Shown here one piece after another: positions 1 to 64,000 of a DNA stretch of 64,000 bases. The notes under the pieces were generated by a model that was not told where the DNA came from, made no database searches, and saw nothing but the letters and a program-made list of their open reading frames with translations. Source of the DNA: Aquabacterium humicola (GTDB lineage: Bacteria > Pseudomonadota > Gammaproteobacteria > Burkholderiales > Burkholderiaceae_C); NCBI RefSeq assembly GCF_030167915.1, contig NZ_JARGNB010000004.1:372001-436000 (forward strand), read 5' to 3'. Position 1 is the first letter of the stretch, and each line of letters starts with the position of its first letter. Made by a program: the position numbers and the translations under genes.

Positions 1-1796
1 ACGTCGACGCCGCCGACACCATCGGTATCGGCCCGCACGACGGTGTTGCCGTTCTCGTAGGCGACGATCACCTGTGCCGGGTGCCAGCCGCTCGAGAAGC
101 CCTGCGTGCCGCGGAAGGTGAACGCCTGGTCCCCGCTGGCAAAGGCGTTGGCGTCGATCATCGACAGGTCGAGCTTGTCGACGCCGTGCTCGAAGTCCAT
201 CACCATGTCCTTGCCGGTGGTCGAGCTGCTCTCGAGCGTGCTCATGAACATGAAGCGGTCGGCGCCTCCGCCACCGGTCATCTTGTCGGCGCCCCAGCCG
301 CTGTACAGCGTGTCGTTGCCCCAGAAGCCGTTGATCGTATCGACGCCGTCGCCGCCGAAGATCGCGTCGTCGCCGTTGCCGCCGAACAAGTAATCGTCGC
401 CTTCGTTGCCGTACAGGAAGTCGACGCCGTCGCCGCCGCTCAAGCTGTCGTTGCCGAGGCCGCCATACAGCTTGTCGTTGCCGTTGGCGCCGAACAGCGT
501 GTCGGCGCCGGCGTCGCCGGACAGCAGGTCGTCGCCGTTCTCGCCGTACATCATGTCGTCGCCGGTGCCGCCGTACGCGGTGTCGTTGCCGTCGCCGCCG
601 TAGACCTTGTCGTTGCCGCTCTCGCCGTAGAGCGCATCGTCGCCGCCGCGGCCGAACAGCGTGTCGTGGCCGTTGCCGCCGAACAGCGTGTCGCGGCCGG
701 CGCCCTGGCCGCCGTCGAGCAGGTCGTCGCCGTCGTAGCCCTTGATCTCGTCCCAGCTGTCCCACCCGCCGGTGATCTCGTTGGCCTCGTTGTTGCCCCA
801 CAGGTGGGTCGCCGGCGCCGTGCCGGTGTAGACCAGGTTCTCGATGTTGCTCGGCAGGAACGAGCTCGCGGTGGCGCTGAACAGCGTGTCGTCGCCCTGG
901 CCCGCGGCTTCCCACAGGCCCCAGCCGGCGAAGAAGCCGATGTCGGTGCCGGCGTAGCCGTGGTCGCCGACGTGGAACTGATCGTTGCCCCAGCCGCCGT
1001 CCATGTTCGGGCGATCGACGCCGACCTCGTGGAGCTTGTCGTTGCCGTTGCCACCGAGCAGCAGGTCCATGTCGTAGCTGCCGTCGCGGCGCGTGCCGTT
1101 CGGGTCCGACGGGTCGCGCGAGTAGATCGTGTCGTTGCCGTCGCCGCCGTCGAGGCGGTCGTCCTCGTTGCTGCCGACGATGCGGTTGTCCAGGCCGTTG
1201 CCGCGCACGCGGGCAAATTCGTCCGGATCGGCGCCCAGCGCAGCGGCCGGATGGCGAACGACCACCAGGGCCTCGACGTTGGCCGGCATCGTGTACTCGC
1301 TCATCTCGTTGAAGAACGAGGTGCCGAGGCGGATGGTGTCGTAGCCTTCGTTGGCGTTCTCGAACACCTGCGGCACCACGTCGTCGACCAGCGTCGAGTC
1401 CGAGACGCGGCTGAACGAATAGGTGTCGTCGCCGATGCCGCCGTAGAGCTGCGTGTCGCTCAGCCAGGCGCCGGCGCCACCGGTGGTCAGAATGTCGTTG
1501 CCCGCACCGCCGTACAGGCGGTTGCTGCCACCGCCGGCGTACAGCGTGTCGTTGCCCGCGCCACCGTCGAGCACATCGTCCCCGTAGCCGCCGCGCAGCA
1601 CGTCGTTGCCGTCTTCGCCGTAGAGGTGGTCGTGGTCGTCGCCGCCGTCGACCTCGTCGTTGCCGGCGCCGGCATAGACCCAGTCGTTGCCGTCCTTCGC
1701 GTTGATCGTGTCGAAGCCGTCGAGGCCGTAGATCTTGTCCGCGTCGTCGCTGCCGTTGAGCGTATCGGCACCGAGGGTGCCCTTGATGGTGGCCAT
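1..1796 (-). CDS. RTX-type calcium-binding repeat protein, 3' end beyond window
   Basis: This is the first 598 codons of a gene that runs off the left edge with no in-frame stop. From the ATG at 1796 the product starts MATIKGTLGADTLNG and has no Sec signal peptide. It is built of glycine/aspartate nonapeptides of the GGxGxDxLx type (for example GGDGNDTAYGG, GGNGHDTLFGR). These lie at about residues 1-110, 205-260 and 340-505, with less repetitive stretches between them. Near residues 505-540 GGGGADRFMFMSTLES followed by DMVMDFEHGVDKLDLS resembles the beta-roll cap of serralysin-type (M10) C-termini. Such repeats fold on Ca2+ outside the cell, and the proteins usually leave through type I secretion with a C-terminal signal, which would lie outside the window. 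No catalytic domain is visible in this part. It could be an adhesin, a structural protein or an enzyme whose domain is missing here. No strong ribosome binding site precedes the ATG. Confidence 0.85.
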   Translation of the reverse strand, partial: MATIKGTLGADTLNGSDDADKIYGLDGFDTINAKDGNDWVYAGAGNDEVDGGDDHDHLYGEDGNDVLRGGYGDDVLDGGAGNDTLYAGGGSNRLYGGAGNDILTTGGAGAWLSDTQLYGGIGDDTYSFSRVSDSTLVDDVVPQVFENANEGYDTIRLGTSFFNEMSEYTMPANVEALVVVRHPAAALGADPDEFARVRGNGLDNRIVGSNEDDRLDGGDGNDTIYSRDPSDPNGTRRDGSYDMDLLLGGNGNDKLHEVGVDRPNMDGGWGNDQFHVGDHGYAGTDIGFFAGWGLWEAAGQGDDTLFSATASSFLPSNIENLVYTGTAPATHLWGNNEANEITGGWDSWDEIKGYDGDDLLDGGQGAGRDTLFGGNGHDTLFGRGGDDALYGESGNDKVYGGDGNDTAYGGTGDDMMYGENGDDLLSGDAGADTLFGANGNDKLYGGLGNDSLSGGDGVDFLYGNEGDDYLFGGNGDDAIFGGDGVDTINGFWGNDTLYSGWGADKMTGGGGADRFMFMSTLESSSTTGKDMVMDFEHGVDKLDLSMIDANAFASGDQAFTFRGTQGFSSGWHPAQVIVAYENGNTVVRADTDGVGGVD

Positions 1797-1968
1797 GAAG
1801 ATGTTCTGATGTCTCTTGCTGCGCGGCATCGGAAGTGCTTGTCTTCCTTCTTTGTCCGTCCGCCAGCGACAGGCAGGACTGTCGCCGCCGCATGCTGCGC
1901 CGCCGTTGCAGCGCCGGTTTCAATGGTTCGGGACCGGTTGCAGCCGCGTTGGCCGCGTCTTTCGGATG

Positions 1969-3378
1969 CTACTTGCCGATGCAGAAGCGGCCGAAGATCT
2001 CGCCCAGGAGGTCGTCGCTGGTGAAGGCGCCGGTGATCTCGGCGAGCGCGTCGTGTGCCAGGCGCAGCTCCTCGGCGAAGAGGTCGAGCGCCGCATCGGC
2101 GACCGCCGCATGGACCTGCGCCTCCAGCAGGTGCGCCCGCGTGCGCTGCAGCGCCTGCACATGGCGCTTGCGGGCGATCAGCACGCCTTCGGGCGAGGCA
2201 TGCCAGCCGGCGCGCTCGAGCAAAGCGCGGCGCAGGGCATCGAGACCGGCGCCGGTGCGCGCCGACAGCGCGATCTGATCGACCGGCACCCGCGACGCGT
2301 CCACCGCATCGGCCTTGTTGTGCACATGCAGGATGCGGGCCGGGTCGTCGACGTGCAGCCGTTCGGCGATCGCCGCTTCGGCCGCTTCGTAGCCGGCCTC
2401 GCCGCGCCGCGTCAGGTCATGCAGGAAGATCACGGCGTCGGCTTCGCCGATCGCGTCCCAGCTGCGCGCGATGCCGATGCGCTCGACCTCGTCGGCGGTC
2501 TCGGGGCGCAGGCCGGCGGTGTCGATCACATGCAGCGGCACGCCTTCGATCTGGATCGTCTCGCTGACCTTGTCGCGCGTGGTGCCGGGAATCGGCGTGA
2601 CGATGGCCAGCTCGGCGCCGGCCAGCGCGTTCAGCAGCGAGCTCTTGCCGACGTTGGGCTGCCCGGCCAGCACGACCTGCAGGCCTTCGCGCAGCAGCGC
2701 GCCCTGCTGCGCACGGTCGAGCACGCCGGCGAGCGCCGCGAGGATGGTCCGCAGCTGGCCGCGCGCGTCGGCCTTCTCGAGGAAGTCGATCTCTTCCTCG
2801 GGGAAGTCCAGCGTCGCCTCGACCAGCAGCCGCAGGTTGACGATGCGCTGGCGCAGGAGGTCGACCTGCTGCGAGAACGCGCCGGACAAGGAGCGGCCGG
2901 CCGATCGCGCGGCGGCTTCGGTGCTGGCCTCGATCAGGTCGGCGACGGCCTCGGCCTGCGCGAGGTCGAGCTTGTCGTTGAGGAAGGCGCGCTCGGTGAA
3001 CTCACCGGGTTCGGCCAAGCGCAGGCGCGGCAGGCGCGGCTCGCCGGTGGCCGCGTCGGCCTCGGCGGCCGCTTCGAGGCAGCGCGCGAGCAGCAGTTGC
3101 AGCACGACCGGGCCGCCGTGCGCCTGCAACTCCAGCACGTCTTCCCCGGTGTACGAGTGGGGCGCCGGAAAGTGCAGCGCAAGGCCCTGGTCGATCGGCT
3201 CGCCGCGCGCATCGAGGAAAGGCCCGTAGCTGGCGTGGCGCGGTTTCAGCGGCCGCGCGACGATGGCCTGCGCGAGCGCGACCAGGCCGCGCCCCGACAC
3301 CCGAACGATGCCCACCGCACCGCGCCCGGGCGCGGTGGCGATGGCGACGATGGGGTCGTGGTGTCGGGACAGCGGCAC
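1969..3378 (-). CDS. mnmE: tRNA modification GTPase MnmE
   Basis: MnmE works with MnmG to install the carboxymethylaminomethyl group on wobble uridine 34 of certain tRNAs. The product has the family order: an N-terminal tetrahydrofolate-binding domain ([21 protein letters not shown]), a helical domain, an inserted G domain with P-loop GQPNVGKSS near residue 240, and the diagnostic C-terminus FCIGK, whose cysteine is catalytically important. I chose the GTG at 3378 (469 aa) because family members begin within a few residues of SRHHDPI. An in-frame ATG at 3438 would add 20 residues that do not look conserved. The gene is the distal member of the leftward rpmH-rnpA-yidD-yidC-mnmE series next to the origin, separated from yidC by about 450 bp that carries a repeat element. 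Confidence 0.95.
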
Positions 3379-3665
3379 CTGGGCATTGTCCCAGGGCCGC
3401 GGCAGATGGCGCGGGGTGGAGCGCCGGACCGGTCGCATGACCGGCTCGTTGCACGCTCCAGGGCTGGCGGCTTGAACGCCAGTGGGCCCCGCATTGATCG
3501 TTCAGGGGCAGCCGGCGTACCCGCTGCGGTGACTCGCCCCGTCAACCGCATATTCGACCGTCGGCGCGTGGATTCAACCCCCCGAGCCGGCGGTTCGCGC
3601 GCGCGCCGTGGCCGTTTTCACGCCGCCTCGGCAGACCAAGGTCATGCAATCAGCGCGCAGGCCTT
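3379..3665. other. Gene-free spacer between mnmE and the multi-hairpin repeat
   Basis: I see no convincing coding frame, promoter or RNA gene here. The open frames crossing it on the plus strand are high-GC shadows of mnmE and the repeat. Together with the repeat at 3666-3827 it makes an unusually long gap (about 450 bp) between yidC and mnmE, which are often close neighbours, so mnmE probably has its own promoter in this stretch. Confidence 0.5.
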
Positions 3666-3827
3666 CAAGCAGGCGCCGCGGATCCGGCTCCGCCGGTCCG
3701 CAAGGGGCGCCTTGCAGGCCGCGCCGGGCCTTGCGGCCCGACCGCTCGCCAGGCATAGAAGCTTCGCTTCCACGTCCGGGCTCGCCCCCCTTGAGGGGGA
3801 AGCGGCGAAGCCGCTCCGGGGGTGGGC
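3666..3827 (-). repeat. Multi-hairpin intergenic repeat, copy A (after yidC)
   Basis: About 160 bp closely matching 18367-18528 in the same orientation. On the minus strand it starts directly after the yidC stop codon. In order it can form GGAGCGGCTTCGCCGCTTCC, then CCCCCTCAAGGGGGG, then a GGAAGCGAAGCTTC-type hairpin, then GGGCCGCAAGGCCC. It has no long U-tract but could act as a transcription terminator or 3' mRNA stabiliser, or be a REP-like mobile element. Related CCCCCTCAAGGGGG elements are, as I remember, common in Comamonadaceae-type genomes. Confidence 0.85.
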
Positions 3828-3828
3828 C

Positions 3829-5496
3829 TTACTTCACGCCTAGCTGCTTGTTGATGAACCACTGCTGGGCGATGCCCAGGATGTTGTTCGTCAGCCAGTA
3901 CAGCACCAGGCCGGCCGGGAAGAAGAAGAAGAACACGCTGAACAGCAGCGGCATGATCCACATCATCTTGGCCTGCACCGGGTCGGCCGGCGTCGGGTTC
4001 AACCAGGTCTGGAACAGCGTCGACAAGGTCATCAGGACCGGCAAGATGTACAGCGGATCCTTGGCCGACAGGTCGGTGATCCAGCCGATCCACGGCGCGT
4101 TGCGCATCTCCACCGTCGACAGCAGCACCCAGTACAGCGCGATGAAGAACGGCATCTGAACCAGGATCGGCAGGCAGCCGCCGATCGGGTTGACCTTCTC
4201 CTCGCGGTAGATGCGCATCATCTCCTGCTGCATCTGCTGCGGCTTGTCCTTGTAGCGCTCGCGCAGCTCCATCACGCGCGGGTTGATGGCCTTCATCTTG
4301 GCCATCGAGCGGTAGGCGCTGGCGTTGAGCCAGTAGAACGCGATCTTCAGCAGCACGACCAGCGCGACGATCGCCCAGCCCCAGTTGCCGATCACCGCGT
4401 GCAGCTTGTCGAGCAGCCAGAACAACGGCTTGGCGAGCACCGCAAAGTAGCCGTAGTCCTTCACCAGTTCGAGGCCCGGCGCCAGCGCCTGCAGCTTGTT
4501 CTCTTCCTGCGGACCGGCGAACAGCGTCGCCTCGCTGGCCGCCGTCGCGCCCGGTGCCACGGACCCCAGCGGCAGCACCATCGCAACCGAGTAGAGGTTG
4601 TCGCCGACCTTCGTCGTGCGGAACTCGCGCTCACCCTTCTGCGGCACGATCCACGCCGTGTTGAAGTAGTGCTGGACCATCGCGATCCAGCCGTTGTCGG
4701 CCTTGGTGACGTGGCTCGGCTCGGCGCCGGCCTTGCGCTTCTCGATGTCGGCGAACTCGACCTTCTGGAAGTGCTTGTCGTCGGTGTACAGCGCCGGACC
4801 GGTGAACGCGGTCGGCGCCATGAACATGCTGGTCGGCGGCACCGTGCCGTCGCGCACCAGCTGCAGGTACAGCTCGGGCTGCACCGGCGCCGCGGAGCCG
4901 TTGTTCACCTCGTGCTTCACGCCGATCGTGTAGTCGCCGCGGCGGAAGGTGTAGGTCTTCTTCAGCGTCACGCCATTGACCGGCGGCGACTCGAAGGCCA
5001 CCGTCACCGCGTTGCTGCCGTCCTTCAGCGTCGCGTCGCCCGGCAGCAGCTTCATCGGCGTCAGGTGGTTCGGCAACGTGCTGCCGGCCTGCTTGGTCAC
5101 CAGGCCGCTCTGCGCGATGTACTGCCGATGCGCGCTGCGATCGAACAGCACCAGCGGCTGCTTCGGGTTCGCGTCGTCGGCATGCTTGAGCAGTTCCAGG
5201 CGCACGAGGTCGCCGCCCTGGCTGTCGAGCGTGGCCTGCACGACGTCGGTCTTGACGACCACTGTCTCGCTGGCGACCGGCGCGCTCGCGCCGGCGGCGG
5301 GCGTGGCCGCGGCGATGCTGGCAGGACCGCCCGTGGCGCTCGGCACGCCGGCCGGTGCCGATCCCGCGGCCACCGGCCGCGGCGCGGCGGGGGCGAAGAA
5401 AGAGGGGCGGCCGTTGTGCTTGTTCCAGGCGTCCCACAGCAGGAACAGCGAGGCGGTGAACACCACCCACAGGATGGTGCGGCGCATGTCGGTCAT
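3829..5496 (-). CDS. yidC: Membrane protein insertase YidC
   Basis: YidC/Oxa1-family insertase of the inner membrane that inserts and folds membrane proteins, alone or with SecYEG. The 555-aa product has an N-terminal membrane anchor (MRRTILWVVFTASLFLLWDA), an Ala/Pro-rich linker, a large periplasmic beta-domain (about residues 80-340), and the conserved C-terminal five-helix core. That core includes YGYFAVLAKPLFWLL, NWGWAIVALVVLLK and a cytoplasmic loop with MRELRERYKDKPQQM-like charge. Length fits proteobacterial YidC. The ATG at 5496 overlaps the stop of yidD by 4 bp, so the two are translationally coupled. A longer open frame extends 185 codons upstream but only reads through yidD and rnpA in another frame. 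Confidence 0.97.
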   Translation of the reverse strand: MTDMRRTILWVVFTASLFLLWDAWNKHNGRPSFFAPAAPRPVAAGSAPAGVPSATGGPASIAAATPAAGASAPVASETVVVKTDVVQATLDSQGGDLVRLELLKHADDANPKQPLVLFDRSAHRQYIAQSGLVTKQAGSTLPNHLTPMKLLPGDATLKDGSNAVTVAFESPPVNGVTLKKTYTFRRGDYTIGVKHEVNNGSAAPVQPELYLQLVRDGTVPPTSMFMAPTAFTGPALYTDDKHFQKVEFADIEKRKAGAEPSHVTKADNGWIAMVQHYFNTAWIVPQKGEREFRTTKVGDNLYSVAMVLPLGSVAPGATAASEATLFAGPQEENKLQALAPGLELVKDYGYFAVLAKPLFWLLDKLHAVIGNWGWAIVALVVLLKIAFYWLNASAYRSMAKMKAINPRVMELRERYKDKPQQMQQEMMRIYREEKVNPIGGCLPILVQMPFFIALYWVLLSTVEMRNAPWIGWITDLSAKDPLYILPVLMTLSTLFQTWLNPTPADPVQAKMMWIMPLLFSVFFFFFPAGLVLYWLTNNILGIAQQWFINKQLGVK

Positions 5497-5774
5497 GGGC
5501 GGTTCTTCGAAAGCAGGCGGGTGAAGAGGGGGAAGTGCTGCGGCACCGGGTCGATGCCGCCGTCGCACCACGGATGGCAGCGCAGCAGGCGCGCGGTCGC
5601 CAGCGTGCTGCCGCCCAGCGCGCCGTGGCGCTCGAGGGCTTCCAGCGCATAGGCCGAACAGGTCGGCTCGAAGCGGCAGGCCGAACCGAGCCAGGGCTTC
5701 AGCAGCAGGCGGTAGCCGCGCACGAGCAGGATCAGCGCAGCCTTCGGCAGGTGAGTCAGGCGCTCGAACATCAT
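5493..5774 (-). CDS. yidD: Membrane protein insertion efficiency factor YidD
   Basis: A small (93 aa) membrane-associated protein that assists YidC-dependent insertion. It carries the family core GYRLLLKPWLGSACRFEPTCSAYALEAL with its conserved cysteines, followed by LLRCHPWCDGGIDPVP. An amphipathic N-terminus probably attaches it to the inner membrane. It sits 15 bp after rnpA and overlaps yidC by 4 bp (ATGA), the standard arrangement rpmH-rnpA-yidD-yidC. Two adjacent ATG codons (5774 and 5771) could both serve as start. Confidence 0.95.
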   Translation of the reverse strand: MMFERLTHLPKAALILLVRGYRLLLKPWLGSACRFEPTCSAYALEALERHGALGGSTLATARLLRCHPWCDGGIDPVPQHFPLFTRLLSKNRP

Positions 5775-5789
5775 TCGCGCGGGCCTCGA

Positions 5790-6269
5790 TCAGCGGCCAG
5801 CGCGCGCAGGCGCAGGCAATGCGGCGCGCTGCAGCAGGGCGATGAGTTCGTCGCGCGCAGCCGCGCGCAGCGGCCGCGAGGCGGCGCTGGGAAATTGCTG
5901 GCGGTCGAAGGGCGCCTTCAGGCGCACCACCCACAGCCCCGGGGCGAGCCCGGAGGCGGCCTCGCCCATCGCGGCGCGGATCTGCCGCTTCAGCAATCCG
6001 CGGGTGACCGCCCGCTTCGCATGGCGCTTGGGCACCACGGTGCCCAGCCACCAGCCGGTCGCCGGCGCTTCATCCACAAGCGGTGGGCAACCCCGTGCAT
6101 CACCTGTGGATAACTCATCCGTCGCGGGCCGCGGGGCCCGGCCGGTGGCCAGCGAAGGCCTGGCCGGGACATGGTGCACGGCGAAGTGAGTGCTGCGCGA
6201 ACGCGGCGGCTGCGCCAGCACGCGTTCGAAGTCGGCCGATCTCGTGATGGTCAAGAGGGGCCCGACCAT
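5790..6269 (-). CDS. rnpA: Ribonuclease P protein component
   Basis: Basic protein subunit of RNase P, which binds the catalytic RNA and helps it mature tRNA 5' ends. The RNA-binding signature appears as VPKRHAKRAVTRGLLKRQIR at about residues 78-97. At 159 aa it is longer than the usual 110-130 aa because about 35 residues (TGRAPRPATDELSTGDARG and following) are inserted between the first strand and the GWWLGTVVPKR strand. That insertion contains LSTG encoded TTA-TCC-ACA-GGT, whose first nine bases are a consensus DnaA box. Start is the ATG at 6269. It lies 41 bp downstream of rpmH in the same operon. Confidence 0.93.
   Translation of the reverse strand: MVGPLLTITRSADFERVLAQPPRSRSTHFAVHHVPARPSLATGRAPRPATDELSTGDARGCPPLVDEAPATGWWLGTVVPKRHAKRAVTRGLLKRQIRAAMGEAASGLAPGLWVVRLKAPFDRQQFPSAASRPLRAAARDELIALLQRAALPAPARAGR
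6070..6078 (+). promoter_or_regulatory. DnaA-box-like 9-mer in rnpA (TCATCCACA)
   Basis: One mismatch from TTATCCACA. It lies within the rnpA insertion, 35 bp from the perfect box at 6105 and in inverted orientation to it. A single near-match is weak alone; its value comes from the neighbour. Confidence 0.45.
6105..6113 (-). promoter_or_regulatory. Consensus DnaA box inside rnpA
   Basis: TGTGGATAA on the plus strand, i.e. TTATCCACA on the minus strand, a perfect match to the E. coli-type DnaA box. It lies inside the rnpA coding region and uses the AT-rich leucine codon TTA, which is rare in this genome's genes. Confidence 0.75.
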
Positions 6270-6310
6270 GCGCTGGCGGAGATCGCCGTGGATCGCCCGG
6301 TTTCAGGCGA

Positions 6311-6448
6311 TCAGACCTGGGTCAGGCGCTTGCGACCCTTGGCGCGGCGGGCGGCGATCACCGCGCGGCCGCCGCGCGACTTCATGCGCACGAGGAAGCC
6401 ATGGGTGCGGGCACGGCGGGTCTTGGAAGGTTGGTAGGTGCGCTTCAT
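6311..6448 (-). CDS. rpmH: 50S ribosomal protein L34
   Basis: L34 is a 45-residue, very basic protein of the large ribosomal subunit. The product begins [18 protein letters not shown] and contains [20 protein letters not shown], the family signature over nearly its full length. The ATG at 6448 is chosen because L34 always starts MKRTYQPS. The longer open frame to 6541 adds 31 unrelated residues and would begin inside the promoter. A good promoter lies about 50 bp upstream (6500-6528). It is the first gene of the leftward rpmH-rnpA-yidD-yidC run. Confidence 0.98.
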
Positions 6449-6499
6449 GGCGGCGTTCCTCGAAATACTTTGAAGGTGTCCCCGTCGGGGAAACCCACT

Positions 6500-6528
6500 A
6501 TTAGAGCAAAAAGCCCCTTTAGGGTCAA
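6500..6528 (-). promoter_or_regulatory. Predicted rpmH promoter
   Basis: On the minus strand TTGACC (-35, 6523-6528), a 17-bp spacer, then TCTAAT (-10, 6500-6505; 5 of 6 to TATAAT). It lies 52 bp upstream of the rpmH start in an AT-richer island. Confidence 0.65.
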
Positions 6529-6563
6529 ACACTTGCACCACGGAATGCGGGCAAGCGCGGGGC

Positions 6564-6592
6564 TTGACCGCATCGGCGGAACTGTGGATAAC
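6564..6592 (+). promoter_or_regulatory. Predicted dnaA promoter overlapping a DnaA box
   Basis: TTGACC (6564-6569), 17-bp spacer, GATAAC (6587-6592, 4 of 6 to TATAAT), about 60 bp upstream of the dnaA ATG. The -10 hexamer sits inside the perfect DnaA box at 6583-6591, which would let DnaA repress its own transcription. Confidence 0.5.
6583..6591 (-). promoter_or_regulatory. Consensus DnaA box upstream of dnaA
   Basis: TGTGGATAA, a perfect match in reverse orientation, 60 bp upstream of the dnaA start and overlapping the predicted -10 element. Confidence 0.75.
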
Positions 6593-6642
6593 AGCGGCTT
6601 GGCCGGGCGAGGGGGCCTACAATCCGGCCGCTCCAGAATAAG

Positions 6643-6651
6643 TTGTCCACA
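6643..6651 (+). promoter_or_regulatory. DnaA box abutting the dnaA start codon (TTGTCCACA)
   Basis: TTGTCCACA differs from TTATCCACA at one position and ends at the base before the dnaA ATG. It occupies the place where a ribosome binding site would be; no Shine-Dalgarno sequence is visible there. Confidence 0.55.
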
Positions 6652-8088
6652 ATGAACCCAGACCTGTGGCAGCTCGGTTGCGAACGCCTCGCGACCGAGT
6701 TGCCGGAGCAGCAATTCAACACCTGGATCCGTCCGCTGCCGGCGGCCGACATCGTGGATGACGATGGCGGCGACGGCGCGGTGGCCTCGGTGCGTGTGCC
6801 GAACCGATTCAAGCTCGACTGGATCCGTTCGCAGTACGCCGGCCGCATCGAGGGGGTGCTGAGCGAACTCGCCGGCAAGCCGGTGCGGCTGGAACTCTCG
6901 CTGGCGCCACGCGAGCCGATGCCGGCCACCCGCACGGGCCCGGCGGCGCATCAGCCGGTGCGCGCAGCGGCGCTGCTGAACACGCAGGCGCTCGCCCATG
7001 CCACCAGCGTGCAGCCGTTGTCGGCGCCACCCAACGGTGCGGGCGGCCACCTGCCTCCGGCCGCGCACAGCCATCGCCTGAACACGGCGCTGACCTTCGA
7101 CACGCTGGTCGCCGGCCGCGCCAACCAGATGGCGCGCACCGCCGCGCTGCACGTCGCCGGTGCGCCGGGCGTCATGTACAACCCGCTGTTCATCTACGGC
7201 GGCGTCGGCCTCGGCAAGACCCACCTGATCCATGCCGTCGGCAACGCGCTGCTGAAGGACCGCAGCGATGCGCGCGTGCTCTACCTGCACGCCGAGCAGT
7301 TCATCTCGGACGTCGTCAAGAACTACCAGCGCAAGACCTTCGACGAGCTGAAGGCCAAGTACCACTCGCTCGATCTGCTGCTGATCGACGACGTGCAGTT
7401 CTTCGCCGGCAAGGACCGCACGCAGGAGGAGTTCTTCAACGCCTTCGAGGCGCTGCTGGCCAAGCGCGCGCACATCATCATGACCAGCGACACCTACCCC
7501 AAGGGGCTGGTGGACATCGACGAGCGGCTGACCAGCCGCTTCGACGCCGGGCTGACGGTGGCGATCGAGCCGCCGGAGCTCGAGATGCGCGTCGCGATCC
7601 TGATCCGCAAGGCGCAGGCCGAAGGCACCGAGATGCCCGAGGACGTGGCCTTCTTCATCGCCAAGAACGTGCGCGCCAACGTGCGCGAGCTCGAAGGCGC
7701 GCTGCGCAAGGTGCTGGCCTACAGCCGCTTCTCGCACAAGGACATCAACATCGGGCTCGCACGCGAGGCGCTGAAGGACCTGCTGTCGATCCAGAACCGG
7801 CAGGTCGGGGTCGAGAACATCCAGAAGACGGTGGCCGACTTCTACAAGATCAAGGTCGCCGACATGTACTCGAAGAAGCGGCCGGCCTCGATCGCCAAGC
7901 CGCGCCAGATCGCGATGTACCTGGCCAAGGAACTGACGCAGAAGAGCCTGCCCGAGATCGGCGAGCTCTTCGGCGGCCGCGACCACACGACGGTGCTGCA
8001 TGCGGTGCGCAAGATCGGCGGCGACCGCACGAAGGACACCGAGCTGAACCAGCAGCTGCACGTGCTCGAACAGACATTGAAGGGGTGA
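6652..8088 (+). CDS. dnaA: Chromosomal replication initiator protein DnaA
   Basis: AAA+ ATPase that binds DnaA boxes and unwinds oriC. The 478-aa product shows all four domains. Domain I (about 1-90) begins [21 protein letters not shown] variable Ala/Pro/His-rich domain II follows. Domain III has Walker [10 protein letters not shown], Walker [11 protein letters not shown] and an arginine-finger region [11 protein letters not shown]. Domain IV is the DNA-binding domain with the signature [15 protein letters not shown]. The ATG at 6652 is preferred over an in-frame TTG at 6643 because that TTG is part of a DnaA-box-like sequence and family members begin at or near this Met. It is the first gene of the rightward dnaA-dnaN-gyrB series. 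Confidence 0.98.
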
Positions 8089-8321
8089 GGGCGGGCGGCC
8101 GGTCTGTCAAGGCACAAGCCTGTGGACAGTTGTCGAACAAGCGCGCAGTGATCCACAGGCGTGGCGCGCCGAGCGAAGTTGTTCCGTTTCGCGAGCCGGT
8201 TTCCCGGCCCGCGCCCCACAGGGTTCGTGCCGTCCTAAACCCTTGAAATTGCAAGCGAAAATAGCGTTCTCCACAGCCGAGCCGGCCCCCTACTAGAACC
8301 ACTAAGTTCAAAGAGGAAGAC
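8089..8321. other. Candidate oriC segment between dnaA and dnaN
   Basis: A 233-bp non-coding region with three DnaA-box-like 9-mers: TGTGGACAG (8121-8129), TGATCCACA (8149-8157) and TTCTCCACA (8267-8275). An AT-richer stretch at about 8233-8264 could be the unwinding element. Genes on the left of the dnaA region read left and genes on the right read right, as expected around a bidirectional origin. The rpmH-dnaA gap (6449-6651) is the other candidate; the sequence alone does not decide. Confidence 0.55.
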
Positions 8322-9440
8322 ATGATTGTTCTGAAAGCTCCACAACAAAAACTGCTCGAGGCGCTGCAGGCGGTCGCGGGCATCGTGGAGCGCCGGCATA
8401 CGCTGCCGATCCTGGCCAACGTGCTGTTGCGAAAGAACGGCGGCGAGCTCGAGCTGACCACCAGCGACCTGGAGATCCAGGTGCGCACGCAGGCCGAGCT
8501 CGGCGGCGACAACGACCGCTACGCCACCACCGTCGGCGCGCGCAAGCTGATCGACATCCTGCGCACGCTGCCGACCGACCAGGTCGTCACGCTGGCTGCC
8601 GCGCAGAACAAGCTGACGCTGACCGGCGGCAAGAGCCGCTTCACGCTGCAGACGCTGCCGGCCGACGACTTCCCGCTGGTCAACGAAGCGGTCGACTTCG
8701 GGCCGGCCTTCTCGGTGCCGCAGAAGACGCTGAAGGGTCTGATCAACCAGGTGCACTTCGCGATGGCGGTGCACGATATCCGCTACTACCTCAACGGCAT
8801 CCTGTTCGTCGCCGAGGGCCGGATGCTGACGCTGGTGGCCACCGACGGGCACCGGCTCGGCCTGGCGCAGGCGCAGCTCGACAACGAGATCCCGAAGCAG
8901 GAGGTGATCCTGCCGCGCAAGACGGTGCTCGAGCTGCAGCGCCTGCTGAAGGACGAGAAGGACGGCGGCGACGGCGCGATCGAGATGCGCTTCGCCGGCA
9001 ACCAGGCGAAGTTCAACTTCTCCGGCATGGAGTTCGTCACCAAGCTGGTCGAGGGCAAGTTCCCCGACTACAACCGCGTGATCCCGAAGAACCACAAGAA
9101 CGCCGTGGTGCTCGGCCGCGCCGCGCTGCTGGCGAGCCTGCAGCGCGCGGCCATCCTGACCTCCGAGAAGTTCAAGGGCGTGCGCGTGAACATCGAGCCC
9201 GGCACCTTGCGCATCGCGTCGAGCAATGCCGAGCAGGAAGAGGCCAAGGAAGAGCTGGAGATCGACTACGCCGGCGATCCGATCGAGATCGGCTTCAACG
9301 TGACCTACCTGATGGACGTGCTGGCCAACATCAACCACGAGATGGTCCGGCTCGAACTGCAGGACAGCAACTCCAGTGCGCTGATCACCGTGCCCGATCA
9401 GACGGGCTTCAAGTACGTGGTGATGCCGATGCGGATCTGA
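8322..9440 (+). CDS. dnaN: DNA polymerase III subunit beta (sliding clamp)
   Basis: The beta clamp is a ring-shaped homodimer that tethers DNA polymerase III and many other proteins to DNA. The 372-aa product starts MIVLKAPQQKLLEALQAVAGI and contains family landmarks such as RRHTLPILANVLL, the MAVHDIRYYLNGILF segment, ATDGHRLGLA, and the C-terminal KYVVMPMRI that closes the protein-binding pocket. Length matches proteobacterial DnaN. AGAGGAAG lies 6-7 bp before the ATG. A factor-independent terminator follows at 9463. Confidence 0.98.
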   Translation: MIVLKAPQQKLLEALQAVAGIVERRHTLPILANVLLRKNGGELELTTSDLEIQVRTQAELGGDNDRYATTVGARKLIDILRTLPTDQVVTLAAAQNKLTLTGGKSRFTLQTLPADDFPLVNEAVDFGPAFSVPQKTLKGLINQVHFAMAVHDIRYYLNGILFVAEGRMLTLVATDGHRLGLAQAQLDNEIPKQEVILPRKTVLELQRLLKDEKDGGDGAIEMRFAGNQAKFNFSGMEFVTKLVEGKFPDYNRVIPKNHKNAVVLGRAALLASLQRAAILTSEKFKGVRVNIEPGTLRIASSNAEQEEAKEELEIDYAGDPIEIGFNVTYLMDVLANINHEMVRLELQDSNSSALITVPDQTGFKYVVMPMRI

Positions 9441-9462
9441 GGCGCCCCGCCGAACCGAATGA

Positions 9463-9495
9463 GCCGAGCGGGCCCAGTGCCCGCTTCGGCGTTTT
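9463..9495 (+). terminator. Rho-independent terminator after dnaN
   Basis: GCCGAGCGGGC / GCCCGCTTCGGC stem with a short loop, followed by GTTTT. It lies 23 bp after the dnaN stop and 48 bp before gyrB, so gyrB may be transcribed at least partly on its own. Confidence 0.75.
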
Positions 9496-9497
9496 GA

Positions 9498-12050
<2,553 letters not shown>

Positions 12051-12120
12051 GCACAGGGGCGGTGTGCGGCTGCCCCGCGGCCTTGCCGGCCGCAGGCGTC
12101 GTCGCGAACCAGCGCGGTCC

Positions 12121-12375
12121 TCAGTACGGGATGTAGGGGCGCTCGGTGGTCGGCAGTCGCGCCGGGCCGAGGAAGTGGTCCAGCGCCAGGGCCAGCGCCT
12201 CGCGCTCGTCCGCGCAGCGAAGCCGTGCGAGCGCGGCCTGCAGGCCCTGGCGATCACCTGCCACGCCGGCATCGCGCAGTTGCAGCAGCAGCTCGAGCAC
12301 ATCCACCTGCCGCGGGGCTGCGGCGGCACGGCTGGCGGTCGACGGCGAAGGGAACGGGATCACCATGGCAGCCAT
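12121..12375 (-). CDS. Small hypothetical protein (84 aa)
   Basis: I do not recognise this gene. The frame reads MAAMVIPFPSPSTASR and then an alanine/leucine-rich, probably helical stretch (VDVLELLLQLRDAGVAGDRQ) that ends ERPYIPY. It is the only frame in this space with sensible codon use, and it lies 70 bp from the gyrB stop in convergent orientation. Starts at 12417, 12375 or 12366 are all possible; none has a clear ribosome binding site. It has no signal peptide, membrane segment or motif. It could be a lineage-restricted gene or a chance frame in GC-rich DNA. Confidence 0.45.
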   Translation of the reverse strand: MAAMVIPFPSPSTASRAAAAPRQVDVLELLLQLRDAGVAGDRQGLQAALARLRCADEREALALALDHFLGPARLPTTERPYIPY

Positions 12376-12467
12376 GCTAAGAAGGTGGCAGGCGTCCGGC
12401 AGATGACTTATTGCCATCGCCGCCCCCCGCGGACCGGGGGGATGTGCCGCCGGCAGGCGCTGCCCGC

Positions 12468-13472
12468 CTACTGCCTGGCCCCTTCGCCCAGCCGCCGGCC
12501 CAGGCCGATCGCATAGGGTGCGGCGCGCGCGCCGAGCAGCGGATCGGCCGAAGGCTCGACACCCTTGGGCAGCACCGTCGGGATGAAGGTCAGCGCCAGA
12601 CAGGCGCCGCCGCCGTCGGGCGCCACCTCGGTGATGCGCAGCTTGCCCAGCGACACCTTCCTGCGCTCGGCCGGCAGCGGCACCACCGCGCTGTCGAGCT
12701 TGTCGCCGCTGTCGGCGATCTGCAGCTGGAAGTCGAAGGCGACGTTGCCGGCCTTGACGCGCTCGCGCAGGTCGGCGGCGAGGAAGTTCGGGCCCTTGGC
12801 CTTGGCTTCGTCGTCGCTCAGGCCGGCGGCGCCGCCGATGGGCTCGAAGACCCATTTGCCCCAGGTCTTGCGGCCGCGTGCATCGACGAAGGCGAAGGCG
12901 TGCACGCCCCAGTAGTTGACGCTCGCGAAGCTCGCCGGCACCGGCTGGCTGGCGAAGTACCTGCCCTGCAGCAGCACCTCGGGGTTGGCGTCGGCGAAGG
13001 CCTTGACCTTGGCCGGGTCGGCCGCCTTGGTGGCCGGATCCGGGCGCAGCGACTCGACGCGGCCGAGCAACTGCTCCGGTGTCGCCGCGCCGAACACGGG
13101 CGCCGAGATGTTGCCCATCTGCCAGCTCTCGCCGTCCGGCAGGTTGAACTGCAGCGCGAGGTTGCGCTGGGTCTTCGTGTTGTCGGCGGCGTTCGGATTC
13201 GCGCCGCCGACGGAAAAGCGCACCACCACCGGCACCGGCTTGCCGCCGAAGGCCGAGGCCACGGACAGCGCACGCGCCTCGGCGCTGCCGACGAACTCTC
13301 CCGTCGCGCACAGGCCCTTGGCGCCCGAGCGGCGGTAGCCCTCGTGCTTGCCGAAGGTCGACTCGAAGGCATCGACCAGCTTGCCCGGGTCGGCCTGGGC
13401 TTGTGCGGAAGCCGACGCGGCCAGGGCGGCGGCGGCCAGGGCCAGCGGGGCGGCGAATCGGGACAGGGTCAT
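12468..13472 (-). CDS. Catalase-related (SrpA-like) periplasmic protein, distal His missing
   Basis: Member of the small catalase-related peroxidase family (usual length 320-360 aa; here 334). A Sec signal peptide (ALAAAALAASASAQA) sends it to the periplasm. Recognisable family segments are GYRRSGAKGLCATGEF, PVPVVVRFSVGGANPNAADN, YWGVHAFAFVDARG and a C-terminal LGKLRITEVAP. In the family as I know it the first segment reads HAKG, with the His acting as the distal heme catalytic residue. Here it reads GAKG (Gly at residue 50), so catalase/peroxidase activity is doubtful. GGAG precedes the ATG at 13472. It is divergent from the gamma-glutamyltransferase gene across a 223-bp spacer that must hold both promoters. 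Confidence 0.85.
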   Translation of the reverse strand: MTLSRFAAPLALAAAALAASASAQAQADPGKLVDAFESTFGKHEGYRRSGAKGLCATGEFVGSAEARALSVASAFGGKPVPVVVRFSVGGANPNAADNTKTQRNLALQFNLPDGESWQMGNISAPVFGAATPEQLLGRVESLRPDPATKAADPAKVKAFADANPEVLLQGRYFASQPVPASFASVNYWGVHAFAFVDARGRKTWGKWVFEPIGGAAGLSDDEAKAKGPNFLAADLRERVKAGNVAFDFQLQIADSGDKLDSAVVPLPAERRKVSLGKLRITEVAPDGGGACLALTFIPTVLPKGVEPSADPLLGARAAPYAIGLGRRLGEGARQ

Positions 13473-13695
13473 CAAGCGCTCCAGCGGTCGAGGTGGGTCA
13501 AGGTCGGGGTGTGACGAGCGGTCACGGCGGATTGGCCCATCAGTCGGGCCGCAACCGGGAACCTTACGCGCGCACCGGGCGCCCGGATGCGTCGAGGTCC
13601 GCCGCCCAGCCGGCATCGCCGCCGGCGCCGACTGCGGTCTTGCAGCGGACCCGCGGCGTACCATGCGCGCGAGCTGATTCCGGAGCTTCGCGACG

Positions 13696-15342
13696 ATGAG
13701 CGCCTCGCCTTCATCCCCTTCATCGATCCCCTTCGACTGGCGTGCCGGCTACCCGTCCGTGCGCCAGCCGGTCTTCGCGCGCAACGCCGTCGCCACCTCG
13801 CACCCGCTCGCCGCGCAGGCCGGCCTGCGCATGCTGGCCGCCGGCGGCAATGCGGTCGATGCGGCGATCGCCACCGCGGCGGTGATGACCTTGGTAGAGC
13901 CCTGCAGCAACGGCCTCGGCTCCGACGCCTTCTGCATCCTGTGGGACGGCCAGCAGCTGCACGGGCTGAATGCCTCGGGCACGGCGCCGGCGGGCTGGTC
14001 GCCCGCGTACTTCCGCGGCAAATACGGCGCCGATGCGAAGACGCCGCCGGCGCGCGGCTGGGACGCGGTGACGGTGCCGGGCGCGGTGGCCGCCTGGGTG
14101 ACCTTGAGCGAACGCTTCGGCAAGCTGCCGTTCGCCGACCTGCTGGCGCCGGCGATCGAGGTCGCCGAGCGGGGTTACGCGGTGCCGGTGATCGTGCAGC
14201 AGAAATGGGCGCTGGCGACGCCGGTGCTGTGCGGCTTCCCGGGCTTCGCCGAGACCTTCCTGCCGCATGGCCGCGCGCCGGACGTGGGCGAGCGCTTCAC
14301 GATGCCGGGCGCGGCGCGCGCGCTGAAGGCCATCGCCGCAACCCGCGGCGAGGCCTTCTACCGCGGCGAGATCGCCGCCGCCGCGGCCGCGCATGCGAAG
14401 CAACACGGCGGTGTGATGACGGCCGCCGACTTCGCGAGTTATCGGCCCGAGTGGGTCGGCACGATCTCGGCCGAGTACCGCGGCCACCGGCTGCACGAGA
14501 TCCCGCCGAACGGCCAGGGCATCGCGGCGCTGATCGCGCTGTCGCTGCTGCGGCGCTTCGACCTCGCCTCGATGGACCCGGACGGCCCGCAGGCGCAGCA
14601 CCTGCAGATCGAGGCGATGAAGCTGGCGTTCGCCGACACCTACCGCTACGTGTCCGATCCGTCGTCGATGGACGTCACCCCCTTGCAGCTGCTCGACGAG
14701 GCCTACCTCGCCGAACGCGCGAAGCTGATCGACCCGTCGCGCGCGCAGGACTTCGGCGCCGGCAATCCGGTCAAGGGCGGCACGATCTACCTGACCGCGG
14801 CGGACGAGCGCGGCATGATGGTCAGCTTCATCCAGAGCAACTACATGGGCTTCGGCTCGGGCGTCGTGGTGCCCGAGTGGGGGCTGTCGCTGCAGAACCG
14901 CGGCCACGGCTTCACGCTCGACGAGGGCCATGCGAACGTCGTCGCGCCGGGCAAGCGGCCGTTCCACACCATCATCCCGGCCTTCCTGACGGACGGTGAC
15001 GGCCAGCCGCGCATGAGCTTCGGCGTGATGGGCGGCAACATGCAGCCGCAGGGCCACCTGCAGACGGTATCGCGCATGCTGGACCACCGCCAGTCGCCGC
15101 AGGCGGCCTGCGACGCGCCGCGCTGGCGCTTCAACCAGGGCCTGTCGATCAACGTCGAGGCGACGATGCGGCCGGTCACCATCGAGGCGCTGCGCGCGCG
15201 CGGCCACCAGATCGAGTCGATCCACGACAGCTATCAGGACCTCGGCGCCGGCCAGTTCATCTGGCGGCTCGGCGATCCGGCCGTCGAGGGTTATGTCTGC
15301 GCCAGCGACCCGCGGCGCGACGGGCTGGTGGCGGGCTGGTGA
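13696..15342 (+). CDS. Gamma-glutamyltransferase family protein
   Basis: Ntn-hydrolase of the gamma-glutamyltranspeptidase family (548 aa), cleaving gamma-glutamyl amides such as glutathione and related acyl donors. The N-terminal half carries VATSHPLAAQAGLRMLAAGGNAVDAAIA and EPCSNGLGSDAF. The autoprocessing site with the nucleophilic Thr is in GGTIYLTAADERG. The small subunit continues SFIQSNYMGFGSG and RPFHTIIPAF. No signal peptide is visible, so it may be cytoplasmic, unlike E. coli Ggt, and the substrate may differ (cephalosporin-acylase-like members exist). The stop overlaps the next gene's GTG start (GTGA). Confidence 0.9.
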   Translation: MSASPSSPSSIPFDWRAGYPSVRQPVFARNAVATSHPLAAQAGLRMLAAGGNAVDAAIATAAVMTLVEPCSNGLGSDAFCILWDGQQLHGLNASGTAPAGWSPAYFRGKYGADAKTPPARGWDAVTVPGAVAAWVTLSERFGKLPFADLLAPAIEVAERGYAVPVIVQQKWALATPVLCGFPGFAETFLPHGRAPDVGERFTMPGAARALKAIAATRGEAFYRGEIAAAAAAHAKQHGGVMTAADFASYRPEWVGTISAEYRGHRLHEIPPNGQGIAALIALSLLRRFDLASMDPDGPQAQHLQIEAMKLAFADTYRYVSDPSSMDVTPLQLLDEAYLAERAKLIDPSRAQDFGAGNPVKGGTIYLTAADERGMMVSFIQSNYMGFGSGVVVPEWGLSLQNRGHGFTLDEGHANVVAPGKRPFHTIIPAFLTDGDGQPRMSFGVMGGNMQPQGHLQTVSRMLDHRQSPQAACDAPRWRFNQGLSINVEATMRPVTIEALRARGHQIESIHDSYQDLGAGQFIWRLGDPAVEGYVCASDPRRDGLVAGW

Positions 15343-15677
15343 GCCCGGCGCAGCCCAAGGCGCTGGACGTGGCGGCGCTGCAGCGGCGGCTGCGCGACTT
15401 CGCTGCCGAGCGCCGCTGGCAGCATTTCCACACGCCGAAGAACCTGGCCACCGCGCTGGTCGTCGAAGCGGCCGAGCTGGCCGAGCTGTTCCAGTGGCAG
15501 ACCGCCGAAGAATCGATCGCCGCGGGCGCCGATCCGGTGCAGGCCGAACGCATCGGCGACGAGATCGCCGATGTGCTGCTGTACCTGCTGCAGATCGCCG
15601 ACCACACCGGCATCGACGTGGCCGCGGCGGTCGAACGCAAGCTGGCGAAGAACGCGCTGAAGCACCCGGCGCCCTGA
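15339..15677 (+). CDS. MazG-like nucleotide pyrophosphohydrolase
   Basis: A 112-residue all-alpha NTP pyrophosphatase of the MazG/RS21-C6 type, which hydrolyses non-canonical or excess (d)NTPs to monophosphates. The metal-binding pattern is visible as EAAELAELFQW (ExxE) followed by GDEIADVLLYLLQIAD (ExxD). The GTG start at 15339 overlaps the preceding stop by 4 bp, indicating translational coupling to the gamma-glutamyltransferase gene. The GNAT gene follows 12 bp later, so the three probably form one transcript. Confidence 0.88.
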   Translation: MSPAQPKALDVAALQRRLRDFAAERRWQHFHTPKNLATALVVEAAELAELFQWQTAEESIAAGADPVQAERIGDEIADVLLYLLQIADHTGIDVAAAVERKLAKNALKHPAP

Positions 15678-15689
15678 CACCTGCCGACC

Positions 15690-16217
15690 ATGACCGAGAT
15701 CCCCGAGCTCACCGGCGAACGTGTGCACCTGCGTGCCTTCACCAACGCCGACCTCGACGCCTACGCGGCGATGAGCGCGGATGCCGAGGTGATGCGCTAC
15801 ATCGGCGACGGCCAGCCGGTCGGCCGCGACATCGCCTGGCGCCAGATGGCGGCGTTCCTCGGCCACTGGGCGTTGCGCGGCTACGGCATGTGGGCGGTCG
15901 AGGACCGGGCGAGCGGCCGCCTGCTCGGCCGTGCCGGCTTCCTGAACCCCGAGGGCTGGCCGGGGCTGGAGCTGGGCTGGCTGCTGGCGCGCGAGCATTG
16001 GGGCCGCGGCCTGGCGCACGAGGCCGCCGCGCTGGCGCTGGGCTGGGGACGGCGGCACATCGACGGCATCGGCGGGCTGATCAGCCTGATCCGGCCCGAC
16101 AACAGACGGTCGGCCGCGCTCGCCGGCCGGCTCGGCGCGGCGCTGGACGACCAGATCGAGCTGCTCGGCGGCCCGGCGCAGGTCTGGCGCTACCGTGACG
16201 GGGCGGTCACCGGCTGA
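15690..16217 (+). CDS. GNAT family N-acetyltransferase (RimJ/RimL type)
   Basis: 175-aa acetyltransferase. It opens with LTGERVHLRAFTNADLDAY, typical of the RimJ/RimL-like subgroup, and has the acetyl-CoA binding region around LGWLLAREHWGRGLAHEAAALAL (motif RGLA). The terminal strand includes IRPDNRRSAALAGRLGA. The acceptor (protein N-terminus or small amine) cannot be told from the sequence. Last gene of a three-gene run, followed by a terminator-like hairpin at 16241. Confidence 0.88.
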   Translation: MTEIPELTGERVHLRAFTNADLDAYAAMSADAEVMRYIGDGQPVGRDIAWRQMAAFLGHWALRGYGMWAVEDRASGRLLGRAGFLNPEGWPGLELGWLLAREHWGRGLAHEAAALALGWGRRHIDGIGGLISLIRPDNRRSAALAGRLGAALDDQIELLGGPAQVWRYRDGAVTG

Positions 16218-16240
16218 ACGCGCTTCGATCCGGCGCAGCG

Positions 16241-16266
16241 GGCCCGGCCTTCGGCGCGGGCCTTTT
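16241..16266 (+). terminator. Terminator-like hairpin after the GNAT gene
   Basis: GGCCCG / CGGGCC stem with a TTCG-containing loop followed by TTTT, 24 bp after the stop. Confidence 0.6.
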
Positions 16267-16359
16267 GGGGTCGACGGGTCCGGACGGATTTCACCGGGGT
16301 CGCTCCGCGTCGGCCCGAGGTTCAACGGCCAACGATAGCGCCGACAATGGCGGCCGCCG

Positions 16360-18333
16360 ATGACTCGCATGGACGCCGCCCCGGTCCCACCCCCTGCCGC
16401 GGCCGCCACCGGCGGCCGCGGCGACACGTCGACACTGTTCGACCTGCTGCCGGTCGGCGCCTACCGCTCGACGCCCGAGGGCACGATGCTGCGTGCCAAT
16501 GCCGCGCTGGTGCGCTTCAACGGCTACTCGACCGAGTTCGAGCTGCTCGCCGCCTGCCGCGACATCGCCGGCGAGTGGTACGTCGACCCGCAGCAGCGCC
16601 AGCGATTTGCCGAGCGGCTGGAACGCGATGGCCAGGTCACCGGCTTCGTTTCCGAGGTGTACCGCCACCGCACGCGCGAGCGCGTGTGGGTCAGCGAGAA
16701 CGCGCACATGGTTCGCGACGCCGACGGCCGGGTGCTGTACTACGAAGGCACGATCGAGGAGATCACCGACCGCGTGCGCGCGCAGGCGGCCCTGCAGCGC
16801 AGCGAGGCACACCTGCGGCTGATCACGCAGCATCTGCCGGGCCTCGTCTACCGGGTGCGCACCACGCCGAGCGGCCGCCGCGTGTTCGAGTTCGTCAGCG
16901 AAGGCGCGCGCGCGCTGTTCGGCCTGGAGCCGCAGGCCCTGATGGCCGATGCCTCGCTGATCGAGGCCTACCGCCATCCCGACGACCGCGCGCGCATCGC
17001 CGAGGCCATCGCCAGCAGCGTGCGCGAGTCGCGGCCGCTGACGATCGAGTTCCGCATCGTCGTGCCGGGGCCCGGCGGGCCGGGCGGCGACGAACCGCAG
17101 ATCAAGTGGCTGCAGGTGACCTCGGTGCCGGTGGCCTCGGACGACGCCGGCACCGTGCGCATCGGCGTGATGATCGACATCACCCAGTCGCGCCACGCCG
17201 AGGCGGCGCTGCGCGAGAGCGAGCAGCGCTGGAAGCTGGCGCTCGAAGCCACCGGCGACGGTGTCTGGGACTGGGACATCGAGAGCGGGGCCGAGGTGTT
17301 CTCGCCGCGCTTCGTCGAGATGTACGGCTACACCGCCGCCGAGGTCGCGAACCGGCTCGATTTCTTCGACGAGCGCACCCACCCGGACGACGTGGCGCAG
17401 ATGCAGCGCGACCGCCAGGCGCACTTCGACGGCCTGACGCCCACCTACGTCAACGAGCACCGCATCCTGTGCAAGGACGGCTCGTGGAAGTGGGTGCTGA
17501 CGCGCGGCCTGCTGATCCGCCGCACGCCGGACGGCCGGCCGGCACGCATGATCGGCACGCACACCGACATCACCGCGCAGAAGCAGGCCGAGGCGCTGCG
17601 CGCCGAACGCGACCGCGCCGAATCGGCCGACCGCGCGAAGACGCAGCTGCTGTCGCGCGTCAGCCATGAGCTGCGCACGCCGCTGAACGCGGTGCTCGGC
17701 TTCGGCCAGCTGCTCGAAAGTGATCCCGGCCTCGCCGAGCGCCATCGCGCGTGGACGCGCCAGATCCTGGCCAGCGGCCAGCACCTGCTGGAACTGGTCG
17801 ACGACGTGCTGGACCTGTCGAGCGCGCAGGCCGGGCAGCTGAACCTGTCGCTCGCCGCGGTGGAGCTGCGCCAGGCGGTGGCCGACTGCTGGACGATGCT
17901 GGCGGTGGCCCCGGCGGCGCCGCGGCCGGCCGGGCTGCGCTACATCGACATGGGGCTGGGCGGTGCGCCGCTGTGGGTCCAGGCCGATGCGCGCCGGCTC
18001 AAGCAGGTGCTGAGCAACCTGCTGTCGAATGCGGTGAAGTACAACCGGCCGGGCGGCGAGGTGCGCGTGCGCTGCGAGCCGGACGGTGACGGCAGCGTGC
18101 TGCTGCAGGTCGAGGACACCGGCAGCGGCATGAGCGCCGAGCAGCTGGCGCGCTTGTTCAACCCCTTCGAGCGCCTGGGCGCGCAGCACGGCAACGTGCA
18201 GGGCAGCGGCCTCGGCCTCGCGCTGTCGAAGCAGCTGGTCGAGGCCATGGGCGGGCGCATCGAGGTGCACAGCACGCCCGGCGTCGGCAGCCGCTTCACG
18301 GTGCGGCTGAACGCCGCGCCGGCGGCCGTGTGA
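16360..18333 (+). CDS. Soluble multi-PAS sensor histidine kinase
   Basis: 657-aa orphan histidine kinase without a membrane segment, so it probably senses a cytoplasmic cue. Three PAS/PAC modules lie at about residues 25-145, 150-280 and 285-410. Each ends in a PAC-like strand such as VLYYEGTIEEITDRVRAQ or IGTHTDITAQKQAE. The HisKA domain has phospho-acceptor H436 in SRVSHELRTPLNAVLGFG. The HATPase domain shows the N box NLLSNAVKYN, the G1 box EDTGSGM and the G2 box GSGLGLALSKQLVEAMGG. No receiver or output domain is fused and no response regulator is adjacent, so its partner is elsewhere. The start at 16360 (MTRMDA) has another Met at codon 4. Confidence 0.93.
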   Translation: MTRMDAAPVPPPAAAATGGRGDTSTLFDLLPVGAYRSTPEGTMLRANAALVRFNGYSTEFELLAACRDIAGEWYVDPQQRQRFAERLERDGQVTGFVSEVYRHRTRERVWVSENAHMVRDADGRVLYYEGTIEEITDRVRAQAALQRSEAHLRLITQHLPGLVYRVRTTPSGRRVFEFVSEGARALFGLEPQALMADASLIEAYRHPDDRARIAEAIASSVRESRPLTIEFRIVVPGPGGPGGDEPQIKWLQVTSVPVASDDAGTVRIGVMIDITQSRHAEAALRESEQRWKLALEATGDGVWDWDIESGAEVFSPRFVEMYGYTAAEVANRLDFFDERTHPDDVAQMQRDRQAHFDGLTPTYVNEHRILCKDGSWKWVLTRGLLIRRTPDGRPARMIGTHTDITAQKQAEALRAERDRAESADRAKTQLLSRVSHELRTPLNAVLGFGQLLESDPGLAERHRAWTRQILASGQHLLELVDDVLDLSSAQAGQLNLSLAAVELRQAVADCWTMLAVAPAAPRPAGLRYIDMGLGGAPLWVQADARRLKQVLSNLLSNAVKYNRPGGEVRVRCEPDGDGSVLLQVEDTGSGMSAEQLARLFNPFERLGAQHGNVQGSGLGLALSKQLVEAMGGRIEVHSTPGVGSRFTVRLNAAPAAV

Positions 18334-18366
18334 AACGCGCACGTCGGCGTTCGAAGCGGGGCTTCC

Positions 18367-18528
18367 CAAGCGGACGCCGCGGAACCGGCTCTGCCGGGCC
18401 GCTGGGGTGCCTTGCAGGCCGCGCCGGGCCTTGCGGCCCGACCGCTCGCCAGGCACGGAAGCTTCGCTTCCATGTCCGGGCTCGCCCCCCTTGAGGGGGA
18501 AGCGGCGTCAGCCGCTCCGGGGGTGGGT
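18367..18528 (-). repeat. Multi-hairpin intergenic repeat, copy B (after a chemoreceptor gene)
   Basis: Second copy of the element at 3666-3827, in the same orientation. On the minus strand it again begins at the stop codon of a gene, here the chemoreceptor ending at 18528. The central 110 bp differ from copy A at only a few positions; the outer part (18367-18412) is more diverged. Confidence 0.85.
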
Positions 18529-20078
18529 TAGCTGACCCGGAACGAGGCGACGGCGGTCGCCAGCTTCACGGCCTGCTGCTTCAGCGAATCGGCGGCGGCG
18601 GCGGACTCTTCCACCAGCGCGGCGTTCTGCTGCGTCATCGCGTCGAGCTGCGTCACGGTGCCGTTGACCTGGCCGATGCCGGTCGACTGCTCGGTGACCG
18701 CGGCGCTGATCTCGCCGATGGTGTCGCAGACGCGCTTCACGCTGGCGACGATGTCGGTCATCGTCGAGCCGGCGTCCTGCACCAGGCGCGAGCCGGCATC
18801 GACGCGTTCGACCGAGTTGCCGATCAGGCTCTTGATCTCGCGCGCGGCCTCGGCGCTGCGCTGGGCGAGCGAGCGCACCTCGCCGGCGACGACCGCGAAG
18901 CCGCGGCCCTGCTCGCCGGCGCGCGCCGCTTCCACCGCGGCGTTCAGCGCGAGGATGTTGGTCTGGAAGGCGATGCCGTCGATGACGCCGATGATGTCGG
19001 CGATCTTCTTCGACGCGGCATGGATCTCGTCCATCGTCGCCACCACCTGCGCGACCACCGCGCCGCCGCGTTCGGCGACCTCGGCGGCGGAGCTGGCCAG
19101 CTGGTTGGCGGTGGCGGCCGATTCGGCCGAGTGGCGCACGCTGCCGCTCAGCTGCCCGATCGCGCTGGCGGCCTGCTGCAGGTTCGACGCCGTCTGCTCG
19201 GTGCGCTGGCTCAGGTCGAGGTTGCCGGAGGCGACCTCGGAGCTGGCGGTCTGGATGCTGTCGGCACTGGTGCGCACGTCGCCGACGATGCGGCGCAGCG
19301 ATTCGGTCATGCGCTTGAGCGACTGCAGCGTCTGCGCGGCCTCGTCGCTGCCGGCGATTGCGACGTCGCGGGTCAGGTCGCCGTTGGCGATGTGGGTGGC
19401 CAGCGCCTGCGCATCGGCCAGCGGCTTGACGATCGAGCGGCTGACGGTCAGTGCCGCCGCGACACCCAGGCTCAGCGCCACCAGCACCAGCACGCCGAGG
19501 CCGGCACCGACCTTGGCGATCACGTCGGCGAGCTCGGCCTCGACCTTGGCCAGCGCCACGTCGATGCCCTTGCGGCTGTCGGTGAGCTTGGCTTCGGCGG
19601 CGGCATGCGCCTTGGTCACCGGCGCCAGCGCGACGGCGGCTTCCTTGGCGTCGGGGAAGCGGGCGCCGACCAGGTCCTTGTGGAAGGTTTCGTAGGCGGC
19701 CTTGTAGGCGGCGGTCAGCTTGCCGATGTCCTCGACCATCGCCAGCGCCTCGGGCGCGCGCACCAGCTTGCGCAAGGACTCGACCGACGCCACGGCATCG
19801 GCAACCGCCTGGTCCCAGGCCTTCTTGTGAGTGGCGATCGTCTCGTTGTCGAGGTTGTTCGCGACCATCGTCTGCTCGGCGACGCGCGCGCGCAGCAGCG
19901 CGACGTTCAAGGTCTCGGCCTGCGTGCGGATCGGCTGCAGGCGGCCGAGCACGACGTCCAGGCTCTGGCGCGCGCCGTAGACCCCGAAGGCACCCGCGGC
20001 CGCGACGGCGACCAGGAGCACGAGCAGCAGCCCGAAGGCGGCAAAGAGGCGGTTGCGGATCGACAGACGGCTGAGCAT
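18528..20078 (-). CDS. Methyl-accepting chemotaxis protein (4HB-type sensor)
   Basis: 516-aa chemoreceptor. An N-terminal membrane segment ([23 protein letters not shown]) is followed by a helical periplasmic domain of the four-helix-bundle type (about 35-185), a second membrane segment ([19 protein letters not shown], about 192-210), a HAMP domain and a long coiled-coil signalling domain. The hairpin tip reads [37 protein letters not shown], the CheA/CheW contact region. The C-terminus ends ASFRVS without a CheR-binding pentapeptide. It is followed by repeat copy B and lies 114 bp after a second receptor gene that shares a near-identical signalling segment. No che genes are nearby. Confidence 0.95.
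18658..19018. repeat. Long near-identical segment shared by two receptor genes, copy 1
   Basis: About 360 bp of the signalling domain coding region that matches 20323-20683 almost base for base; I saw two differences (one in aggctcttgatc versus aggcgcttgatc, one near the end). Similarity falls off on both sides. Confidence 0.8.
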
Positions 20079-20192
20079 GGGGCACCTCGCTACTTCAAGG
20101 GCGGGTTACTACGAGTTTCAAGGGCCGATCCTCGCGCGCCCTCGGCCGGGGCAATCGATGGAGAAGCCGACCGGAGCCGGCTTTGTTCCGAT

Positions 20193-21818
20193 TCAAGCCA
20201 CCCGGAAAGCCGAGACCGCGGCGGCCAGCTGGTCGGCCTGCTGCTTCAGCGATTCGGCGGCGGCGGCGGACTGCTCGACCAGCGCCGCGTTCTGCTGCGT
20301 CGCCTGGTCCAGGTGGTTGACCGTGCCGTTGACCTGGCCGATGCCGGTCGACTGCTCGGTGACCGCGGCGCTGATCTCGCCGATGGTGTCGCAGACGCGC
20401 TTCACGCTGGCGACGATGTCGGTCATCGTCGAGCCGGCGTCCTGCACCAGGCGCGAGCCGGCATCGACGCGTTCGACCGAGTTGCCGATCAGGCGCTTGA
20501 TCTCGCGCGCGGCCTCGGCGCTGCGCTGGGCGAGCGAGCGCACCTCGCCGGCGACGACCGCGAAGCCGCGGCCCTGCTCGCCGGCGCGCGCCGCTTCCAC
20601 CGCGGCGTTCAGCGCGAGGATGTTGGTCTGGAAGGCGATGCCGTCGATGACGCCGATGATGTCGGCGATCTTCTTCGACGCGACATGGATCTCGTCCATC
20701 GTCGAGACCACCTGGGCGACCACCGCGCCGCCGCGTTCCGCGACCTCGGCGGCGGACGTGGCCAGCTGGTTCGCGCTGGCGGCCGATTCGGCGGAGTGGC
20801 GCACGTTGCTGCTGAGCTGGTCGATCGCGCTGGCCGCCTGCTGCAGGTTGGACGCGGTGGCTTCGGTGCGCTGGCTCAGGTCGGCATTGCCGGTGGCGAC
20901 TTCGGCGCTGGCGGTCTGGATGCTGTCGGCGCTGGAGCGCACCTGGCCGACGGTGCGACGCAGCCGGCCGACCATGCCCTGCATCGCACCGAACAGGCGC
21001 GACAGCTCGGCGCTGCGGGCCTGCGGCGTGTTCACCGTCAGGTCGCCCTCGGCCACCTGCTCGAGCACCTGCACCGCCTGGCCGAGCGGCCGGCTGACGA
21101 CGCGGCGCACCACGACGGCCAGCACGATCGCCACGGCGGCGAAGCCCGCGCAGACCAGCACGGCCAGCACCAGCGAGCCGCCGGCAATGCTCTTGTCGAC
21201 CTCGTCGACCGGCACCACCACCTCGACGATGCCGCGCACGTCCCCTTCCTTCCAGTCCTTCTTCGGCGACTGCGGATGGCTGTTGTGGCAGGCGACGCAG
21301 CCGGCCTTCATCACGTCGGCGACGGCGTAGCGCACCGACAGGCGGCCGCCGACGTCCTCGACGCGGTGCAGCGAGGCCTTGGGGTCGCGCGCGAAGGCGG
21401 CGAGCGCCTCGGTCTGGAAGGCATCGAGCTTCGTGGTCTTCGGGTCGGCGGCGCGGTGCGGGAACGGGTACTGCGACAGCAGGCGCACGTCGGTGCCGGG
21501 ATACTGCTTTGCGATGCTCTCGCCGAGCGCCTTCACCAGCGTGGCCGGCAGCGGCAGCGTATTGTCCTTGGCGTTGAAGTCGTAGCCCAGCTCCATGCCG
21601 GACTTCTTCGCGCGCGGCGCGATCTCCGCGGTGTAGAAGCTGCGCAGCGTGACGATCTGGTTGGCGACCGCCCGCCCGGTGGCGAGGCCGGCCTGCTGCA
21701 CCGTGTGCTGGCGCTGCTGCGCGACGACGGCGAGCACCGCGGCGACGACCACCAGGCTGGCGGCCAGCACCGGGATCAGAAGCTTCAGGGACAGGCGTCC
21801 CGGGCCCGAGAACTGCAT
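20193..21818 (-). CDS. Methyl-accepting chemotaxis protein with heme-binding (DUF3365-type) sensor domain
   Basis: 541-aa receptor. A membrane segment ([21 protein letters not shown]) is followed by a periplasmic domain of about 160 residues with features of the DUF3365/Tll0287-like family ([20 protein letters not shown]) and a CxxCH motif, [11 protein letters not shown], near residue 180, which predicts covalently bound c-type heme. A second membrane segment, HAMP and signalling domain follow, the tip being essentially identical to the neighbouring receptor. Heme suggests redox, oxygen or nitric oxide sensing. I chose ATG 21818, which has GGAG 7 bp upstream; the open frame reaches 21914 but those residues are not conserved-looking. 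Confidence 0.93.
20323..20683. repeat. Long near-identical segment shared by two receptor genes, copy 2
   Basis: Partner of 18658-19018, direct orientation, offset 1665 bp. It covers the region encoding the CheA/CheW-interacting hairpin tip and the segment after it. Confidence 0.8.
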
Positions 21819-21936
21819 GGGCGACTCCGTACTGCAATGTACGGAATCGTCGACGGTCCGGGCGGGCCATGGTGCCCGCATAAGCGGCACACCGGCCCGC
21901 CAGTTCCGGCTCAAGCTCGGCCGGGGGGCGTTCTCG

Positions 21937-22395
21937 TCAGGCCACCTGGCCGGCGCGCAGCACCAGCACCGAGCAGCTCACCTTGCGTGCCACGCTGTAG
22001 GTGGTGCCGCCGAAGAGCGTGCGCGTCAGGCTGGTCTTGCCGTGCGAGCCGAGCACGACCAGATCGGCCCGCCAGGTGTGCGCCGCGGCCAGGATCACGT
22101 CGACCGGCTTGCCGAGCTCGAGCACGGTCTGCACGTCCTGCCAACCCGTGCGGTGCGCGGCGGCCAGCGTGAGCAGCTGGCGCTGCACGTCGCCGGCCTG
22201 CGCGCTGACGACCTGGCCGCGCAGGTCGGCATAGTCGCTCAGGTCCTCCGCGGCGTCGGCCGCGTGCACCAGCACCAGCGTGGCCGTCGGGTCGGCGAAG
22301 CGCGCGTGCGCCAGCTGCAGCGCGGACAGCGAATCGGCCGAGAAGTCGATGCCGACCAGCACGCGCTGGAAGGTGTTCGGGGCACCGTTGCTCAT
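21937..22395 (-). CDS. Universal stress protein (UspA family)
   Basis: 152-aa single-domain Usp. It starts with the strand [18 protein letters not shown] and carries the ATP-binding pattern [20 protein letters not shown] near residues 120-140, followed by the terminal strand [10 protein letters not shown]. UspA proteins modulate stress survival; no specific partner is evident. It lies 15 bp downstream of the gltL-like gene and may be read through from that operon. Confidence 0.93.
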
Positions 22396-22410
22396 GGCCG
22401 GCTCCTTGAA

Positions 22411-23145
22411 TCAGTGCTGCAGGATCTTGGACAGGAAATCCTTGGCGCGCGGCGAACGGGCGTCGGGGTTGCCGAAGAACTCCTCCTTGCGGCAGTCCTC
22501 GACGATCTTGCCGGCGTCCATGAAGATCACCCGGTGGCTGACCTTCCTCGCGAAGCCCATCTCGTGCGTGACGCACATCATCGTCATGCCTTCATGGGCC
22601 AGCTGCACCATCACGTCCAGCACCTCGCCGACCATCTCGGGGTCGAGCGCCGAGGTCGGCTCGTCGAACAGCATCACGATCGGGTCCATCGACAGCGCGC
22701 GGGCGATCGCCACGCGCTGCTGCTGGCCGCCGGAGAGCTGGCCCGGGAACTTGTCCTTGTGGGCCATCAGGCCGACGCGGTCGAGCATCTTCAGCCCGCG
22801 CGTCTTGGCTTCGTCGAGGCTGCGGTTGAGCACCTTGACCTGCGCGATCGTCAGGTTCTCGGTCACCGACAGGTGCGGGAACAGCTCGAAGTTCTGGAAC
22901 ACCATGCCCACGCGCGAGCGCAGCTTAGGCAGGTCGGTCTTCGGGTCGGAGATCGAGATGCCGTCGACGACGATGTCGCCCTTCTGGAACGGCTCCAGCG
23001 CGTTGACGGTCTTGACCAGCGTGGACTTGCCCGAGCCCGACGGGCCGCAGACGACGACGACGTCGCCCTTCTGGATGCTGGTCGTGCAGTCGGTCAGCAC
23101 CTGGAAGCTGCCGTACCACTTGCTGACGTTCTTGATGTCGATCAT
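22411..23145 (-). CDS. gltL: Glutamate/aspartate ABC transporter ATP-binding protein
   Basis: ATPase of a polar amino-acid importer (244 aa). Walker [22 protein letters not shown]-loop, signature [15 protein letters not shown], Walker [16 protein letters not shown] and the H-loop CVTHEMGFA are all intact. It begins [17 protein letters not shown], typical of the GltL/GlnQ subfamily. It follows two permease genes (14 bp after the second) and a binding-protein gene in the order gltI-gltJ-gltK-gltL on the minus strand. Confidence 0.93.
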
Positions 23146-23159
23146 GGCGGGTCTCTCGC

Positions 23160-23825
23160 TTATCGAATGATCTGGATCTTCTTCTGCAGCTTGCGCACCA
23201 GCGACGAGAGGGCGAAGCAGATCACGAAGTAGACGACGGCGGCGGTCAGGTAGGTCTCGACCGGGCGGTTGAAGTTCTTGCCGGCGACCTCGAAGCCCTT
23301 CAGCAGGTCATAGGCGCCGATCGCGTAGACCAGCGAGGTGTCCTGGAACAGGATGATGGTCTGCGTCAGCAGCACCGGCAGCATGTTGCGGAAGGCCTGC
23401 GGCAGCACGATCAGCTGCATGCACTGCGCGTAGGTCATGCCCACCGCGTAGCCGGCGAAGACCTGCCCGCGCGGCACGCTCTGGATGCCCGCGCGCATGA
23501 TCTCGGAGTAGTACGCGGCCTCGAAGACGGTGAAGGTGATGATCGCCGACAGCTCGGCGCCCATCGGCCGGCCGATCAGCAGCGGGATCAGCAGGAAGAA
23601 CCACAGGATCACCATTACCAGCGGGATCGAGCGCAGCGTATTGACGTAGGTCGTCGCCGGCCACACCAGCCACGGCTTGCCCGACAGCCGCATCAGCGCC
23701 AGGATGGTGCCGAGCGCGATGCCGCCGATCATCGCGATCAGCGTCAGCTGCACCGAGAAGATCAGGCCCTTGAGGACGAAGCTGGAGACGACGCCCCAGC
23801 TCAGGAAGGCAAAGTCCAGATTCAT
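23160..23825 (-). CDS. gltK: Glutamate/aspartate ABC transporter permease GltK-like
   Basis: 221-aa inner-membrane permease with about five hydrophobic segments and the EAA loop [24 protein letters not shown] that contacts the ATPase. The HisMQ family feature [11 protein letters not shown] is present. Its start is one base after the stop of the other permease (stop at 23827, start at 23825), so they are coupled. With GltJ it forms the membrane channel. Confidence 0.92.
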
Positions 23826-23826
23826 G

Positions 23827-24567
23827 TCACTTGCCTCCGATCATGCCGGGCAGCCGAACGCGTTGTTCGATGAAGGCCGCCACGCGGTTGACCGAGAAGG
23901 CCGAGATGAAATACAGCAGCGTCACCGCCAGGTAGATCTCGATGCCGCGCGAGGTTTCCTCCTGCGCCTGCATCGCGAACATCGTCAGTTCGGCGATCGA
24001 CACCGCGAAGGCCACCGACGAGTTCTTGATGATGTTCATCGACTCCGAGGTCAGCGGCGGGATGACGATGCGGAAGGCCATCGGCAGCAGCACGTAGCGG
24101 TAGGTCTGCGGCAACGTGAAACCCATCGCCAGGCCCGCATAGCGCTGGCCCTTGGGCAGCGCGAGGATGCCGGCCTTGACCTGCTCGGAAATGCGCGCCG
24201 ACGTGAAGAAGCCCAGCCCCAGCACGACGAGGAAGAAGCTCGGCACCTCCTTCAGCGGCGGGATCAGCGCCGGGATCACGTGGTACCAGAGGAAGATCTG
24301 CACCAGCAGCGGGATGTTGCGGAACAGCTCGGTCCAGCTCGCGCCCAGCGCCACCAGCCACTTGTTCGGCGTCGTGCGCAGGATGCCCATTACCGAGCCG
24401 ACCACCAGCGCGACGATCAGCGCCAGCGCGGCCACCGACATCGTCCAGCCCCAGGCCGACAGCATCCAGCTCAGGTAGGTGATGTCGCCACCCGAGCCGA
24501 GGCAGCCTGCCATCTGCTCGCCCGTTGCGGTGTTCTTGCAGAACACCTGCCATTCCCATGCGCTCAA
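23827..24567 (-). CDS. gltJ: Glutamate/aspartate ABC transporter permease GltJ-like
   Basis: 246-aa permease with the N-terminal extension typical of GltJ (WEWQVFCKNTATGEQ...), followed by membrane helices (MSVAALALIVALVVGSVMGIL and later ones) and the EAA loop ISEQVKAGILALPKGQRYAGLAMG. It is separated from the binding-protein gene by 180 bp containing strong hairpins, which probably lower permease expression relative to the binding protein. Confidence 0.92.
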   Translation of the reverse strand: MSAWEWQVFCKNTATGEQMAGCLGSGGDITYLSWMLSAWGWTMSVAALALIVALVVGSVMGILRTTPNKWLVALGASWTELFRNIPLLVQIFLWYHVIPALIPPLKEVPSFFLVVLGLGFFTSARISEQVKAGILALPKGQRYAGLAMGFTLPQTYRYVLLPMAFRIVIPPLTSESMNIIKNSSVAFAVSIAELTMFAMQAQEETSRGIEIYLAVTLLYFISAFSVNRVAAFIEQRVRLPGMIGGK

Positions 24568-24592
24568 GGGAGCCTCCAGCCGTGCTTGTTCT

Positions 24593-24651
24593 GTTTGTCG
24601 CCGTGGCGCGCGGATGTCGCGCGCGGCGGCGTGTCGGGCGGCCCGACAAAC
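24593..24651. promoter_or_regulatory. Inverted repeat in the gltI-gltJ intercistronic region
   Basis: GTTTGTCG (24593-24600) pairs with CGACAAAC (24644-24651), with a further GCGCGC / GCGCGC stem inside. Together with the hairpin at 24653 it probably protects or terminates the upstream gltI message. Confidence 0.55.
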
Positions 24652-24652
24652 G

Positions 24653-24688
24653 AACGAGCGCGGGGCGTCTCGCCGCCGCGCTCGCGTT
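24653..24688 (-). terminator. Strong hairpin after gltI
   Basis: AACGAGCGCGG and CCGCGCTCGCGTT arms form a long GC-rich stem with few mismatches. No T-run follows on either strand. It lies 60 bp after the gltI stop and fits a partial terminator or 3' stabiliser. Confidence 0.5.
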
Positions 24689-24747
24689 CAGGGTATGCAA
24701 GCCCCGGGCCGGGCGCCTCGGGACTATCGCTTAAGCCCGCCGACTTC

Positions 24748-25647
24748 TTACTTCTTCGCGTAGTCTTCCATCGGCTTGTCGTTGGGGTTCGCCCACGCCG
24801 CCTTGGTGTTCTCGTTCACCACCATGCCGACCTTGGTGTTCGCCGGCGGGATCGGCTGCATGAACCACTTGTCCCACAGCTTGGCGATGTCGCCCGACTT
24901 CATCATGCCCTTGATGCTGTCGTCGACCGCCTTCTTGAAGTTGGGGTCGTCCTTGCGCATCATGATCGCGATCGGCTCGACCGACAGCACCTCGCCGACG
25001 ATCTTGAAGTCGGCCGGGTTCTTGGCCTTGGCGATGTTGCCGGCCAGGATGGCGCCGTCCATCACGAAGGCGTCGGCGCGGCCCGATTCCAGCAGCAGGA
25101 AGCTGTCGGCGTGGTCCTTGCCGAAGACTTCCTCGAAGTTCACGTTGGCGGCGCGCTCATGCTTGCGCAGCGTCTGCACCGAGGTGGTGCCGGTGGTCGT
25201 CGCGACCTTCTTGCCAGCGAGCTGGCCAATGCCGGTGATGCCCGAATTGGCCTTCACCGCGATGCGCACTTCCTCGACGAAGGTGGTGACCGCGAAGGCG
25301 ACGTCCTTCTGGCGCGTGGCGTTGTTGGTGGTCGAGCCGCACTCGATGTCGACGGTGCCGTTCTGCACCAGCGGGATGCGGTTCTGCGAGGTGACCGGCT
25401 GGTACTTGATGTCCAGCTTGGCCAGGCCCAGCTGCTTCTGGATGTCGGCCAGCACGCGCTGGCAGATCTCGACGTGGTAGCCGACGTACTTGCCGTCGCC
25501 CAGCGTGTAGGACAGCGCGCCGGAGGATTCGCGCACGCCCATCGTCACCGCGCCGCTGTCCTTGATCTTCTTGAGCGTGTCGTTGGCCTGGGCGTGGGCC
25601 ATGCCGGCGGCGGCCAGGGCGGCCAGGACGAACATCGACTTCTTCAT
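24748..25647 (-). CDS. gltI: Glutamate/aspartate ABC transporter substrate-binding protein
   Basis: 299-aa periplasmic binding protein. The signal peptide is MKKSMFVLAALAAAGMAHAQA. The mature part starts NDTLKKIKDSGAVTMGVRESSGALSYTLG and contains the family segments VDIECGSTTNNATRQKDVAF, GTTSVQTLRKHE and a C-terminal WFMQPIPP, typical of GltI-like proteins that bind acidic amino acids. It is the promoter-proximal gene of the gltIJKL operon. Confidence 0.92.
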   Translation of the reverse strand: MKKSMFVLAALAAAGMAHAQANDTLKKIKDSGAVTMGVRESSGALSYTLGDGKYVGYHVEICQRVLADIQKQLGLAKLDIKYQPVTSQNRIPLVQNGTVDIECGSTTNNATRQKDVAFAVTTFVEEVRIAVKANSGITGIGQLAGKKVATTTGTTSVQTLRKHERAANVNFEEVFGKDHADSFLLLESGRADAFVMDGAILAGNIAKAKNPADFKIVGEVLSVEPIAIMMRKDDPNFKKAVDDSIKGMMKSGDIAKLWDKWFMQPIPPANTKVGMVVNENTKAAWANPNDKPMEDYAKK

Positions 25648-25712
25648 GCGTGCTCCTACAGAGGTGTTGTCGTGGATTCGACAGGGAGGAAACGAAATTC
25701 TAGGCAGCGCCG

Positions 25713-25732
25713 GCTACGTGGTTCCACGTAGC
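25713..25732. promoter_or_regulatory. Perfect 20-bp inverted repeat upstream of gltI
   Basis: GCTACGTGG, two bases, CCACGTAGC. It lies 66 bp upstream of the gltI ATG and 26 bp after the stop of the second binding-protein gene. It could be an operator for gltI or the stem of a terminator for the upstream gene; no T-tract follows. Confidence 0.6.
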
Positions 25733-25757
25733 TGCGGCCGGGAATCCGGATGAACCA

Positions 25758-26666
25758 CTAATTCGGGACCTGGTCGGTGGGGTACTTCCAGAAGTCCTTG
25801 AGCAGGTAGTTCATCGGCAGGTTGAGGGCGGTGTTCTTCGGCGGGATCGGCTGCGCGAACCAGCGCTCGTAGCTCTTGTAGGCTTCGCGTGAGTTGATCA
25901 GCCGCTTCATCTCCTCGTCGACCAGCTTCTTGAAGTCCGCGTCGTCCTTGCTGAACATGATCGCCAGCGGCTCGATCGTCAGGAACTTGCCGACCACCTT
26001 GAGCTTGGCCGGGTCGGGCCGCCCGGCGATCAGGCCGTACAGCAGCACGTCGTCCATCGCGAAGCCGTCGGCCTCGCCCTTCTCGACCATCTCGACCGCC
26101 TTCGCATGGTCGGGCGCCTCGAGGATGTTGATGCGCAGCAGCTGGTCGCGGTTGGCGGTCTCGATGGCCTTCAGCGGCGTCGTGCCCTTGGTGGACACCA
26201 GCTTCTTGCCCTCGAACTGCGCCAGCACCGTGATCGGGCTGTCGGCCCGGACCATGTAGCGCGCGCCGGTGATGTAGTGCGGCACGGTGAAGGCCACCTG
26301 CTTGCGCCGGTCGGCGTTGTTGGTGGTCGAGCCGCACTCCATGTCGGCCTTGCCCTCGACGATCGCCGGGATGCGGTTCTGCGGCGTGACCATCAGGTAC
26401 TCGACCTTCAGCGCCGGCAGGTTGAGCTTCTTCTTCACCGCCTCGGCGAGCTTCAGGCACAGGTCGACCGCGTAGCCGACCGGTTTCTTGTCGGCATCGA
26501 GGTACGAGAACGGCACCGACGACTCGCGGTGCGCGATGACCAGCGTGCCCTTGGACTTGATGCGGTCGAGCACCGGTCCGGCGTGCACGCCGGCGCTGGC
26601 GGCCAGCAGCGCGATGGCGGCCGCGAACGGGGGATTGACGAAGCGGTAACGATCGGTATGTCGCAT
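25758..26666 (-). CDS. Amino-acid ABC transporter substrate-binding protein, GltI paralog
   Basis: 302-aa periplasmic binding protein of the same family as the downstream gltI product. It has DRIKSKGTLVIAHRESSVPFSYLD, MECGSTTNNADRRKQVAFTVP, STKGTTPLKAIE and the C-terminal WFAQPIPPKNTALNLPMN. The N-terminus (residues 1-30) is a signal peptide ending near GVHA. I chose ATG 26666, which has GGTGGGG just upstream; a GTG at 26681 is in frame. It probably shares the GltJKL membrane complex with a different substrate preference, or is an independent receptor. The gap to gltI (110 bp) holds a perfect inverted repeat. Confidence 0.88.
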   Translation of the reverse strand: MRHTDRYRFVNPPFAAAIALLAASAGVHAGPVLDRIKSKGTLVIAHRESSVPFSYLDADKKPVGYAVDLCLKLAEAVKKKLNLPALKVEYLMVTPQNRIPAIVEGKADMECGSTTNNADRRKQVAFTVPHYITGARYMVRADSPITVLAQFEGKKLVSTKGTTPLKAIETANRDQLLRINILEAPDHAKAVEMVEKGEADGFAMDDVLLYGLIAGRPDPAKLKVVGKFLTIEPLAIMFSKDDADFKKLVDEEMKRLINSREAYKSYERWFAQPIPPKNTALNLPMNYLLKDFWKYPTDQVPN

Positions 26667-26933
26667 GCCCCACCGTACCACTTTTCATGCCGCCGGCGGG
26701 CACGCACGACCCCTCGCCGCGTGGCGGGGTTGCTGCTGCAGGCACGCGGTGGGGAAGGTCATGGGGCGCGGACTGTACGTGCGGTAACGCGGATGGGCCA
26801 ATGCTCATTGCGGACTGCGTCATGCAGCAAATGCATTGCCGGATCGGGAAAACCCCAGGCCACGGTCCCGTCCGGTTGACGCTATTCGCGTACGCGGATT
26901 GCACCGGGTACCCCAGTAAACTCGCCGCCCCCG

Positions 26934-27527
26934 ATGAGCAAGCTCTACTTCCGCTACGCGGCGATGAACGCCGGCAAGTCCACCGCCTTGCTGCAGGTGG
27001 CGCACAACTACGAAGAACGCGGCATGCGCGTGCTGCTGTTCACCGCGGCGCACGATCACCGCGCCGGCCAAGGCGTGATCGCGTCGCGGCTGGGGCTGGC
27101 GCGCCAGGCGCACACCTTCGGGCCCGACACCGCGTTCGCGCGCGAACCGCTCGGCCCCGGCCTCGCCTGTTTGCTGATCGACGAGGCGCAGTTCCTGACG
27201 CCGCAGCAGGTGCGGCAGCTGCACCGCATGGCGCATGTCGATGACCTGCCGGTGATCTGCTATGGCCTGCGCAGCGACTTCCGCGGCGAGGCTTTCCCGG
27301 GTTCGGCGGCGCTGCTGACCCTGGCCGACGACGTCGAGGAGATGAAGTCGATCTGCGCCTGCGCGCGCAAGGCGACGATGAACGTGCGCATCGACGGCGA
27401 CGGTCGCCGCGTGCAGGAAGGCGAGCAGGTGGTGATCGGCGGCAACGAGCGCTACCGCGCGGTCTGCCCGTCGTGCTTCTACAGCGACGACGGCGGCGCC
27501 GACGCGGCGCCGGGGCTGTTCAACTGA
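26934..27527 (+). CDS. tdk: Thymidine kinase
   Basis: Type II thymidine kinase (197 aa), phosphorylating thymidine with ATP in the salvage pathway. The P-loop is YAAMNAGKSTALLQ (AxxxxGKS). The lasso/active-site segment CLLIDEAQFL includes Asp and Glu of the metal/base site. The zinc-binding cysteines appear as SICACARKA and CPSCF. The ATG at 26934 is preceded by 250 bp of non-coding DNA with no obvious ribosome binding site. It is convergent with the next gene; the two stops are one base apart. Confidence 0.95.
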   Translation: MSKLYFRYAAMNAGKSTALLQVAHNYEERGMRVLLFTAAHDHRAGQGVIASRLGLARQAHTFGPDTAFAREPLGPGLACLLIDEAQFLTPQQVRQLHRMAHVDDLPVICYGLRSDFRGEAFPGSAALLTLADDVEEMKSICACARKATMNVRIDGDGRRVQEGEQVVIGGNERYRAVCPSCFYSDDGGADAAPGLFN

Positions 27528-27528
27528 G

Positions 27529-27996
27529 CTACTTCGTCGCCACCGGTGGCGGCGGCGCCAGCCCGGTGATCTGCACCGAGACGATCTTCCACGCGCCGTT
27601 CTCGCGCAGGTAGACGTCGATGTAGCGGTAGTGCGACTCGAAGCGCTGGCCGTCGTAAGCCCCGCGCATGCGGGTGGTCGCGGTCAGCAGCGCGGTGTCG
27701 CCGTGCAGGTGCACTTCGAGGTCGTCGACGGTGTACGGGTCGAGGGTCAGCTTGGGGTCGAGCAGGCCGTCGATGAACTCGGCGCGGGTCGAGCGATCGC
27801 CGCGGCGGCCGATCTGGAAGAAGGCCGGGTGCAGGTTGGATTCGATCGCCGCGCGGTCCTTGCGCACGATGGCCTTGTCCCAGGCATCGGCCTGCGCGAT
27901 CAGCTGGGCCTTGACGGCCGCGCGGTCCGGGGCCGGCGTCGAGGCGCAGCCGGCGGCGACCGCCGCGGCGGCCAGTGCCGCGACCGCGCCCCTCAT
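27529..27996 (-). CDS. Putative lipoprotein with NTF2/SnoaL-like (DUF4440) domain
   Basis: 155-aa protein. The N-terminus MRGAVAALAAAAVAAGCAS is a lipoprotein signal with lipobox VAAGC. The mature part (AQADAWDKAIVRKDRAAIES... SHYRYIDVYLRENGAWKIVSVQITG) has the cone-shaped NTF2-like fold pattern of DUF4440 proteins, which may bind small ligands or act as isomerases. The ATG at 27996 overlaps the ridA-like stop (ATGA), making it the last gene of the 2-aminobenzoate operon. Its role there is unknown; a periplasmic ligand-binding function is a guess. Confidence 0.8.
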   Translation of the reverse strand: MRGAVAALAAAAVAAGCASTPAPDRAAVKAQLIAQADAWDKAIVRKDRAAIESNLHPAFFQIGRRGDRSTRAEFIDGLLDPKLTLDPYTVDDLEVHLHGDTALLTATTRMRGAYDGQRFESHYRYIDVYLRENGAWKIVSVQITGLAPPPPVATK

Positions 27997-28385
27997 GCCG
28001 GAATCACCGCGGTGCACTCGATCTCGACCTTCGCGCGGTCCTCGATCAGCGCCTTGACCTCGACCGCGGTCATCGCGATCGAGTAGCTGCCGATCAGCTC
28101 GCGGAACGCGGCGCCGATCTCGCGGCCCTGCTCGATGTACTCGCGCTTGTCGGTCACGTACCAGGTCATGCGCACGATGTGCTCGGGCTTCGCGCCGCCC
28201 TCGGCCAGCACCTCGACGACGTTCTGCAGCGCCAGCCGCGCCTGGTCGGCGAGGCGGTCGCTCGGGAAGCGGCCCTCGGCATCCCAGCCGATCATGCCGG
28301 CGACGAAGACCATCTGGCCCGTGGCGAGCACGCCGTTCGCGTAACCCTTGGGGCGCGGCCAGGCGGGCGGTTGCAGTGTCTTCAT
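27993..28385 (-). CDS. RidA family protein (enamine/imine deaminase-like)
   Basis: 130-aa RidA/YjgF/UK114 family member. It contains GQMVFVAGMIGWDAEGRF, LALQNVVEVLAEGGAKPEHIVRMTWYVTDK and a terminal VEIECTAVIPA. The Arg that holds the substrate carboxylate in RidA proper is not clearly present at the end, so it may belong to one of the Rid subfamilies. RidA enzymes hydrolyse reactive enamines and imines. The ATG at 28385 overlaps the ligase stop (ATGA). Its place in a pathway whose ring intermediates carry an amino group on a double bond suggests it removes ammonia or quenches such species. Confidence 0.87.
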   Translation of the reverse strand: MKTLQPPAWPRPKGYANGVLATGQMVFVAGMIGWDAEGRFPSDRLADQARLALQNVVEVLAEGGAKPEHIVRMTWYVTDKREYIEQGREIGAAFRELIGSYSIAMTAVEVKALIEDRAKVEIECTAVIPA

Positions 28386-30015
28386 GCGGAGGCCTTCAGT
28401 TTGAAGCGTTGCAGTTTGCCGGTTTCGGTGCGCGGCAGCGCGGGGAAGAACTCGATCGCGCGTGGGTACTTGTAGGGCGCGATCGACTGCTTGACGAAGT
28501 CCTGCAGCGCACGCACCAGCGCCGGGCCGGGGTCGTGGCCGGCGCGCAGCACGACGAAGGCCTTGACGATCTGGCCGCGCTCGTCGTCGGGTACGCCGAC
28601 CACCGCGCACTCGGCGACCGCCGGATGCTGCAGCAGCGCTTCCTCGACCTCGGGCGCGCCGATGTTGTAGCCGGCCGAGATGATCATGTCGTCGGTGCGG
28701 CTGCAGTAGTGGAACCAGCCGTCCTCATCCATGCGGTAGGCGTCGCCGGTGATGTTCCAGCCGCCTTGCACATAACGCGCCTGGCGCTCGTCCGCGAGGT
28801 AGCGGCAGCCGGTCGGACCCTTCACCGCGAGGCGGCCGATCTGCCCCGGCGGCAGCGGCCGGCCGTCGTCGTCGAGCACGCAGGCGACGTAGCCCGGCAC
28901 CGCCTTGCCGGTCGCGCCGGGGCGGGCTTGCGACTCGTCGTGCGAGATGAAGATGTGCAGCATCTCGGTGGCGCCGATGCCATCGATCAGCTCAAGGCCG
29001 GTGTGCTGCTTCCACAGCGCCCGCGTCGCCGCCGGCAGCGCCTCGCCGGCCGAGACGCCCTTGCGCAGCGAGCCGCCCAGCGGCGCGCTGATGCGGCGCT
29101 GGCCGGCCTCGACCGCCAGCGCGCGGTAGCTGGTCGGCGCGGTGAAGAGCACCGTGGCCCGGAACTGCGCGATGGCCTCCAGCAGCAGCGGCGGCGAGGC
29201 TTTCTCCAGCAGCACGGTCGACGCGCCGACGCTCATCGGGAACAGCAGCAGGCCGCCGAGGCCGAAGGTGAAGGCCAGCGGCGGGCTGCCGATGAAGACG
29301 TCGTCGGCATCGGCCTTCAGCACGTGCTTCGGCCAGCAGAGGTTGGCGGCGATCACGTCGCGGTGGAAATGCATCGTGCCCTTGGGCACGCCGGTGGTCC
29401 CCGAGGTGAACGCGATCAGGCAGGTGTCGTCGGCGGCGGTGCGCACGTCGTCGAACTGCGCCGGCTGGCGCGCCATCGCCGCTTCGAGGCTGGTCGAAAG
29501 GTCGCTGTCGGGCGCCGTGTTGAAGTGGCGGATCGTGCGCAGCACCGGGCACTGGCTCGCGGCGGTCGCCAGCTCATCGGCCAGCGCGTTATCGCACAGC
29601 GCGTGCGTGACCTGGGCCTTGTGAATGATCTGGCCGAGCTCCTTCGCGCGCAGCAGCGGCATCGTCGCCACCGCGATGCCGCCGGCCTTGACCACCGCGA
29701 ACCAGCAGGCCGCCATCATCGGATTGTTGGGCGCGCGCAGCAGCACGCGGTTGCCCGGCACCAGGCCCATGTCGCGCACCAGCACGTTCGCGATGCGGTT
29801 GGCCTTGTCCTGCAGATCGGCGTAGGTCCAGCGCAGCCCGCCCGGGGCCTGGATGCACAGGCGCGCGCCCTCGCCCGCGGCGATGCGCTTGTCCAGCAGC
29901 TCGGTCGCGCAGTTCATCTGCGCGGGGAACTGCAGCTCGGGCAGCTGAAACAGGTACTCGGGCTGCTGCGCGGCCGGCGGCAGGCGGTCGCGGGCAAAGG
30001 TGTCGACATGGGCGC

Positions 30016-30019
<4 letters not shown>
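28382..30019 (-). CDS. 2-aminobenzoate-CoA ligase (benzoate-CoA ligase family)
   Basis: 545-aa ANL-superfamily adenylate-forming enzyme, predicted to activate 2-aminobenzoate (or a close aromatic acid) to the CoA ester with ATP. Core motifs are [19 protein letters not shown] (P-loop), [31 protein letters not shown] and the C-terminal lysine motif [14 protein letters not shown]. Resemblance to benzoate/2-aminobenzoate-CoA ligases and the neighbouring monooxygenase/reductase fusion give the substrate call. The ATG at 30019 has AAGGAGG upstream and overlaps the acyl-CoA dehydrogenase stop. The exact aromatic substrate is inferred from context. Confidence 0.85.
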
Positions 30020-31182
<1,163 letters not shown>

Positions 31183-31183
31183 T

Positions 31184-32056
31184 TCAGTTCCCCTCGAACA
31201 CCGGCCGGCGCTTGGCGACGAAGGCCTCGTAGGCGCGCTTGAAGTCGTTGGTCAGCATGCAGATCGCCTGCGCCTGCGCTTCGGCCTCGATCGCCTGGTC
31301 GACCGTCATGCTCCACTCCTGGTGCAGCATGGTCTTGGTGATGCCGTTGGCGAAGGCCGGGCCGGCGGCGATCTCGGCGGCGAGCGCCTGCGCGTCGGCG
31401 AGCACCGCGTCGGGCGCGCTCAGGCGGTTGAAGAAGCCCCACGCGGCCCCTTCGTCGCCGGTCATCGAGCGGCCCAGGTACAGCAGCTCGCTGGCGCGGC
31501 CCTGGCCGATGATGCGCGGCAGCATCGCGCAGGCCCCCATGTCGCAGCCGGCGAGGCCGACGCGGTTGAACAGGAACGCGGTCTTCGAGCGCGCGGTGCC
31601 CAGGCGCAGGTCCGAGGCCATCGCCAGGATCGCGCCGGCGCCGGCGCAGACGCCGTCGATCGCCGCGACGATCGGCTGCGGGCAGGCGCGCATCGCGCGC
31701 ACCACGTCGCCCGTCATGCGGGTGAACATCAGGAGTTCGGGCGCTTCCAGGCGCACCAGCGGGCCGATGATCTCGTGCACGTCGCCGCCGGAGCAGAAGT
31801 TGCCGCCGGCGCCGGTGAGCACGACCGCGTCGATGTCGTCGGCGTACTTCAGCGCACCGAACAGTTCGCGCAGCTCGGCGTACGAATCGAAGGTCAGCGG
31901 GTTCTTGCGCTCGGGGCGGGCCAAGGTGATGGTCGCGACGCGGCCATCGGCCTGCCAGAGGAAATGACGCGCATCGTACGCGGCCATGGAGCGCCGGTTG
32001 CCGGCGGCCAGCGCGGGGTCGACGCGGGGAAGGGAGTCGCTCATCGGATGGCTCAT
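31184..32056 (-). CDS. Enoyl-CoA hydratase/isomerase family protein
   Basis: 290-aa crotonase-fold protein. The oxyanion-hole segments are [18 protein letters not shown] and [24 protein letters not shown]. The usual catalytic Glu of hydratases is not in its standard GGG.E context, but [18 protein letters not shown] holds the equivalent loop with Asp. It could hydrate, isomerise or hydrolytically open the ring of the alicyclic CoA intermediate. The ATG at 32056 overlaps the MarR gene stop by 4 bp. Confidence 0.9.
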
Positions 32057-32612
32057 CGGTTTGGCGGATCGGAGGGTCTGGCGGCAGCGTCGGCAGCTGC
32101 CGCGGTGTCGTTCGAGGCCTGGCGCTCGGCGATCGTCAGGCGCAGGGTGCCCAGCAGCGCATGCAGGGTCTTGCGGTCGGCGGCCTTCAGGCCGCTCATC
32201 AGCTCGACGATCCAGCTTTCGTGCTCGGCCGCCATCTGCTCGAAGCGCGCGCGGCCGTCGGCGGTGAGCTTCAGCACCGAGGCCCGCCGGTCTTCGGGCG
32301 CCGGCTCGCGCTGCACCAGGCCTTCCTTCTCGAGCTCGTCGGTGAGCCCGGTGATGTTGCCGCCGGTCACCATCAGGTAGCGCGACAGCGCGTTCATGCG
32401 CAGCCCTTCCGGGTGCCGCTGAAGCTGCGCGAGGTAGTCGAAGCGCGACAGCGTGATGCCGAAGCGCGCGCGCAGCCGCTTGCGGATCTCTGTCTCGATC
32501 TGCGTGCTGCAGGCGAGCAGCCGCAGCCAGAGCTTCAACGCGGCATGGTCGTCGGCGCCGGCACGCGCTTCGAGGCCGATGCGGTGCTCGTCGAGCGGGG
32601 GATTGCGGCTCA

Positions 32613-32613
<1 letters not shown>
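32053..32613 (-). CDS. MarR family transcriptional regulator
   Basis: 186-aa winged-helix regulator. The MarR core reads [68 protein letters not shown], with recognition helix and the wing [11 protein letters not shown] Pro/Ala-rich tail follows. MarR proteins in such operons normally repress until the aromatic substrate or its CoA ester binds. It lies within the operon (start overlaps the preceding stop as TGATG), so it would be autoregulated through the dyad at 35042-35058. Confidence 0.93.
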
Positions 32614-34997
<2,384 letters not shown>

Positions 34998-35024
34998 TGC
35001 AGCTCGCTCCAATCGATGGGCTGC

Positions 35025-35053
35025 AATGTAGGTCTAGATACTTTAGAAGTCAA
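35025..35053 (-). promoter_or_regulatory. Predicted promoter of the 2-aminobenzoate operon
   Basis: On the minus strand TTGACT (-35, 35048-35053), 17-bp spacer, TACATT (-10, 35025-35030; 4 of 6), 28 bp upstream of the ATG at 34997. Confidence 0.6.
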
Positions 35054-35058
35054 CTAAA
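35042..35058. promoter_or_regulatory. Candidate MarR operator
   Basis: TTTAG, 7 bases, CTAAA: a dyad centred on the predicted -35 hexamer, in an AT-rich island inside GC-rich DNA. Size and placement suit MarR repression of the operon. Confidence 0.5.
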
Positions 35059-37602
35059 TCAGCTGAACTCACCGTACTCCGAAACCGGCGCCTCGGCGGC
35101 CACCGCGACACGCTCGATGGCCTCGGCCAGCAGCCGCGGATCGATCGGCTTGCTGACGTGGTCGTTCATGCCGGCGGCCAGGTAGGCCGCGCGCTCCTCG
35201 GGCATCGCGTTGGCGGTCATCGCGACGATCGGCACCCGGCCCACCGGCCCGGGCAGCGCGCGGATCGCCTCGGTCGCGCTCTGGCCGTCCATGTCGGGCA
35301 TCTGGATGTCCATCAGCACCAGGTCGTAGCGCGCGGCCTGCACCTGGCGCAGCGCCTCGATGCCGTCGGCGACGATGTCGCTGAAGTGGCCCTGCTGGTC
35401 GAGCATGGCCTTGATCAGGATCTGGTTCACGCCGTTGTCCTCGGCGACCAGGATGCGCAGCGGCCGCGAGGCCCGCGGCAGCGCATCGGGCGCCGGCGCG
35501 GCGGCCGGCTGCGTCGACGCCGGTGCCATGCGCAGCCGCACCGTGAAGCGGCTGCCGGCACCCGGCTGGCTGTGAACCTCGATGCCGCCGTGCATCAGCT
35601 CGACGATCTCGCGGCTGATCGCCAGCCCGAGGCCGGTGCCGCCGAAGCGCCGCGCGGTCGAGCTGTCGGCCTGGCTGAAGCGCTCGAAGAGCCGGGGCAG
35701 CACGTCGGGCGCGATGCCGATGCCGGTGTCGCTGATGACGATCGTGATCTCGATCGACCGGTCCGCCGGGGCGTCGGGGTCGATGCGGTGCGTCAGCGCC
35801 ACCTCGACGTGCCCGCGGTCGGTGAACTTCAGCCCGTTGCCGATCAGGTTGAACAGCACCTGGCGCAGCCGGCTCGGGTCGCCGCGCACGCGCGCCGGCA
35901 GGTCGGCGGGCAACTGCAGGCGCAGCTCGAGTCCCTTGGCCTCGGCGCGCACCGCGAGCAGCGACACCACTTCCTCGATCGTCTCGACCAGCGGGAAGTC
36001 GACGATCTCCAGCTCCATGCGGCCGGCCTCGATCTTCGACAGGTCCAGGATGTCGTTGATGATGGCCAGCAGGCTCTGGCCGGAGCTGCGGATCAGCTCG
36101 GCATGGTGGCGCTGCTCGGCGTTCAGCGGGCTCGCCAGCAGCAGCCCGTTCATGCCCAGCACCGCGTTCAGCGGCGTGCGGATCTCGTGGCTCATCGCCG
36201 CCAGGAAGCGCGACTTGGCCTTGCTGGCGGCTTCGGCCGCGTCCTTCACCTGCGCCAGTTCGCGTTCGGCCGCGGTGATGTCGCGGAACACGCTGACCAG
36301 GCCGCCGTCGGCGGTGCGGCGCTCGATGGTGTGGATGACGCGGCCGTCCGGCAGCGTCTGCGAATGCACGCCGTCGCCCTGGCGCGCGAGCGCCAAGCGG
36401 CGCTCGACGTAGGCCGCGCGCTCGTCGTCGCCGGCGTCGGGCAGCAGCGCCACGGCCGCCCGCTGGGCGATCGCGCGTGCGCTGACGCCGACGGCCAGCG
36501 TATCGGCCAGCCACGGGAACAGCTCGACGTAGTGCCGGTTCCACGCGACGAGGCGGTCCTGTGCGTCGTACAGCACGAAGCCGTCGTGCATCGACGCCAG
36601 CGCATGCTCCAGCGTGTCGCGCGAGCTCGCCAGCTCGGCCCGTGCGCGGTACAACCGGTTCAGGTACCACTGGCCGAAGCCTGCGGCGCCGAGCACCAGC
36701 GCACCGAACAGCGCGGCGATGCCGATGATCACGCGGCTGTCGTCCGGCCAGCGGCCGAGCGCGGCACTCAGCGGCAGGCTCGCGACGATGCGCAGGCTGC
36801 GGTAGATGGCCGGACGCACGACGACGATCGCCGGCTCGCCGGTCAGCCGCGCGGGTGCGCGCACGGCGCTGTTCGGCGCAGGCAGCGCGGCGGGCGCGCT
36901 GGCCGCCGGCAGCAGCGGCGGCAGCAGGCGGCCGATCTGGCGCTCGTCGGCCGGCATGCTCAGCAGCAGCAGGCCGTCGTCGCGCTCGACCGTGACCTGC
37001 AGCCCGGCGAGGTCGTTGGCCTGCGCCAGCAGCGCCCCCAGCAGCGGCAGCGGCACCTCGGCCACCACCAGGCCGCGGCGCTGCGCATCCAGCTGCACCG
37101 GCCGCGCGAAGTACAGCGCGCGTTCGGCGCTGGCGAAAGGCACCACCGGCGCGCTGATCGACAGCGCCGGCACCGCCTGCGCGAGCACCTGGCGCGCGAA
37201 GTCGTCCGGCAGCTTCAGGCCGAGCCGGCGCGTCTGCGGTTCGGCCGCGGCGATCACCTGGCCGTCGTCGCCCACCAGCGCGAGGTCGCGCACCAGCAGG
37301 TTCTGGTGGTTGATGCGCGAGAGCGTGCGCTCGAGGCGCTCGACGTCGATGCGGCCGTCGGGGCGGCGCAGCTCGGCGATCAGCTCGTCCATGCCGGCCA
37401 GCAGCACGTCGACGCCGACGAAGCTGCGGTTCAGGCCCGCCTCGGCGCCGTTGATGAAGTGCAGGCTGCGCGCTTCGCTGGTGCGCAGCGCGGCCCCGTG
37501 CTGGTAGGCCAGCAGCGCGGCCGTGGCGGCGCCGATCGCGACGACCATCAGCGCGGCCCCGCCCCACAGGGCGAACCGAAAGCGGCGCATCACGCGGGGC
37601 AT
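35059..37602 (-). CDS. Hybrid sensor histidine kinase/response regulator
   Basis: 847-aa membrane kinase. TM1 lies at about residues 11-32, a periplasmic sensor of about 255 residues (Cache-like by size and by NHQNLLVRDLALVGDDGQVIAAA) follows, then TM2 at about 291-311. A PAS domain sits at about 328-445 (SMHDGFVLYDAQDRLVAWN). HisKA has H472 in SRFLAAMSHEIRTPLNAVLG. The HATPase motifs are NLIGNGLKF, SDTGIGI and FGGTGLGLAISREIVELM. The C-terminal receiver has the phospho-acceptor D765 in LVLMDIQMPDMDG. The ATG at 37602 lies 22 bp after the stop of a TRAP-type binding protein, which may present the ligand. Its stop is 61 bp upstream of the 2-aminobenzoate operon, same strand. Confidence 0.92.
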   Translation of the reverse strand: MPRVMRRFRFALWGGAALMVVAIGAATAALLAYQHGAALRTSEARSLHFINGAEAGLNRSFVGVDVLLAGMDELIAELRRPDGRIDVERLERTLSRINHQNLLVRDLALVGDDGQVIAAAEPQTRRLGLKLPDDFARQVLAQAVPALSISAPVVPFASAERALYFARPVQLDAQRRGLVVAEVPLPLLGALLAQANDLAGLQVTVERDDGLLLLSMPADERQIGRLLPPLLPAASAPAALPAPNSAVRAPARLTGEPAIVVVRPAIYRSLRIVASLPLSAALGRWPDDSRVIIGIAALFGALVLGAAGFGQWYLNRLYRARAELASSRDTLEHALASMHDGFVLYDAQDRLVAWNRHYVELFPWLADTLAVGVSARAIAQRAAVALLPDAGDDERAAYVERRLALARQGDGVHSQTLPDGRVIHTIERRTADGGLVSVFRDITAAERELAQVKDAAEAASKAKSRFLAAMSHEIRTPLNAVLGMNGLLLASPLNAEQRHHAELIRSSGQSLLAIINDILDLSKIEAGRMELEIVDFPLVETIEEVVSLLAVRAEAKGLELRLQLPADLPARVRGDPSRLRQVLFNLIGNGLKFTDRGHVEVALTHRIDPDAPADRSIEITIVISDTGIGIAPDVLPRLFERFSQADSSTARRFGGTGLGLAISREIVELMHGGIEVHSQPGAGSRFTVRLRMAPASTQPAAAPAPDALPRASRPLRILVAEDNGVNQILIKAMLDQQGHFSDIVADGIEALRQVQAARYDLVLMDIQMPDMDGQSATEAIRALPGPVGRVPIVAMTANAMPEERAAYLAAGMNDHVSKPIDPRLLAEAIERVAVAAEAPVSEYGEFS

Positions 37603-37624
37603 GGGATCGGCCGGTGCGGCGGGC

Positions 37625-38701
37625 TCAGCGCGACGCCGGGGCGGTGATGCCCCAGGGCGTCCCCAGCGTCTGGTTCCACACCTCAGCGCAGCCGGCGCCG
37701 CAGCGCTGCAGCCAGCGCCCGAGCACCGGGCCGGACAGCAGCTGGCGGCGGCGCTGCTCGTCGTCGGCGCTGGCGCGCACCTCGACCATGCGGCCGCGCT
37801 TGCCGCTGACGCAGCCGGCGGCCCCGGTGTTGCAGGCCAGGCCTTCGCCGGTCTCGCGGTCCGACTCGGCCCAGATCGCCTGCTCCAGCTTCGGCAGCTC
37901 GCGCTGCAGCAGCGCGCGCAGCTCGGCCGGCAGCGCGTTCCAGGCGGCGCGGTTGGCACCGAACAGCGCCAGGCCCCAGCTCACGGCCATCGGGTGGATG
38001 TGCGTCGTCAGCTCGTGCAGGCCGATGGTATTGCCGGACATCGTGCCGGTGATCGCGCAGTCGAGGTTGCCCTGGCGCATGCCGTCGACGATGCCGGCGA
38101 AGCCGATCGTCACCGGCGTCGCGCCCAGCGCCTCGACCCAGTCGGCCTGCGGCGGGCTGGCGACGCGGATGCGCCGGCCGCCGAGGTCGCCCAGCCCGTT
38201 GAAGGCCTTCTTGCAGAACAGCACCTGCGCCGGGTAGGTGTAGACCGCCAGCAGCTCGACGCCGTGGCGCTCGCGCAGCGTCTTCGCCAGCTGCGGCCGG
38301 TAGGCGGCGACCGAGCGCCTGAGCGCGGCCATGTCGGGGTTCAGGCCGGCCAGGTCGGGTGCCGCGACCAGCGGCTCGCCGACCGCGCTCTGGCTGACCA
38401 GCGCGGTGCCGAAGGGCACGACGCCCAGCTGCATCAGCTGCAGCATCTCCTGGCCGCGGATGCCGGCGCGGTCGAAGGGCACGATCTCGGCGCTCCACTG
38501 GCCGCCCGTCAGGCGCAGCAGCGTCTCGGTCCAGAACGGCTCCTCGTGGCGGGTGAACTGGTTGACGCCGGCCAGTCCGCCGACGACCTTCAGCCGCTGC
38601 GGCGCGCTGCCGGCGGCCGCGGGCTGCGCGGCGGCGGCCAGCGCGGCCGACAGGCCGAGGGCGGCGAACAGGCCACGCACGAAGAGGCCGGCTTTGCACA
38701 T
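37625..38701 (-). CDS. Orphan TRAP-type (DctP-like) substrate-binding protein
   Basis: 358-aa periplasmic protein with signal peptide MCKAGLFVRGLFAALGLSAALAAAAQ. The DctP-family pattern is seen in EMLQLMQLGVVPFGTALVSQ, NGLGDLGGRRIRVASPPQADWVEALGATPVTIGFAGIVDGMRQGNLDCAITGTMSG (with the Arg that clamps a carboxylate), and GLALFGANRAAWNALPAELRALLQ. No DctQ or DctM membrane genes are adjacent; instead it sits 22 bp upstream of a hybrid histidine kinase. That suggests it serves as a ligand-binding co-sensor rather than a transport component. AGGAG lies 10 bp before the ATG. Confidence 0.88.
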   Translation of the reverse strand: MCKAGLFVRGLFAALGLSAALAAAAQPAAAGSAPQRLKVVGGLAGVNQFTRHEEPFWTETLLRLTGGQWSAEIVPFDRAGIRGQEMLQLMQLGVVPFGTALVSQSAVGEPLVAAPDLAGLNPDMAALRRSVAAYRPQLAKTLRERHGVELLAVYTYPAQVLFCKKAFNGLGDLGGRRIRVASPPQADWVEALGATPVTIGFAGIVDGMRQGNLDCAITGTMSGNTIGLHELTTHIHPMAVSWGLALFGANRAAWNALPAELRALLQRELPKLEQAIWAESDRETGEGLACNTGAAGCVSGKRGRMVEVRASADDEQRRRQLLSGPVLGRWLQRCGAGCAEVWNQTLGTPWGITAPASR

Positions 38702-38900
38702 CGAGGGCAGCTCCTGGAAAGGGGTGGGCGCGTGGCGCGCCGACCCCGCGATGATGCCTGCTGGCGGCCAGCGTGTGCGGCCATCGGCGGTCCGGCGGGC
38801 GCGAGGCGGGCCGGCACGGCGTGGCACCATTGCGCTGTCGGTCCCGGCCGCGAAGGGCATCGCCGCCCCCGGCGGACCGGGCACCGTTGAAAGAGAACCG

Positions 38901-40904
38901 ATGCGCAGCTCCCCCGCCTGGCGTGACCCCCTCGATGCGGCATCGCCGCCGGCGGTGGCGGGCGCGTCGGCCCGGCGCGGCAACCGGCGCCGGCTGCTGG
39001 TGTTCGGCGCGGTGTTCGTCGTGCTGGTGGCCGCCGGGCAGTTCTGGAACTGGTCGCGCCCGGCGCAATACCAGGCGAGCACGCGGCTGCAGGTGCAGCT
39101 GCCGGCGAGCGCCGCGGCGGCCAGCAATGCGCTGGCGGCCGAGACCGGCCTGGGCGTGCAGGTGCAGAGCATCGTCAGCACGCCGATGCTGCAGCAGCTG
39201 GCGCGCCGGCTGGCGGCGGCGGGCCAGCCGGTGGCCGCCGGCGAGGGCGATGCGGTCGGCACGCTGCGCCGCCTGATCAGCGCGCAGCGCGTCGCCGATA
39301 CCGAGGTGCTGGAGCTGCGTGCCGCCGGCACGGAGCGCACGCTGCTGGCGCCGGCGCTGAACGAGCTGGTGGCCGCCTACCGCGACCAGCTGCTGGCCGA
39401 CTTCGAGCGCGACAGCACGCAGCAGCTCGCCGGCCTGCGCGGCGAGCTCGCGCGCATCGAGAAGAACGCCGCCGAGCGGCGCGCGCAGCTGGAGCGCTTC
39501 CGCGGCCGCAGCGGCCTGGTCAGCACCGAGCGCGAGGATGCCGAAGCGGTGGCGCGCAGCCGCGGCCTGTCGACCGCGCTGAACAACGCGCTGGAGAAGC
39601 AGGCGGCGGCCGACGCGAAGCTCAGCGCGCTGAAGCAGGCGGCCGCCGGCGGGCCGGCGGTGCGCTCGAAGGACGACCCGACGCTGTCGGCGCTGGAGAC
39701 GCGCGCCTCGCAGCTGCGCGAGGAAGTGCGCGAGATGGAGCGCAGCTTCACGCCCGACTTCATGGCGATGGACCCACGCGCGAAGGCGCTGCGCACGCGG
39801 CTGGCCGAGATGGAGCGCCAGATCGCCACCCAGCGCAGCGCCGGACAGGCCGCGGTGCTGGCCGGCGCCCAGGAGGACGCCGCTGCGGCGCAGGCCGCGG
39901 TCGAGCGGCTGCGCGTGCAGCTGGCGCAGCAGGGCGCCGGCATGAAGACCTTCCAGGCCGGTTTCACGCAGGCCAAGCTGCTGGAGGACGACCTGGCGCA
40001 GGTCGAGAAGGCCCGGCGCGAGCAGCTGGAGCGGCTGGCGCGGCTGGAGGCGGCCGAGCGCAACCGCGCGCCGCGCATCCGCGTGCTGGAGGCCGCCGCC
40101 GCGCCGAGCGAGCCCTACGCGCCCGCCTACTGGCGCGACGGTGCGCTGGTGGTCGGCGCGGCGTTCGCGCTCGGGCTGGTGGCGATGGGTTTCGTCGAGC
40201 TCTTCAACCGCCCGCCGCCGGCCGTCGCGCCCGCGCCGTCGACCACGGTGGTCTTGCCGCACTGGAACGCGGCGCCGGGCCTGGCGGCCGCTCCGGCACC
40301 GGCGCTGCTCGGCGCCGCAGCGCCGGTCGAACGGCTGGCCGGGCCGGCGGCGCCACCGCCGCGCGAGCTCGAGCAGGCCGAAGCCGCCGCGCTGCTGGCG
40401 GCGGCCCAGGGGCCCACCCGCATCGCCTGCGCCGCCGCGCTGCTGGGCCTGGGCGCCGACGAGTTGCTGGCGCTCCAGGCCGGCGACCTCGACCGCGCCG
40501 CGCGGCGGCTGCAGGTCGGCGGCAGCGCGCCGCGGCGTGTGCCGGTGCCGGACTGGCTGGCCGACGAAGTCACGCGCGCCGCCGCGGTCGGCGACGGGCC
40601 GCTGCTGCGCGATGCGGCCGGCCGCCCGCTCGATGCAAGCCAGCTGCGCGTGGACGTCACCTGTGCCGCGGTCGATGCCGGCCTGCCGCATCCGGCGGAC
40701 GTGACCCCCGCGCTGCTGCGCCACACCTGCATCGCGTGGCTGGTCGGCCAGGGGCTGCGCTTCGCCGAGCTGCCGGCGCTGGTCGGCCCGGTGGACCTCG
40801 ACACGGTCACCGCGCTCGCCGGCCGCGTATCGCCCGCCGTGCGCCGCGGCGCCGCCGAGATCGAACCGATGATGCCGGCGCTGCGGCTCGCGCCGCCGGT
40901 CTGA
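38901..40904 (+). CDS. Wzz/GumC-like polysaccharide co-polymerase fused to a degenerate tyrosine-recombinase-like domain
   Basis: 667-aa fusion. TM1 lies at about residues 31-48. A periplasmic Wzz-type head (QYQASTRLQVQLPASA) and long coiled coil (about 165-390, with SKDDPTLSALETRASQLREE) follow, then TM2 at about 414-434 (DGALVVGAAFALGLVAMGFVEL). This is the architecture of chain-length determinants that set exopolysaccharide length. After an Ala/Pro-rich cytoplasmic linker, residues 488-645 look like a XerC-type catalytic domain: LLGLGADELLALQAGDLD, RRVPVPDWLADEV, LRHTCIAWLVGQGL and LPALVGPVDLDTVTALA. Only the middle Arg (R607) survives. The first Arg position is Gly (518), the two His positions are Ala604 and Pro630, and no Tyr follows, so it cannot recombine DNA. 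No tyrosine-kinase Walker motifs are present. AAAGAGAA precedes the ATG. No other polysaccharide genes lie nearby. Confidence 0.85.
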   Translation: MRSSPAWRDPLDAASPPAVAGASARRGNRRRLLVFGAVFVVLVAAGQFWNWSRPAQYQASTRLQVQLPASAAAASNALAAETGLGVQVQSIVSTPMLQQLARRLAAAGQPVAAGEGDAVGTLRRLISAQRVADTEVLELRAAGTERTLLAPALNELVAAYRDQLLADFERDSTQQLAGLRGELARIEKNAAERRAQLERFRGRSGLVSTEREDAEAVARSRGLSTALNNALEKQAAADAKLSALKQAAAGGPAVRSKDDPTLSALETRASQLREEVREMERSFTPDFMAMDPRAKALRTRLAEMERQIATQRSAGQAAVLAGAQEDAAAAQAAVERLRVQLAQQGAGMKTFQAGFTQAKLLEDDLAQVEKARREQLERLARLEAAERNRAPRIRVLEAAAAPSEPYAPAYWRDGALVVGAAFALGLVAMGFVELFNRPPPAVAPAPSTTVVLPHWNAAPGLAAAPAPALLGAAAPVERLAGPAAPPPRELEQAEAAALLAAAQGPTRIACAAALLGLGADELLALQAGDLDRAARRLQVGGSAPRRVPVPDWLADEVTRAAAVGDGPLLRDAAGRPLDASQLRVDVTCAAVDAGLPHPADVTPALLRHTCIAWLVGQGLRFAELPALVGPVDLDTVTALAGRVSPAVRRGAAEIEPMMPALRLAPPV

Positions 40905-40936
40905 CCCGCCCACCCCCGACCCCGCAAGGAGAGCCC

Positions 40937-42148
40937 GTGAACCCGACCAAGATCCTCGTCGCCCAGGGCGGCGGTCCGACCGCGGTGATCAACCAATCGC
41001 TCGCCGGCGTGGTGCTGGAGGCGCGCCGCCATGCGGCGATCGAGCGCATCTATGGCGCCCGCCACGGCGTGCGCGGCATCGTCAACGAGGACCTCGTCGA
41101 CCTGACGCTGGAGACCGCGGCCAACCTCGAGGCCGTCGCGCGCACGCCGGCCTCGGCGCTGGGCTCGACGCGCGACAAGCCCGACCTCGCGTACTGCCAG
41201 AAGATCTTCGCCACCCTGAAGGCGCACGGCATCGGCCAGTTCTTCTACATCGGCGGCAACGATTCCTCGGACACCGTGCGCATCGTCGCCGAGGAGGCCG
41301 CGCGCACCGGCTACCCGCTGCGCGCGATCCACATCCCGAAGACCATCGACAACGACCTGATGGGCAACGACCACACGCCGGGCTTCCCGTCGGCCGCGCG
41401 TTTCGTCGTGCAGGCCTTCGCCGGCGCGAACCTCGACAACGCGGCGCTGCCGGGCGTCTATGTCGCGGTGGTGATGGGCCGCCATGCCGGCTTCCTGACC
41501 GCCGCCGCCGCGCTGGCGCAGAAGTTCCCGGACGACGGCCCGCACCTGGTCTACCTGCCCGAGCGCGCGTTCAGCATGGAGGGCTTCCTGGCCGACGTGA
41601 AGGCCGTGCACCAGCGCCTGGGCCGCTGCGTGATCGCGGTCAGCGAAGGCATCCACGATGCCGACGGCACCGCGATCGCCAGCACGCTGGCGGCCAGCGT
41701 CGAGCGTGATGCGCACGGCAACGTGCAGCTGTCGGGCACCGGCGCGCTGGCCGACCTGCTGTGCGACCAGATCAAGGAGAAGCTGGGCATCAAGCGCGTG
41801 CGCGGCGATACCTTCGGCTACGTGCAGCGCAGCTTCCTCGGCTGCGTCAGCGAGGTCGACCAGCGCGAGGCGCGCGAGGTCGCCGAGCAGGCGGTGCAGC
41901 ACGCGATGTGGAGCGGCCGCGACGGCTCGATCGCCATCCGCCGCGTCGGCGACTACGCGGTCGACTACGTGCTGCAGCCGCTGGAGGCGGTGGCCGCGAA
42001 GACGCGGGTGATGGACGACGCCTTCATCGCCGACTCGGGTCACCACGTGACCGAAGCCTTCCGCGCCTACCTGCGGCCGCTGCTGGGGGCCGACCTGCCG
42101 CAGGCGCATCGCCTGCGTGCGCCGGCGGTGACGAAGATCCTCGGCTAG
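40937..42148 (+). CDS. 6-phosphofructokinase, pyrophosphate-dependent type
   Basis: 403-aa phosphofructokinase converting fructose 6-phosphate to the 1,6-bisphosphate, probably with pyrophosphate and reversibly. It has AQGGGPTAVINQSLAG, the phosphoryl-donor site YIGGNDSSDT, the catalytic loop IPKTIDNDLMGNDHTPGFPSAA and MGRHAGFLTA. Asp after GGN and Lys in PKTIDND are the residues that distinguish PPi enzymes from ATP enzymes (Gly at both places). The GTG at 40937 is chosen because AAGGAGAG lies 6 bp upstream and the family begins with this strand. It lies 32 bp after the co-polymerase gene and may be co-transcribed with it. Confidence 0.9.
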   Translation: MNPTKILVAQGGGPTAVINQSLAGVVLEARRHAAIERIYGARHGVRGIVNEDLVDLTLETAANLEAVARTPASALGSTRDKPDLAYCQKIFATLKAHGIGQFFYIGGNDSSDTVRIVAEEAARTGYPLRAIHIPKTIDNDLMGNDHTPGFPSAARFVVQAFAGANLDNAALPGVYVAVVMGRHAGFLTAAAALAQKFPDDGPHLVYLPERAFSMEGFLADVKAVHQRLGRCVIAVSEGIHDADGTAIASTLAASVERDAHGNVQLSGTGALADLLCDQIKEKLGIKRVRGDTFGYVQRSFLGCVSEVDQREAREVAEQAVQHAMWSGRDGSIAIRRVGDYAVDYVLQPLEAVAAKTRVMDDAFIADSGHHVTEAFRAYLRPLLGADLPQAHRLRAPAVTKILG

Positions 42149-42176
42149 GGCCGGTCGACGCCATGGGACCGCGCGC

Positions 42177-43298
42177 GTGACTGGGCCAACGGACGGCGAT
42201 CAGGGCGGCGGCCGCCCCGCCCTGTCCCCCGACACCGACACCCTGCGCTACTGCACCACCGCCGACGGCGTGCGCCTGGCGATGCGCCAGCTCGGTCAGG
42301 GGCCGCTGGTCATCAAGGCGGCCAACTGGCTGGGCAATGTGCAGGCCGACGCCACGCTGCGCTCGTCGCGTCACTGGGTCGACCAGCTCACGCGCGCGCA
42401 CACGCTGCTGTGGTACGACGCACGCGGCTGCGGCCTGTCCGACCGCGAGGTCGACGACGTCTCGCTCGACGCCTGGGTGCGCGACCTCGAGGCGGTGGCC
42501 GATGCCGGCGGCCACGAGCGCTTCGTGCTGCTGGGCATCTCGCAGGGCGCGGCGATCGCCATCCGCTACGCGGTGCGCCATCCCGAGCGCGTGCGCGGGC
42601 TGGTGCTCTACGCGAGCTTCGTGCGCGGCGCCTTCCACCAGGGCCTGTCGGCGAAGACGCAGGCGGTGTTCACCGAGATGATCCGCATCGCCGAGCTGGG
42701 CTGGGGGCACGACGCCAGCACCTTCCGCCGGCTCTTCTCGTCGCAACTGCTGCCGGCGGCGCCCGCCGATGTGCTCGATGCCTACGACGCGCTGCATCGC
42801 CACAGCGTCAGCGGGCCGATGGCCGCGCGCTACATGCGCGCCTTCTTCGAGCTCGACGCCCGCGTCGATGCGCCGCAGGTGCGCTGCCCGACGCTGGTGA
42901 TGCACGTGCAGGACGACGCGCTGATCCTGCAGCGCGAAGGCGCGCTGGTGGCCTCGCTGATTCCGGGCGCGCGCTGGGTGGCGGTTCCGGGGCGCAACCA
43001 CCTGCCGCTGGTGACCGACCCCGGCTGGCCCACGCTGCAGCGCGAGATGGCGGCCTTTCTCGCATCGCTGGCCGCCGCCGACGCCGGCGCCGGCACGCCG
43101 GCGCCGCAGCTCACCGCGCGCCAGCGCGAGGTGCTGCTGCACGTCGCGCGCGGCCTCGGCGACAAGGAGATCGCGCGCGCGCTGCAGCTCAGCCCGCGCA
43201 CCGTGGAGATGCACGTCGCGCGGGCGCTGGCCGCGCTGGGCGCCCGCAACCGCTCCGAAGCGGTCAGCCGGGCACACCACTGGAAGCTCCTACCGTAG
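42177..43298 (+). CDS. Alpha/beta-hydrolase domain fused to LuxR-type DNA-binding domain
   Basis: 373-aa fusion. Residues 20-290 form an alpha/beta hydrolase: LWYDARGCGLSDRE, the nucleophile elbow LLGISQGAAIAIRYAVRHPE (GISQG) and a terminal GRNHLPLV with the His. Residues 300-370 form a LuxR helix-turn-helix: LTARQREVLLHVARGLGDKEIARALQLSPRTVEMHVARALAAL. Such proteins may use the hydrolase fold as a ligand sensor, perhaps for an ester or lactone. The start is the GTG at 42177; the nearby ATG at 42163 runs into a stop. It is divergent to nothing and lies 28 bp after the phosphofructokinase gene. Confidence 0.9.
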   Translation: MTGPTDGDQGGGRPALSPDTDTLRYCTTADGVRLAMRQLGQGPLVIKAANWLGNVQADATLRSSRHWVDQLTRAHTLLWYDARGCGLSDREVDDVSLDAWVRDLEAVADAGGHERFVLLGISQGAAIAIRYAVRHPERVRGLVLYASFVRGAFHQGLSAKTQAVFTEMIRIAELGWGHDASTFRRLFSSQLLPAAPADVLDAYDALHRHSVSGPMAARYMRAFFELDARVDAPQVRCPTLVMHVQDDALILQREGALVASLIPGARWVAVPGRNHLPLVTDPGWPTLQREMAAFLASLAAADAGAGTPAPQLTARQREVLLHVARGLGDKEIARALQLSPRTVEMHVARALAALGARNRSEAVSRAHHWKLLP

Positions 43299-43303
43299 TC
43301 GCG

Positions 43304-43323
43304 GCGGCGGGAAGACCCGCCGC
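43304..43323 (+). terminator. Hairpin after the hydrolase-LuxR gene
   Basis: GCGGCGGG, AAGA, CCCGCCGC: perfect 8-bp stem starting 5 bp after the stop codon, without a T-tract. Confidence 0.5.
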
Positions 43324-43415
43324 TACCGTGGTCCGCCGCCTACCCGGCGCAGCGCCGGTCGACCACGATGGCGCTGCCGGGGCCCCGCCGGGGCCCGCAC
43401 CGTCCGGAGTGCCCC

Positions 43416-44660
43416 ATGCTGCAGACCCTCGAAACCCCGCTTCCCATCCCGACGCTGGCGCGCGCCGTGGCCGACCTGCGCGATCCGGCGTGGCTGACGC
43501 AGCCGCGCGAACAGGCGCGCCGGCTGCGTGCGCAGGGCCGCGTGCACCGCGACACGCTGGGCCTGTGGCTGCTGCTGGGCCATGCCGACTGCCGCGCCGC
43601 GATGCAGAGCAGCCGGCTCAGCCGCGACCCCCGGGCCGGCACGAGCTACGCGTCGCAGCGCCCGTTCGGGGCCGGTTCGGCGCTGGAGCGGGCCGCCGAA
43701 CGCTTCATGATCTTCAACGACCCCCCGGTCCACACCCGGCTGCGGCGCATCGTGGCCGCCGCGTTCACGCCGGCGTCCACGCGCGACCTGCGCGCCTCGG
43801 TGGCCGCCACCGTGCAGTCGCTGCTCGACGGCTTGCCGGCCGACGCGCCCTTCGACTTCATGCGCCAGGTGGCGCAGCTGCTGCCCATCCGCGTGATCTG
43901 CGACCTGCTGGGCATCGACGCCGGCGACTTCGACCAGGCCAAGGCCTGGTCCGACGCCGCCGTCTGCGTCGTCGAGCCGCTGGCCACGCGCAGCGCGCGT
44001 GCGCAGGGCGCCCAGGCGGTGGCCGAGCTGACCGCCTTCCTGAGCGCGCAGGTGGCGCGGCGCCGCGCGCGCCCGGGCGACACGGTGATCGACCGCATGA
44101 TCGCCGCGCAGCGCGACGATCCGGCCTTCGATGACGACGAGCTGCTGGCCAACCTGATCCTGATGTTCATCGCCGGTCACGAGACCACCACGAACCTGCT
44201 CGGCAACGGGCTGCTCGCGCTGCTGAGGCATCCCGAGCAGCTGGCGCTGCTGCGCCGCGAGCCGGCACTGCTGCCCTCGGCGGTGGAGGAGATGCTGCGC
44301 TACGAGAGCCCGACCAACATGGTGGCGCGCACGACGCTCGAGCCGTGGACCATCGACGACCTCACGGTGCCGCCCGGCGAGGTGCTCTACTGCATGATCG
44401 GCGCGGCCAACCACGACCCCGCGGTGTTCGAGCAGCCCGAGCGCTTCGACATCACGCGGCATCCGAATCCGCAGTTGTCCTTCGGCGGCGGCGTGCACTA
44501 CTGCGTCGGTGCGCCGCTGGCGCGGCTGGAAGCGGAGGTGGCCTTCGAGGCCCTGCTGCGGCGCTTCCCGTCGCTCGCGCTCGTCGACGAGGCGCCGACC
44601 TGGCGGCCGATGATCAACCTGCGCGGGCTGCAGTCGCTGCAGGTGCGCGGCGCAGCCTAG
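43416..44660 (+). CDS. Cytochrome P450
   Basis: 414-aa soluble bacterial P450. The heme-thiolate loop is FGGGVHYCVGAPLARLE, the I-helix oxygen-activation motif is MFIAGHETTTN, and the K-helix ExxR lies in VEEMLRYESP. The segment RTTLEPWTIDDLTVPPGE is typical of the CYP107/CYP109-like bacterial group. It would need a ferredoxin and reductase; none is in the window. GGAG lies 7 bp before the ATG at 43416, which is preferred to the open frame start at 43368. Its stop overlaps the stop of the convergent downstream gene (CTAG). The substrate is unknown. Confidence 0.95.
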   Translation: MLQTLETPLPIPTLARAVADLRDPAWLTQPREQARRLRAQGRVHRDTLGLWLLLGHADCRAAMQSSRLSRDPRAGTSYASQRPFGAGSALERAAERFMIFNDPPVHTRLRRIVAAAFTPASTRDLRASVAATVQSLLDGLPADAPFDFMRQVAQLLPIRVICDLLGIDAGDFDQAKAWSDAAVCVVEPLATRSARAQGAQAVAELTAFLSAQVARRRARPGDTVIDRMIAAQRDDPAFDDDELLANLILMFIAGHETTTNLLGNGLLALLRHPEQLALLRREPALLPSAVEEMLRYESPTNMVARTTLEPWTIDDLTVPPGEVLYCMIGAANHDPAVFEQPERFDITRHPNPQLSFGGGVHYCVGAPLARLEAEVAFEALLRRFPSLALVDEAPTWRPMINLRGLQSLQVRGAA

Positions 44661-45250
44661 CGCGCCGGCGCCAGCATCTCCGGCGGGCAGTCGGCCTCGA
44701 CGTCCATGCCCAGCGGCAGCCAGGCCTGCTGCGGCTGGCCGCCGGGCAGGGTCCAGCGCAGCTGCAGGCCGTCGCCGCTGACGCAGTGGCGCACCGCCAG
44801 CGGCGTCGTCTCGCCGGGCCGCCGCAGCAGCAGCGTCTGCGGCGACGGTCGTTCCACCTGCAGCCCTGCGCCACCGGCGACAGCCAGCAGCACCGCGCCA
44901 TGGCGCGACTTCGGCGTGCGGGCCGAGCGCGCTTCGAGCGGTCGCGAACCGCCGTCGGCCTGGCGCAGCTGCGCGGCCGCGCCGGCCGGCGCCGCGCGCA
45001 CCGCGCCGGCGCGCAGGCAGCACTCGATGCGCGGTGTCGCGCCGTCCAGGCGCACGAAGGGCATCGACTTCGGCGGCGCCGCCTGCTCGCCGCCGGGCAG
45101 CGCATAGAGCACCGCCGGCTGGTCGGGATAACGCGCGTCGACGAGGCCCAGCCATGGCGGCGCGGTGCCGGCGGCGGCCGCCGGCAGCGACGCCGCGAGC
45201 ACCGATGCCAGCACCACCGCGGCGCGTGCGCAGCGATCAGCGGCCGTCAT
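44657..45250 (-). CDS. Exported hypothetical protein, possible immunity partner of the M15 peptidase
   Basis: I do not recognise this 197-aa protein. It has a clear Sec signal peptide (CARAAVVLASVLAASLPAAAA), so it acts in the periplasm. The mature part contains PPWLGLVDARYPDQPAVLYALPG and four cysteines (IECCLRAG, VRHCVSG, EADCPPE) and is probably beta-rich. Its ATG at 45250 lies inside the 3' end of the upstream peptidase gene (14-bp overlap), so the two are co-translated. A leaderless cell-wall enzyme followed by an overlapping exported small protein is the layout of interbacterial effector-immunity pairs. That role is inferred from layout only. Confidence 0.75.
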   Translation of the reverse strand: MTAADRCARAAVVLASVLAASLPAAAAGTAPPWLGLVDARYPDQPAVLYALPGGEQAAPPKSMPFVRLDGATPRIECCLRAGAVRAAPAGAAAQLRQADGGSRPLEARSARTPKSRHGAVLLAVAGGAGLQVERPSPQTLLLRRPGETTPLAVRHCVSGDGLQLRWTLPGGQPQQAWLPLGMDVEADCPPEMLAPAR

Positions 45251-45779
45251 CGGACCAGTGCGGCGGATCGGACGCCAGCTTGATGACGCCGAAGCTGCCG
45301 CCCAGCTCGTGCAGCTCGGCGGCGGTGCGCACGCGCGTCGGCGTGCCTTCGGCATCGCTGAAGGTCTTGCCGCTGTAGTTGCTGATCGTCATGTCGATCG
45401 CCCGGCCCTGGGTGTGGCGCGAGCTCAGCGCCGGACGGTAGACGATGCCGTAGAGCCCGACCATGCCCAGCGCTGCCGAGCGCGAGGCGGTGGCATCGGC
45501 GCGGCCGCGGCGGTCGCGGTGCACCCACTCGATGTCGACGCCGGCCATCGCCGGCACGTCCGCGGCGTCCATCTGCTCGCGGCCGACGCGCCAGGCGTAG
45601 TGCATCAGGTAGGCGCGCTCGGGCGGCCGCAATGTCGCGGCGATGCGGATGCCGGCGCCGCCGGCGCGCAACGCGCCGACGAAGTCGCTCACCGCGCTGG
45701 AGAAGGCCGGCGTCAGGTCGTCGATGCGGGTGCTGGTCTGGAAGCGTCCGATCCACACGGGACCGCTCGGGTCGGCCAT
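45237..45779 (-). CDS. Leaderless M15-type peptidoglycan peptidase
   Basis: 180-aa zinc peptidase resembling D,D-/L,D-carboxypeptidases and endolysins of family M15 (VanY-like). The zinc site is SSRHTQGRAIDM (H122, D129; pattern SxHxxGxAxD) and DPPHWSDDG (H174). LRPPERAYLMHYAWRV is the substrate-binding helix region. There is no signal peptide or membrane segment (MADPSGPVWIGRF), so the enzyme needs lysis, a phage-like or a type VI delivery route to reach peptidoglycan. AGGAG lies 9 bp before the ATG at 45779. It overlaps the downstream exported gene by 14 bp. Confidence 0.85.
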   Translation of the reverse strand: MADPSGPVWIGRFQTSTRIDDLTPAFSSAVSDFVGALRAGGAGIRIAATLRPPERAYLMHYAWRVGREQMDAADVPAMAGVDIEWVHRDRRGRADATASRSAALGMVGLYGIVYRPALSSRHTQGRAIDMTISNYSGKTFSDAEGTPTRVRTAAELHELGGSFGVIKLASDPPHWSDDGR

Positions 45780-45956
45780 GGCCTGGGCTCCTGGAGTTGG
45801 CGTCGAAGGCGCGCACTGTGACATGCGCGATGACGCTCGAAAGGAGCGGCCATGCAACACGCTGTAAACCGAAGGGCGTCGAGCTAGGGATGGGCGCCGG
45901 CGGCGGGATCGACAATGCCGAGGCCAATGGCGCAGCCCGCGCGAGGAGTCCCGGCG

Positions 45957-46613
45957 ATGAACGAACCGCAACCGAGCACTGCGAGCGAGCAGCTGGTGCA
46001 CCAAGCGCGCCGCCTGCGCCCGCTCGGCCTGGCCACCGGCACGTCGGGCAACCTGAGCGTGCGCGCCGGCGCGGACGGCGCGATGTGGATCACGCCCAGC
46101 GGCATCGACTACGACGAGCTGCAGCCGGAGGACATCGTCTTCGTCGACGCCGCCGGTCGGTCGACGCACCGCCTCGCGCCCTCGTCCGAATGGCGCATGC
46201 ACCAGGCCGTGTACCGCGCGCGGCCCGAGGCCGCCGCGGTGGTGCACGGCCACCCGACGTACGCGACGGTGCTGGCGATCCGGCGCCTGGAGATCCCGCC
46301 GCTGCACTACATGATCGCCGCCGCCGGCGGCCCGACGATCCGCTGCGCGCCGTACCACACCTATGGCACCGAGGCGCTGTCCGAGGCCGCGCTGGCCGCG
46401 CTCGAGGGCCGCAAGGCCTGCCTGCTGGCGAACCACGGCCTGCTGGCCTTCGAGCGCGACCTGGCGCGCGCGATGTGGCTGGCGCGTGAGGTCGAGACGC
46501 TGGCGCAGCAGTACCTGATGTGCCTGCAGATCGGCGGACCGGTGCTGCTGGACGAGGCGGAGATCGCGCGCGTGGTCGAGAAGTTCGCGCACTACGGCCA
46601 ACGCGCGCGCTGA
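45957..46613 (+). CDS. Class II aldolase/adducin family protein (FucA-like)
   Basis: 218-aa zinc aldolase of the L-fuculose-phosphate aldolase type. Its phosphate-binding loop is ATGTSGNLSVR, the active-site segment is SSEWRMHQAVY, two zinc His lie in VVHGHPTYATVL, and a third lies in LANHGLLAF. The substrate sugar phosphate cannot be told. The ATG at 45957 has AGGAG 9 bp upstream and is preferred to the in-frame ATG at 45915. It is divergent from the M15 gene across a 177-bp gap. Confidence 0.9.
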   Translation: MNEPQPSTASEQLVHQARRLRPLGLATGTSGNLSVRAGADGAMWITPSGIDYDELQPEDIVFVDAAGRSTHRLAPSSEWRMHQAVYRARPEAAAVVHGHPTYATVLAIRRLEIPPLHYMIAAAGGPTIRCAPYHTYGTEALSEAALAALEGRKACLLANHGLLAFERDLARAMWLAREVETLAQQYLMCLQIGGPVLLDEAEIARVVEKFAHYGQRAR

Positions 46614-46647
46614 TTCGAGGCGCAGAGGCATCGGTGGGCACCACGAC

Positions 46648-46716
46648 AGGGCGCGCTCGGGAAAGTCCCGAGCCACGCCTCATCCGGGTTAGCCCGAAGA
46701 ATTGACCAACTGGTCA
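46648..46716 (+). promoter_or_regulatory. Structured leader upstream of the RTX nuclease gene
   Basis: GGCG (about 46650-46653) pairs with CGCC (46676-46679) around the stem GCTCGGGA / TCCCGAGC, then CGGG-TTAG-CCCG (46684-46695), then TGACC / GGTCA (46703-46716). The packing of three stems into 70 bp, 120 bp upstream of a start codon, suggests an RNA leader or overlapping operators. A CACGACAGGGC beginning recalls cyclic-di-GMP-I riboswitches, but their third helix is not there. Confidence 0.4.
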
Positions 46717-46836
46717 GGTTCCGTTCGCTGTCAAGCACCCGGCTGCGGGGTGCGCCGCTCCTTGCTAGTCATGGCACCGTCACCGACCCACCGTCAGATG
46801 GCGGGTTGACAGCCCACAACAGCAGGAGCTCCCCCC

Positions 46837-49800
46837 GTGATCAGTCTCCAGAACGGCTCGACTTACAGCCAGAACTTCGACACGCTGGCCGCCAGCGGCA
46901 CTTCGTCGGCGATGCCCGACGGCTGGTTCTTCAGCGAATCCGGCACCAACGCCGACGGCACCTACAACACCGGCAACGGCAGCAACAACGCCGGCAACAC
47001 CTACAGCTTCGGCGCCACCGGCAGCAGCGAGCGCGCACTCGGCGGCTTGCTGTCGGGCAGCCTGACGCCGCTGTTCGGCGGCCAGATCAGCAACGACACC
47101 GGCGCGACGCTGCTGTCGGTCGCGATCTCCTACTTCGGCGAGCAGTGGCGCTTCGGCGCGACCGGCCGGGCCGACAAGCTGGATTTCCAGTACAGCCTCG
47201 ACGCCACCTCGCTGACCACCGGCACCTGGGTCAACGTCGATGCGCTGGACTACGGCGCCGCGCAGCAGGCGGCCGCCGGCCCGGTCGACGGCAATGCCAA
47301 CCGCACGGCGGTCAGCGGCAGCATCGAAGGGCTGAACCTCGCCAGCGGCGCCACGCTGTGGATCCGCTGGACCGATGCCAACGTCTCCGGCGCCGATGAC
47401 GGACTGGCCATCGACGACCTGCAGATCACGCCGACCACCGGCGGCGGCGGCGCGCCGGTGGTCAACCTGTCGGTCAGCAGCGCCACCGCCTCCGAGGCCG
47501 ATGGCACGGTGATCACCGTGACCGCGACGGCGACGCAGGCCGTCAGCGGCGCGCAGACCGTGACCCTCGGGGTCGGCGGCAACGGCATCACCGCCGGCGA
47601 TTACCTGCTCAGCAGCACCACCATCACCATCCCCGACGGCCAGACCAGCGGCTCGGTGAGCTTCACCGTGCAGGACGACGGCGTGCCCGAGGGCAACGAG
47701 ACCGCGGTGCTGACGATCAGCGACCCGAGCGCCGGCATCACGCTCGGCGGCACGGTGTCGCAGAACGTGGTCATCACCAACAACGATGCCGGCCAGCCGC
47801 CGCTGAAGATCTCGGCGATCCAGGGCGCGGCGCACCTCTCGCCGCTGCTCGATTCGGCGACCGACACCGCGCCGGTGCAGAACGTGCGCGGCATCGTCAC
47901 GGCGATCGGCAGCAACGGCTTCTACATGCAGGACCCGGAGCCGGACGCGGACATCGCGACCAGCGAGGCGATCTTCGTCTTCACCGGCGCGAACTCGCCG
48001 AACCTCACCGCACGCACGGTCGGCGAGGCGGTGCAGGTCGCCGGCACGCTCAGCGAGTTCCGCCCCGGCGGTGCGTCGAGCAACAACCTGACGGTGACGC
48101 AGATCTCGAACAATGCCAACGTGCAGGCGCTGTCGATCACCGCCTGGGCCGGCGCACCGGCCGGCGGCATCGCGCCGACGGTGCTGGGCGTGGACCGCGT
48201 GATGCCGACCCAGGTGATCCACGACGACTTCGCGGCGCCGGCGCATGTCGAGTCGGGCGGCGACTTCGACCCGGCCACCGAGGGCATCGATTTCTTCGAG
48301 AGCCTCGAAGGCATGCTGGTGCAGATCAACGGCGCGGTGACCAGCTCGCCGACGATCAACTTCAACAACAACTCGCAGGAGATCTGGGTGCTGGCCGATG
48401 GCGGCGCGGGCGCCACCAGCACCACCGCGCACGGCGGCGCGCTGATCAACGCGAACGACTTCAATCCCGAGCGGCTGCAGATCGACGATCTGATCAACTC
48501 GACCAGCATGCCCACCGTCGACGTCGGCGCGATCCTCGGCACTACGGTGGGCGTCGTCAACTACGACTTCGGCAACTACGAGGTGCTGGTGCCGGTGGCG
48601 CCGTCGGTCGAACAGGCGTCGCAGCTCGAGCGCGAAGTGACGACGCTGGGTCCGCAGGCCGACCAGCTGCGGCTGGCGAACTTCAACGTCGAGAACCTCG
48701 ACCCCAGCGACGGCGCGTCGAAGTTCAACGCGCTGGCGGCGGCCATCGTCGCGAACCTGAAGTCGCCGGACATCATCACGCTCGAAGAGGTGCAGGACAA
48801 CAGCGGCGCCACCAACAACGGCATCGTCGACGCCAACGTCACGCTGCAGATGCTGATCGACGCCATCGCCGCGGCCGGCGGCCCGACCTACCAGTTCCGC
48901 CAGCTCAACCCGGTCAACGGCCAGGACGGCGGCGAGCCGGGCGGCAACATCCGCGTCGCCTTCCTGTTCAACCCGTCGCGCGTCGGCTTCGTCGAGGACT
49001 CGCTCGAGCGCATCACCGACACCGATCTGTCCAACGGCGACGCCTTCGCCGCCAGCCGCAAGCCGCTGGTCGGCACCTTCACCTTCCACGGCGAGGCGGT
49101 GACCGTGGTCGGCAACCACTTCAATTCCAAGGGCGGCGACCAGGCGCTGTTCGGCGCGACGCAGCCGCCGGTGCTGGGCTCCGAGGTGCAGCGCCAGCAG
49201 CAGGCCGAGATCGTCGGCGACTACGTCGAGGCGCTGCTGGCCGAGAACCCGCATGCCAATGTCATCGTCGCCGGCGACCTCAACGACTTCGAGTTCTCGA
49301 ACCCGGTCGAGCGCCTGAAGGACGCGGGCCTGGATGCGCTGATCGAGACGCTGCCGGCGAACGAGCGCTACAGCTACAACTTCGAGGGCAACGCGCAGAC
49401 GCTGGACCATGTGATGGCCAGCGACCGCCTGATGGGCCACCTGGCCGGCTTCGACGTGGTGCACATCAACTCGGAGTTCTTCGACCAGATGAGCGACCAC
49501 GACCCGAGCGTCGCCGCGTTCACGATCGCGCTCGGCCAGACCATCAACGGCACCAACCTGCGCGACAACCTGAAGGGCACCGCCGCCAACGACACGATCC
49601 GGGGCGGCGCCGGCCGCGACCTGATCGCCACCGGCGGCGGCGCCGACACGCTGGTCTACACCAGCCTGCTCGATGCCGGCGACATCGTCAGCGACTTCCA
49701 GCCGGGCATCGACCACCTGAACATCGCCGCGCTGCTGGCGAGCATCAAGTACGCCGGCAGCGACCCGGTGGCCGACGGCGTGCTGGCCGTCGTCGCCGCG

Positions 49801-49926
49801 ACCGGCAAGAGCCTGGTGACCATCGACGTCGACGGCAGCGCCGGACCGGGCGCCGCGCGCGTCCTGGTCGAGCTGACCGGCGTCGCGGCCTTCGATGCCG
49901 ACCTGCTGCTCGCGCCGGGCACCTGA
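46837..49926 (+). CDS. Secreted RTX-tailed nuclease/phosphatase (ExeM/NucH-like)
   Basis: 1029-aa extracellular enzyme without Sec signal, so probably type I secreted. Order of domains: an N-terminal beta-sandwich (about 1-200), a Calx-beta-like module (about 205-315, ATASEADGTVITVTATATQAVSG and VPEGNETAVLTISDP), and an OB-fold region (about 320-480, VQNVRGIVTAIGSNGFYMQD). An endonuclease/exonuclease/phosphatase catalytic domain follows (about 610-905: LRLANFNVENLD, PDIITLEEVQDN, VGNHFNSKGGDQ, VIVAGDLNDFEFSNP, SDHDPSVAAF), then an RTX-type C-terminus (NDTIRGGAGRDLIATGGGADTL). Catalytic Asn, Glu, Asp and His are all in place. Extracellular DNA degradation is the likely role. GTG 46837 is preceded by AGGAG. 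Confidence 0.92.
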   Translation: MISLQNGSTYSQNFDTLAASGTSSAMPDGWFFSESGTNADGTYNTGNGSNNAGNTYSFGATGSSERALGGLLSGSLTPLFGGQISNDTGATLLSVAISYFGEQWRFGATGRADKLDFQYSLDATSLTTGTWVNVDALDYGAAQQAAAGPVDGNANRTAVSGSIEGLNLASGATLWIRWTDANVSGADDGLAIDDLQITPTTGGGGAPVVNLSVSSATASEADGTVITVTATATQAVSGAQTVTLGVGGNGITAGDYLLSSTTITIPDGQTSGSVSFTVQDDGVPEGNETAVLTISDPSAGITLGGTVSQNVVITNNDAGQPPLKISAIQGAAHLSPLLDSATDTAPVQNVRGIVTAIGSNGFYMQDPEPDADIATSEAIFVFTGANSPNLTARTVGEAVQVAGTLSEFRPGGASSNNLTVTQISNNANVQALSITAWAGAPAGGIAPTVLGVDRVMPTQVIHDDFAAPAHVESGGDFDPATEGIDFFESLEGMLVQINGAVTSSPTINFNNNSQEIWVLADGGAGATSTTAHGGALINANDFNPERLQIDDLINSTSMPTVDVGAILGTTVGVVNYDFGNYEVLVPVAPSVEQASQLEREVTTLGPQADQLRLANFNVENLDPSDGASKFNALAAAIVANLKSPDIITLEEVQDNSGATNNGIVDANVTLQMLIDAIAAAGGPTYQFRQLNPVNGQDGGEPGGNIRVAFLFNPSRVGFVEDSLERITDTDLSNGDAFAASRKPLVGTFTFHGEAVTVVGNHFNSKGGDQALFGATQPPVLGSEVQRQQQAEIVGDYVEALLAENPHANVIVAGDLNDFEFSNPVERLKDAGLDALIETLPANERYSYNFEGNAQTLDHVMASDRLMGHLAGFDVVHINSEFFDQMSDHDPSVAAFTIALGQTINGTNLRDNLKGTAANDTIRGGAGRDLIATGGGADTLVYTSLLDAGDIVSDFQPGIDHLNIAALLASIKYAGSDPVADGVLAVVAATGKSLVTIDVDGSAGPGAARVLVELTGVAAFDADLLLAPGT

Positions 49927-49965
49927 GCCGGGACCGTTGGGACATCTCTTACGAAAGCCTCCACC

Positions 49966-50487
49966 ATGAACATCAAGACCTCCCTGAACGCGCTGGCGCT
50001 GACCGCCGGCCTGCTGCTCGCCCCCGTCGCCGCGCAGGCCGCGCTGATCAACGGCAGCTTCGACGTGACCATCGACAGCGCCGGCCCGCTCCAGGGCCAG
50101 ACCTTCAGCGGCACCTTCAGCTTCGACGACGCGGCCTTCGGTCCGGGCTTCGGCGGCGACGAGGCCTCGCCGCTGCTGAGCTTCAGCTTCTTCTTCGCCG
50201 GGCTGGACGTCGGCCTCGCCGACCTGGCCTACGGTGACGCGGTGCGCCCGGTCGGCGGCGACTTCAGCGGGCTCGACGCGCTGGGCGCGGTCTTCAGCTT
50301 CGCCCCGGCCAACGGTCCGATCGGCGCCAGCTTCCTGTTCGACATCCCCGGCGTCGGCGCGGGCAGCGGCGGCGTGAGCTTCGTGCTGGAGCCGGGCACG
50401 GTGCCGGAGCCGGGCAGCTTCGGCCTGCTGGCGCTGGGCCTGGCCGCGTGCGCGGGCCTGGGCGCGACGCGCCGCCGCCGCCACTGA
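49966..50487 (+). CDS. PEP-CTERM sorting domain-containing protein
   Basis: 173-aa exported protein. The signal peptide is MNIKTSLNALALTAGLLLAPVAAQA. The mature part (ALINGSFDVTIDSAG...) is Gly/Phe/Asp-rich and probably beta-structured. The C-terminus is a textbook PEP-CTERM tripartite signal: VPEPGSFGLLALGLAACAGLG then TRRRRH, recognised by an exosortase that is encoded elsewhere. PEP-CTERM proteins are linked to extracellular polysaccharide and floc/biofilm matrix. It lies 39 bp downstream of the RTX nuclease, so the two may be co-expressed. Particular function unknown. Confidence 0.93.
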   Translation: MNIKTSLNALALTAGLLLAPVAAQAALINGSFDVTIDSAGPLQGQTFSGTFSFDDAAFGPGFGGDEASPLLSFSFFFAGLDVGLADLAYGDAVRPVGGDFSGLDALGAVFSFAPANGPIGASFLFDIPGVGAGSGGVSFVLEPGTVPEPGSFGLLALGLAACAGLGATRRRRH

Positions 50488-50562
50488 AACGACGCGACAC
50501 CAGCCGGGGCTTGCAAGCGCCGCACGCGGGCCCCATCTTTGCTCCGTTTTCCGCGACGTCAC

Positions 50563-50582
50563 GCCCGGGCCTTCGCCCGGGG
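50563..50582. terminator. Hairpin between the PEP-CTERM gene and the TPR gene
   Basis: CCCGGGC, CTTC, GCCCGGG: perfect 7-bp stem with tetraloop, no T-tract, ending 28 bp before the next ATG. Confidence 0.45.
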
Positions 50583-50609
50583 CGGGGCGCGCCACAAGGA
50601 GCATCGAGC

Positions 50610-51467
50610 ATGTTGTTCAAACGCTGGTGGGTTCTGATCGCCGCGCTGCTGCTGTCGGCGGCCGCGTGGGCCGTTCCGACGGTCGACCAGGTGCAGGCCG
50701 AGGTGGCGCGCGGCGACTACGCGAAGGCCGAGCAGATGATGCGCGAGGTCGTCGCGGCCCGGCCGAGCAGCGCGCGGGCGCAGTACGTGCTGGCCGAGGT
50801 GCTGGCGCACAACGGCAAGCTCGACGCGGCGCTGGCCGCGACGCAGCGGGCGCGCGAGCTCGATCCGAAGATCGGCTTCACCGCGCCGGACAAGTTCGCG
50901 CAGTTCGAGCAGCAGCTGCAGCGCGCCCGCCAGGGCGTGCCGAGCGCCGCGCGCGAGCCGTCGACCGCGGTGGCGCCCGCCGTCGAGCGGCCGCGTGCCG
51001 TGCCGCAGGCGCCACCGCCGGCCGCTGCGTCCGGCGGCGGGATCTCGGGCTGGATGGTCGGCCTCGGCGGCGCGGTGATCGCGATCCTGATCTGGCGCAT
51101 GCTGTGGGCACGCCGCCGCGCGGCCGCGCTGCAGCAGCAACGCGCCGGTCTCGACCCGCGCTTCGGCGGCGCGGGCACGCCGGCCGGCGGCATGGGCGGC
51201 GGCCTGATGGGCGCGGGTCTCGCCGGCCTGGGCGGCTTCGGCTTGGGCATGCTGGCCGACCGCATGCTGCGCGGCGACGATGCACACGCCGCCGGCAGCG
51301 GCAGCGCCGGCAGCGCCGGCCAGGAGGCCGGCGGTCAGGGCGGCCTGGTGCCGGGCATGTTCGACGATGCCAACGACCTGTCGAACCGCTCGATCGACTT
51401 CGGCAGCGGTGACGGCTGGGATGGTGGCGGCGGTGGCGGCGATGCCGGCGGCGGCGACGGCTGGTAA
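50610..51467 (+). CDS. TPR-containing membrane protein with glycine-rich tail
   Basis: 285-aa protein. The N-terminal signal/anchor (WWVLIAALLLSAAAWAVP) is followed by a tetratricopeptide region (about 22-95: VARGDYAKAEQMMREVVAARPSSARAQYVLAEVLAHNGKLDAALAATQRARELDP). After a Pro/Ala linker comes a transmembrane helix (ISGWMVGLGGAVIAILIWRMLWARRRAA, about 148-168) and a Gly-rich tail ending GGGGGGDAGGGDGW. The layout suggests a periplasmic scaffold anchored in the inner membrane; the partner is unknown. AAGGAG lies 12 bp before the ATG. Confidence 0.85.
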   Translation: MLFKRWWVLIAALLLSAAAWAVPTVDQVQAEVARGDYAKAEQMMREVVAARPSSARAQYVLAEVLAHNGKLDAALAATQRARELDPKIGFTAPDKFAQFEQQLQRARQGVPSAAREPSTAVAPAVERPRAVPQAPPPAAASGGGISGWMVGLGGAVIAILIWRMLWARRRAAALQQQRAGLDPRFGGAGTPAGGMGGGLMGAGLAGLGGFGLGMLADRMLRGDDAHAAGSGSAGSAGQEAGGQGGLVPGMFDDANDLSNRSIDFGSGDGWDGGGGGGDAGGGDGW

Positions 51468-51478
51468 AACGCGGGGCC

Positions 51479-52738
51479 ATGAGCCTCGATCCCGCCCCTG
51501 AGTCGCCGCTGACCCGCCTGCTGCACGCCGACCGCCGCGCCGGCGTCGAGCACGGCGCGCTGCACAAGCCGATCCACCCCGCCGCGACCTTCGGCTACCG
51601 CACGGCGGCCGAGCTGGTCGCGGTGTTCCAGGGCGCGCAGCCGGGCTTCGTCTACGCGCGCCAGGGCAACCCGACCGGCGCGGCGCTCGAAGCCAAGCTC
51701 GCGCTGCTCGAGGGCGGCCGCGCAGCGGCCTGCTTCTCGACCGGCATGGCGGCGATTGCCGGCGTGCTGCTGGCGCTGCTGAAGGCCGGTGACCATGTCA
51801 TCGCCAGCCGCCACCTGTTCGGCAATACGCGCAGCCTGCTGCAGACGCTGCAGGGCTTCGGGATCGCGGTGGACTTCGTCGACACCACCGACGCGGCCCA
51901 GGTGGAGGCGGCGTTGCAGCCCGCGACGCGGCTGGTCTTCGTCGAGACCATCGCCAATCCGGCGACGCAGGTCGCCGACCTCGACGGCATCGGCCGGCTG
52001 TGCGCCGCGCGCGGGCTGCTGTACGTCGTCGACAACACGATGACGACGCCCGCGCTGCTGCAGGCGCGCACCGTCGGCGCCGGGCTCGTCGTGCATTCGC
52101 TGACCAAGGGCCTGTCCGGCCATGGCGACGCGATGGGCGGTGCGGTGATCGACACCGGGCTTTTCGACTGGACGCGCTGGCCGCACATCGCCGAGGCCTA
52201 CCGCAAGGGCGATCCGGCGAACTGGGGCCTGCAGCAGATCCGCAAGCGCGGCCTGCGCGACTTCGGCGCCACCTTGCGCGCCGAAGACGCCCACCGCATC
52301 GCCACCGGCCTGGAAACGCTGGCGCTGCGCATCGCCGCCATCAACACCACCGCGCTCGGCCTCGCGCGCTGGCTGCAGCAGCAGCCGGCGGTGGCGCGGG
52401 TGTTCTATCCCGGGCTGGAGGACCATGCCCAGCATGCGCGCGCCACCGCGCTGTTCGGCGGTCCGGACGGCCCGCGCTACGGCGGCCTGCTGAGCTTCGA
52501 GCTGCGGCCCGGCCTCGATCCGCTGGCGGTGCTGGACCGGCTGCGCATCGTGATCCTGTCGAGCCACCTCAGCGACAACCGCACGCTGGTGATCCCGGTC
52601 GCGCAGACGATCTTCTGGGAGCTGGGCCCGCAGCGCCGAGCCGAGATGGGCATCGCCGACGGGCTGCTGCGGCTGTCGGTCGGGCTGGAGCCGCTGGCCG
52701 ACCTGCAGGCGGACTGGCACCAGGCCTTGCAGGACTGA
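51479..52738 (+). CDS. Cystathionine gamma-synthase/O-succinylhomoserine sulfhydrylase family PLP enzyme
   Basis: 419-aa Cys/Met-metabolism PLP-dependent enzyme. YARQGNPTGAALEAKLALLEGG binds the cofactor phosphate of the partner subunit. FVETIANPATQVADLDGI and VVDNTMTTP follow, and the Schiff-base lysine is in VVHSLTKGLSGHGDAMGG. Such enzymes act on activated homoserine or cystathionine; the exact reaction is unresolved. Its last codons (WHQALQD and stop) form the first unit of a 25-bp tandem array that continues for 125 bp past the stop. Confidence 0.9.
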   Translation: MSLDPAPESPLTRLLHADRRAGVEHGALHKPIHPAATFGYRTAAELVAVFQGAQPGFVYARQGNPTGAALEAKLALLEGGRAAACFSTGMAAIAGVLLALLKAGDHVIASRHLFGNTRSLLQTLQGFGIAVDFVDTTDAAQVEAALQPATRLVFVETIANPATQVADLDGIGRLCAARGLLYVVDNTMTTPALLQARTVGAGLVVHSLTKGLSGHGDAMGGAVIDTGLFDWTRWPHIAEAYRKGDPANWGLQQIRKRGLRDFGATLRAEDAHRIATGLETLALRIAAINTTALGLARWLQQQPAVARVFYPGLEDHAQHARATALFGGPDGPRYGGLLSFELRPGLDPLAVLDRLRIVILSSHLSDNRTLVIPVAQTIFWELGPQRRAEMGIADGLLRLSVGLEPLADLQADWHQALQD

Positions 52739-52865
52739 CGGACACCAGGCCTTGCGGGCCTGACGGACACCAGGCCTTGCGGGCCTGACGGACACCAGGC
52801 CTTGCGGGCCTGACGCACACCAGCCCTTGCGGGCCTGACGCACACCAGCCCTTGCGCGCCTGTGT
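52716..52865 (+). repeat. Six-copy 25-bp tandem array, each unit a hairpin
   Basis: Units start at 52716, 52741, 52766, 52791, 52816 and 52841. Units 2-4 are identical, units 5-6 carry two substitutions, unit 1 matches at 22 of 25 bases, and the last is incomplete or diverged at its end. Each contains CAGGCC-TTGCG-GGCCTG, a 6-bp stem with a 5-base loop. Unit 1 is the 3' end of the coding sequence including its stop. The period is not a multiple of 3 and there are no unique spacers, so it is neither coding nor CRISPR. Confidence 0.9.
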
Positions 52866-53119
52866 CATCATCGCGTCCTCCATGGCCTGCGCTTCCTTCC
52901 ACCGCTGCACCGCCCACCTCACGGTGGTCTGCTTCGGCACGACCGAACGCGCCGGCCTGCGCCTGCAGATTCGAATTCGCCAGGGTCGTTGAGCTGCGGC
53001 TTCAACGAGCCGGTGCTCGGCGATCCCCGCTGATGCCCGCGCGGCCTCCCCGAGGGACTTCCCCTCGGCCGTGACCGGCCGCGATCCCCCGCCCATCACC
53101 GACTCTGGAGAATCCTTCG
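52866..53119. other. Intergenic region with hairpin upstream of the dehydratase gene
   Basis: About 250 bp without a credible gene. CCGAGGG-ACTTC-CCCTCGG (53050-53068) forms a 7-bp stem about 50 bp before the next ATG. On the minus strand a short frame reads VVPKQTTVRWAVQRWKEAQ, faintly like the helix-turn-helix of some transposases, but too short to call a relic with confidence. Confidence 0.4.
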
Positions 53120-54148
53120 ATGCAAGCCCTGATGCAGGACGGCGCTGCTGCCGCGTCCTTTGCGCCCTATCCCTCCCTCGACGAGCTGCGGGCCACCGCG
53201 GCACGCCTGCAGGGCCGCGTGCTGCGCACGCCCGTGTGGCGCTGGCAGACCGGCGTGGTCGCCGAGCGCCTGTCGCCCGCCACCGAGGTGTGGCTGAAGC
53301 TGGAGCTGTTCCAGCGCGGCGGCAGCTTCAAGCTGCGTGGTGCGCTGAACAACGTCGCGGTGCTGGATGACGCGGCCCGGACTCGCGGCATCGTCGCCGC
53401 GAGCGCCGGCAACCATGCGATGGCCGTCGCGCTGGCTGCGCAGGCCGCCGGCACCACCGCGAAGGTCGCGATGCCGCGCCACGCCAGCCCGGCACGCATG
53501 GCCGCCTGCCGCGCGGCCGGCGCCGAGGTGCTGCTCTACGACACCATCCGCGACGCCTTCGACGCCGCCCGCGCGCTGGTCGATTCGGAAGGCCGCACGA
53601 TGGTCCACCCGTTCGACGGCCCGCTCACCGCGGCCGGCACCGGCACCATCGGCCTCGAGCTGCTGGAGCAGGTGCCGCAGCTCGACGCGGTGGTCGTGCC
53701 GATCGGCGGCGGCGGTCTCGCCGGCGGCATCGCCGCCGCGGTCAAGCAGCTGAACCCGGCCTGCAAGGTCTACGGCGTCGAGCCGGTCGGCGCCGACGCG
53801 ATGGCGCGCAGCTTCGAGGCCGGTGCGCCGGCGACGCTGGAGAAGGTCGACACCATCGCCGACAGCCTCGGCGCGCCCTACGCGATGGACTACAGCTTCG
53901 GCGTCTGCCGCCGCTTCGTCGACGAGGTGGTGCGCCTGTCCGACGACGCGCTGTGCCAGGCGCTGCACTGGTTGTTCCGCGACATGAAGCTGGCGGTCGA
54001 ACCGGCCGGCGCGGCGGCCACCGCCGCGCTGCTGGGCCCGCTGCGCGAGCGGCTCGACGGCCGCAAGGTGGCGCTGATCGTCTGCGGCGCGAACCTCGAT
54101 GCCCAGACCTACGCGGCGCTGCTGGCGCGCGGCGCGGCGCTCGGCTGA
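53120..54148 (+). CDS. Threonine/serine dehydratase-like PLP enzyme (no ACT domain)
   Basis: 342-aa fold-type II PLP enzyme. The Schiff-base lysine lies in RGGSFKLRGALNNV, the substrate loop is ASAGNHAMAVALAA, and the cofactor phosphate-binding glycine loop is PIGGGGLAGGIAAA. There is no C-terminal regulatory domain, so it resembles catabolic threonine dehydratase or serine racemase rather than the isoleucine-pathway enzyme. Start at 53120 (MQALMQDG); GGAG lies 11 bp upstream. Threonine, serine or 3-hydroxyaspartate are possible substrates. Confidence 0.9.
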   Translation: MQALMQDGAAAASFAPYPSLDELRATAARLQGRVLRTPVWRWQTGVVAERLSPATEVWLKLELFQRGGSFKLRGALNNVAVLDDAARTRGIVAASAGNHAMAVALAAQAAGTTAKVAMPRHASPARMAACRAAGAEVLLYDTIRDAFDAARALVDSEGRTMVHPFDGPLTAAGTGTIGLELLEQVPQLDAVVVPIGGGGLAGGIAAAVKQLNPACKVYGVEPVGADAMARSFEAGAPATLEKVDTIADSLGAPYAMDYSFGVCRRFVDEVVRLSDDALCQALHWLFRDMKLAVEPAGAAATAALLGPLRERLDGRKVALIVCGANLDAQTYAALLARGAALG

Positions 54149-54251
54149 CCGCGCCCGGGCGAGGGTCGCGCGTCACGTCCGTCGCGTCCGACCCGCCCGA
54201 CGCGCCTGCCGCTCGGGGGCGGGCTCAAGTTCGCGCCGCCGCTGCCGATGA

Positions 54252-54270
54252 GAGCGGGTTGCGCCCGCTC
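54252..54270 (+). promoter_or_regulatory. Hairpin directly before the M10 protease start
   Basis: GAGCGGG-TTGCG-CCCGCTC followed by CTTGCAGACCC and the ATG at 54282. A similar string (TGCGGGGTGCGCCGCTCCTTGC) lies at 46744-46765 upstream of the RTX nuclease gene. Confidence 0.5.
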
Positions 54271-54281
54271 CTTGCAGACCC

Positions 54282-56060
54282 ATGTCGACCAGCCTGACCG
54301 CAGCCACCACCGTCGTCCCCAGCGGCGACGTCCGCATCGATGCCCTGAGTGGCCTGTTCGTCAACTGGAACTACCAGACGCCGGACGCCGGCCGGCCGCC
54401 CGGCACCCTGAACTTCACGTTCACGATCGGTCTCGGCGAGAGGGCCAACGCGCCGGATCGTTCCGCGACGGCGTTCAACGACGACCAGCGCAAGGCGGTG
54501 CGCGAGCTGCTGGCCTATTGCAGCGAGGTCACCGGCATCGTCTTCGTCGAGACCGCGTCGGCCGATGCGGCGGACCTGCACTTCGCCAACGCCGACCTGG
54601 GGACCGACACGCTCGGCCTGTGCCGGTCCGAGCGCGAGGTCACCGCGCTGGGCGACGTGCTGCTCGCCTACGACGCCGACGCCTACATCTACCTCAACGA
54701 CAACAACTGGTGGCGCAGCCTGCACAGCGATCCGGACCGCGGCGACGCGGCCTACGAGACGCTCTTGCACGAGGTCGGTCACGCGCTCGGCCTGAAGCAC
54801 TCGTTCGAAGGCGACGTGCGGCTGCCCGCGGCCAGCGATCACACCGACAACACGGTGATGTCGCGCACGCCGCGCGGCGGCACGAAGGGCGTGTTCCAGA
54901 GCTACGACCTGCTGGCGCTGAACTGGATCTACGGCGGCGACGGGCTCGGCGGCGAGTGGGGGTATGCCTCGAGCGGCGGGCCGTCGACGGCCGTGCATGC
55001 CCGGCCGGCCGTCGACGATGGCAAGGCCCCCGTGCTGATCGGCGCGGTGCCGGACGCCGCAGCCTGGCGCCCGCTGATCCTCGACAGCGAGGCCGAGCTG
55101 ACGCTGAGCTACGACGAGCCGATCCAGCGCGGCAGCGGGCTGATCTTCGTGCGCACCGAGAGCGGCATCGTGCTGAACGTGCTCGATGCCGCGACCAGCC
55201 CGCGCGTGCAGGTGTTCGGCAACCTGCTGGTGGTCGATCCGTACCTGCCGTATGCAGGCACGCGCTACGTGCTCGAGGTGCCCGCAGGCGCGGTGCGCGA
55301 TGCGGCCGGTCACGCCGTGGCACTGCCCTACGAGGCGGCGTTCACGACGCAGAACAGCCCGATGTTCGGCGTCACGCGCAACGGCACGGCCGGTGCCGAC
55401 AGCCTGAACGGCACCTCCGGCGAGGACCTGCTCATCGGCGGCGCCGGCAACGACACGCTGGTCGGCGGGCCCGGTGCCGACGAGCTCGAGGGCGGCGCCG
55501 GCATCGACACCGCGGCCGGCTACTGGTGGGAGCACGACGGCTACTGGATCGTGCACAACGGCGACGCCTGGGCCATCGCCGGCAAGAACGGGGTCGACGG
55601 CCACGACACGTTGCGCGGCGTCGAGCGTGTCGTCTTCTACGACAAGGTGCAGCTCGCACTGGACCTGGACGGCCACGCCGGCACGGTCGCCACGCTGCTG
55701 GGCGCGCTGTTCGGCGCCGCTTCGGTGCAGGATCGGGCGATCGTCGGCCTCGGGCTCTCGCTGCTCGACGGCGGCATGGACGCCAAGGCCCTCGCCACGC
55801 TGGCCGTCGGCAGCGACGCATTCGCTGCACGCGCCGGTTCACACGGGCATGCCGACTTCCTGCGCTGCGTCTGGGCCAACCTCGGCGGCGGGGTGCCGGA
55901 CGACGCGACCTTGAAGCACTACGTCGGCCTGCTGGAGCGCGGCGAAGCCACGCAGGGCGAGCTGGCGCTGCTGGCCGCCCAGACGCCGTCGGCAGCGGCG
56001 GTGATCGACCTCGCCGGTCTCAGCGAGCACGGGCTCTGGTACCTGCCGTGGGCCGGCTGA
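54282..56060 (+). CDS. M10 (serralysin-like) RTX metalloprotease with DUF4214-like C-terminus
   Basis: 592-aa secreted zinc protease. The metal site is [13 protein letters not shown] (H163, E164, H167, H173), with the Met-turn TVMS (M193) and the following [13 protein letters not shown] typical of serralysins. A bacterial Ig-like module (about 245-360, [19 protein letters not shown] and [17 protein letters not shown]) precedes RTX repeats (about 378-420, [20 protein letters not shown]). The C-terminal 110 residues ([17 protein letters not shown] to LALLAAQTP) resemble DUF4214. No Sec signal is present, so type I secretion is expected; no inhibitor or transporter gene is adjacent. No clear ribosome binding site; the hairpin at 54252 lies where one would be. 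Confidence 0.92.
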
Positions 56061-56129
56061 TCGCTGTGGGCTGAGAAGCGGTCGACGACTCCGACGTTCG
56101 GGTGGCCCGCCCGGGTGCGTCGGGCGCGT

Positions 56130-58754
56130 TCACGGTTTCCGAGCCGCGCTCGTCGCGACGAACGCCGCGACGTCGCCGCGCCGCGCGAGCCCCAGCTTCG
56201 CCAGCAGGCTCGCGACATGGTGCTCGACGGTGCGCGGCGAGCGGTGCCAGCGCGCGGCGATCGCGCGGTCGCTCAAGCCTTGCGCGACCAGCTCGACCAG
56301 CGCGCGTTCGCGCGGCGTGAGCCCGAGCGGGTCGGCGCGCGTGGCCTTACCGAGGCCGCGGCGCGCGGTCGAGCCGAGCTCGCGCAGGCGGCGCCGTGCC
56401 AGCGCCGCGGCGGGTGCCGCGCCGAGCTCGTCGAACAAGGCGAGTGCACGTTCGAGCTGCGCGACCGTGCCGCCCAGCAGCGCCAGCCCGGCTTCCCAGG
56501 CGTTGCCCAGCCGCAGCCACGCGGCGGCCGCGTCGTCGAGCCGGCCGGCCAGCTCGGCCGCGCAAGGCGGCGCGACATCGAAGGCCGGCAAGGCCTCCAG
56601 CGCATCGAGGCGGCGCAGCCAGACCGCCAGCTGCCCGCAGCGCCAGGGCTCGCCGGTGGCCAGCGACGGTGCCCAGGCCGCGTGCACGATGCGCAGCAGC
56701 CCGTCGCGCTGCCCCAGCAGCCAGGCCGCTTCGGCCGCCGCCGGCGCCAGCGGCGCGTACCACGGCGCGGGATCGGGCCCGCGCCGGCCGGCGAGCGCGT
56801 CGATCCAGTAGGTCCGTACGGCCGGCGCGGCGGGCTGGCCCCGGCGCAGCGCGAGGCGCGCGCGGTGGTGTTCGCACTGCGCGCGGTCCATCGGCAGCAG
56901 GTCGGTGCGCGACAGCAGCGCGGCCAGTTCCTGGTCGGCGCGCGCCCAGTCGCCGGTTTCCAGCCGCGCGAAGGCGCGCCGCACGTGGATGCGCGCGACG
57001 TAGAGCTCGAAGTCGCGCGCCTCGCAGTAGGCCAGCGCCTCGTCGCACAGCTGCGCGGCGCGCGCCATGCGCCGGTGCACCAGCGCGTGCGCGATCAGGT
57101 TCATGTAGGCGCGCGCGGCCTGCTCGGACCAGCCGCGCTCGAGCGACATGCGCAGGCTGCGCTCGAGCTTGGCCCACGCGTCGTCGCGGTCGGCGCGCAC
57201 CAGCTCCTCGGAGCCGACCGTGTTCAGCGCATGCGCCAGCGTCTCGTCGTCGCGCGCGGCTTCGGCCAGCGCCAGCGCGCGCCGGCCCCAGTCCTCGGCG
57301 GCGCGCGACGGGTCGAGCAGGTGCATCTGCGCCATCACCGCGACGGCGCGGCCGAGCTCGCGCGGGCGCTGCAGCGGTTCCAGCGCGGCGATGGCCTCGC
57401 CGGCCAGGCGCTTGCCGCCGGCGAGGTCGCCGCGCAGCCAGCGCAGCCGCGCCAGCCGGGCCTGGCCGAGTGCGGTGGCCACCGCGTCGCCGGCCTCGCG
57501 CTGCAGCGCGATGGCCTGCTCGCGCGCGGCCTGCGCGCGGTCGAGCTCGCCGATCAGCTCGCACTGCTCGGCCTGGTCGGTGAGCAGCCCGGCGCGCAGC
57601 GCCGGCGGCGCCTGTGCGCTGCGCTCCAGTGCCATCGTGTACAGCGCGGCGGCCTGGCGGTGCGCGGCGGCGCGCGCGGCATCCTCGGCGGCCTGCGGCG
57701 CCAGCTGCAGCACCTCGTCGTCGAGGCCGGCCCCGTCGGCATGGTGCACGCGCCGCGTCGCGGGCGCCTCCGGCAGCAGCTGCAGCAGCTGGCGGTGCAG
57801 CGTGCGGCGGCGGCCGTCGGCCAGTGCCGATTCGATGGCGCGGCGCGCGAGCTCGTGGCGGAACACGATGCTGTCGTCGTGGTCGACCAGCAGCCCGCTG
57901 GCCGCGCATTCGTCGATCGCGTCGATCAGCGCCGGGTCGATGCCGTGCAGCACCGCGCGTTCGACCGGCACCGGCGACACGCTGGCCGCGTCGAGCAGCC
58001 GGCGCGCCAGCGGCGACAGGCGCTGCGCACGCGCGAGCACGGTGTCGCGCACCGAGGCCGGCAGCTGCCCGCCGCCGCGCTCGCGCAGCAGCTCGCCGAC
58101 GTAGAACGGGTTGCCCTGCGTCAGCCGGTGCAGGCCGTTCGGCGCCCGGCCGGCGCGGTGCGCGGCGAGCTCGACACCGCGGGCCGACAGCGGCGCCAGC
58201 GGCAGCCGCAGCGTGGCCGCCGGCGGCAGGCCGGCGATCACCACGTGCAGCGGATGCTCCGGCGGCAGTTCGTCGTCGCGGTAGCTCAGCACCAGCCCGA
58301 GCGGCAGCGCGTCGATGCGCCGCCCGAGAAAGCGCAGCAGGTCGAGGCTGGCATGGTCGGCCCATTGCGCATCGTCGACCGCCAGCACCAGCGGCGCGCG
58401 GCGCTGGCGCAGCCAGGCGAGCAGCTCGGGCATCACGTCCTGCACGCGGTGGCCGCGCTGCACCAGCGACGCGAGGCCGGGCGGCAGGCCGTCGACCATG
58501 TCGAGCAGCGGCCCGAGCGGTGTCGGCGACAGCAGCGGCTCGCACCAGCCGATCAGCCAGTCCAGCCCCGGCGGCGCGGCCGCGCGTGCGGCCTGCAGCA
58601 CGCTGGTCTTGCCGACGCCGGCTTCGCCATGCAGCAGCAGGCAGCGCCCGCCGGCACCGGGCGCGGCGAGCGCGCGCAGCCAGTCGGCGAAGCGTGCCAG
58701 CGGCATCTCGCGCTCGATCAGCGCCGGAGCACCCGGCGCCGCCCGGTCCTGCAT
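56130..58754 (-). CDS. LAL-type LuxR transcriptional regulator
   Basis: 874-aa large ATP-binding LuxR regulator. The N-terminal STAND-type NTPase has Walker A LLLHGEAGVGKTSVLQAAR near residue 43 and Walker B LVLAVDDAQWADHASLDLLRFLG. TPR-like helical repeats fill the middle (about 340-740). The C-terminal HTH reads LTPRERALVELVAQGLSDRAIAARWHRSPRTVEHHVASLLAKLGL. These regulators respond to ligand and ATP. It is downstream of, and co-directional with, the esterase and repeat-protein genes, and convergent with the M10 protease gene. Confidence 0.93.
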   Translation of the reverse strand: MQDRAAPGAPALIEREMPLARFADWLRALAAPGAGGRCLLLHGEAGVGKTSVLQAARAAAPPGLDWLIGWCEPLLSPTPLGPLLDMVDGLPPGLASLVQRGHRVQDVMPELLAWLRQRRAPLVLAVDDAQWADHASLDLLRFLGRRIDALPLGLVLSYRDDELPPEHPLHVVIAGLPPAATLRLPLAPLSARGVELAAHRAGRAPNGLHRLTQGNPFYVGELLRERGGGQLPASVRDTVLARAQRLSPLARRLLDAASVSPVPVERAVLHGIDPALIDAIDECAASGLLVDHDDSIVFRHELARRAIESALADGRRRTLHRQLLQLLPEAPATRRVHHADGAGLDDEVLQLAPQAAEDAARAAAHRQAAALYTMALERSAQAPPALRAGLLTDQAEQCELIGELDRAQAAREQAIALQREAGDAVATALGQARLARLRWLRGDLAGGKRLAGEAIAALEPLQRPRELGRAVAVMAQMHLLDPSRAAEDWGRRALALAEAARDDETLAHALNTVGSEELVRADRDDAWAKLERSLRMSLERGWSEQAARAYMNLIAHALVHRRMARAAQLCDEALAYCEARDFELYVARIHVRRAFARLETGDWARADQELAALLSRTDLLPMDRAQCEHHRARLALRRGQPAAPAVRTYWIDALAGRRGPDPAPWYAPLAPAAAEAAWLLGQRDGLLRIVHAAWAPSLATGEPWRCGQLAVWLRRLDALEALPAFDVAPPCAAELAGRLDDAAAAWLRLGNAWEAGLALLGGTVAQLERALALFDELGAAPAAALARRRLRELGSTARRGLGKATRADPLGLTPRERALVELVAQGLSDRAIAARWHRSPRTVEHHVASLLAKLGLARRGDVAAFVATSAARKP

Positions 58755-58825
58755 GCGAATCCCCTCGATCCTCCGGGGCGCATGGTACTGAGCGGCGGCG
58801 GGTGGCGACCGGGCGGTCCCCGCGA

Positions 58826-59332
58826 TCAGGGGCGTTGGGTCGTGACGGTCGTCGTCAGCGAGCCGTCCGGATTGCGCGCGCGGTCGACCGTGCGCGTGCC
58901 GCCCTTCGGGCCGGTGACCGTCTTGTCGACCGCACCGTCGGCGCCCTGCGAGCGGTCCACCGTCGTCACTCCGCCGCGGCGTCCGGTGATCGTCGCGTCG
59001 GTGCGGCCGTCGGCGCCGATCGAGCGGTCGACGGTCTTCGTGCGGCCGGCCCGGCCGGTGACGGTCTTGTCGACCGCGCCATCCGCGCCGCGGCTGCGGT
59101 CGACCGTGCGCTGGCGGCCGCCGGGGCCGGTGGTGGTGCTGTCGATCAGGCCGTCGTCGCCGCGCTGGCGATCGATGGTCGTCGTGCGGCCGGCGCGGCC
59201 GGTGACGCTGGTGTCCTTGGCGCCGTCGGCGCCGCGGGTGTGGGTGACGGTGCGCTCGGCGGCCACCGCGCTCGAGGACAGGCCCGCGAGCGAGGCGGCG
59301 GCGATCAGGGTGAGGGTGAGCAGGCGACGCAT
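58826..59332 (-). CDS. Secreted tandem-repeat protein (TVDRSxGADG repeats)
   Basis: 168-aa protein that I do not recognise. A Sec signal peptide (LLTLTLIAAASLAGLSSSAVA) is followed by six repeats of about 23-24 residues of the form TVDRSxGADGxxDxTVTGxxGx. Each is rich in Thr, Asp, Gly and Arg; the first and last are the most diverged. Alternating Thr/Val and Asp/Gly turns suggest a beta-solenoid, as in YD- or Rhs-like repeats, possibly extracellular. AAGGAA lies 9 bp before the ATG at 59332. It lies 29 bp downstream of the lipoprotein esterase gene, so the two probably share a transcript. Confidence 0.85.
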   Translation of the reverse strand: MRRLLTLTLIAAASLAGLSSSAVAAERTVTHTRGADGAKDTSVTGRAGRTTTIDRQRGDDGLIDSTTTGPGGRQRTVDRSRGADGAVDKTVTGRAGRTKTVDRSIGADGRTDATITGRRGGVTTVDRSQGADGAVDKTVTGPKGGTRTVDRARNPDGSLTTTVTTQRP

Positions 59333-59361
59333 GGTCGGTTCCTTTCGACGGGGTGGCGGGG

Positions 59362-60693
59362 TCAGGGCATCGACTTGTCGCGGAAGAAGTTCCACAGCAG
59401 GTCGGGCATGTAGTTCGGGTAGTGGTGGTCCAGCCCCTGGATCACCGCCATGTGGAAGGTGTTGCCGCCCGCGGGCGTCGCGGTGCTGGTGGTGTGGGTG
59501 TAGATGCTCATCAGGTGGCCGTAGAGCGTCGCCTGCTGCCAGCTGTAGGGCGCGCCTAAGCTCAGCACGCCGAGGAAGGGCTCGTTCATGCGCTGGTAGC
59601 GCGCGGTGCTGCCCTGGTCGGTCATCGGGAACGGGTTCTCGGCCGACATGCCGTAGCGGTCGTCGCGGTCGCCGACCGCGTAGATCATCGACATCGGCCG
59701 CGGCGCCGGGCCGTTCAGCCGCGCCTGCGCGCCGCCCGCGTTCGACGCGGCCGCGGCGACCAGGTCCGAGGCTTCGTGCGCCAGCCGCAGGCTCATCTGC
59801 CCGCCATTGGAGAAGCCGCTGACGTAGATGCGCTTCGCATCGGCGGCGAAGTTGGCGGTGATGTCGGCGACCATCGCGCGGAAGAAGGCGACGTCGTCGG
59901 CCAGCGGGTGGTCGACGGCGGCGAGCGCCTCCGCGGGCAAGCCCACGCGCTGCTCGGCGGTGCACAGCGGCCGGTCGGTCGGGTCGCCGAGGAAGCTGTC
60001 GGCCCACTTGGTGGGCGTGCGGCGTTCGGCCGGGTGGGCGAAGACGCCGTTCTTGTCGTCGTCGTCGTAGTAGCAGTGGCGCAGCGCCGTCGGGAAGACC
60101 GCGATCAGTCCTTCGGCATCGGCCTTTTCGCGCCAGCCCGAGCCGTTGTAGAACTGCTCGCCATCGCCGCTGGTGCCGTGCAGCATGAAGACCGCCGGCG
60201 TATTCATCTGGCCGCGCGCGCGCCACGGCAGGTGCACGATGTAGTGGCGGGTGAGGCCCTGGATCGTCGCGGTGCGGTGCAGCTTCAATCCGCAGGCGGC
60301 GGGGCGGGCGTCGCAGAACTCGGCGAGCGAGCTCACGCGCACCGGTGTCACCAGGTTGCCGACGACCGGCCCGAGCGCGTAGAGGTCGGTGGCCGTGTAG
60401 CCGACGCAGTTGCCGGTGGCCGGGTAGCAGCGGTAGACGTAGGGCGGCGACACCTGCGTGGGCGCCGTGCCGGGGAAGTGCACGGCGTACTGCTGCTCGA
60501 TGTAGGGCAGCAGCGTCGCGGCGAGCGCTTCGTTGAGCAGGTCGTCGGAGATCGACCACAGCGCGCGGCGCCGTTCGTCGGGCGCGGCGGCGGGCGCCGA
60601 CGTGTCGCCCGGGCGGCCGCCGCCGCAGCCGGCCAGCAGCGCCGCCAGCAGCGTGCCGGCGAGGACGCGTCGAATGCTCGATAGGGACTTCAT
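59362..60693 (-). CDS. Lipoprotein esterase, PHB-depolymerase/feruloyl-esterase-like
   Basis: 443-aa alpha/beta-hydrolase-fold esterase of the LpqC/PHB depolymerase group. The N-terminus (VLAGTLLAALLAGCGGG) is a lipoprotein signal with lipobox LLAGC. The fold is recognised by HYIVHLPWRARGQMNTPAVFMLHGTSGDGEQF and the nucleophile elbow YVSGFSNGGQMSLRLAHE (GFSNG), with a candidate His in LDHHYPNY. A 110-residue extension precedes the catalytic domain. The natural substrate (polyhydroxyalkanoate, plant ester or other) is not determinable. It is divergent from the DUF1800 gene across 214 bp. Confidence 0.88.
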   Translation of the reverse strand: MKSLSSIRRVLAGTLLAALLAGCGGGRPGDTSAPAAAPDERRRALWSISDDLLNEALAATLLPYIEQQYAVHFPGTAPTQVSPPYVYRCYPATGNCVGYTATDLYALGPVVGNLVTPVRVSSLAEFCDARPAACGLKLHRTATIQGLTRHYIVHLPWRARGQMNTPAVFMLHGTSGDGEQFYNGSGWREKADAEGLIAVFPTALRHCYYDDDDKNGVFAHPAERRTPTKWADSFLGDPTDRPLCTAEQRVGLPAEALAAVDHPLADDVAFFRAMVADITANFAADAKRIYVSGFSNGGQMSLRLAHEASDLVAAAASNAGGAQARLNGPAPRPMSMIYAVGDRDDRYGMSAENPFPMTDQGSTARYQRMNEPFLGVLSLGAPYSWQQATLYGHLMSIYTHTTSTATPAGGNTFHMAVIQGLDHHYPNYMPDLLWNFFRDKSMP

Positions 60694-60804
60694 GATGCCT
60701 CCTGAACCTCGACCGGCATGACGACGCCGGATGGCCTGAAGGCTAGGGGCCGCGGCAGCGGGTGCGCGTGCCGGCGGCTACCTGGAAATCGGGGGCGGAC
60801 TACC

Positions 60805-60825
60805 CAGATTTGCGCGCCGAATCTG
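60805..60825. promoter_or_regulatory. Dyad in the divergent esterase-DUF1800 intergenic region
   Basis: CAGATT, 9 bases, AATCTG: a perfect 6-bp inverted repeat midway between the divergent starts at 60693 and 60908. It could be the binding site of a dimeric regulator such as the nearby LuxR-type protein; no further evidence. Confidence 0.4.
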
Positions 60826-60907
60826 TACGCCGCGCCTAGCCGCATCTTTACGCTCCGCCACATCCCCGACATGCGCGGTTGCGGTGCCGGTTGCAACAAT
60901 CCGACGC

Positions 60908-62299
60908 ATGAGCGCCGCTGCCATCGCCCTGAACCGCTTCGGCCTCGGCTCCAGGCCCGAGGAACCGGTACCGGCCGACCCGAGGCGCTGGCTGCTGTCG
61001 CAGCTGGACGCCTACGAGCCGCTTCCCTCGCCCTGGCAGCCGTTGCCGCGAACCGCGGCCCTGGTGGCCACGTGGCTGGCGCAGCAGCGCGCCGTCCGGC
61101 AGGCGCCCGAGGGCCAGCGCGCCGGCATCCGGGAGGCCTATCTCCGGCAGGGGCGCGAGGCCTACGTCGCGGCGGTCGGCGCGCGCACCGCCAGCGCGCT
61201 GCAGGCGCCGGCTCCCTTCGTCGAGCGGCTGGTGCACTTCTGGTCCAACCACTTCGCGGTGTCGGTGGACAAGCTGCTCGTCGTCGGGCTGGCGGGCGGC
61301 TTCGAGGCCGACGCCATTCGTCCGCATGTGCTGGGCCGCTTCGAGGACCTGCTGCTGGCCGTCGTGCGTCACCCGGCGATGCTGCTGTACCTGGACCAGG
61401 CGCAGTCGATCGGCCCCGGCAGCCGCGCCGGCATGCGTGCCATGGAGCGCCAGCAGCGCCCGCGCGGCCTCAACGAAAACCTGGCGCGCGAGATCCTGGA
61501 ACTGCACACGCTCGGGGTGCGCAGCGGCTATACGCAGGCGGACGTGACCGAGTTCGCGCGGGCGCTCACCGGCTGGACGCTGCCGGGCGATACCGCTACC
61601 GACACCGCCGGCGCCGGCGACACCGCCGACGCTGCCGCGGCGACGTTCCGCTTCGTGCCCGCGCTGCACGAGCCCGGTGCACGGACGGTGCTCGGCCGCA
61701 CGTATGCCGAGGGCGGCGAGCAGCAGGCGCGGTTGATCCTCCATGACCTCGTCGCGGCGCCCGCGACCGCGCTGCACATCGCCACCAAGCTGGCCCGCCA
61801 CTTCATCGCCGACGTGCCGCCCCCCGCGCTGGTGCAGCGCCTGGCGGACATCTTCACGCGCAGCGGCGGCGACCTGCCGAGCGTCTACCGCGCGCTGGTC
61901 GCCTCGCCGGAGGCCTGGCAACCGGAGGGCGTCAAGTTCAAGTCGCCCTGGGAGTGGGCCGTGTCGAGCCTGCGGGCGCTCGGGCGGCAGCAGGTGCCCC
62001 CGGGACAGGCCGCCAGCCTGATGAACCAGCTCGGGCAGCCGGTGTGGCGCCCGGGCTCGCCGGCCGGCTACGGCGACCTGACGGCGACCTGGGCCGCGCC
62101 CGATGCGTTGCTGCGCCGGGTCGAAGCGGCGCAGCGCATGGCCCTGCAGACCGGCGATGCCGTCGATGCCCGTGCGCTGGCGCCGCGCGTGCTGCCGGAC
62201 GTGCTGAGCGCCGCCACCGCGCAGGCCCTGGCGCGCGCGGAGAGCGGGAGCACGGCGCTGGCGCTGCTGCTGGTCTCGCCCGAATTCCTCAGGAGATGA
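60908..62299 (+). CDS. DUF1800 domain-containing protein
   Basis: 463-aa DUF1800 protein. Family marks are ALNRFGLG at the start, FVERLVHFWSNHFAVSVDK, GLNENLAREILELHTLGVRSGYTQADVTEFARALTGWT, and HIATKLARHFIADVPPPALVQRLADIF. The biochemical function of the family is unknown; it is repeatedly found next to a DUF1501 gene, as here. No signal peptide is visible at this ATG; a GTG at 60884 adds eight residues but no signal. Its stop overlaps the ribosome binding region of the DUF1501 gene. Confidence 0.9.
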   Translation: MSAAAIALNRFGLGSRPEEPVPADPRRWLLSQLDAYEPLPSPWQPLPRTAALVATWLAQQRAVRQAPEGQRAGIREAYLRQGREAYVAAVGARTASALQAPAPFVERLVHFWSNHFAVSVDKLLVVGLAGGFEADAIRPHVLGRFEDLLLAVVRHPAMLLYLDQAQSIGPGSRAGMRAMERQQRPRGLNENLAREILELHTLGVRSGYTQADVTEFARALTGWTLPGDTATDTAGAGDTADAAAATFRFVPALHEPGARTVLGRTYAEGGEQQARLILHDLVAAPATALHIATKLARHFIADVPPPALVQRLADIFTRSGGDLPSVYRALVASPEAWQPEGVKFKSPWEWAVSSLRALGRQQVPPGQAASLMNQLGQPVWRPGSPAGYGDLTATWAAPDALLRRVEAAQRMALQTGDAVDARALAPRVLPDVLSAATAQALARAESGSTALALLLVSPEFLRR

Positions 62300-62301
62300 G
62301 C

Positions 62302-63447
62302 ATGACGCTGGACCGACGCCGCTTCCTGGGCGCTGCCGCGCTGTGCACGGCGTCGCCGGTGCTGTTCGCGCAGGCCGCCACCGAGCGGCGCTTCGTCTTC
62401 ATCATCCAGCGCGGCGCGGCCGACGGCCTGAACACCGTCATTCCCTATGCGGAGCCGGCCTATGCCAGCATGCGCGGCGCGCTGGCGATCGATGCGGCCA
62501 GCGCGCTGAAGCTGGACGGCACGTTCGCGCTGCATCCGTCGCTGCCGCAGCTGCACGCGCTGTATGCCGACGGCCAGGCGAGCTTCTTCCACGCGGTGGC
62601 TTCGCCATACCGCGACCGCTCGCACTTCGATGGCCAGAACGTGCTGGAAACCGGCGGCCGCGCGCCGTACCAGGTGAAGGACGGCTGGATGAACCGGCTG
62701 CTGGGCCTGCTGCCGCGCCACGGCAAGGACGCCATCGCCTTTTCACCCGCCGTGCCGATGGCGCTGCGGGGGGCGGTCGAGGTCACCACCTATGCCCCCT
62801 CGGCGCTGCCGGTGGCCACCGACGACCTGATGATGCGGGTGGAGCAGCTCTACGCGAAGGACGCGCAGCTGCACGCGATCTGGTCCTCCGCGCTCGACGC
62901 CCGGGGCATGGCGGGTGGCATGCCTGGCGGCGAGCGGCGGCAGGACCCGGCCGCGCTCGGCCGCATGGCGGCGCGCTTCCTGGCGCGGGCCGACGGTCCA
63001 CGCCTCGCGATGATCGAGACCGGCGGCTGGGACACGCACAGCGCGCAGAACCCGCGGCTCGCTGGCCAGCTCAGGGGCCTGGACCAGCTGATCGGCGGCT
63101 TGCACGAGGGGCTGGGCGCCGCGTGGTCGCAGACGGTGATCCTGGTGGCGACCGAGTTCGGGCGCACCGTGGCCGCCAACGGCACCGGCGGCACCGACCA
63201 TGGCACCGGTGCGGCAGCCATGCTGGTGGGCGGCGCCGTGCAGGGCGGCCGCGTCGTGGCCGACTGGCCGGGCCTCGCGCCCGCCAACCTGTTCGAAGGA
63301 CGCGACCTTGCGCCGACGCTGGCACTGGACGCGCTGGTGAGCTCGGCGTGTGCCGAGGCGTTCCGGCTCGATCCCGAACGCACCGCGCGCATCCTGTTCC
63401 CGGAATCGGCGCGGGCCGGGCTGGCGCAAGGACTGCTGCGCACCTGA
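62302..63447 (+). CDS. DUF1501 domain-containing Tat-exported protein
   Basis: 381-aa protein of the alkaline-phosphatase-like superfamily. The N-terminus LDRRRFLGAAALCTASPVLFAQA is a twin-arginine signal (RRRFLG), so it is exported folded. Family marks are IIQRGAADGLNTVIPY, SPYRDRSHFDGQNVLETGG, ETGGWDTHSAQN, VATEFGRTVAANGTGGTDHGTGAAAMLVGG; the Asp/His residues probably bind metal. ATG 62302 is chosen because AGGAG lies 6 bp upstream; the ATG at 62296 abuts it. With the DUF1800 gene it forms a two-gene unit of unknown function, often proposed to act on the envelope or a carbohydrate sulfate/phosphate. Confidence 0.9.
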   Translation: MTLDRRRFLGAAALCTASPVLFAQAATERRFVFIIQRGAADGLNTVIPYAEPAYASMRGALAIDAASALKLDGTFALHPSLPQLHALYADGQASFFHAVASPYRDRSHFDGQNVLETGGRAPYQVKDGWMNRLLGLLPRHGKDAIAFSPAVPMALRGAVEVTTYAPSALPVATDDLMMRVEQLYAKDAQLHAIWSSALDARGMAGGMPGGERRQDPAALGRMAARFLARADGPRLAMIETGGWDTHSAQNPRLAGQLRGLDQLIGGLHEGLGAAWSQTVILVATEFGRTVAANGTGGTDHGTGAAAMLVGGAVQGGRVVADWPGLAPANLFEGRDLAPTLALDALVSSACAEAFRLDPERTARILFPESARAGLAQGLLRT

Positions 63448-63471
63448 GCCCGGGGCCCGCCGGACGGCGCG

Positions 63472-64000
63472 TCAGGCGGTCGACGCCGGTGTCAGCCTGA
63501 TGATCGCGAAGGTCGCGCCGAACGGGTCCATCAGCACCGAGAAGCGGCCGACGCCCGGGATGTCCGCCGGCGGCATCATCACCGTGCCCTTCAGCGCCTG
63601 CGCCTGGTCCGCGGTGGCATCGGCATCGGCCACCGCCACGTAGGGCACCCACATCGTCGGCATGTCGTCGCCGCACTGCATGATGCCGCCGCGGCTCTGG
63701 CCGCCCTTGGCCAGCATGTAGTAGGTGCCCTGCTCGCCCATGTCCATCGTGTCGTGGCCGTAGCCGAAGGCGGCCTCGTAGAAGGCCAGCGCGCGCCGCG
63801 CGTCGCCGGTCCACAGCTCGTTCCAGCACCACTGGCCGGGCGGCGCCTGCGGCACGTCGGGCCGGTCGCCCTGCGTGCTCTTCCACAGCGAGACCACCGC
63901 GCCGGTCGGATCGGTGATGGTCGCGCCGCGGCCGACGGCGCCGAAGTCGGCCGGCGCCTGCAGCGACTTCGCGCCGGCGGCCAGCGCGGTGCGGTGGCTG
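63472..64000 (-). CDS. VOC (glyoxalase/bleomycin-resistance) family protein, 5' end beyond window
   Basis: The frame has no start within the window: it reads through to the right edge (about 175 codons plus stop visible). Two VOC repeats are apparent. The end of a first module (HRTALAAGAKSLQAPADFG, GRGATITDPTGAVVSLWK) is followed by a full second module starting GQWCWNELWTGDARRALAFYEAAFGYG and ending GRFSVLMDPFGATFAIIRL. An internal GTG at 63897 is not the true start. VOC proteins are metal-dependent enzymes or small-molecule binders; no specific role can be given. It is convergent with the DUF1501 gene. Confidence 0.88.
   Translation of the reverse strand, partial: SHRTALAAGAKSLQAPADFGAVGRGATITDPTGAVVSLWKSTQGDRPDVPQAPPGQWCWNELWTGDARRALAFYEAAFGYGHDTMDMGEQGTYYMLAKGGQSRGGIMQCGDDMPTMWVPYVAVADADATADQAQALKGTVMMPPADIPGVGRFSVLMDPFGATFAIIRLTPASTA

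Follow-up and report, generated by a model that had tools for sequence, protein, structure and literature searches.

What is a tyrosine-recombinase domain doing at the cytoplasmic end of a membrane protein built like a polysaccharide chain-length determinant? The question is raised by a gene at 38901..40904 (+) of the window (i.e. the whole stretch of 64,000 nucleotides analysed here), which an earlier note, made from the letters alone, had described as a Wzz/GumC-like protein carrying a dead recombinase domain. The coordinates, frame and motifs quoted there were exact: the frame is open for 667 codons, and the 667-amino-acid product aligns with 17 relatives at 26–70% identity (70% for the closest, 26–43% for the other 16). 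This product is a polysaccharide co-polymerase-like protein with a C-terminal degenerate tyrosine-recombinase domain.

The two membrane helices proposed to flank a coiled coil were recovered in the full-length AlphaFold2 model (pLDDT 76.2; with a pTM of 0.43 the mutual placing of the parts is not given by the model). A first membrane helix region (aa 20–52; 38958..39056, +) is followed by a long stretch of coiled-coil helices, presumably periplasmic (aa 146–385; 39336..40055, +), to which the PslE and Wzc matches described below also point, and by a second membrane helix (aa 410–436; 40128..40208, +). A disordered cytoplasmic linker (aa 441–483; 40221..40349, +; pLDDT <50) then leads into the degenerate catalytic-domain fold of a tyrosine recombinase (aa 484–667; 40350..40901, +), an assignment drawn from Pfam, NCBIfam, profile, AlphaFold2 and Foldseek results.

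The join itself is real. The profile search for other fusions proposed in the earlier note detected full-length relatives in nine of 200 same-family genomes (own genome included, and leaving out three more weak matches to the N-terminal part only) and in 10 of 399 genomes of the order (own included; one cut by a contig end), the latter spread over four families (f1, f6, f16 and f21). In a phylum-wide sample, three of 398 genomes matched at E<=1e-30, namely the own genome, one of family f16 and one from another family of the class. A single-sequence scan of public contigs with the window protein found no relative; an alignment-based scan that drew on closer relatives yielded 26 loci, half of them (13) covering the protein and the other 13 matching parts of the N-terminal half only. 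The 13 covering loci belong to Rhodoferax, Rubrivivax, Pseudorhodoferax, Paucibacter, Variovorax boronicumulans, a Burkholderiales strain and a Methylobacter MAG, and four of them were taken to be the same genomes as G069, G077, G175 and G182 of the family sample. A plasmid search for relatives gave no match. The recurrence of the same join in the family and order samples, in 13 public contigs (one of them frameshifted) and in a genome from a different family within the class rules out the assembly error that the earlier note had allowed for, and leaves practically no room for any assembly or annotation artefact fusing two genes. The frameshifted copy is that of the Methylobacter MAG (L063, about 10001–11873), the second half of which lies in another frame, possibly through a sequencing error.

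From the window sequence alone the match to recombinases is weak: the isolated domain hits Pfam Phage_integrase (PF00589) at E=0.0019 (18.4 bits, under the curated 27.1) and NCBIfam XerA_Arch at E=8.7e-5 (22.2 bits, cut-off 220). Once relatives are included, the match is firm. A domain profile of 13 rows (the window protein and 12 relatives) matched the XerC-like structure 4a8e (4.3e-8), XerA 5hxy (8.4e-8) and XerD (2e-5), and Phage_integrase was matched by 13 of 18 family members at E<=0.1 (best 3.1e-9). Conversely, when the full-length profile was run against the 399 order genomes, genes identified as recombinases from their motifs matched its C-terminal half with E-values down to 6e-15. Modelled alone with AlphaFold2, the domain adopts a compact, confident fold (pLDDT 89.7, pTM 0.87), for which Foldseek returned XerA first (E=5.9e-6, TM 0.72, 18% identity) and tyrosine recombinases, judged by title, at all of ranks 1–45. 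The XerC catalytic-domain pattern read from the letters was thus borne out by the profile and by the structure prediction and fold search for which the earlier note had called. The core-binding domain that precedes the catalytic domain in recombinases is absent from the model, its place after the membrane helix being taken by the 43-residue disordered linker. The recombinase-domain profile also matched chain 14 of PDB 9i5v (E 5.2e-5), a 401-residue entry labelled as ribosome-associated translation inhibitor RaiA, which may be mislabelled or else an unexpected relative.

No member of the family retains a complete active site (0/27). Catalytic positions were read off by aligning 27 members to an intact Xer-type protein (from the L061 locus) as reference, and the residues kept were Arg I in one member, the hairpin Lys in two, the HxxR His in none, Arg II in 24, His/Trp in two and the nucleophile Tyr in eight. 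In the window protein, the former Arg I position is now G518 (40452..40454, +), the HxxR His position A604 (40710..40712, +), the His/Trp position P630 (40788..40790, +) and the nucleophile position L639 (40815..40817, +), so that R607 at the Arg II position (40719..40721, +) is the sole survivor among six catalytic positions, just as the earlier note had it. This position is not invariant across the family (Arg in 24/27, His in 3/27). Several substitutions recur among the 27 proteins, with Arg I replaced by Ser or Thr in 20, the first His by Glu in 16 and the second His by Arg in 16. The eight proteins with Tyr at the nucleophile position are the five of f16, the one of f53 and two more (L025, L026, L027, L029, L030, L003, L022 and L086), all of which have lost most of the active site; the survival of this Tyr would fit decay from an active enzyme.

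The charge of the domain has changed as well. Its pI lies between 4.8 and 5.9, with a net charge of −4 to −9, in 17 of 18 members (the remaining one has pI 8.4 and net +1), against pI 9.1–10.4 and net +2 to +10 in all 13 control recombinase domains from order genomes, a comparison of overall pI and net charge rather than of surface electrostatics (a 76-residue second match was dropped from one control, and one of the 13 lacks the usual GLR motif). Because the domain is acidic where recombinases are basic, and because the core-binding half is absent, DNA binding by the domain is unlikely, and the suggestion that it might bind DNA was not supported. Precedent does exist: excerpts of PMC10516654 describe MrpR as a dead recombinase turned into a DNA-binding repressor of prophage SPbeta, and MrpR and YopR appear as weak Foldseek matches to the domain model (rank 48 with E 0.055 and rank 50 with E 0.1). 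Together with the retention of Arg II in 24 of the 27 proteins and the single member of pI 8.4, this gives some colour to a membrane-anchored, MrpR-like regulator linking the envelope with the chromosome or with a promoter. We nevertheless judge such a regulator improbable, given the contrast in charge, the disordered linker that stands where the core-binding half should be and the replacement of Arg II by His in three members.

Could the domain simply be the remnant of an accidental fusion, now drifting without function? That the catalytic positions differ between relatives would suit this idea. Against it, dN/dS ratios (Nei–Gojobori) in nine pairs were 0.07–0.38 for the domain, similar to the 0.04–0.40 of the N-terminal part, and reached 1.17 in the linker, which exceeds the other parts in most pairs. 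Five of these nine pairs were drawn from the same four sequences, the L025–L030 pair is saturated at synonymous sites, and the pair containing the window protein is the least constrained (domain dN/dS 0.38). By these ratios the domain is under purifying selection. Moreover, none of the close relatives found for the N-terminal part lacks the domain: match E-values fall from 1.9e-86 straight to 1.2e-5 in the family sample and from 1.3e-122 to 7.2e-25 in the order sample, with no domain-free close relative in between. With the compact fold predicted for the domain added, we regard a drifting remnant as highly improbable.

The N-terminal part is related to co-polymerases. The family profile matched PslE (1.5e-11 over 347 profile positions) and Wzc (4.5e-11) in the PDB, and Foldseek of the full model returned Wzc first, followed by recombinases, KpsE and WzzE, at a global TM of about 0.2–0.3. 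The Wzz/GumC-like label of the earlier note therefore stood in part, through these matches, through the relatives (at E<=0.1, Wzz, PF02706, was detected in 12 of 18 family members and GNVR, PF13807, in two) and through TIGR03007, but the window protein itself matched neither PF02706 nor PF13807, even at E<=1. TIGR03007, the chain-length determinant of the XrtA system, is the best named family of the window N-terminal part (E=6.8e-9), which speaks for a reading in terms of XrtA; its cut-off is missed by far (34.5 vs 278.85 bits), which counts against that reading. Among four non-fused relatives, two combine Wzz and GNVR with a kinase-type domain (AAA_31) at the C-terminal end, the third shows Wzz and GNVR alone and the fourth a weak Wzz match. 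The recombinase domain thus occupies the position that a kinase has in some relatives (two of four), and the idea of a non-catalytic cytoplasmic module in the place of a kinase holds good on both counts, with a recombinase fold lacking its active site and AAA_31 at the same end of those two relatives. When a tyrosine kinase fused or next door was looked for, no AAA_31-type kinase was found among the scanned neighbours, and all 16 carriers tested had at least one Wzz-type match besides the fusion gene.

The 19 fusions group together as a single clade (support 0.949), to the exclusion of four XrtA co-polymerases and 12 other proteins, in a midpoint-rooted tree with uncertain deep branches. Trees of the N-terminal part and of the domain had 12 of 16 splits in common, with two conflicts among the strongly supported ones, which suggests that the two parts share their descent mostly, not wholly. 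An origin of the fusion family as an offshoot of an XrtA co-polymerase was also considered; the tree does not nest it among the XrtA co-polymerases, a further point against the XrtA reading.

The surroundings of the gene say little of polysaccharides. In the window it is divergent from genes for a DctP-type binding protein and a hybrid histidine kinase, with phosphofructokinase downstream, and no polysaccharide gene cluster or operon surrounds it there, which again counts against the XrtA reading. Of the neighbours of other fusions, to which the earlier note had also pointed, none is conserved between genera when nine loci are compared, and polysaccharide genes lie near the fusion at three of 17 scanned neighbourhoods, most other neighbours being unrelated (the Pfam scan covered 40 proteins at 16 further loci, in most cases the closest gene called on either side, with a home-made gene caller). 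At one of the three (L081) a flippase is the called gene next to the fusion, and UDP-glucose dehydrogenase is encoded about 2 kb upstream in another (L015) and two genes downstream in the third (L078).

Other features of these neighbourhoods deserve mention in their own right. In a Rhodoferax locus (L061), the fusion gene has an intact Xer-type recombinase gene (13080–14027, +) some 1.2 kb downstream. In the window, 42177–43298 (+) encodes an alpha/beta hydrolase with a C-terminal LuxR-type helix-turn-helix, followed by a cytochrome P450 at 43368–44660. The product of 46837–49926 (+) is large and shows matches to Calx-beta, LapA-like, endonuclease/exonuclease/phosphatase and RTX repeat sequences; it could be a nuclease or phosphatase that is secreted. 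At 32613–35012 (−), one gene joins an FAD-binding monooxygenase domain to a domain of Old Yellow Enzyme type; it adjoins MarR, enoyl-CoA hydratase and acyl-CoA dehydrogenase genes, surroundings that may represent an aromatic-CoA degradation cluster.

What is new here is that the carrier genomes tested all have XrtA (exosortase A), in 19 of 19 distinct carriers, a count that covers four of the 13 named-contig carriers. XrtA was scored as present where TIGR03109 (exosortase XrtA) was matched above its curated cut-off. In the family sample it was detected in 51 of 200 genomes, with all nine carriers among the positives. In 16 further genomes, which were those already in hand and all of which have some exosortase, the 10 carriers were XrtA-positive and the six non-carriers, all of f16, XrtA-negative; within genus g156, four carriers were positive and the six non-carriers tested negative (naive p 0.005). 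XrtA was found in 86 of 349 genomes of the order (a sample not necessarily all within the 399 searched for relatives), nine known carriers being among the positives (the own genome and eight of the previous ten); the tenth order-sample carrier, G573, is not in that list of positives and was tested in the 16-genome set. Naive p-values for the co-occurrence were 2.6e-6 (family) and 2.4e-6 (order), which ignore kinship and treat related genomes as independent. The association runs in one direction: the fusion gene is missing from 42 of the 51 XrtA-positive family genomes, and 77 of the 86 positives of the order sample are not known carriers, so XrtA can do without the fusion gene, another point against the XrtA reading.

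Four of the 19 XrtA loci were examined, and each encodes a TIGR03007 co-polymerase (517–526 amino acids, with the kinase separate) and a TIGR03018 kinase above cut-off; the fusion would hence be an extra co-polymerase in these genomes, no replacement. In G069 and G175 the XrtA gene lies about 36 kb from the fusion on one contig, and elsewhere the two are far apart or on different contigs. Two further candidate links were set aside. A PEP-CTERM type sigma-54 promoter was not supported, with no near-complete site upstream of 27 genes (best 7–9 of 11.5, in a consensus scan without shuffle control). Poly_export, detected in nine of nine carriers and 144 of 200 family genomes (naive p 0.048), is too common to inform as a co-occurrence marker.

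These observations can be read in two ways. To our minds there is about an even chance that the protein is an accessory co-polymerase which has no kinase, is encoded away from the XrtA locus and belongs to the XrtA (exosortase A, PEP-CTERM) exopolysaccharide system, with the dead recombinase serving as a protein-docking or assembly module; its putative role in polysaccharide length is inferred from homology and XrtA co-occurrence. The other reading, possible if unlikely, gives the protein a different envelope task in XrtA-positive cells, such as the anchoring or sorting of PEP-CTERM proteins or the scaffolding of a complex, with the co-polymerase body acting as a membrane cage. It would suit a lone gene with few polysaccharide neighbours and none conserved across genera, XrtA co-occurrence is as compatible with sorting as with polysaccharide, and all four XrtA loci examined already have a co-polymerase of their own. 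The relationship of the N-terminal part to Wzc, PslE and TIGR03007 argues the other way, as do the flippase next to the fusion at one locus and the UDP-glucose dehydrogenase near it at two.

If the protein is indeed an accessory co-polymerase, the N-terminal part would take part in, or regulate, the assembly of co-polymerases in the inner membrane. The dead recombinase domain, carried by its flexible linker, would act as a module binding other proteins or neighbouring protomers. Recombinases make protomer contacts through the catalytic domain and its C-terminal helix, and these contacts may have been a useful starting property for a docking module. The domain could then take over, with no phosphorylation involved, the part that the kinase plays in Wzc, namely the steering of assembly and disassembly, by analogy with the pseudokinase EcpK and its co-polymerase EpsV. 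The first candidates for a partner would be the co-polymerase of the XrtA locus (TIGR03007) or its kinase (TIGR03018).

The wider proposition, that a recombinase fold has become a DNA-free docking domain running a co-polymerase without phosphorylation, in a separate, fused and kinase-independent branch tied to exosortase A, we put forward tentatively, at somewhat less than even chances. In the usual picture, co-polymerases alternate between an assembled and a free state, with a tyrosine kinase in control. A dead recombinase in the place of a kinase offers a natural test of co-polymerase control without phosphorylation and, if the proposition is true, a case of the recombinase fold used away from DNA. 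The link between polysaccharide and protein in exosortase A systems is poorly understood, and the association of the fusion with exosortase A suggests that this widespread system has an accessory part that had gone unrecognised. Among the matches listed from open-licence PMC papers, none, judged by title and abstract start, describes the joining of an integrase or recombinase to a co-polymerase or chain-length protein, and the word integrase is absent from the excerpted main text of PMC1569441.

Compared with known systems, the fusion domain shares the catalytic-domain fold of XerA, XerC and XerD, but has neither active site nor core-binding domain, is acidic and is tethered to the membrane. 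MrpR and YopR likewise have a tyrosine-recombinase fold without recombination; in the excerpts of PMC10516654, however, MrpR retains the core-binding domain and binds DNA, whereas the fusion domain lacks the former and is negatively charged. PslE of Pseudomonas aeruginosa is the best co-polymerase sequence match of the N-terminal part in the PDB, yet its residues after 506 are unmatched by the family profile, and the domain profile has no PslE match at E<=1. The XrtA pair of TIGR03007 and kinase TIGR03018 resembles the fusion in being linked to it by both the best named family and the genomes in which it occurs; the TIGR03007 proteins seen differ in having a separate kinase, and the fusion scores far under their cut-off.

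With the PCP-2a protein Wzc of E. coli and Klebsiella, the fusion shares two membrane helices, a long helical periplasmic part and a cytoplasmic C-terminal domain, the differences being the degenerate recombinase fold in the kinase's place and, in the window, the position of the gene apart from polysaccharide genes. According to excerpts of PMC12004946, PCP-2 function depends on changes in oligomeric state set by the tyrosine kinase, and the pseudokinase EcpK is proposed to act as a scaffold on EpsV instead of by kinase action. The EcpK–EpsV and HfsB–HfsA pairs, as presented in those excerpts, thus resemble the fusion in combining a co-polymerase with a catalytically dead cytoplasmic module, a proposed scaffold; there, however, the dead module is a separate protein of kinase fold, while here it is fused to the co-polymerase-like part and has the fold of a recombinase.
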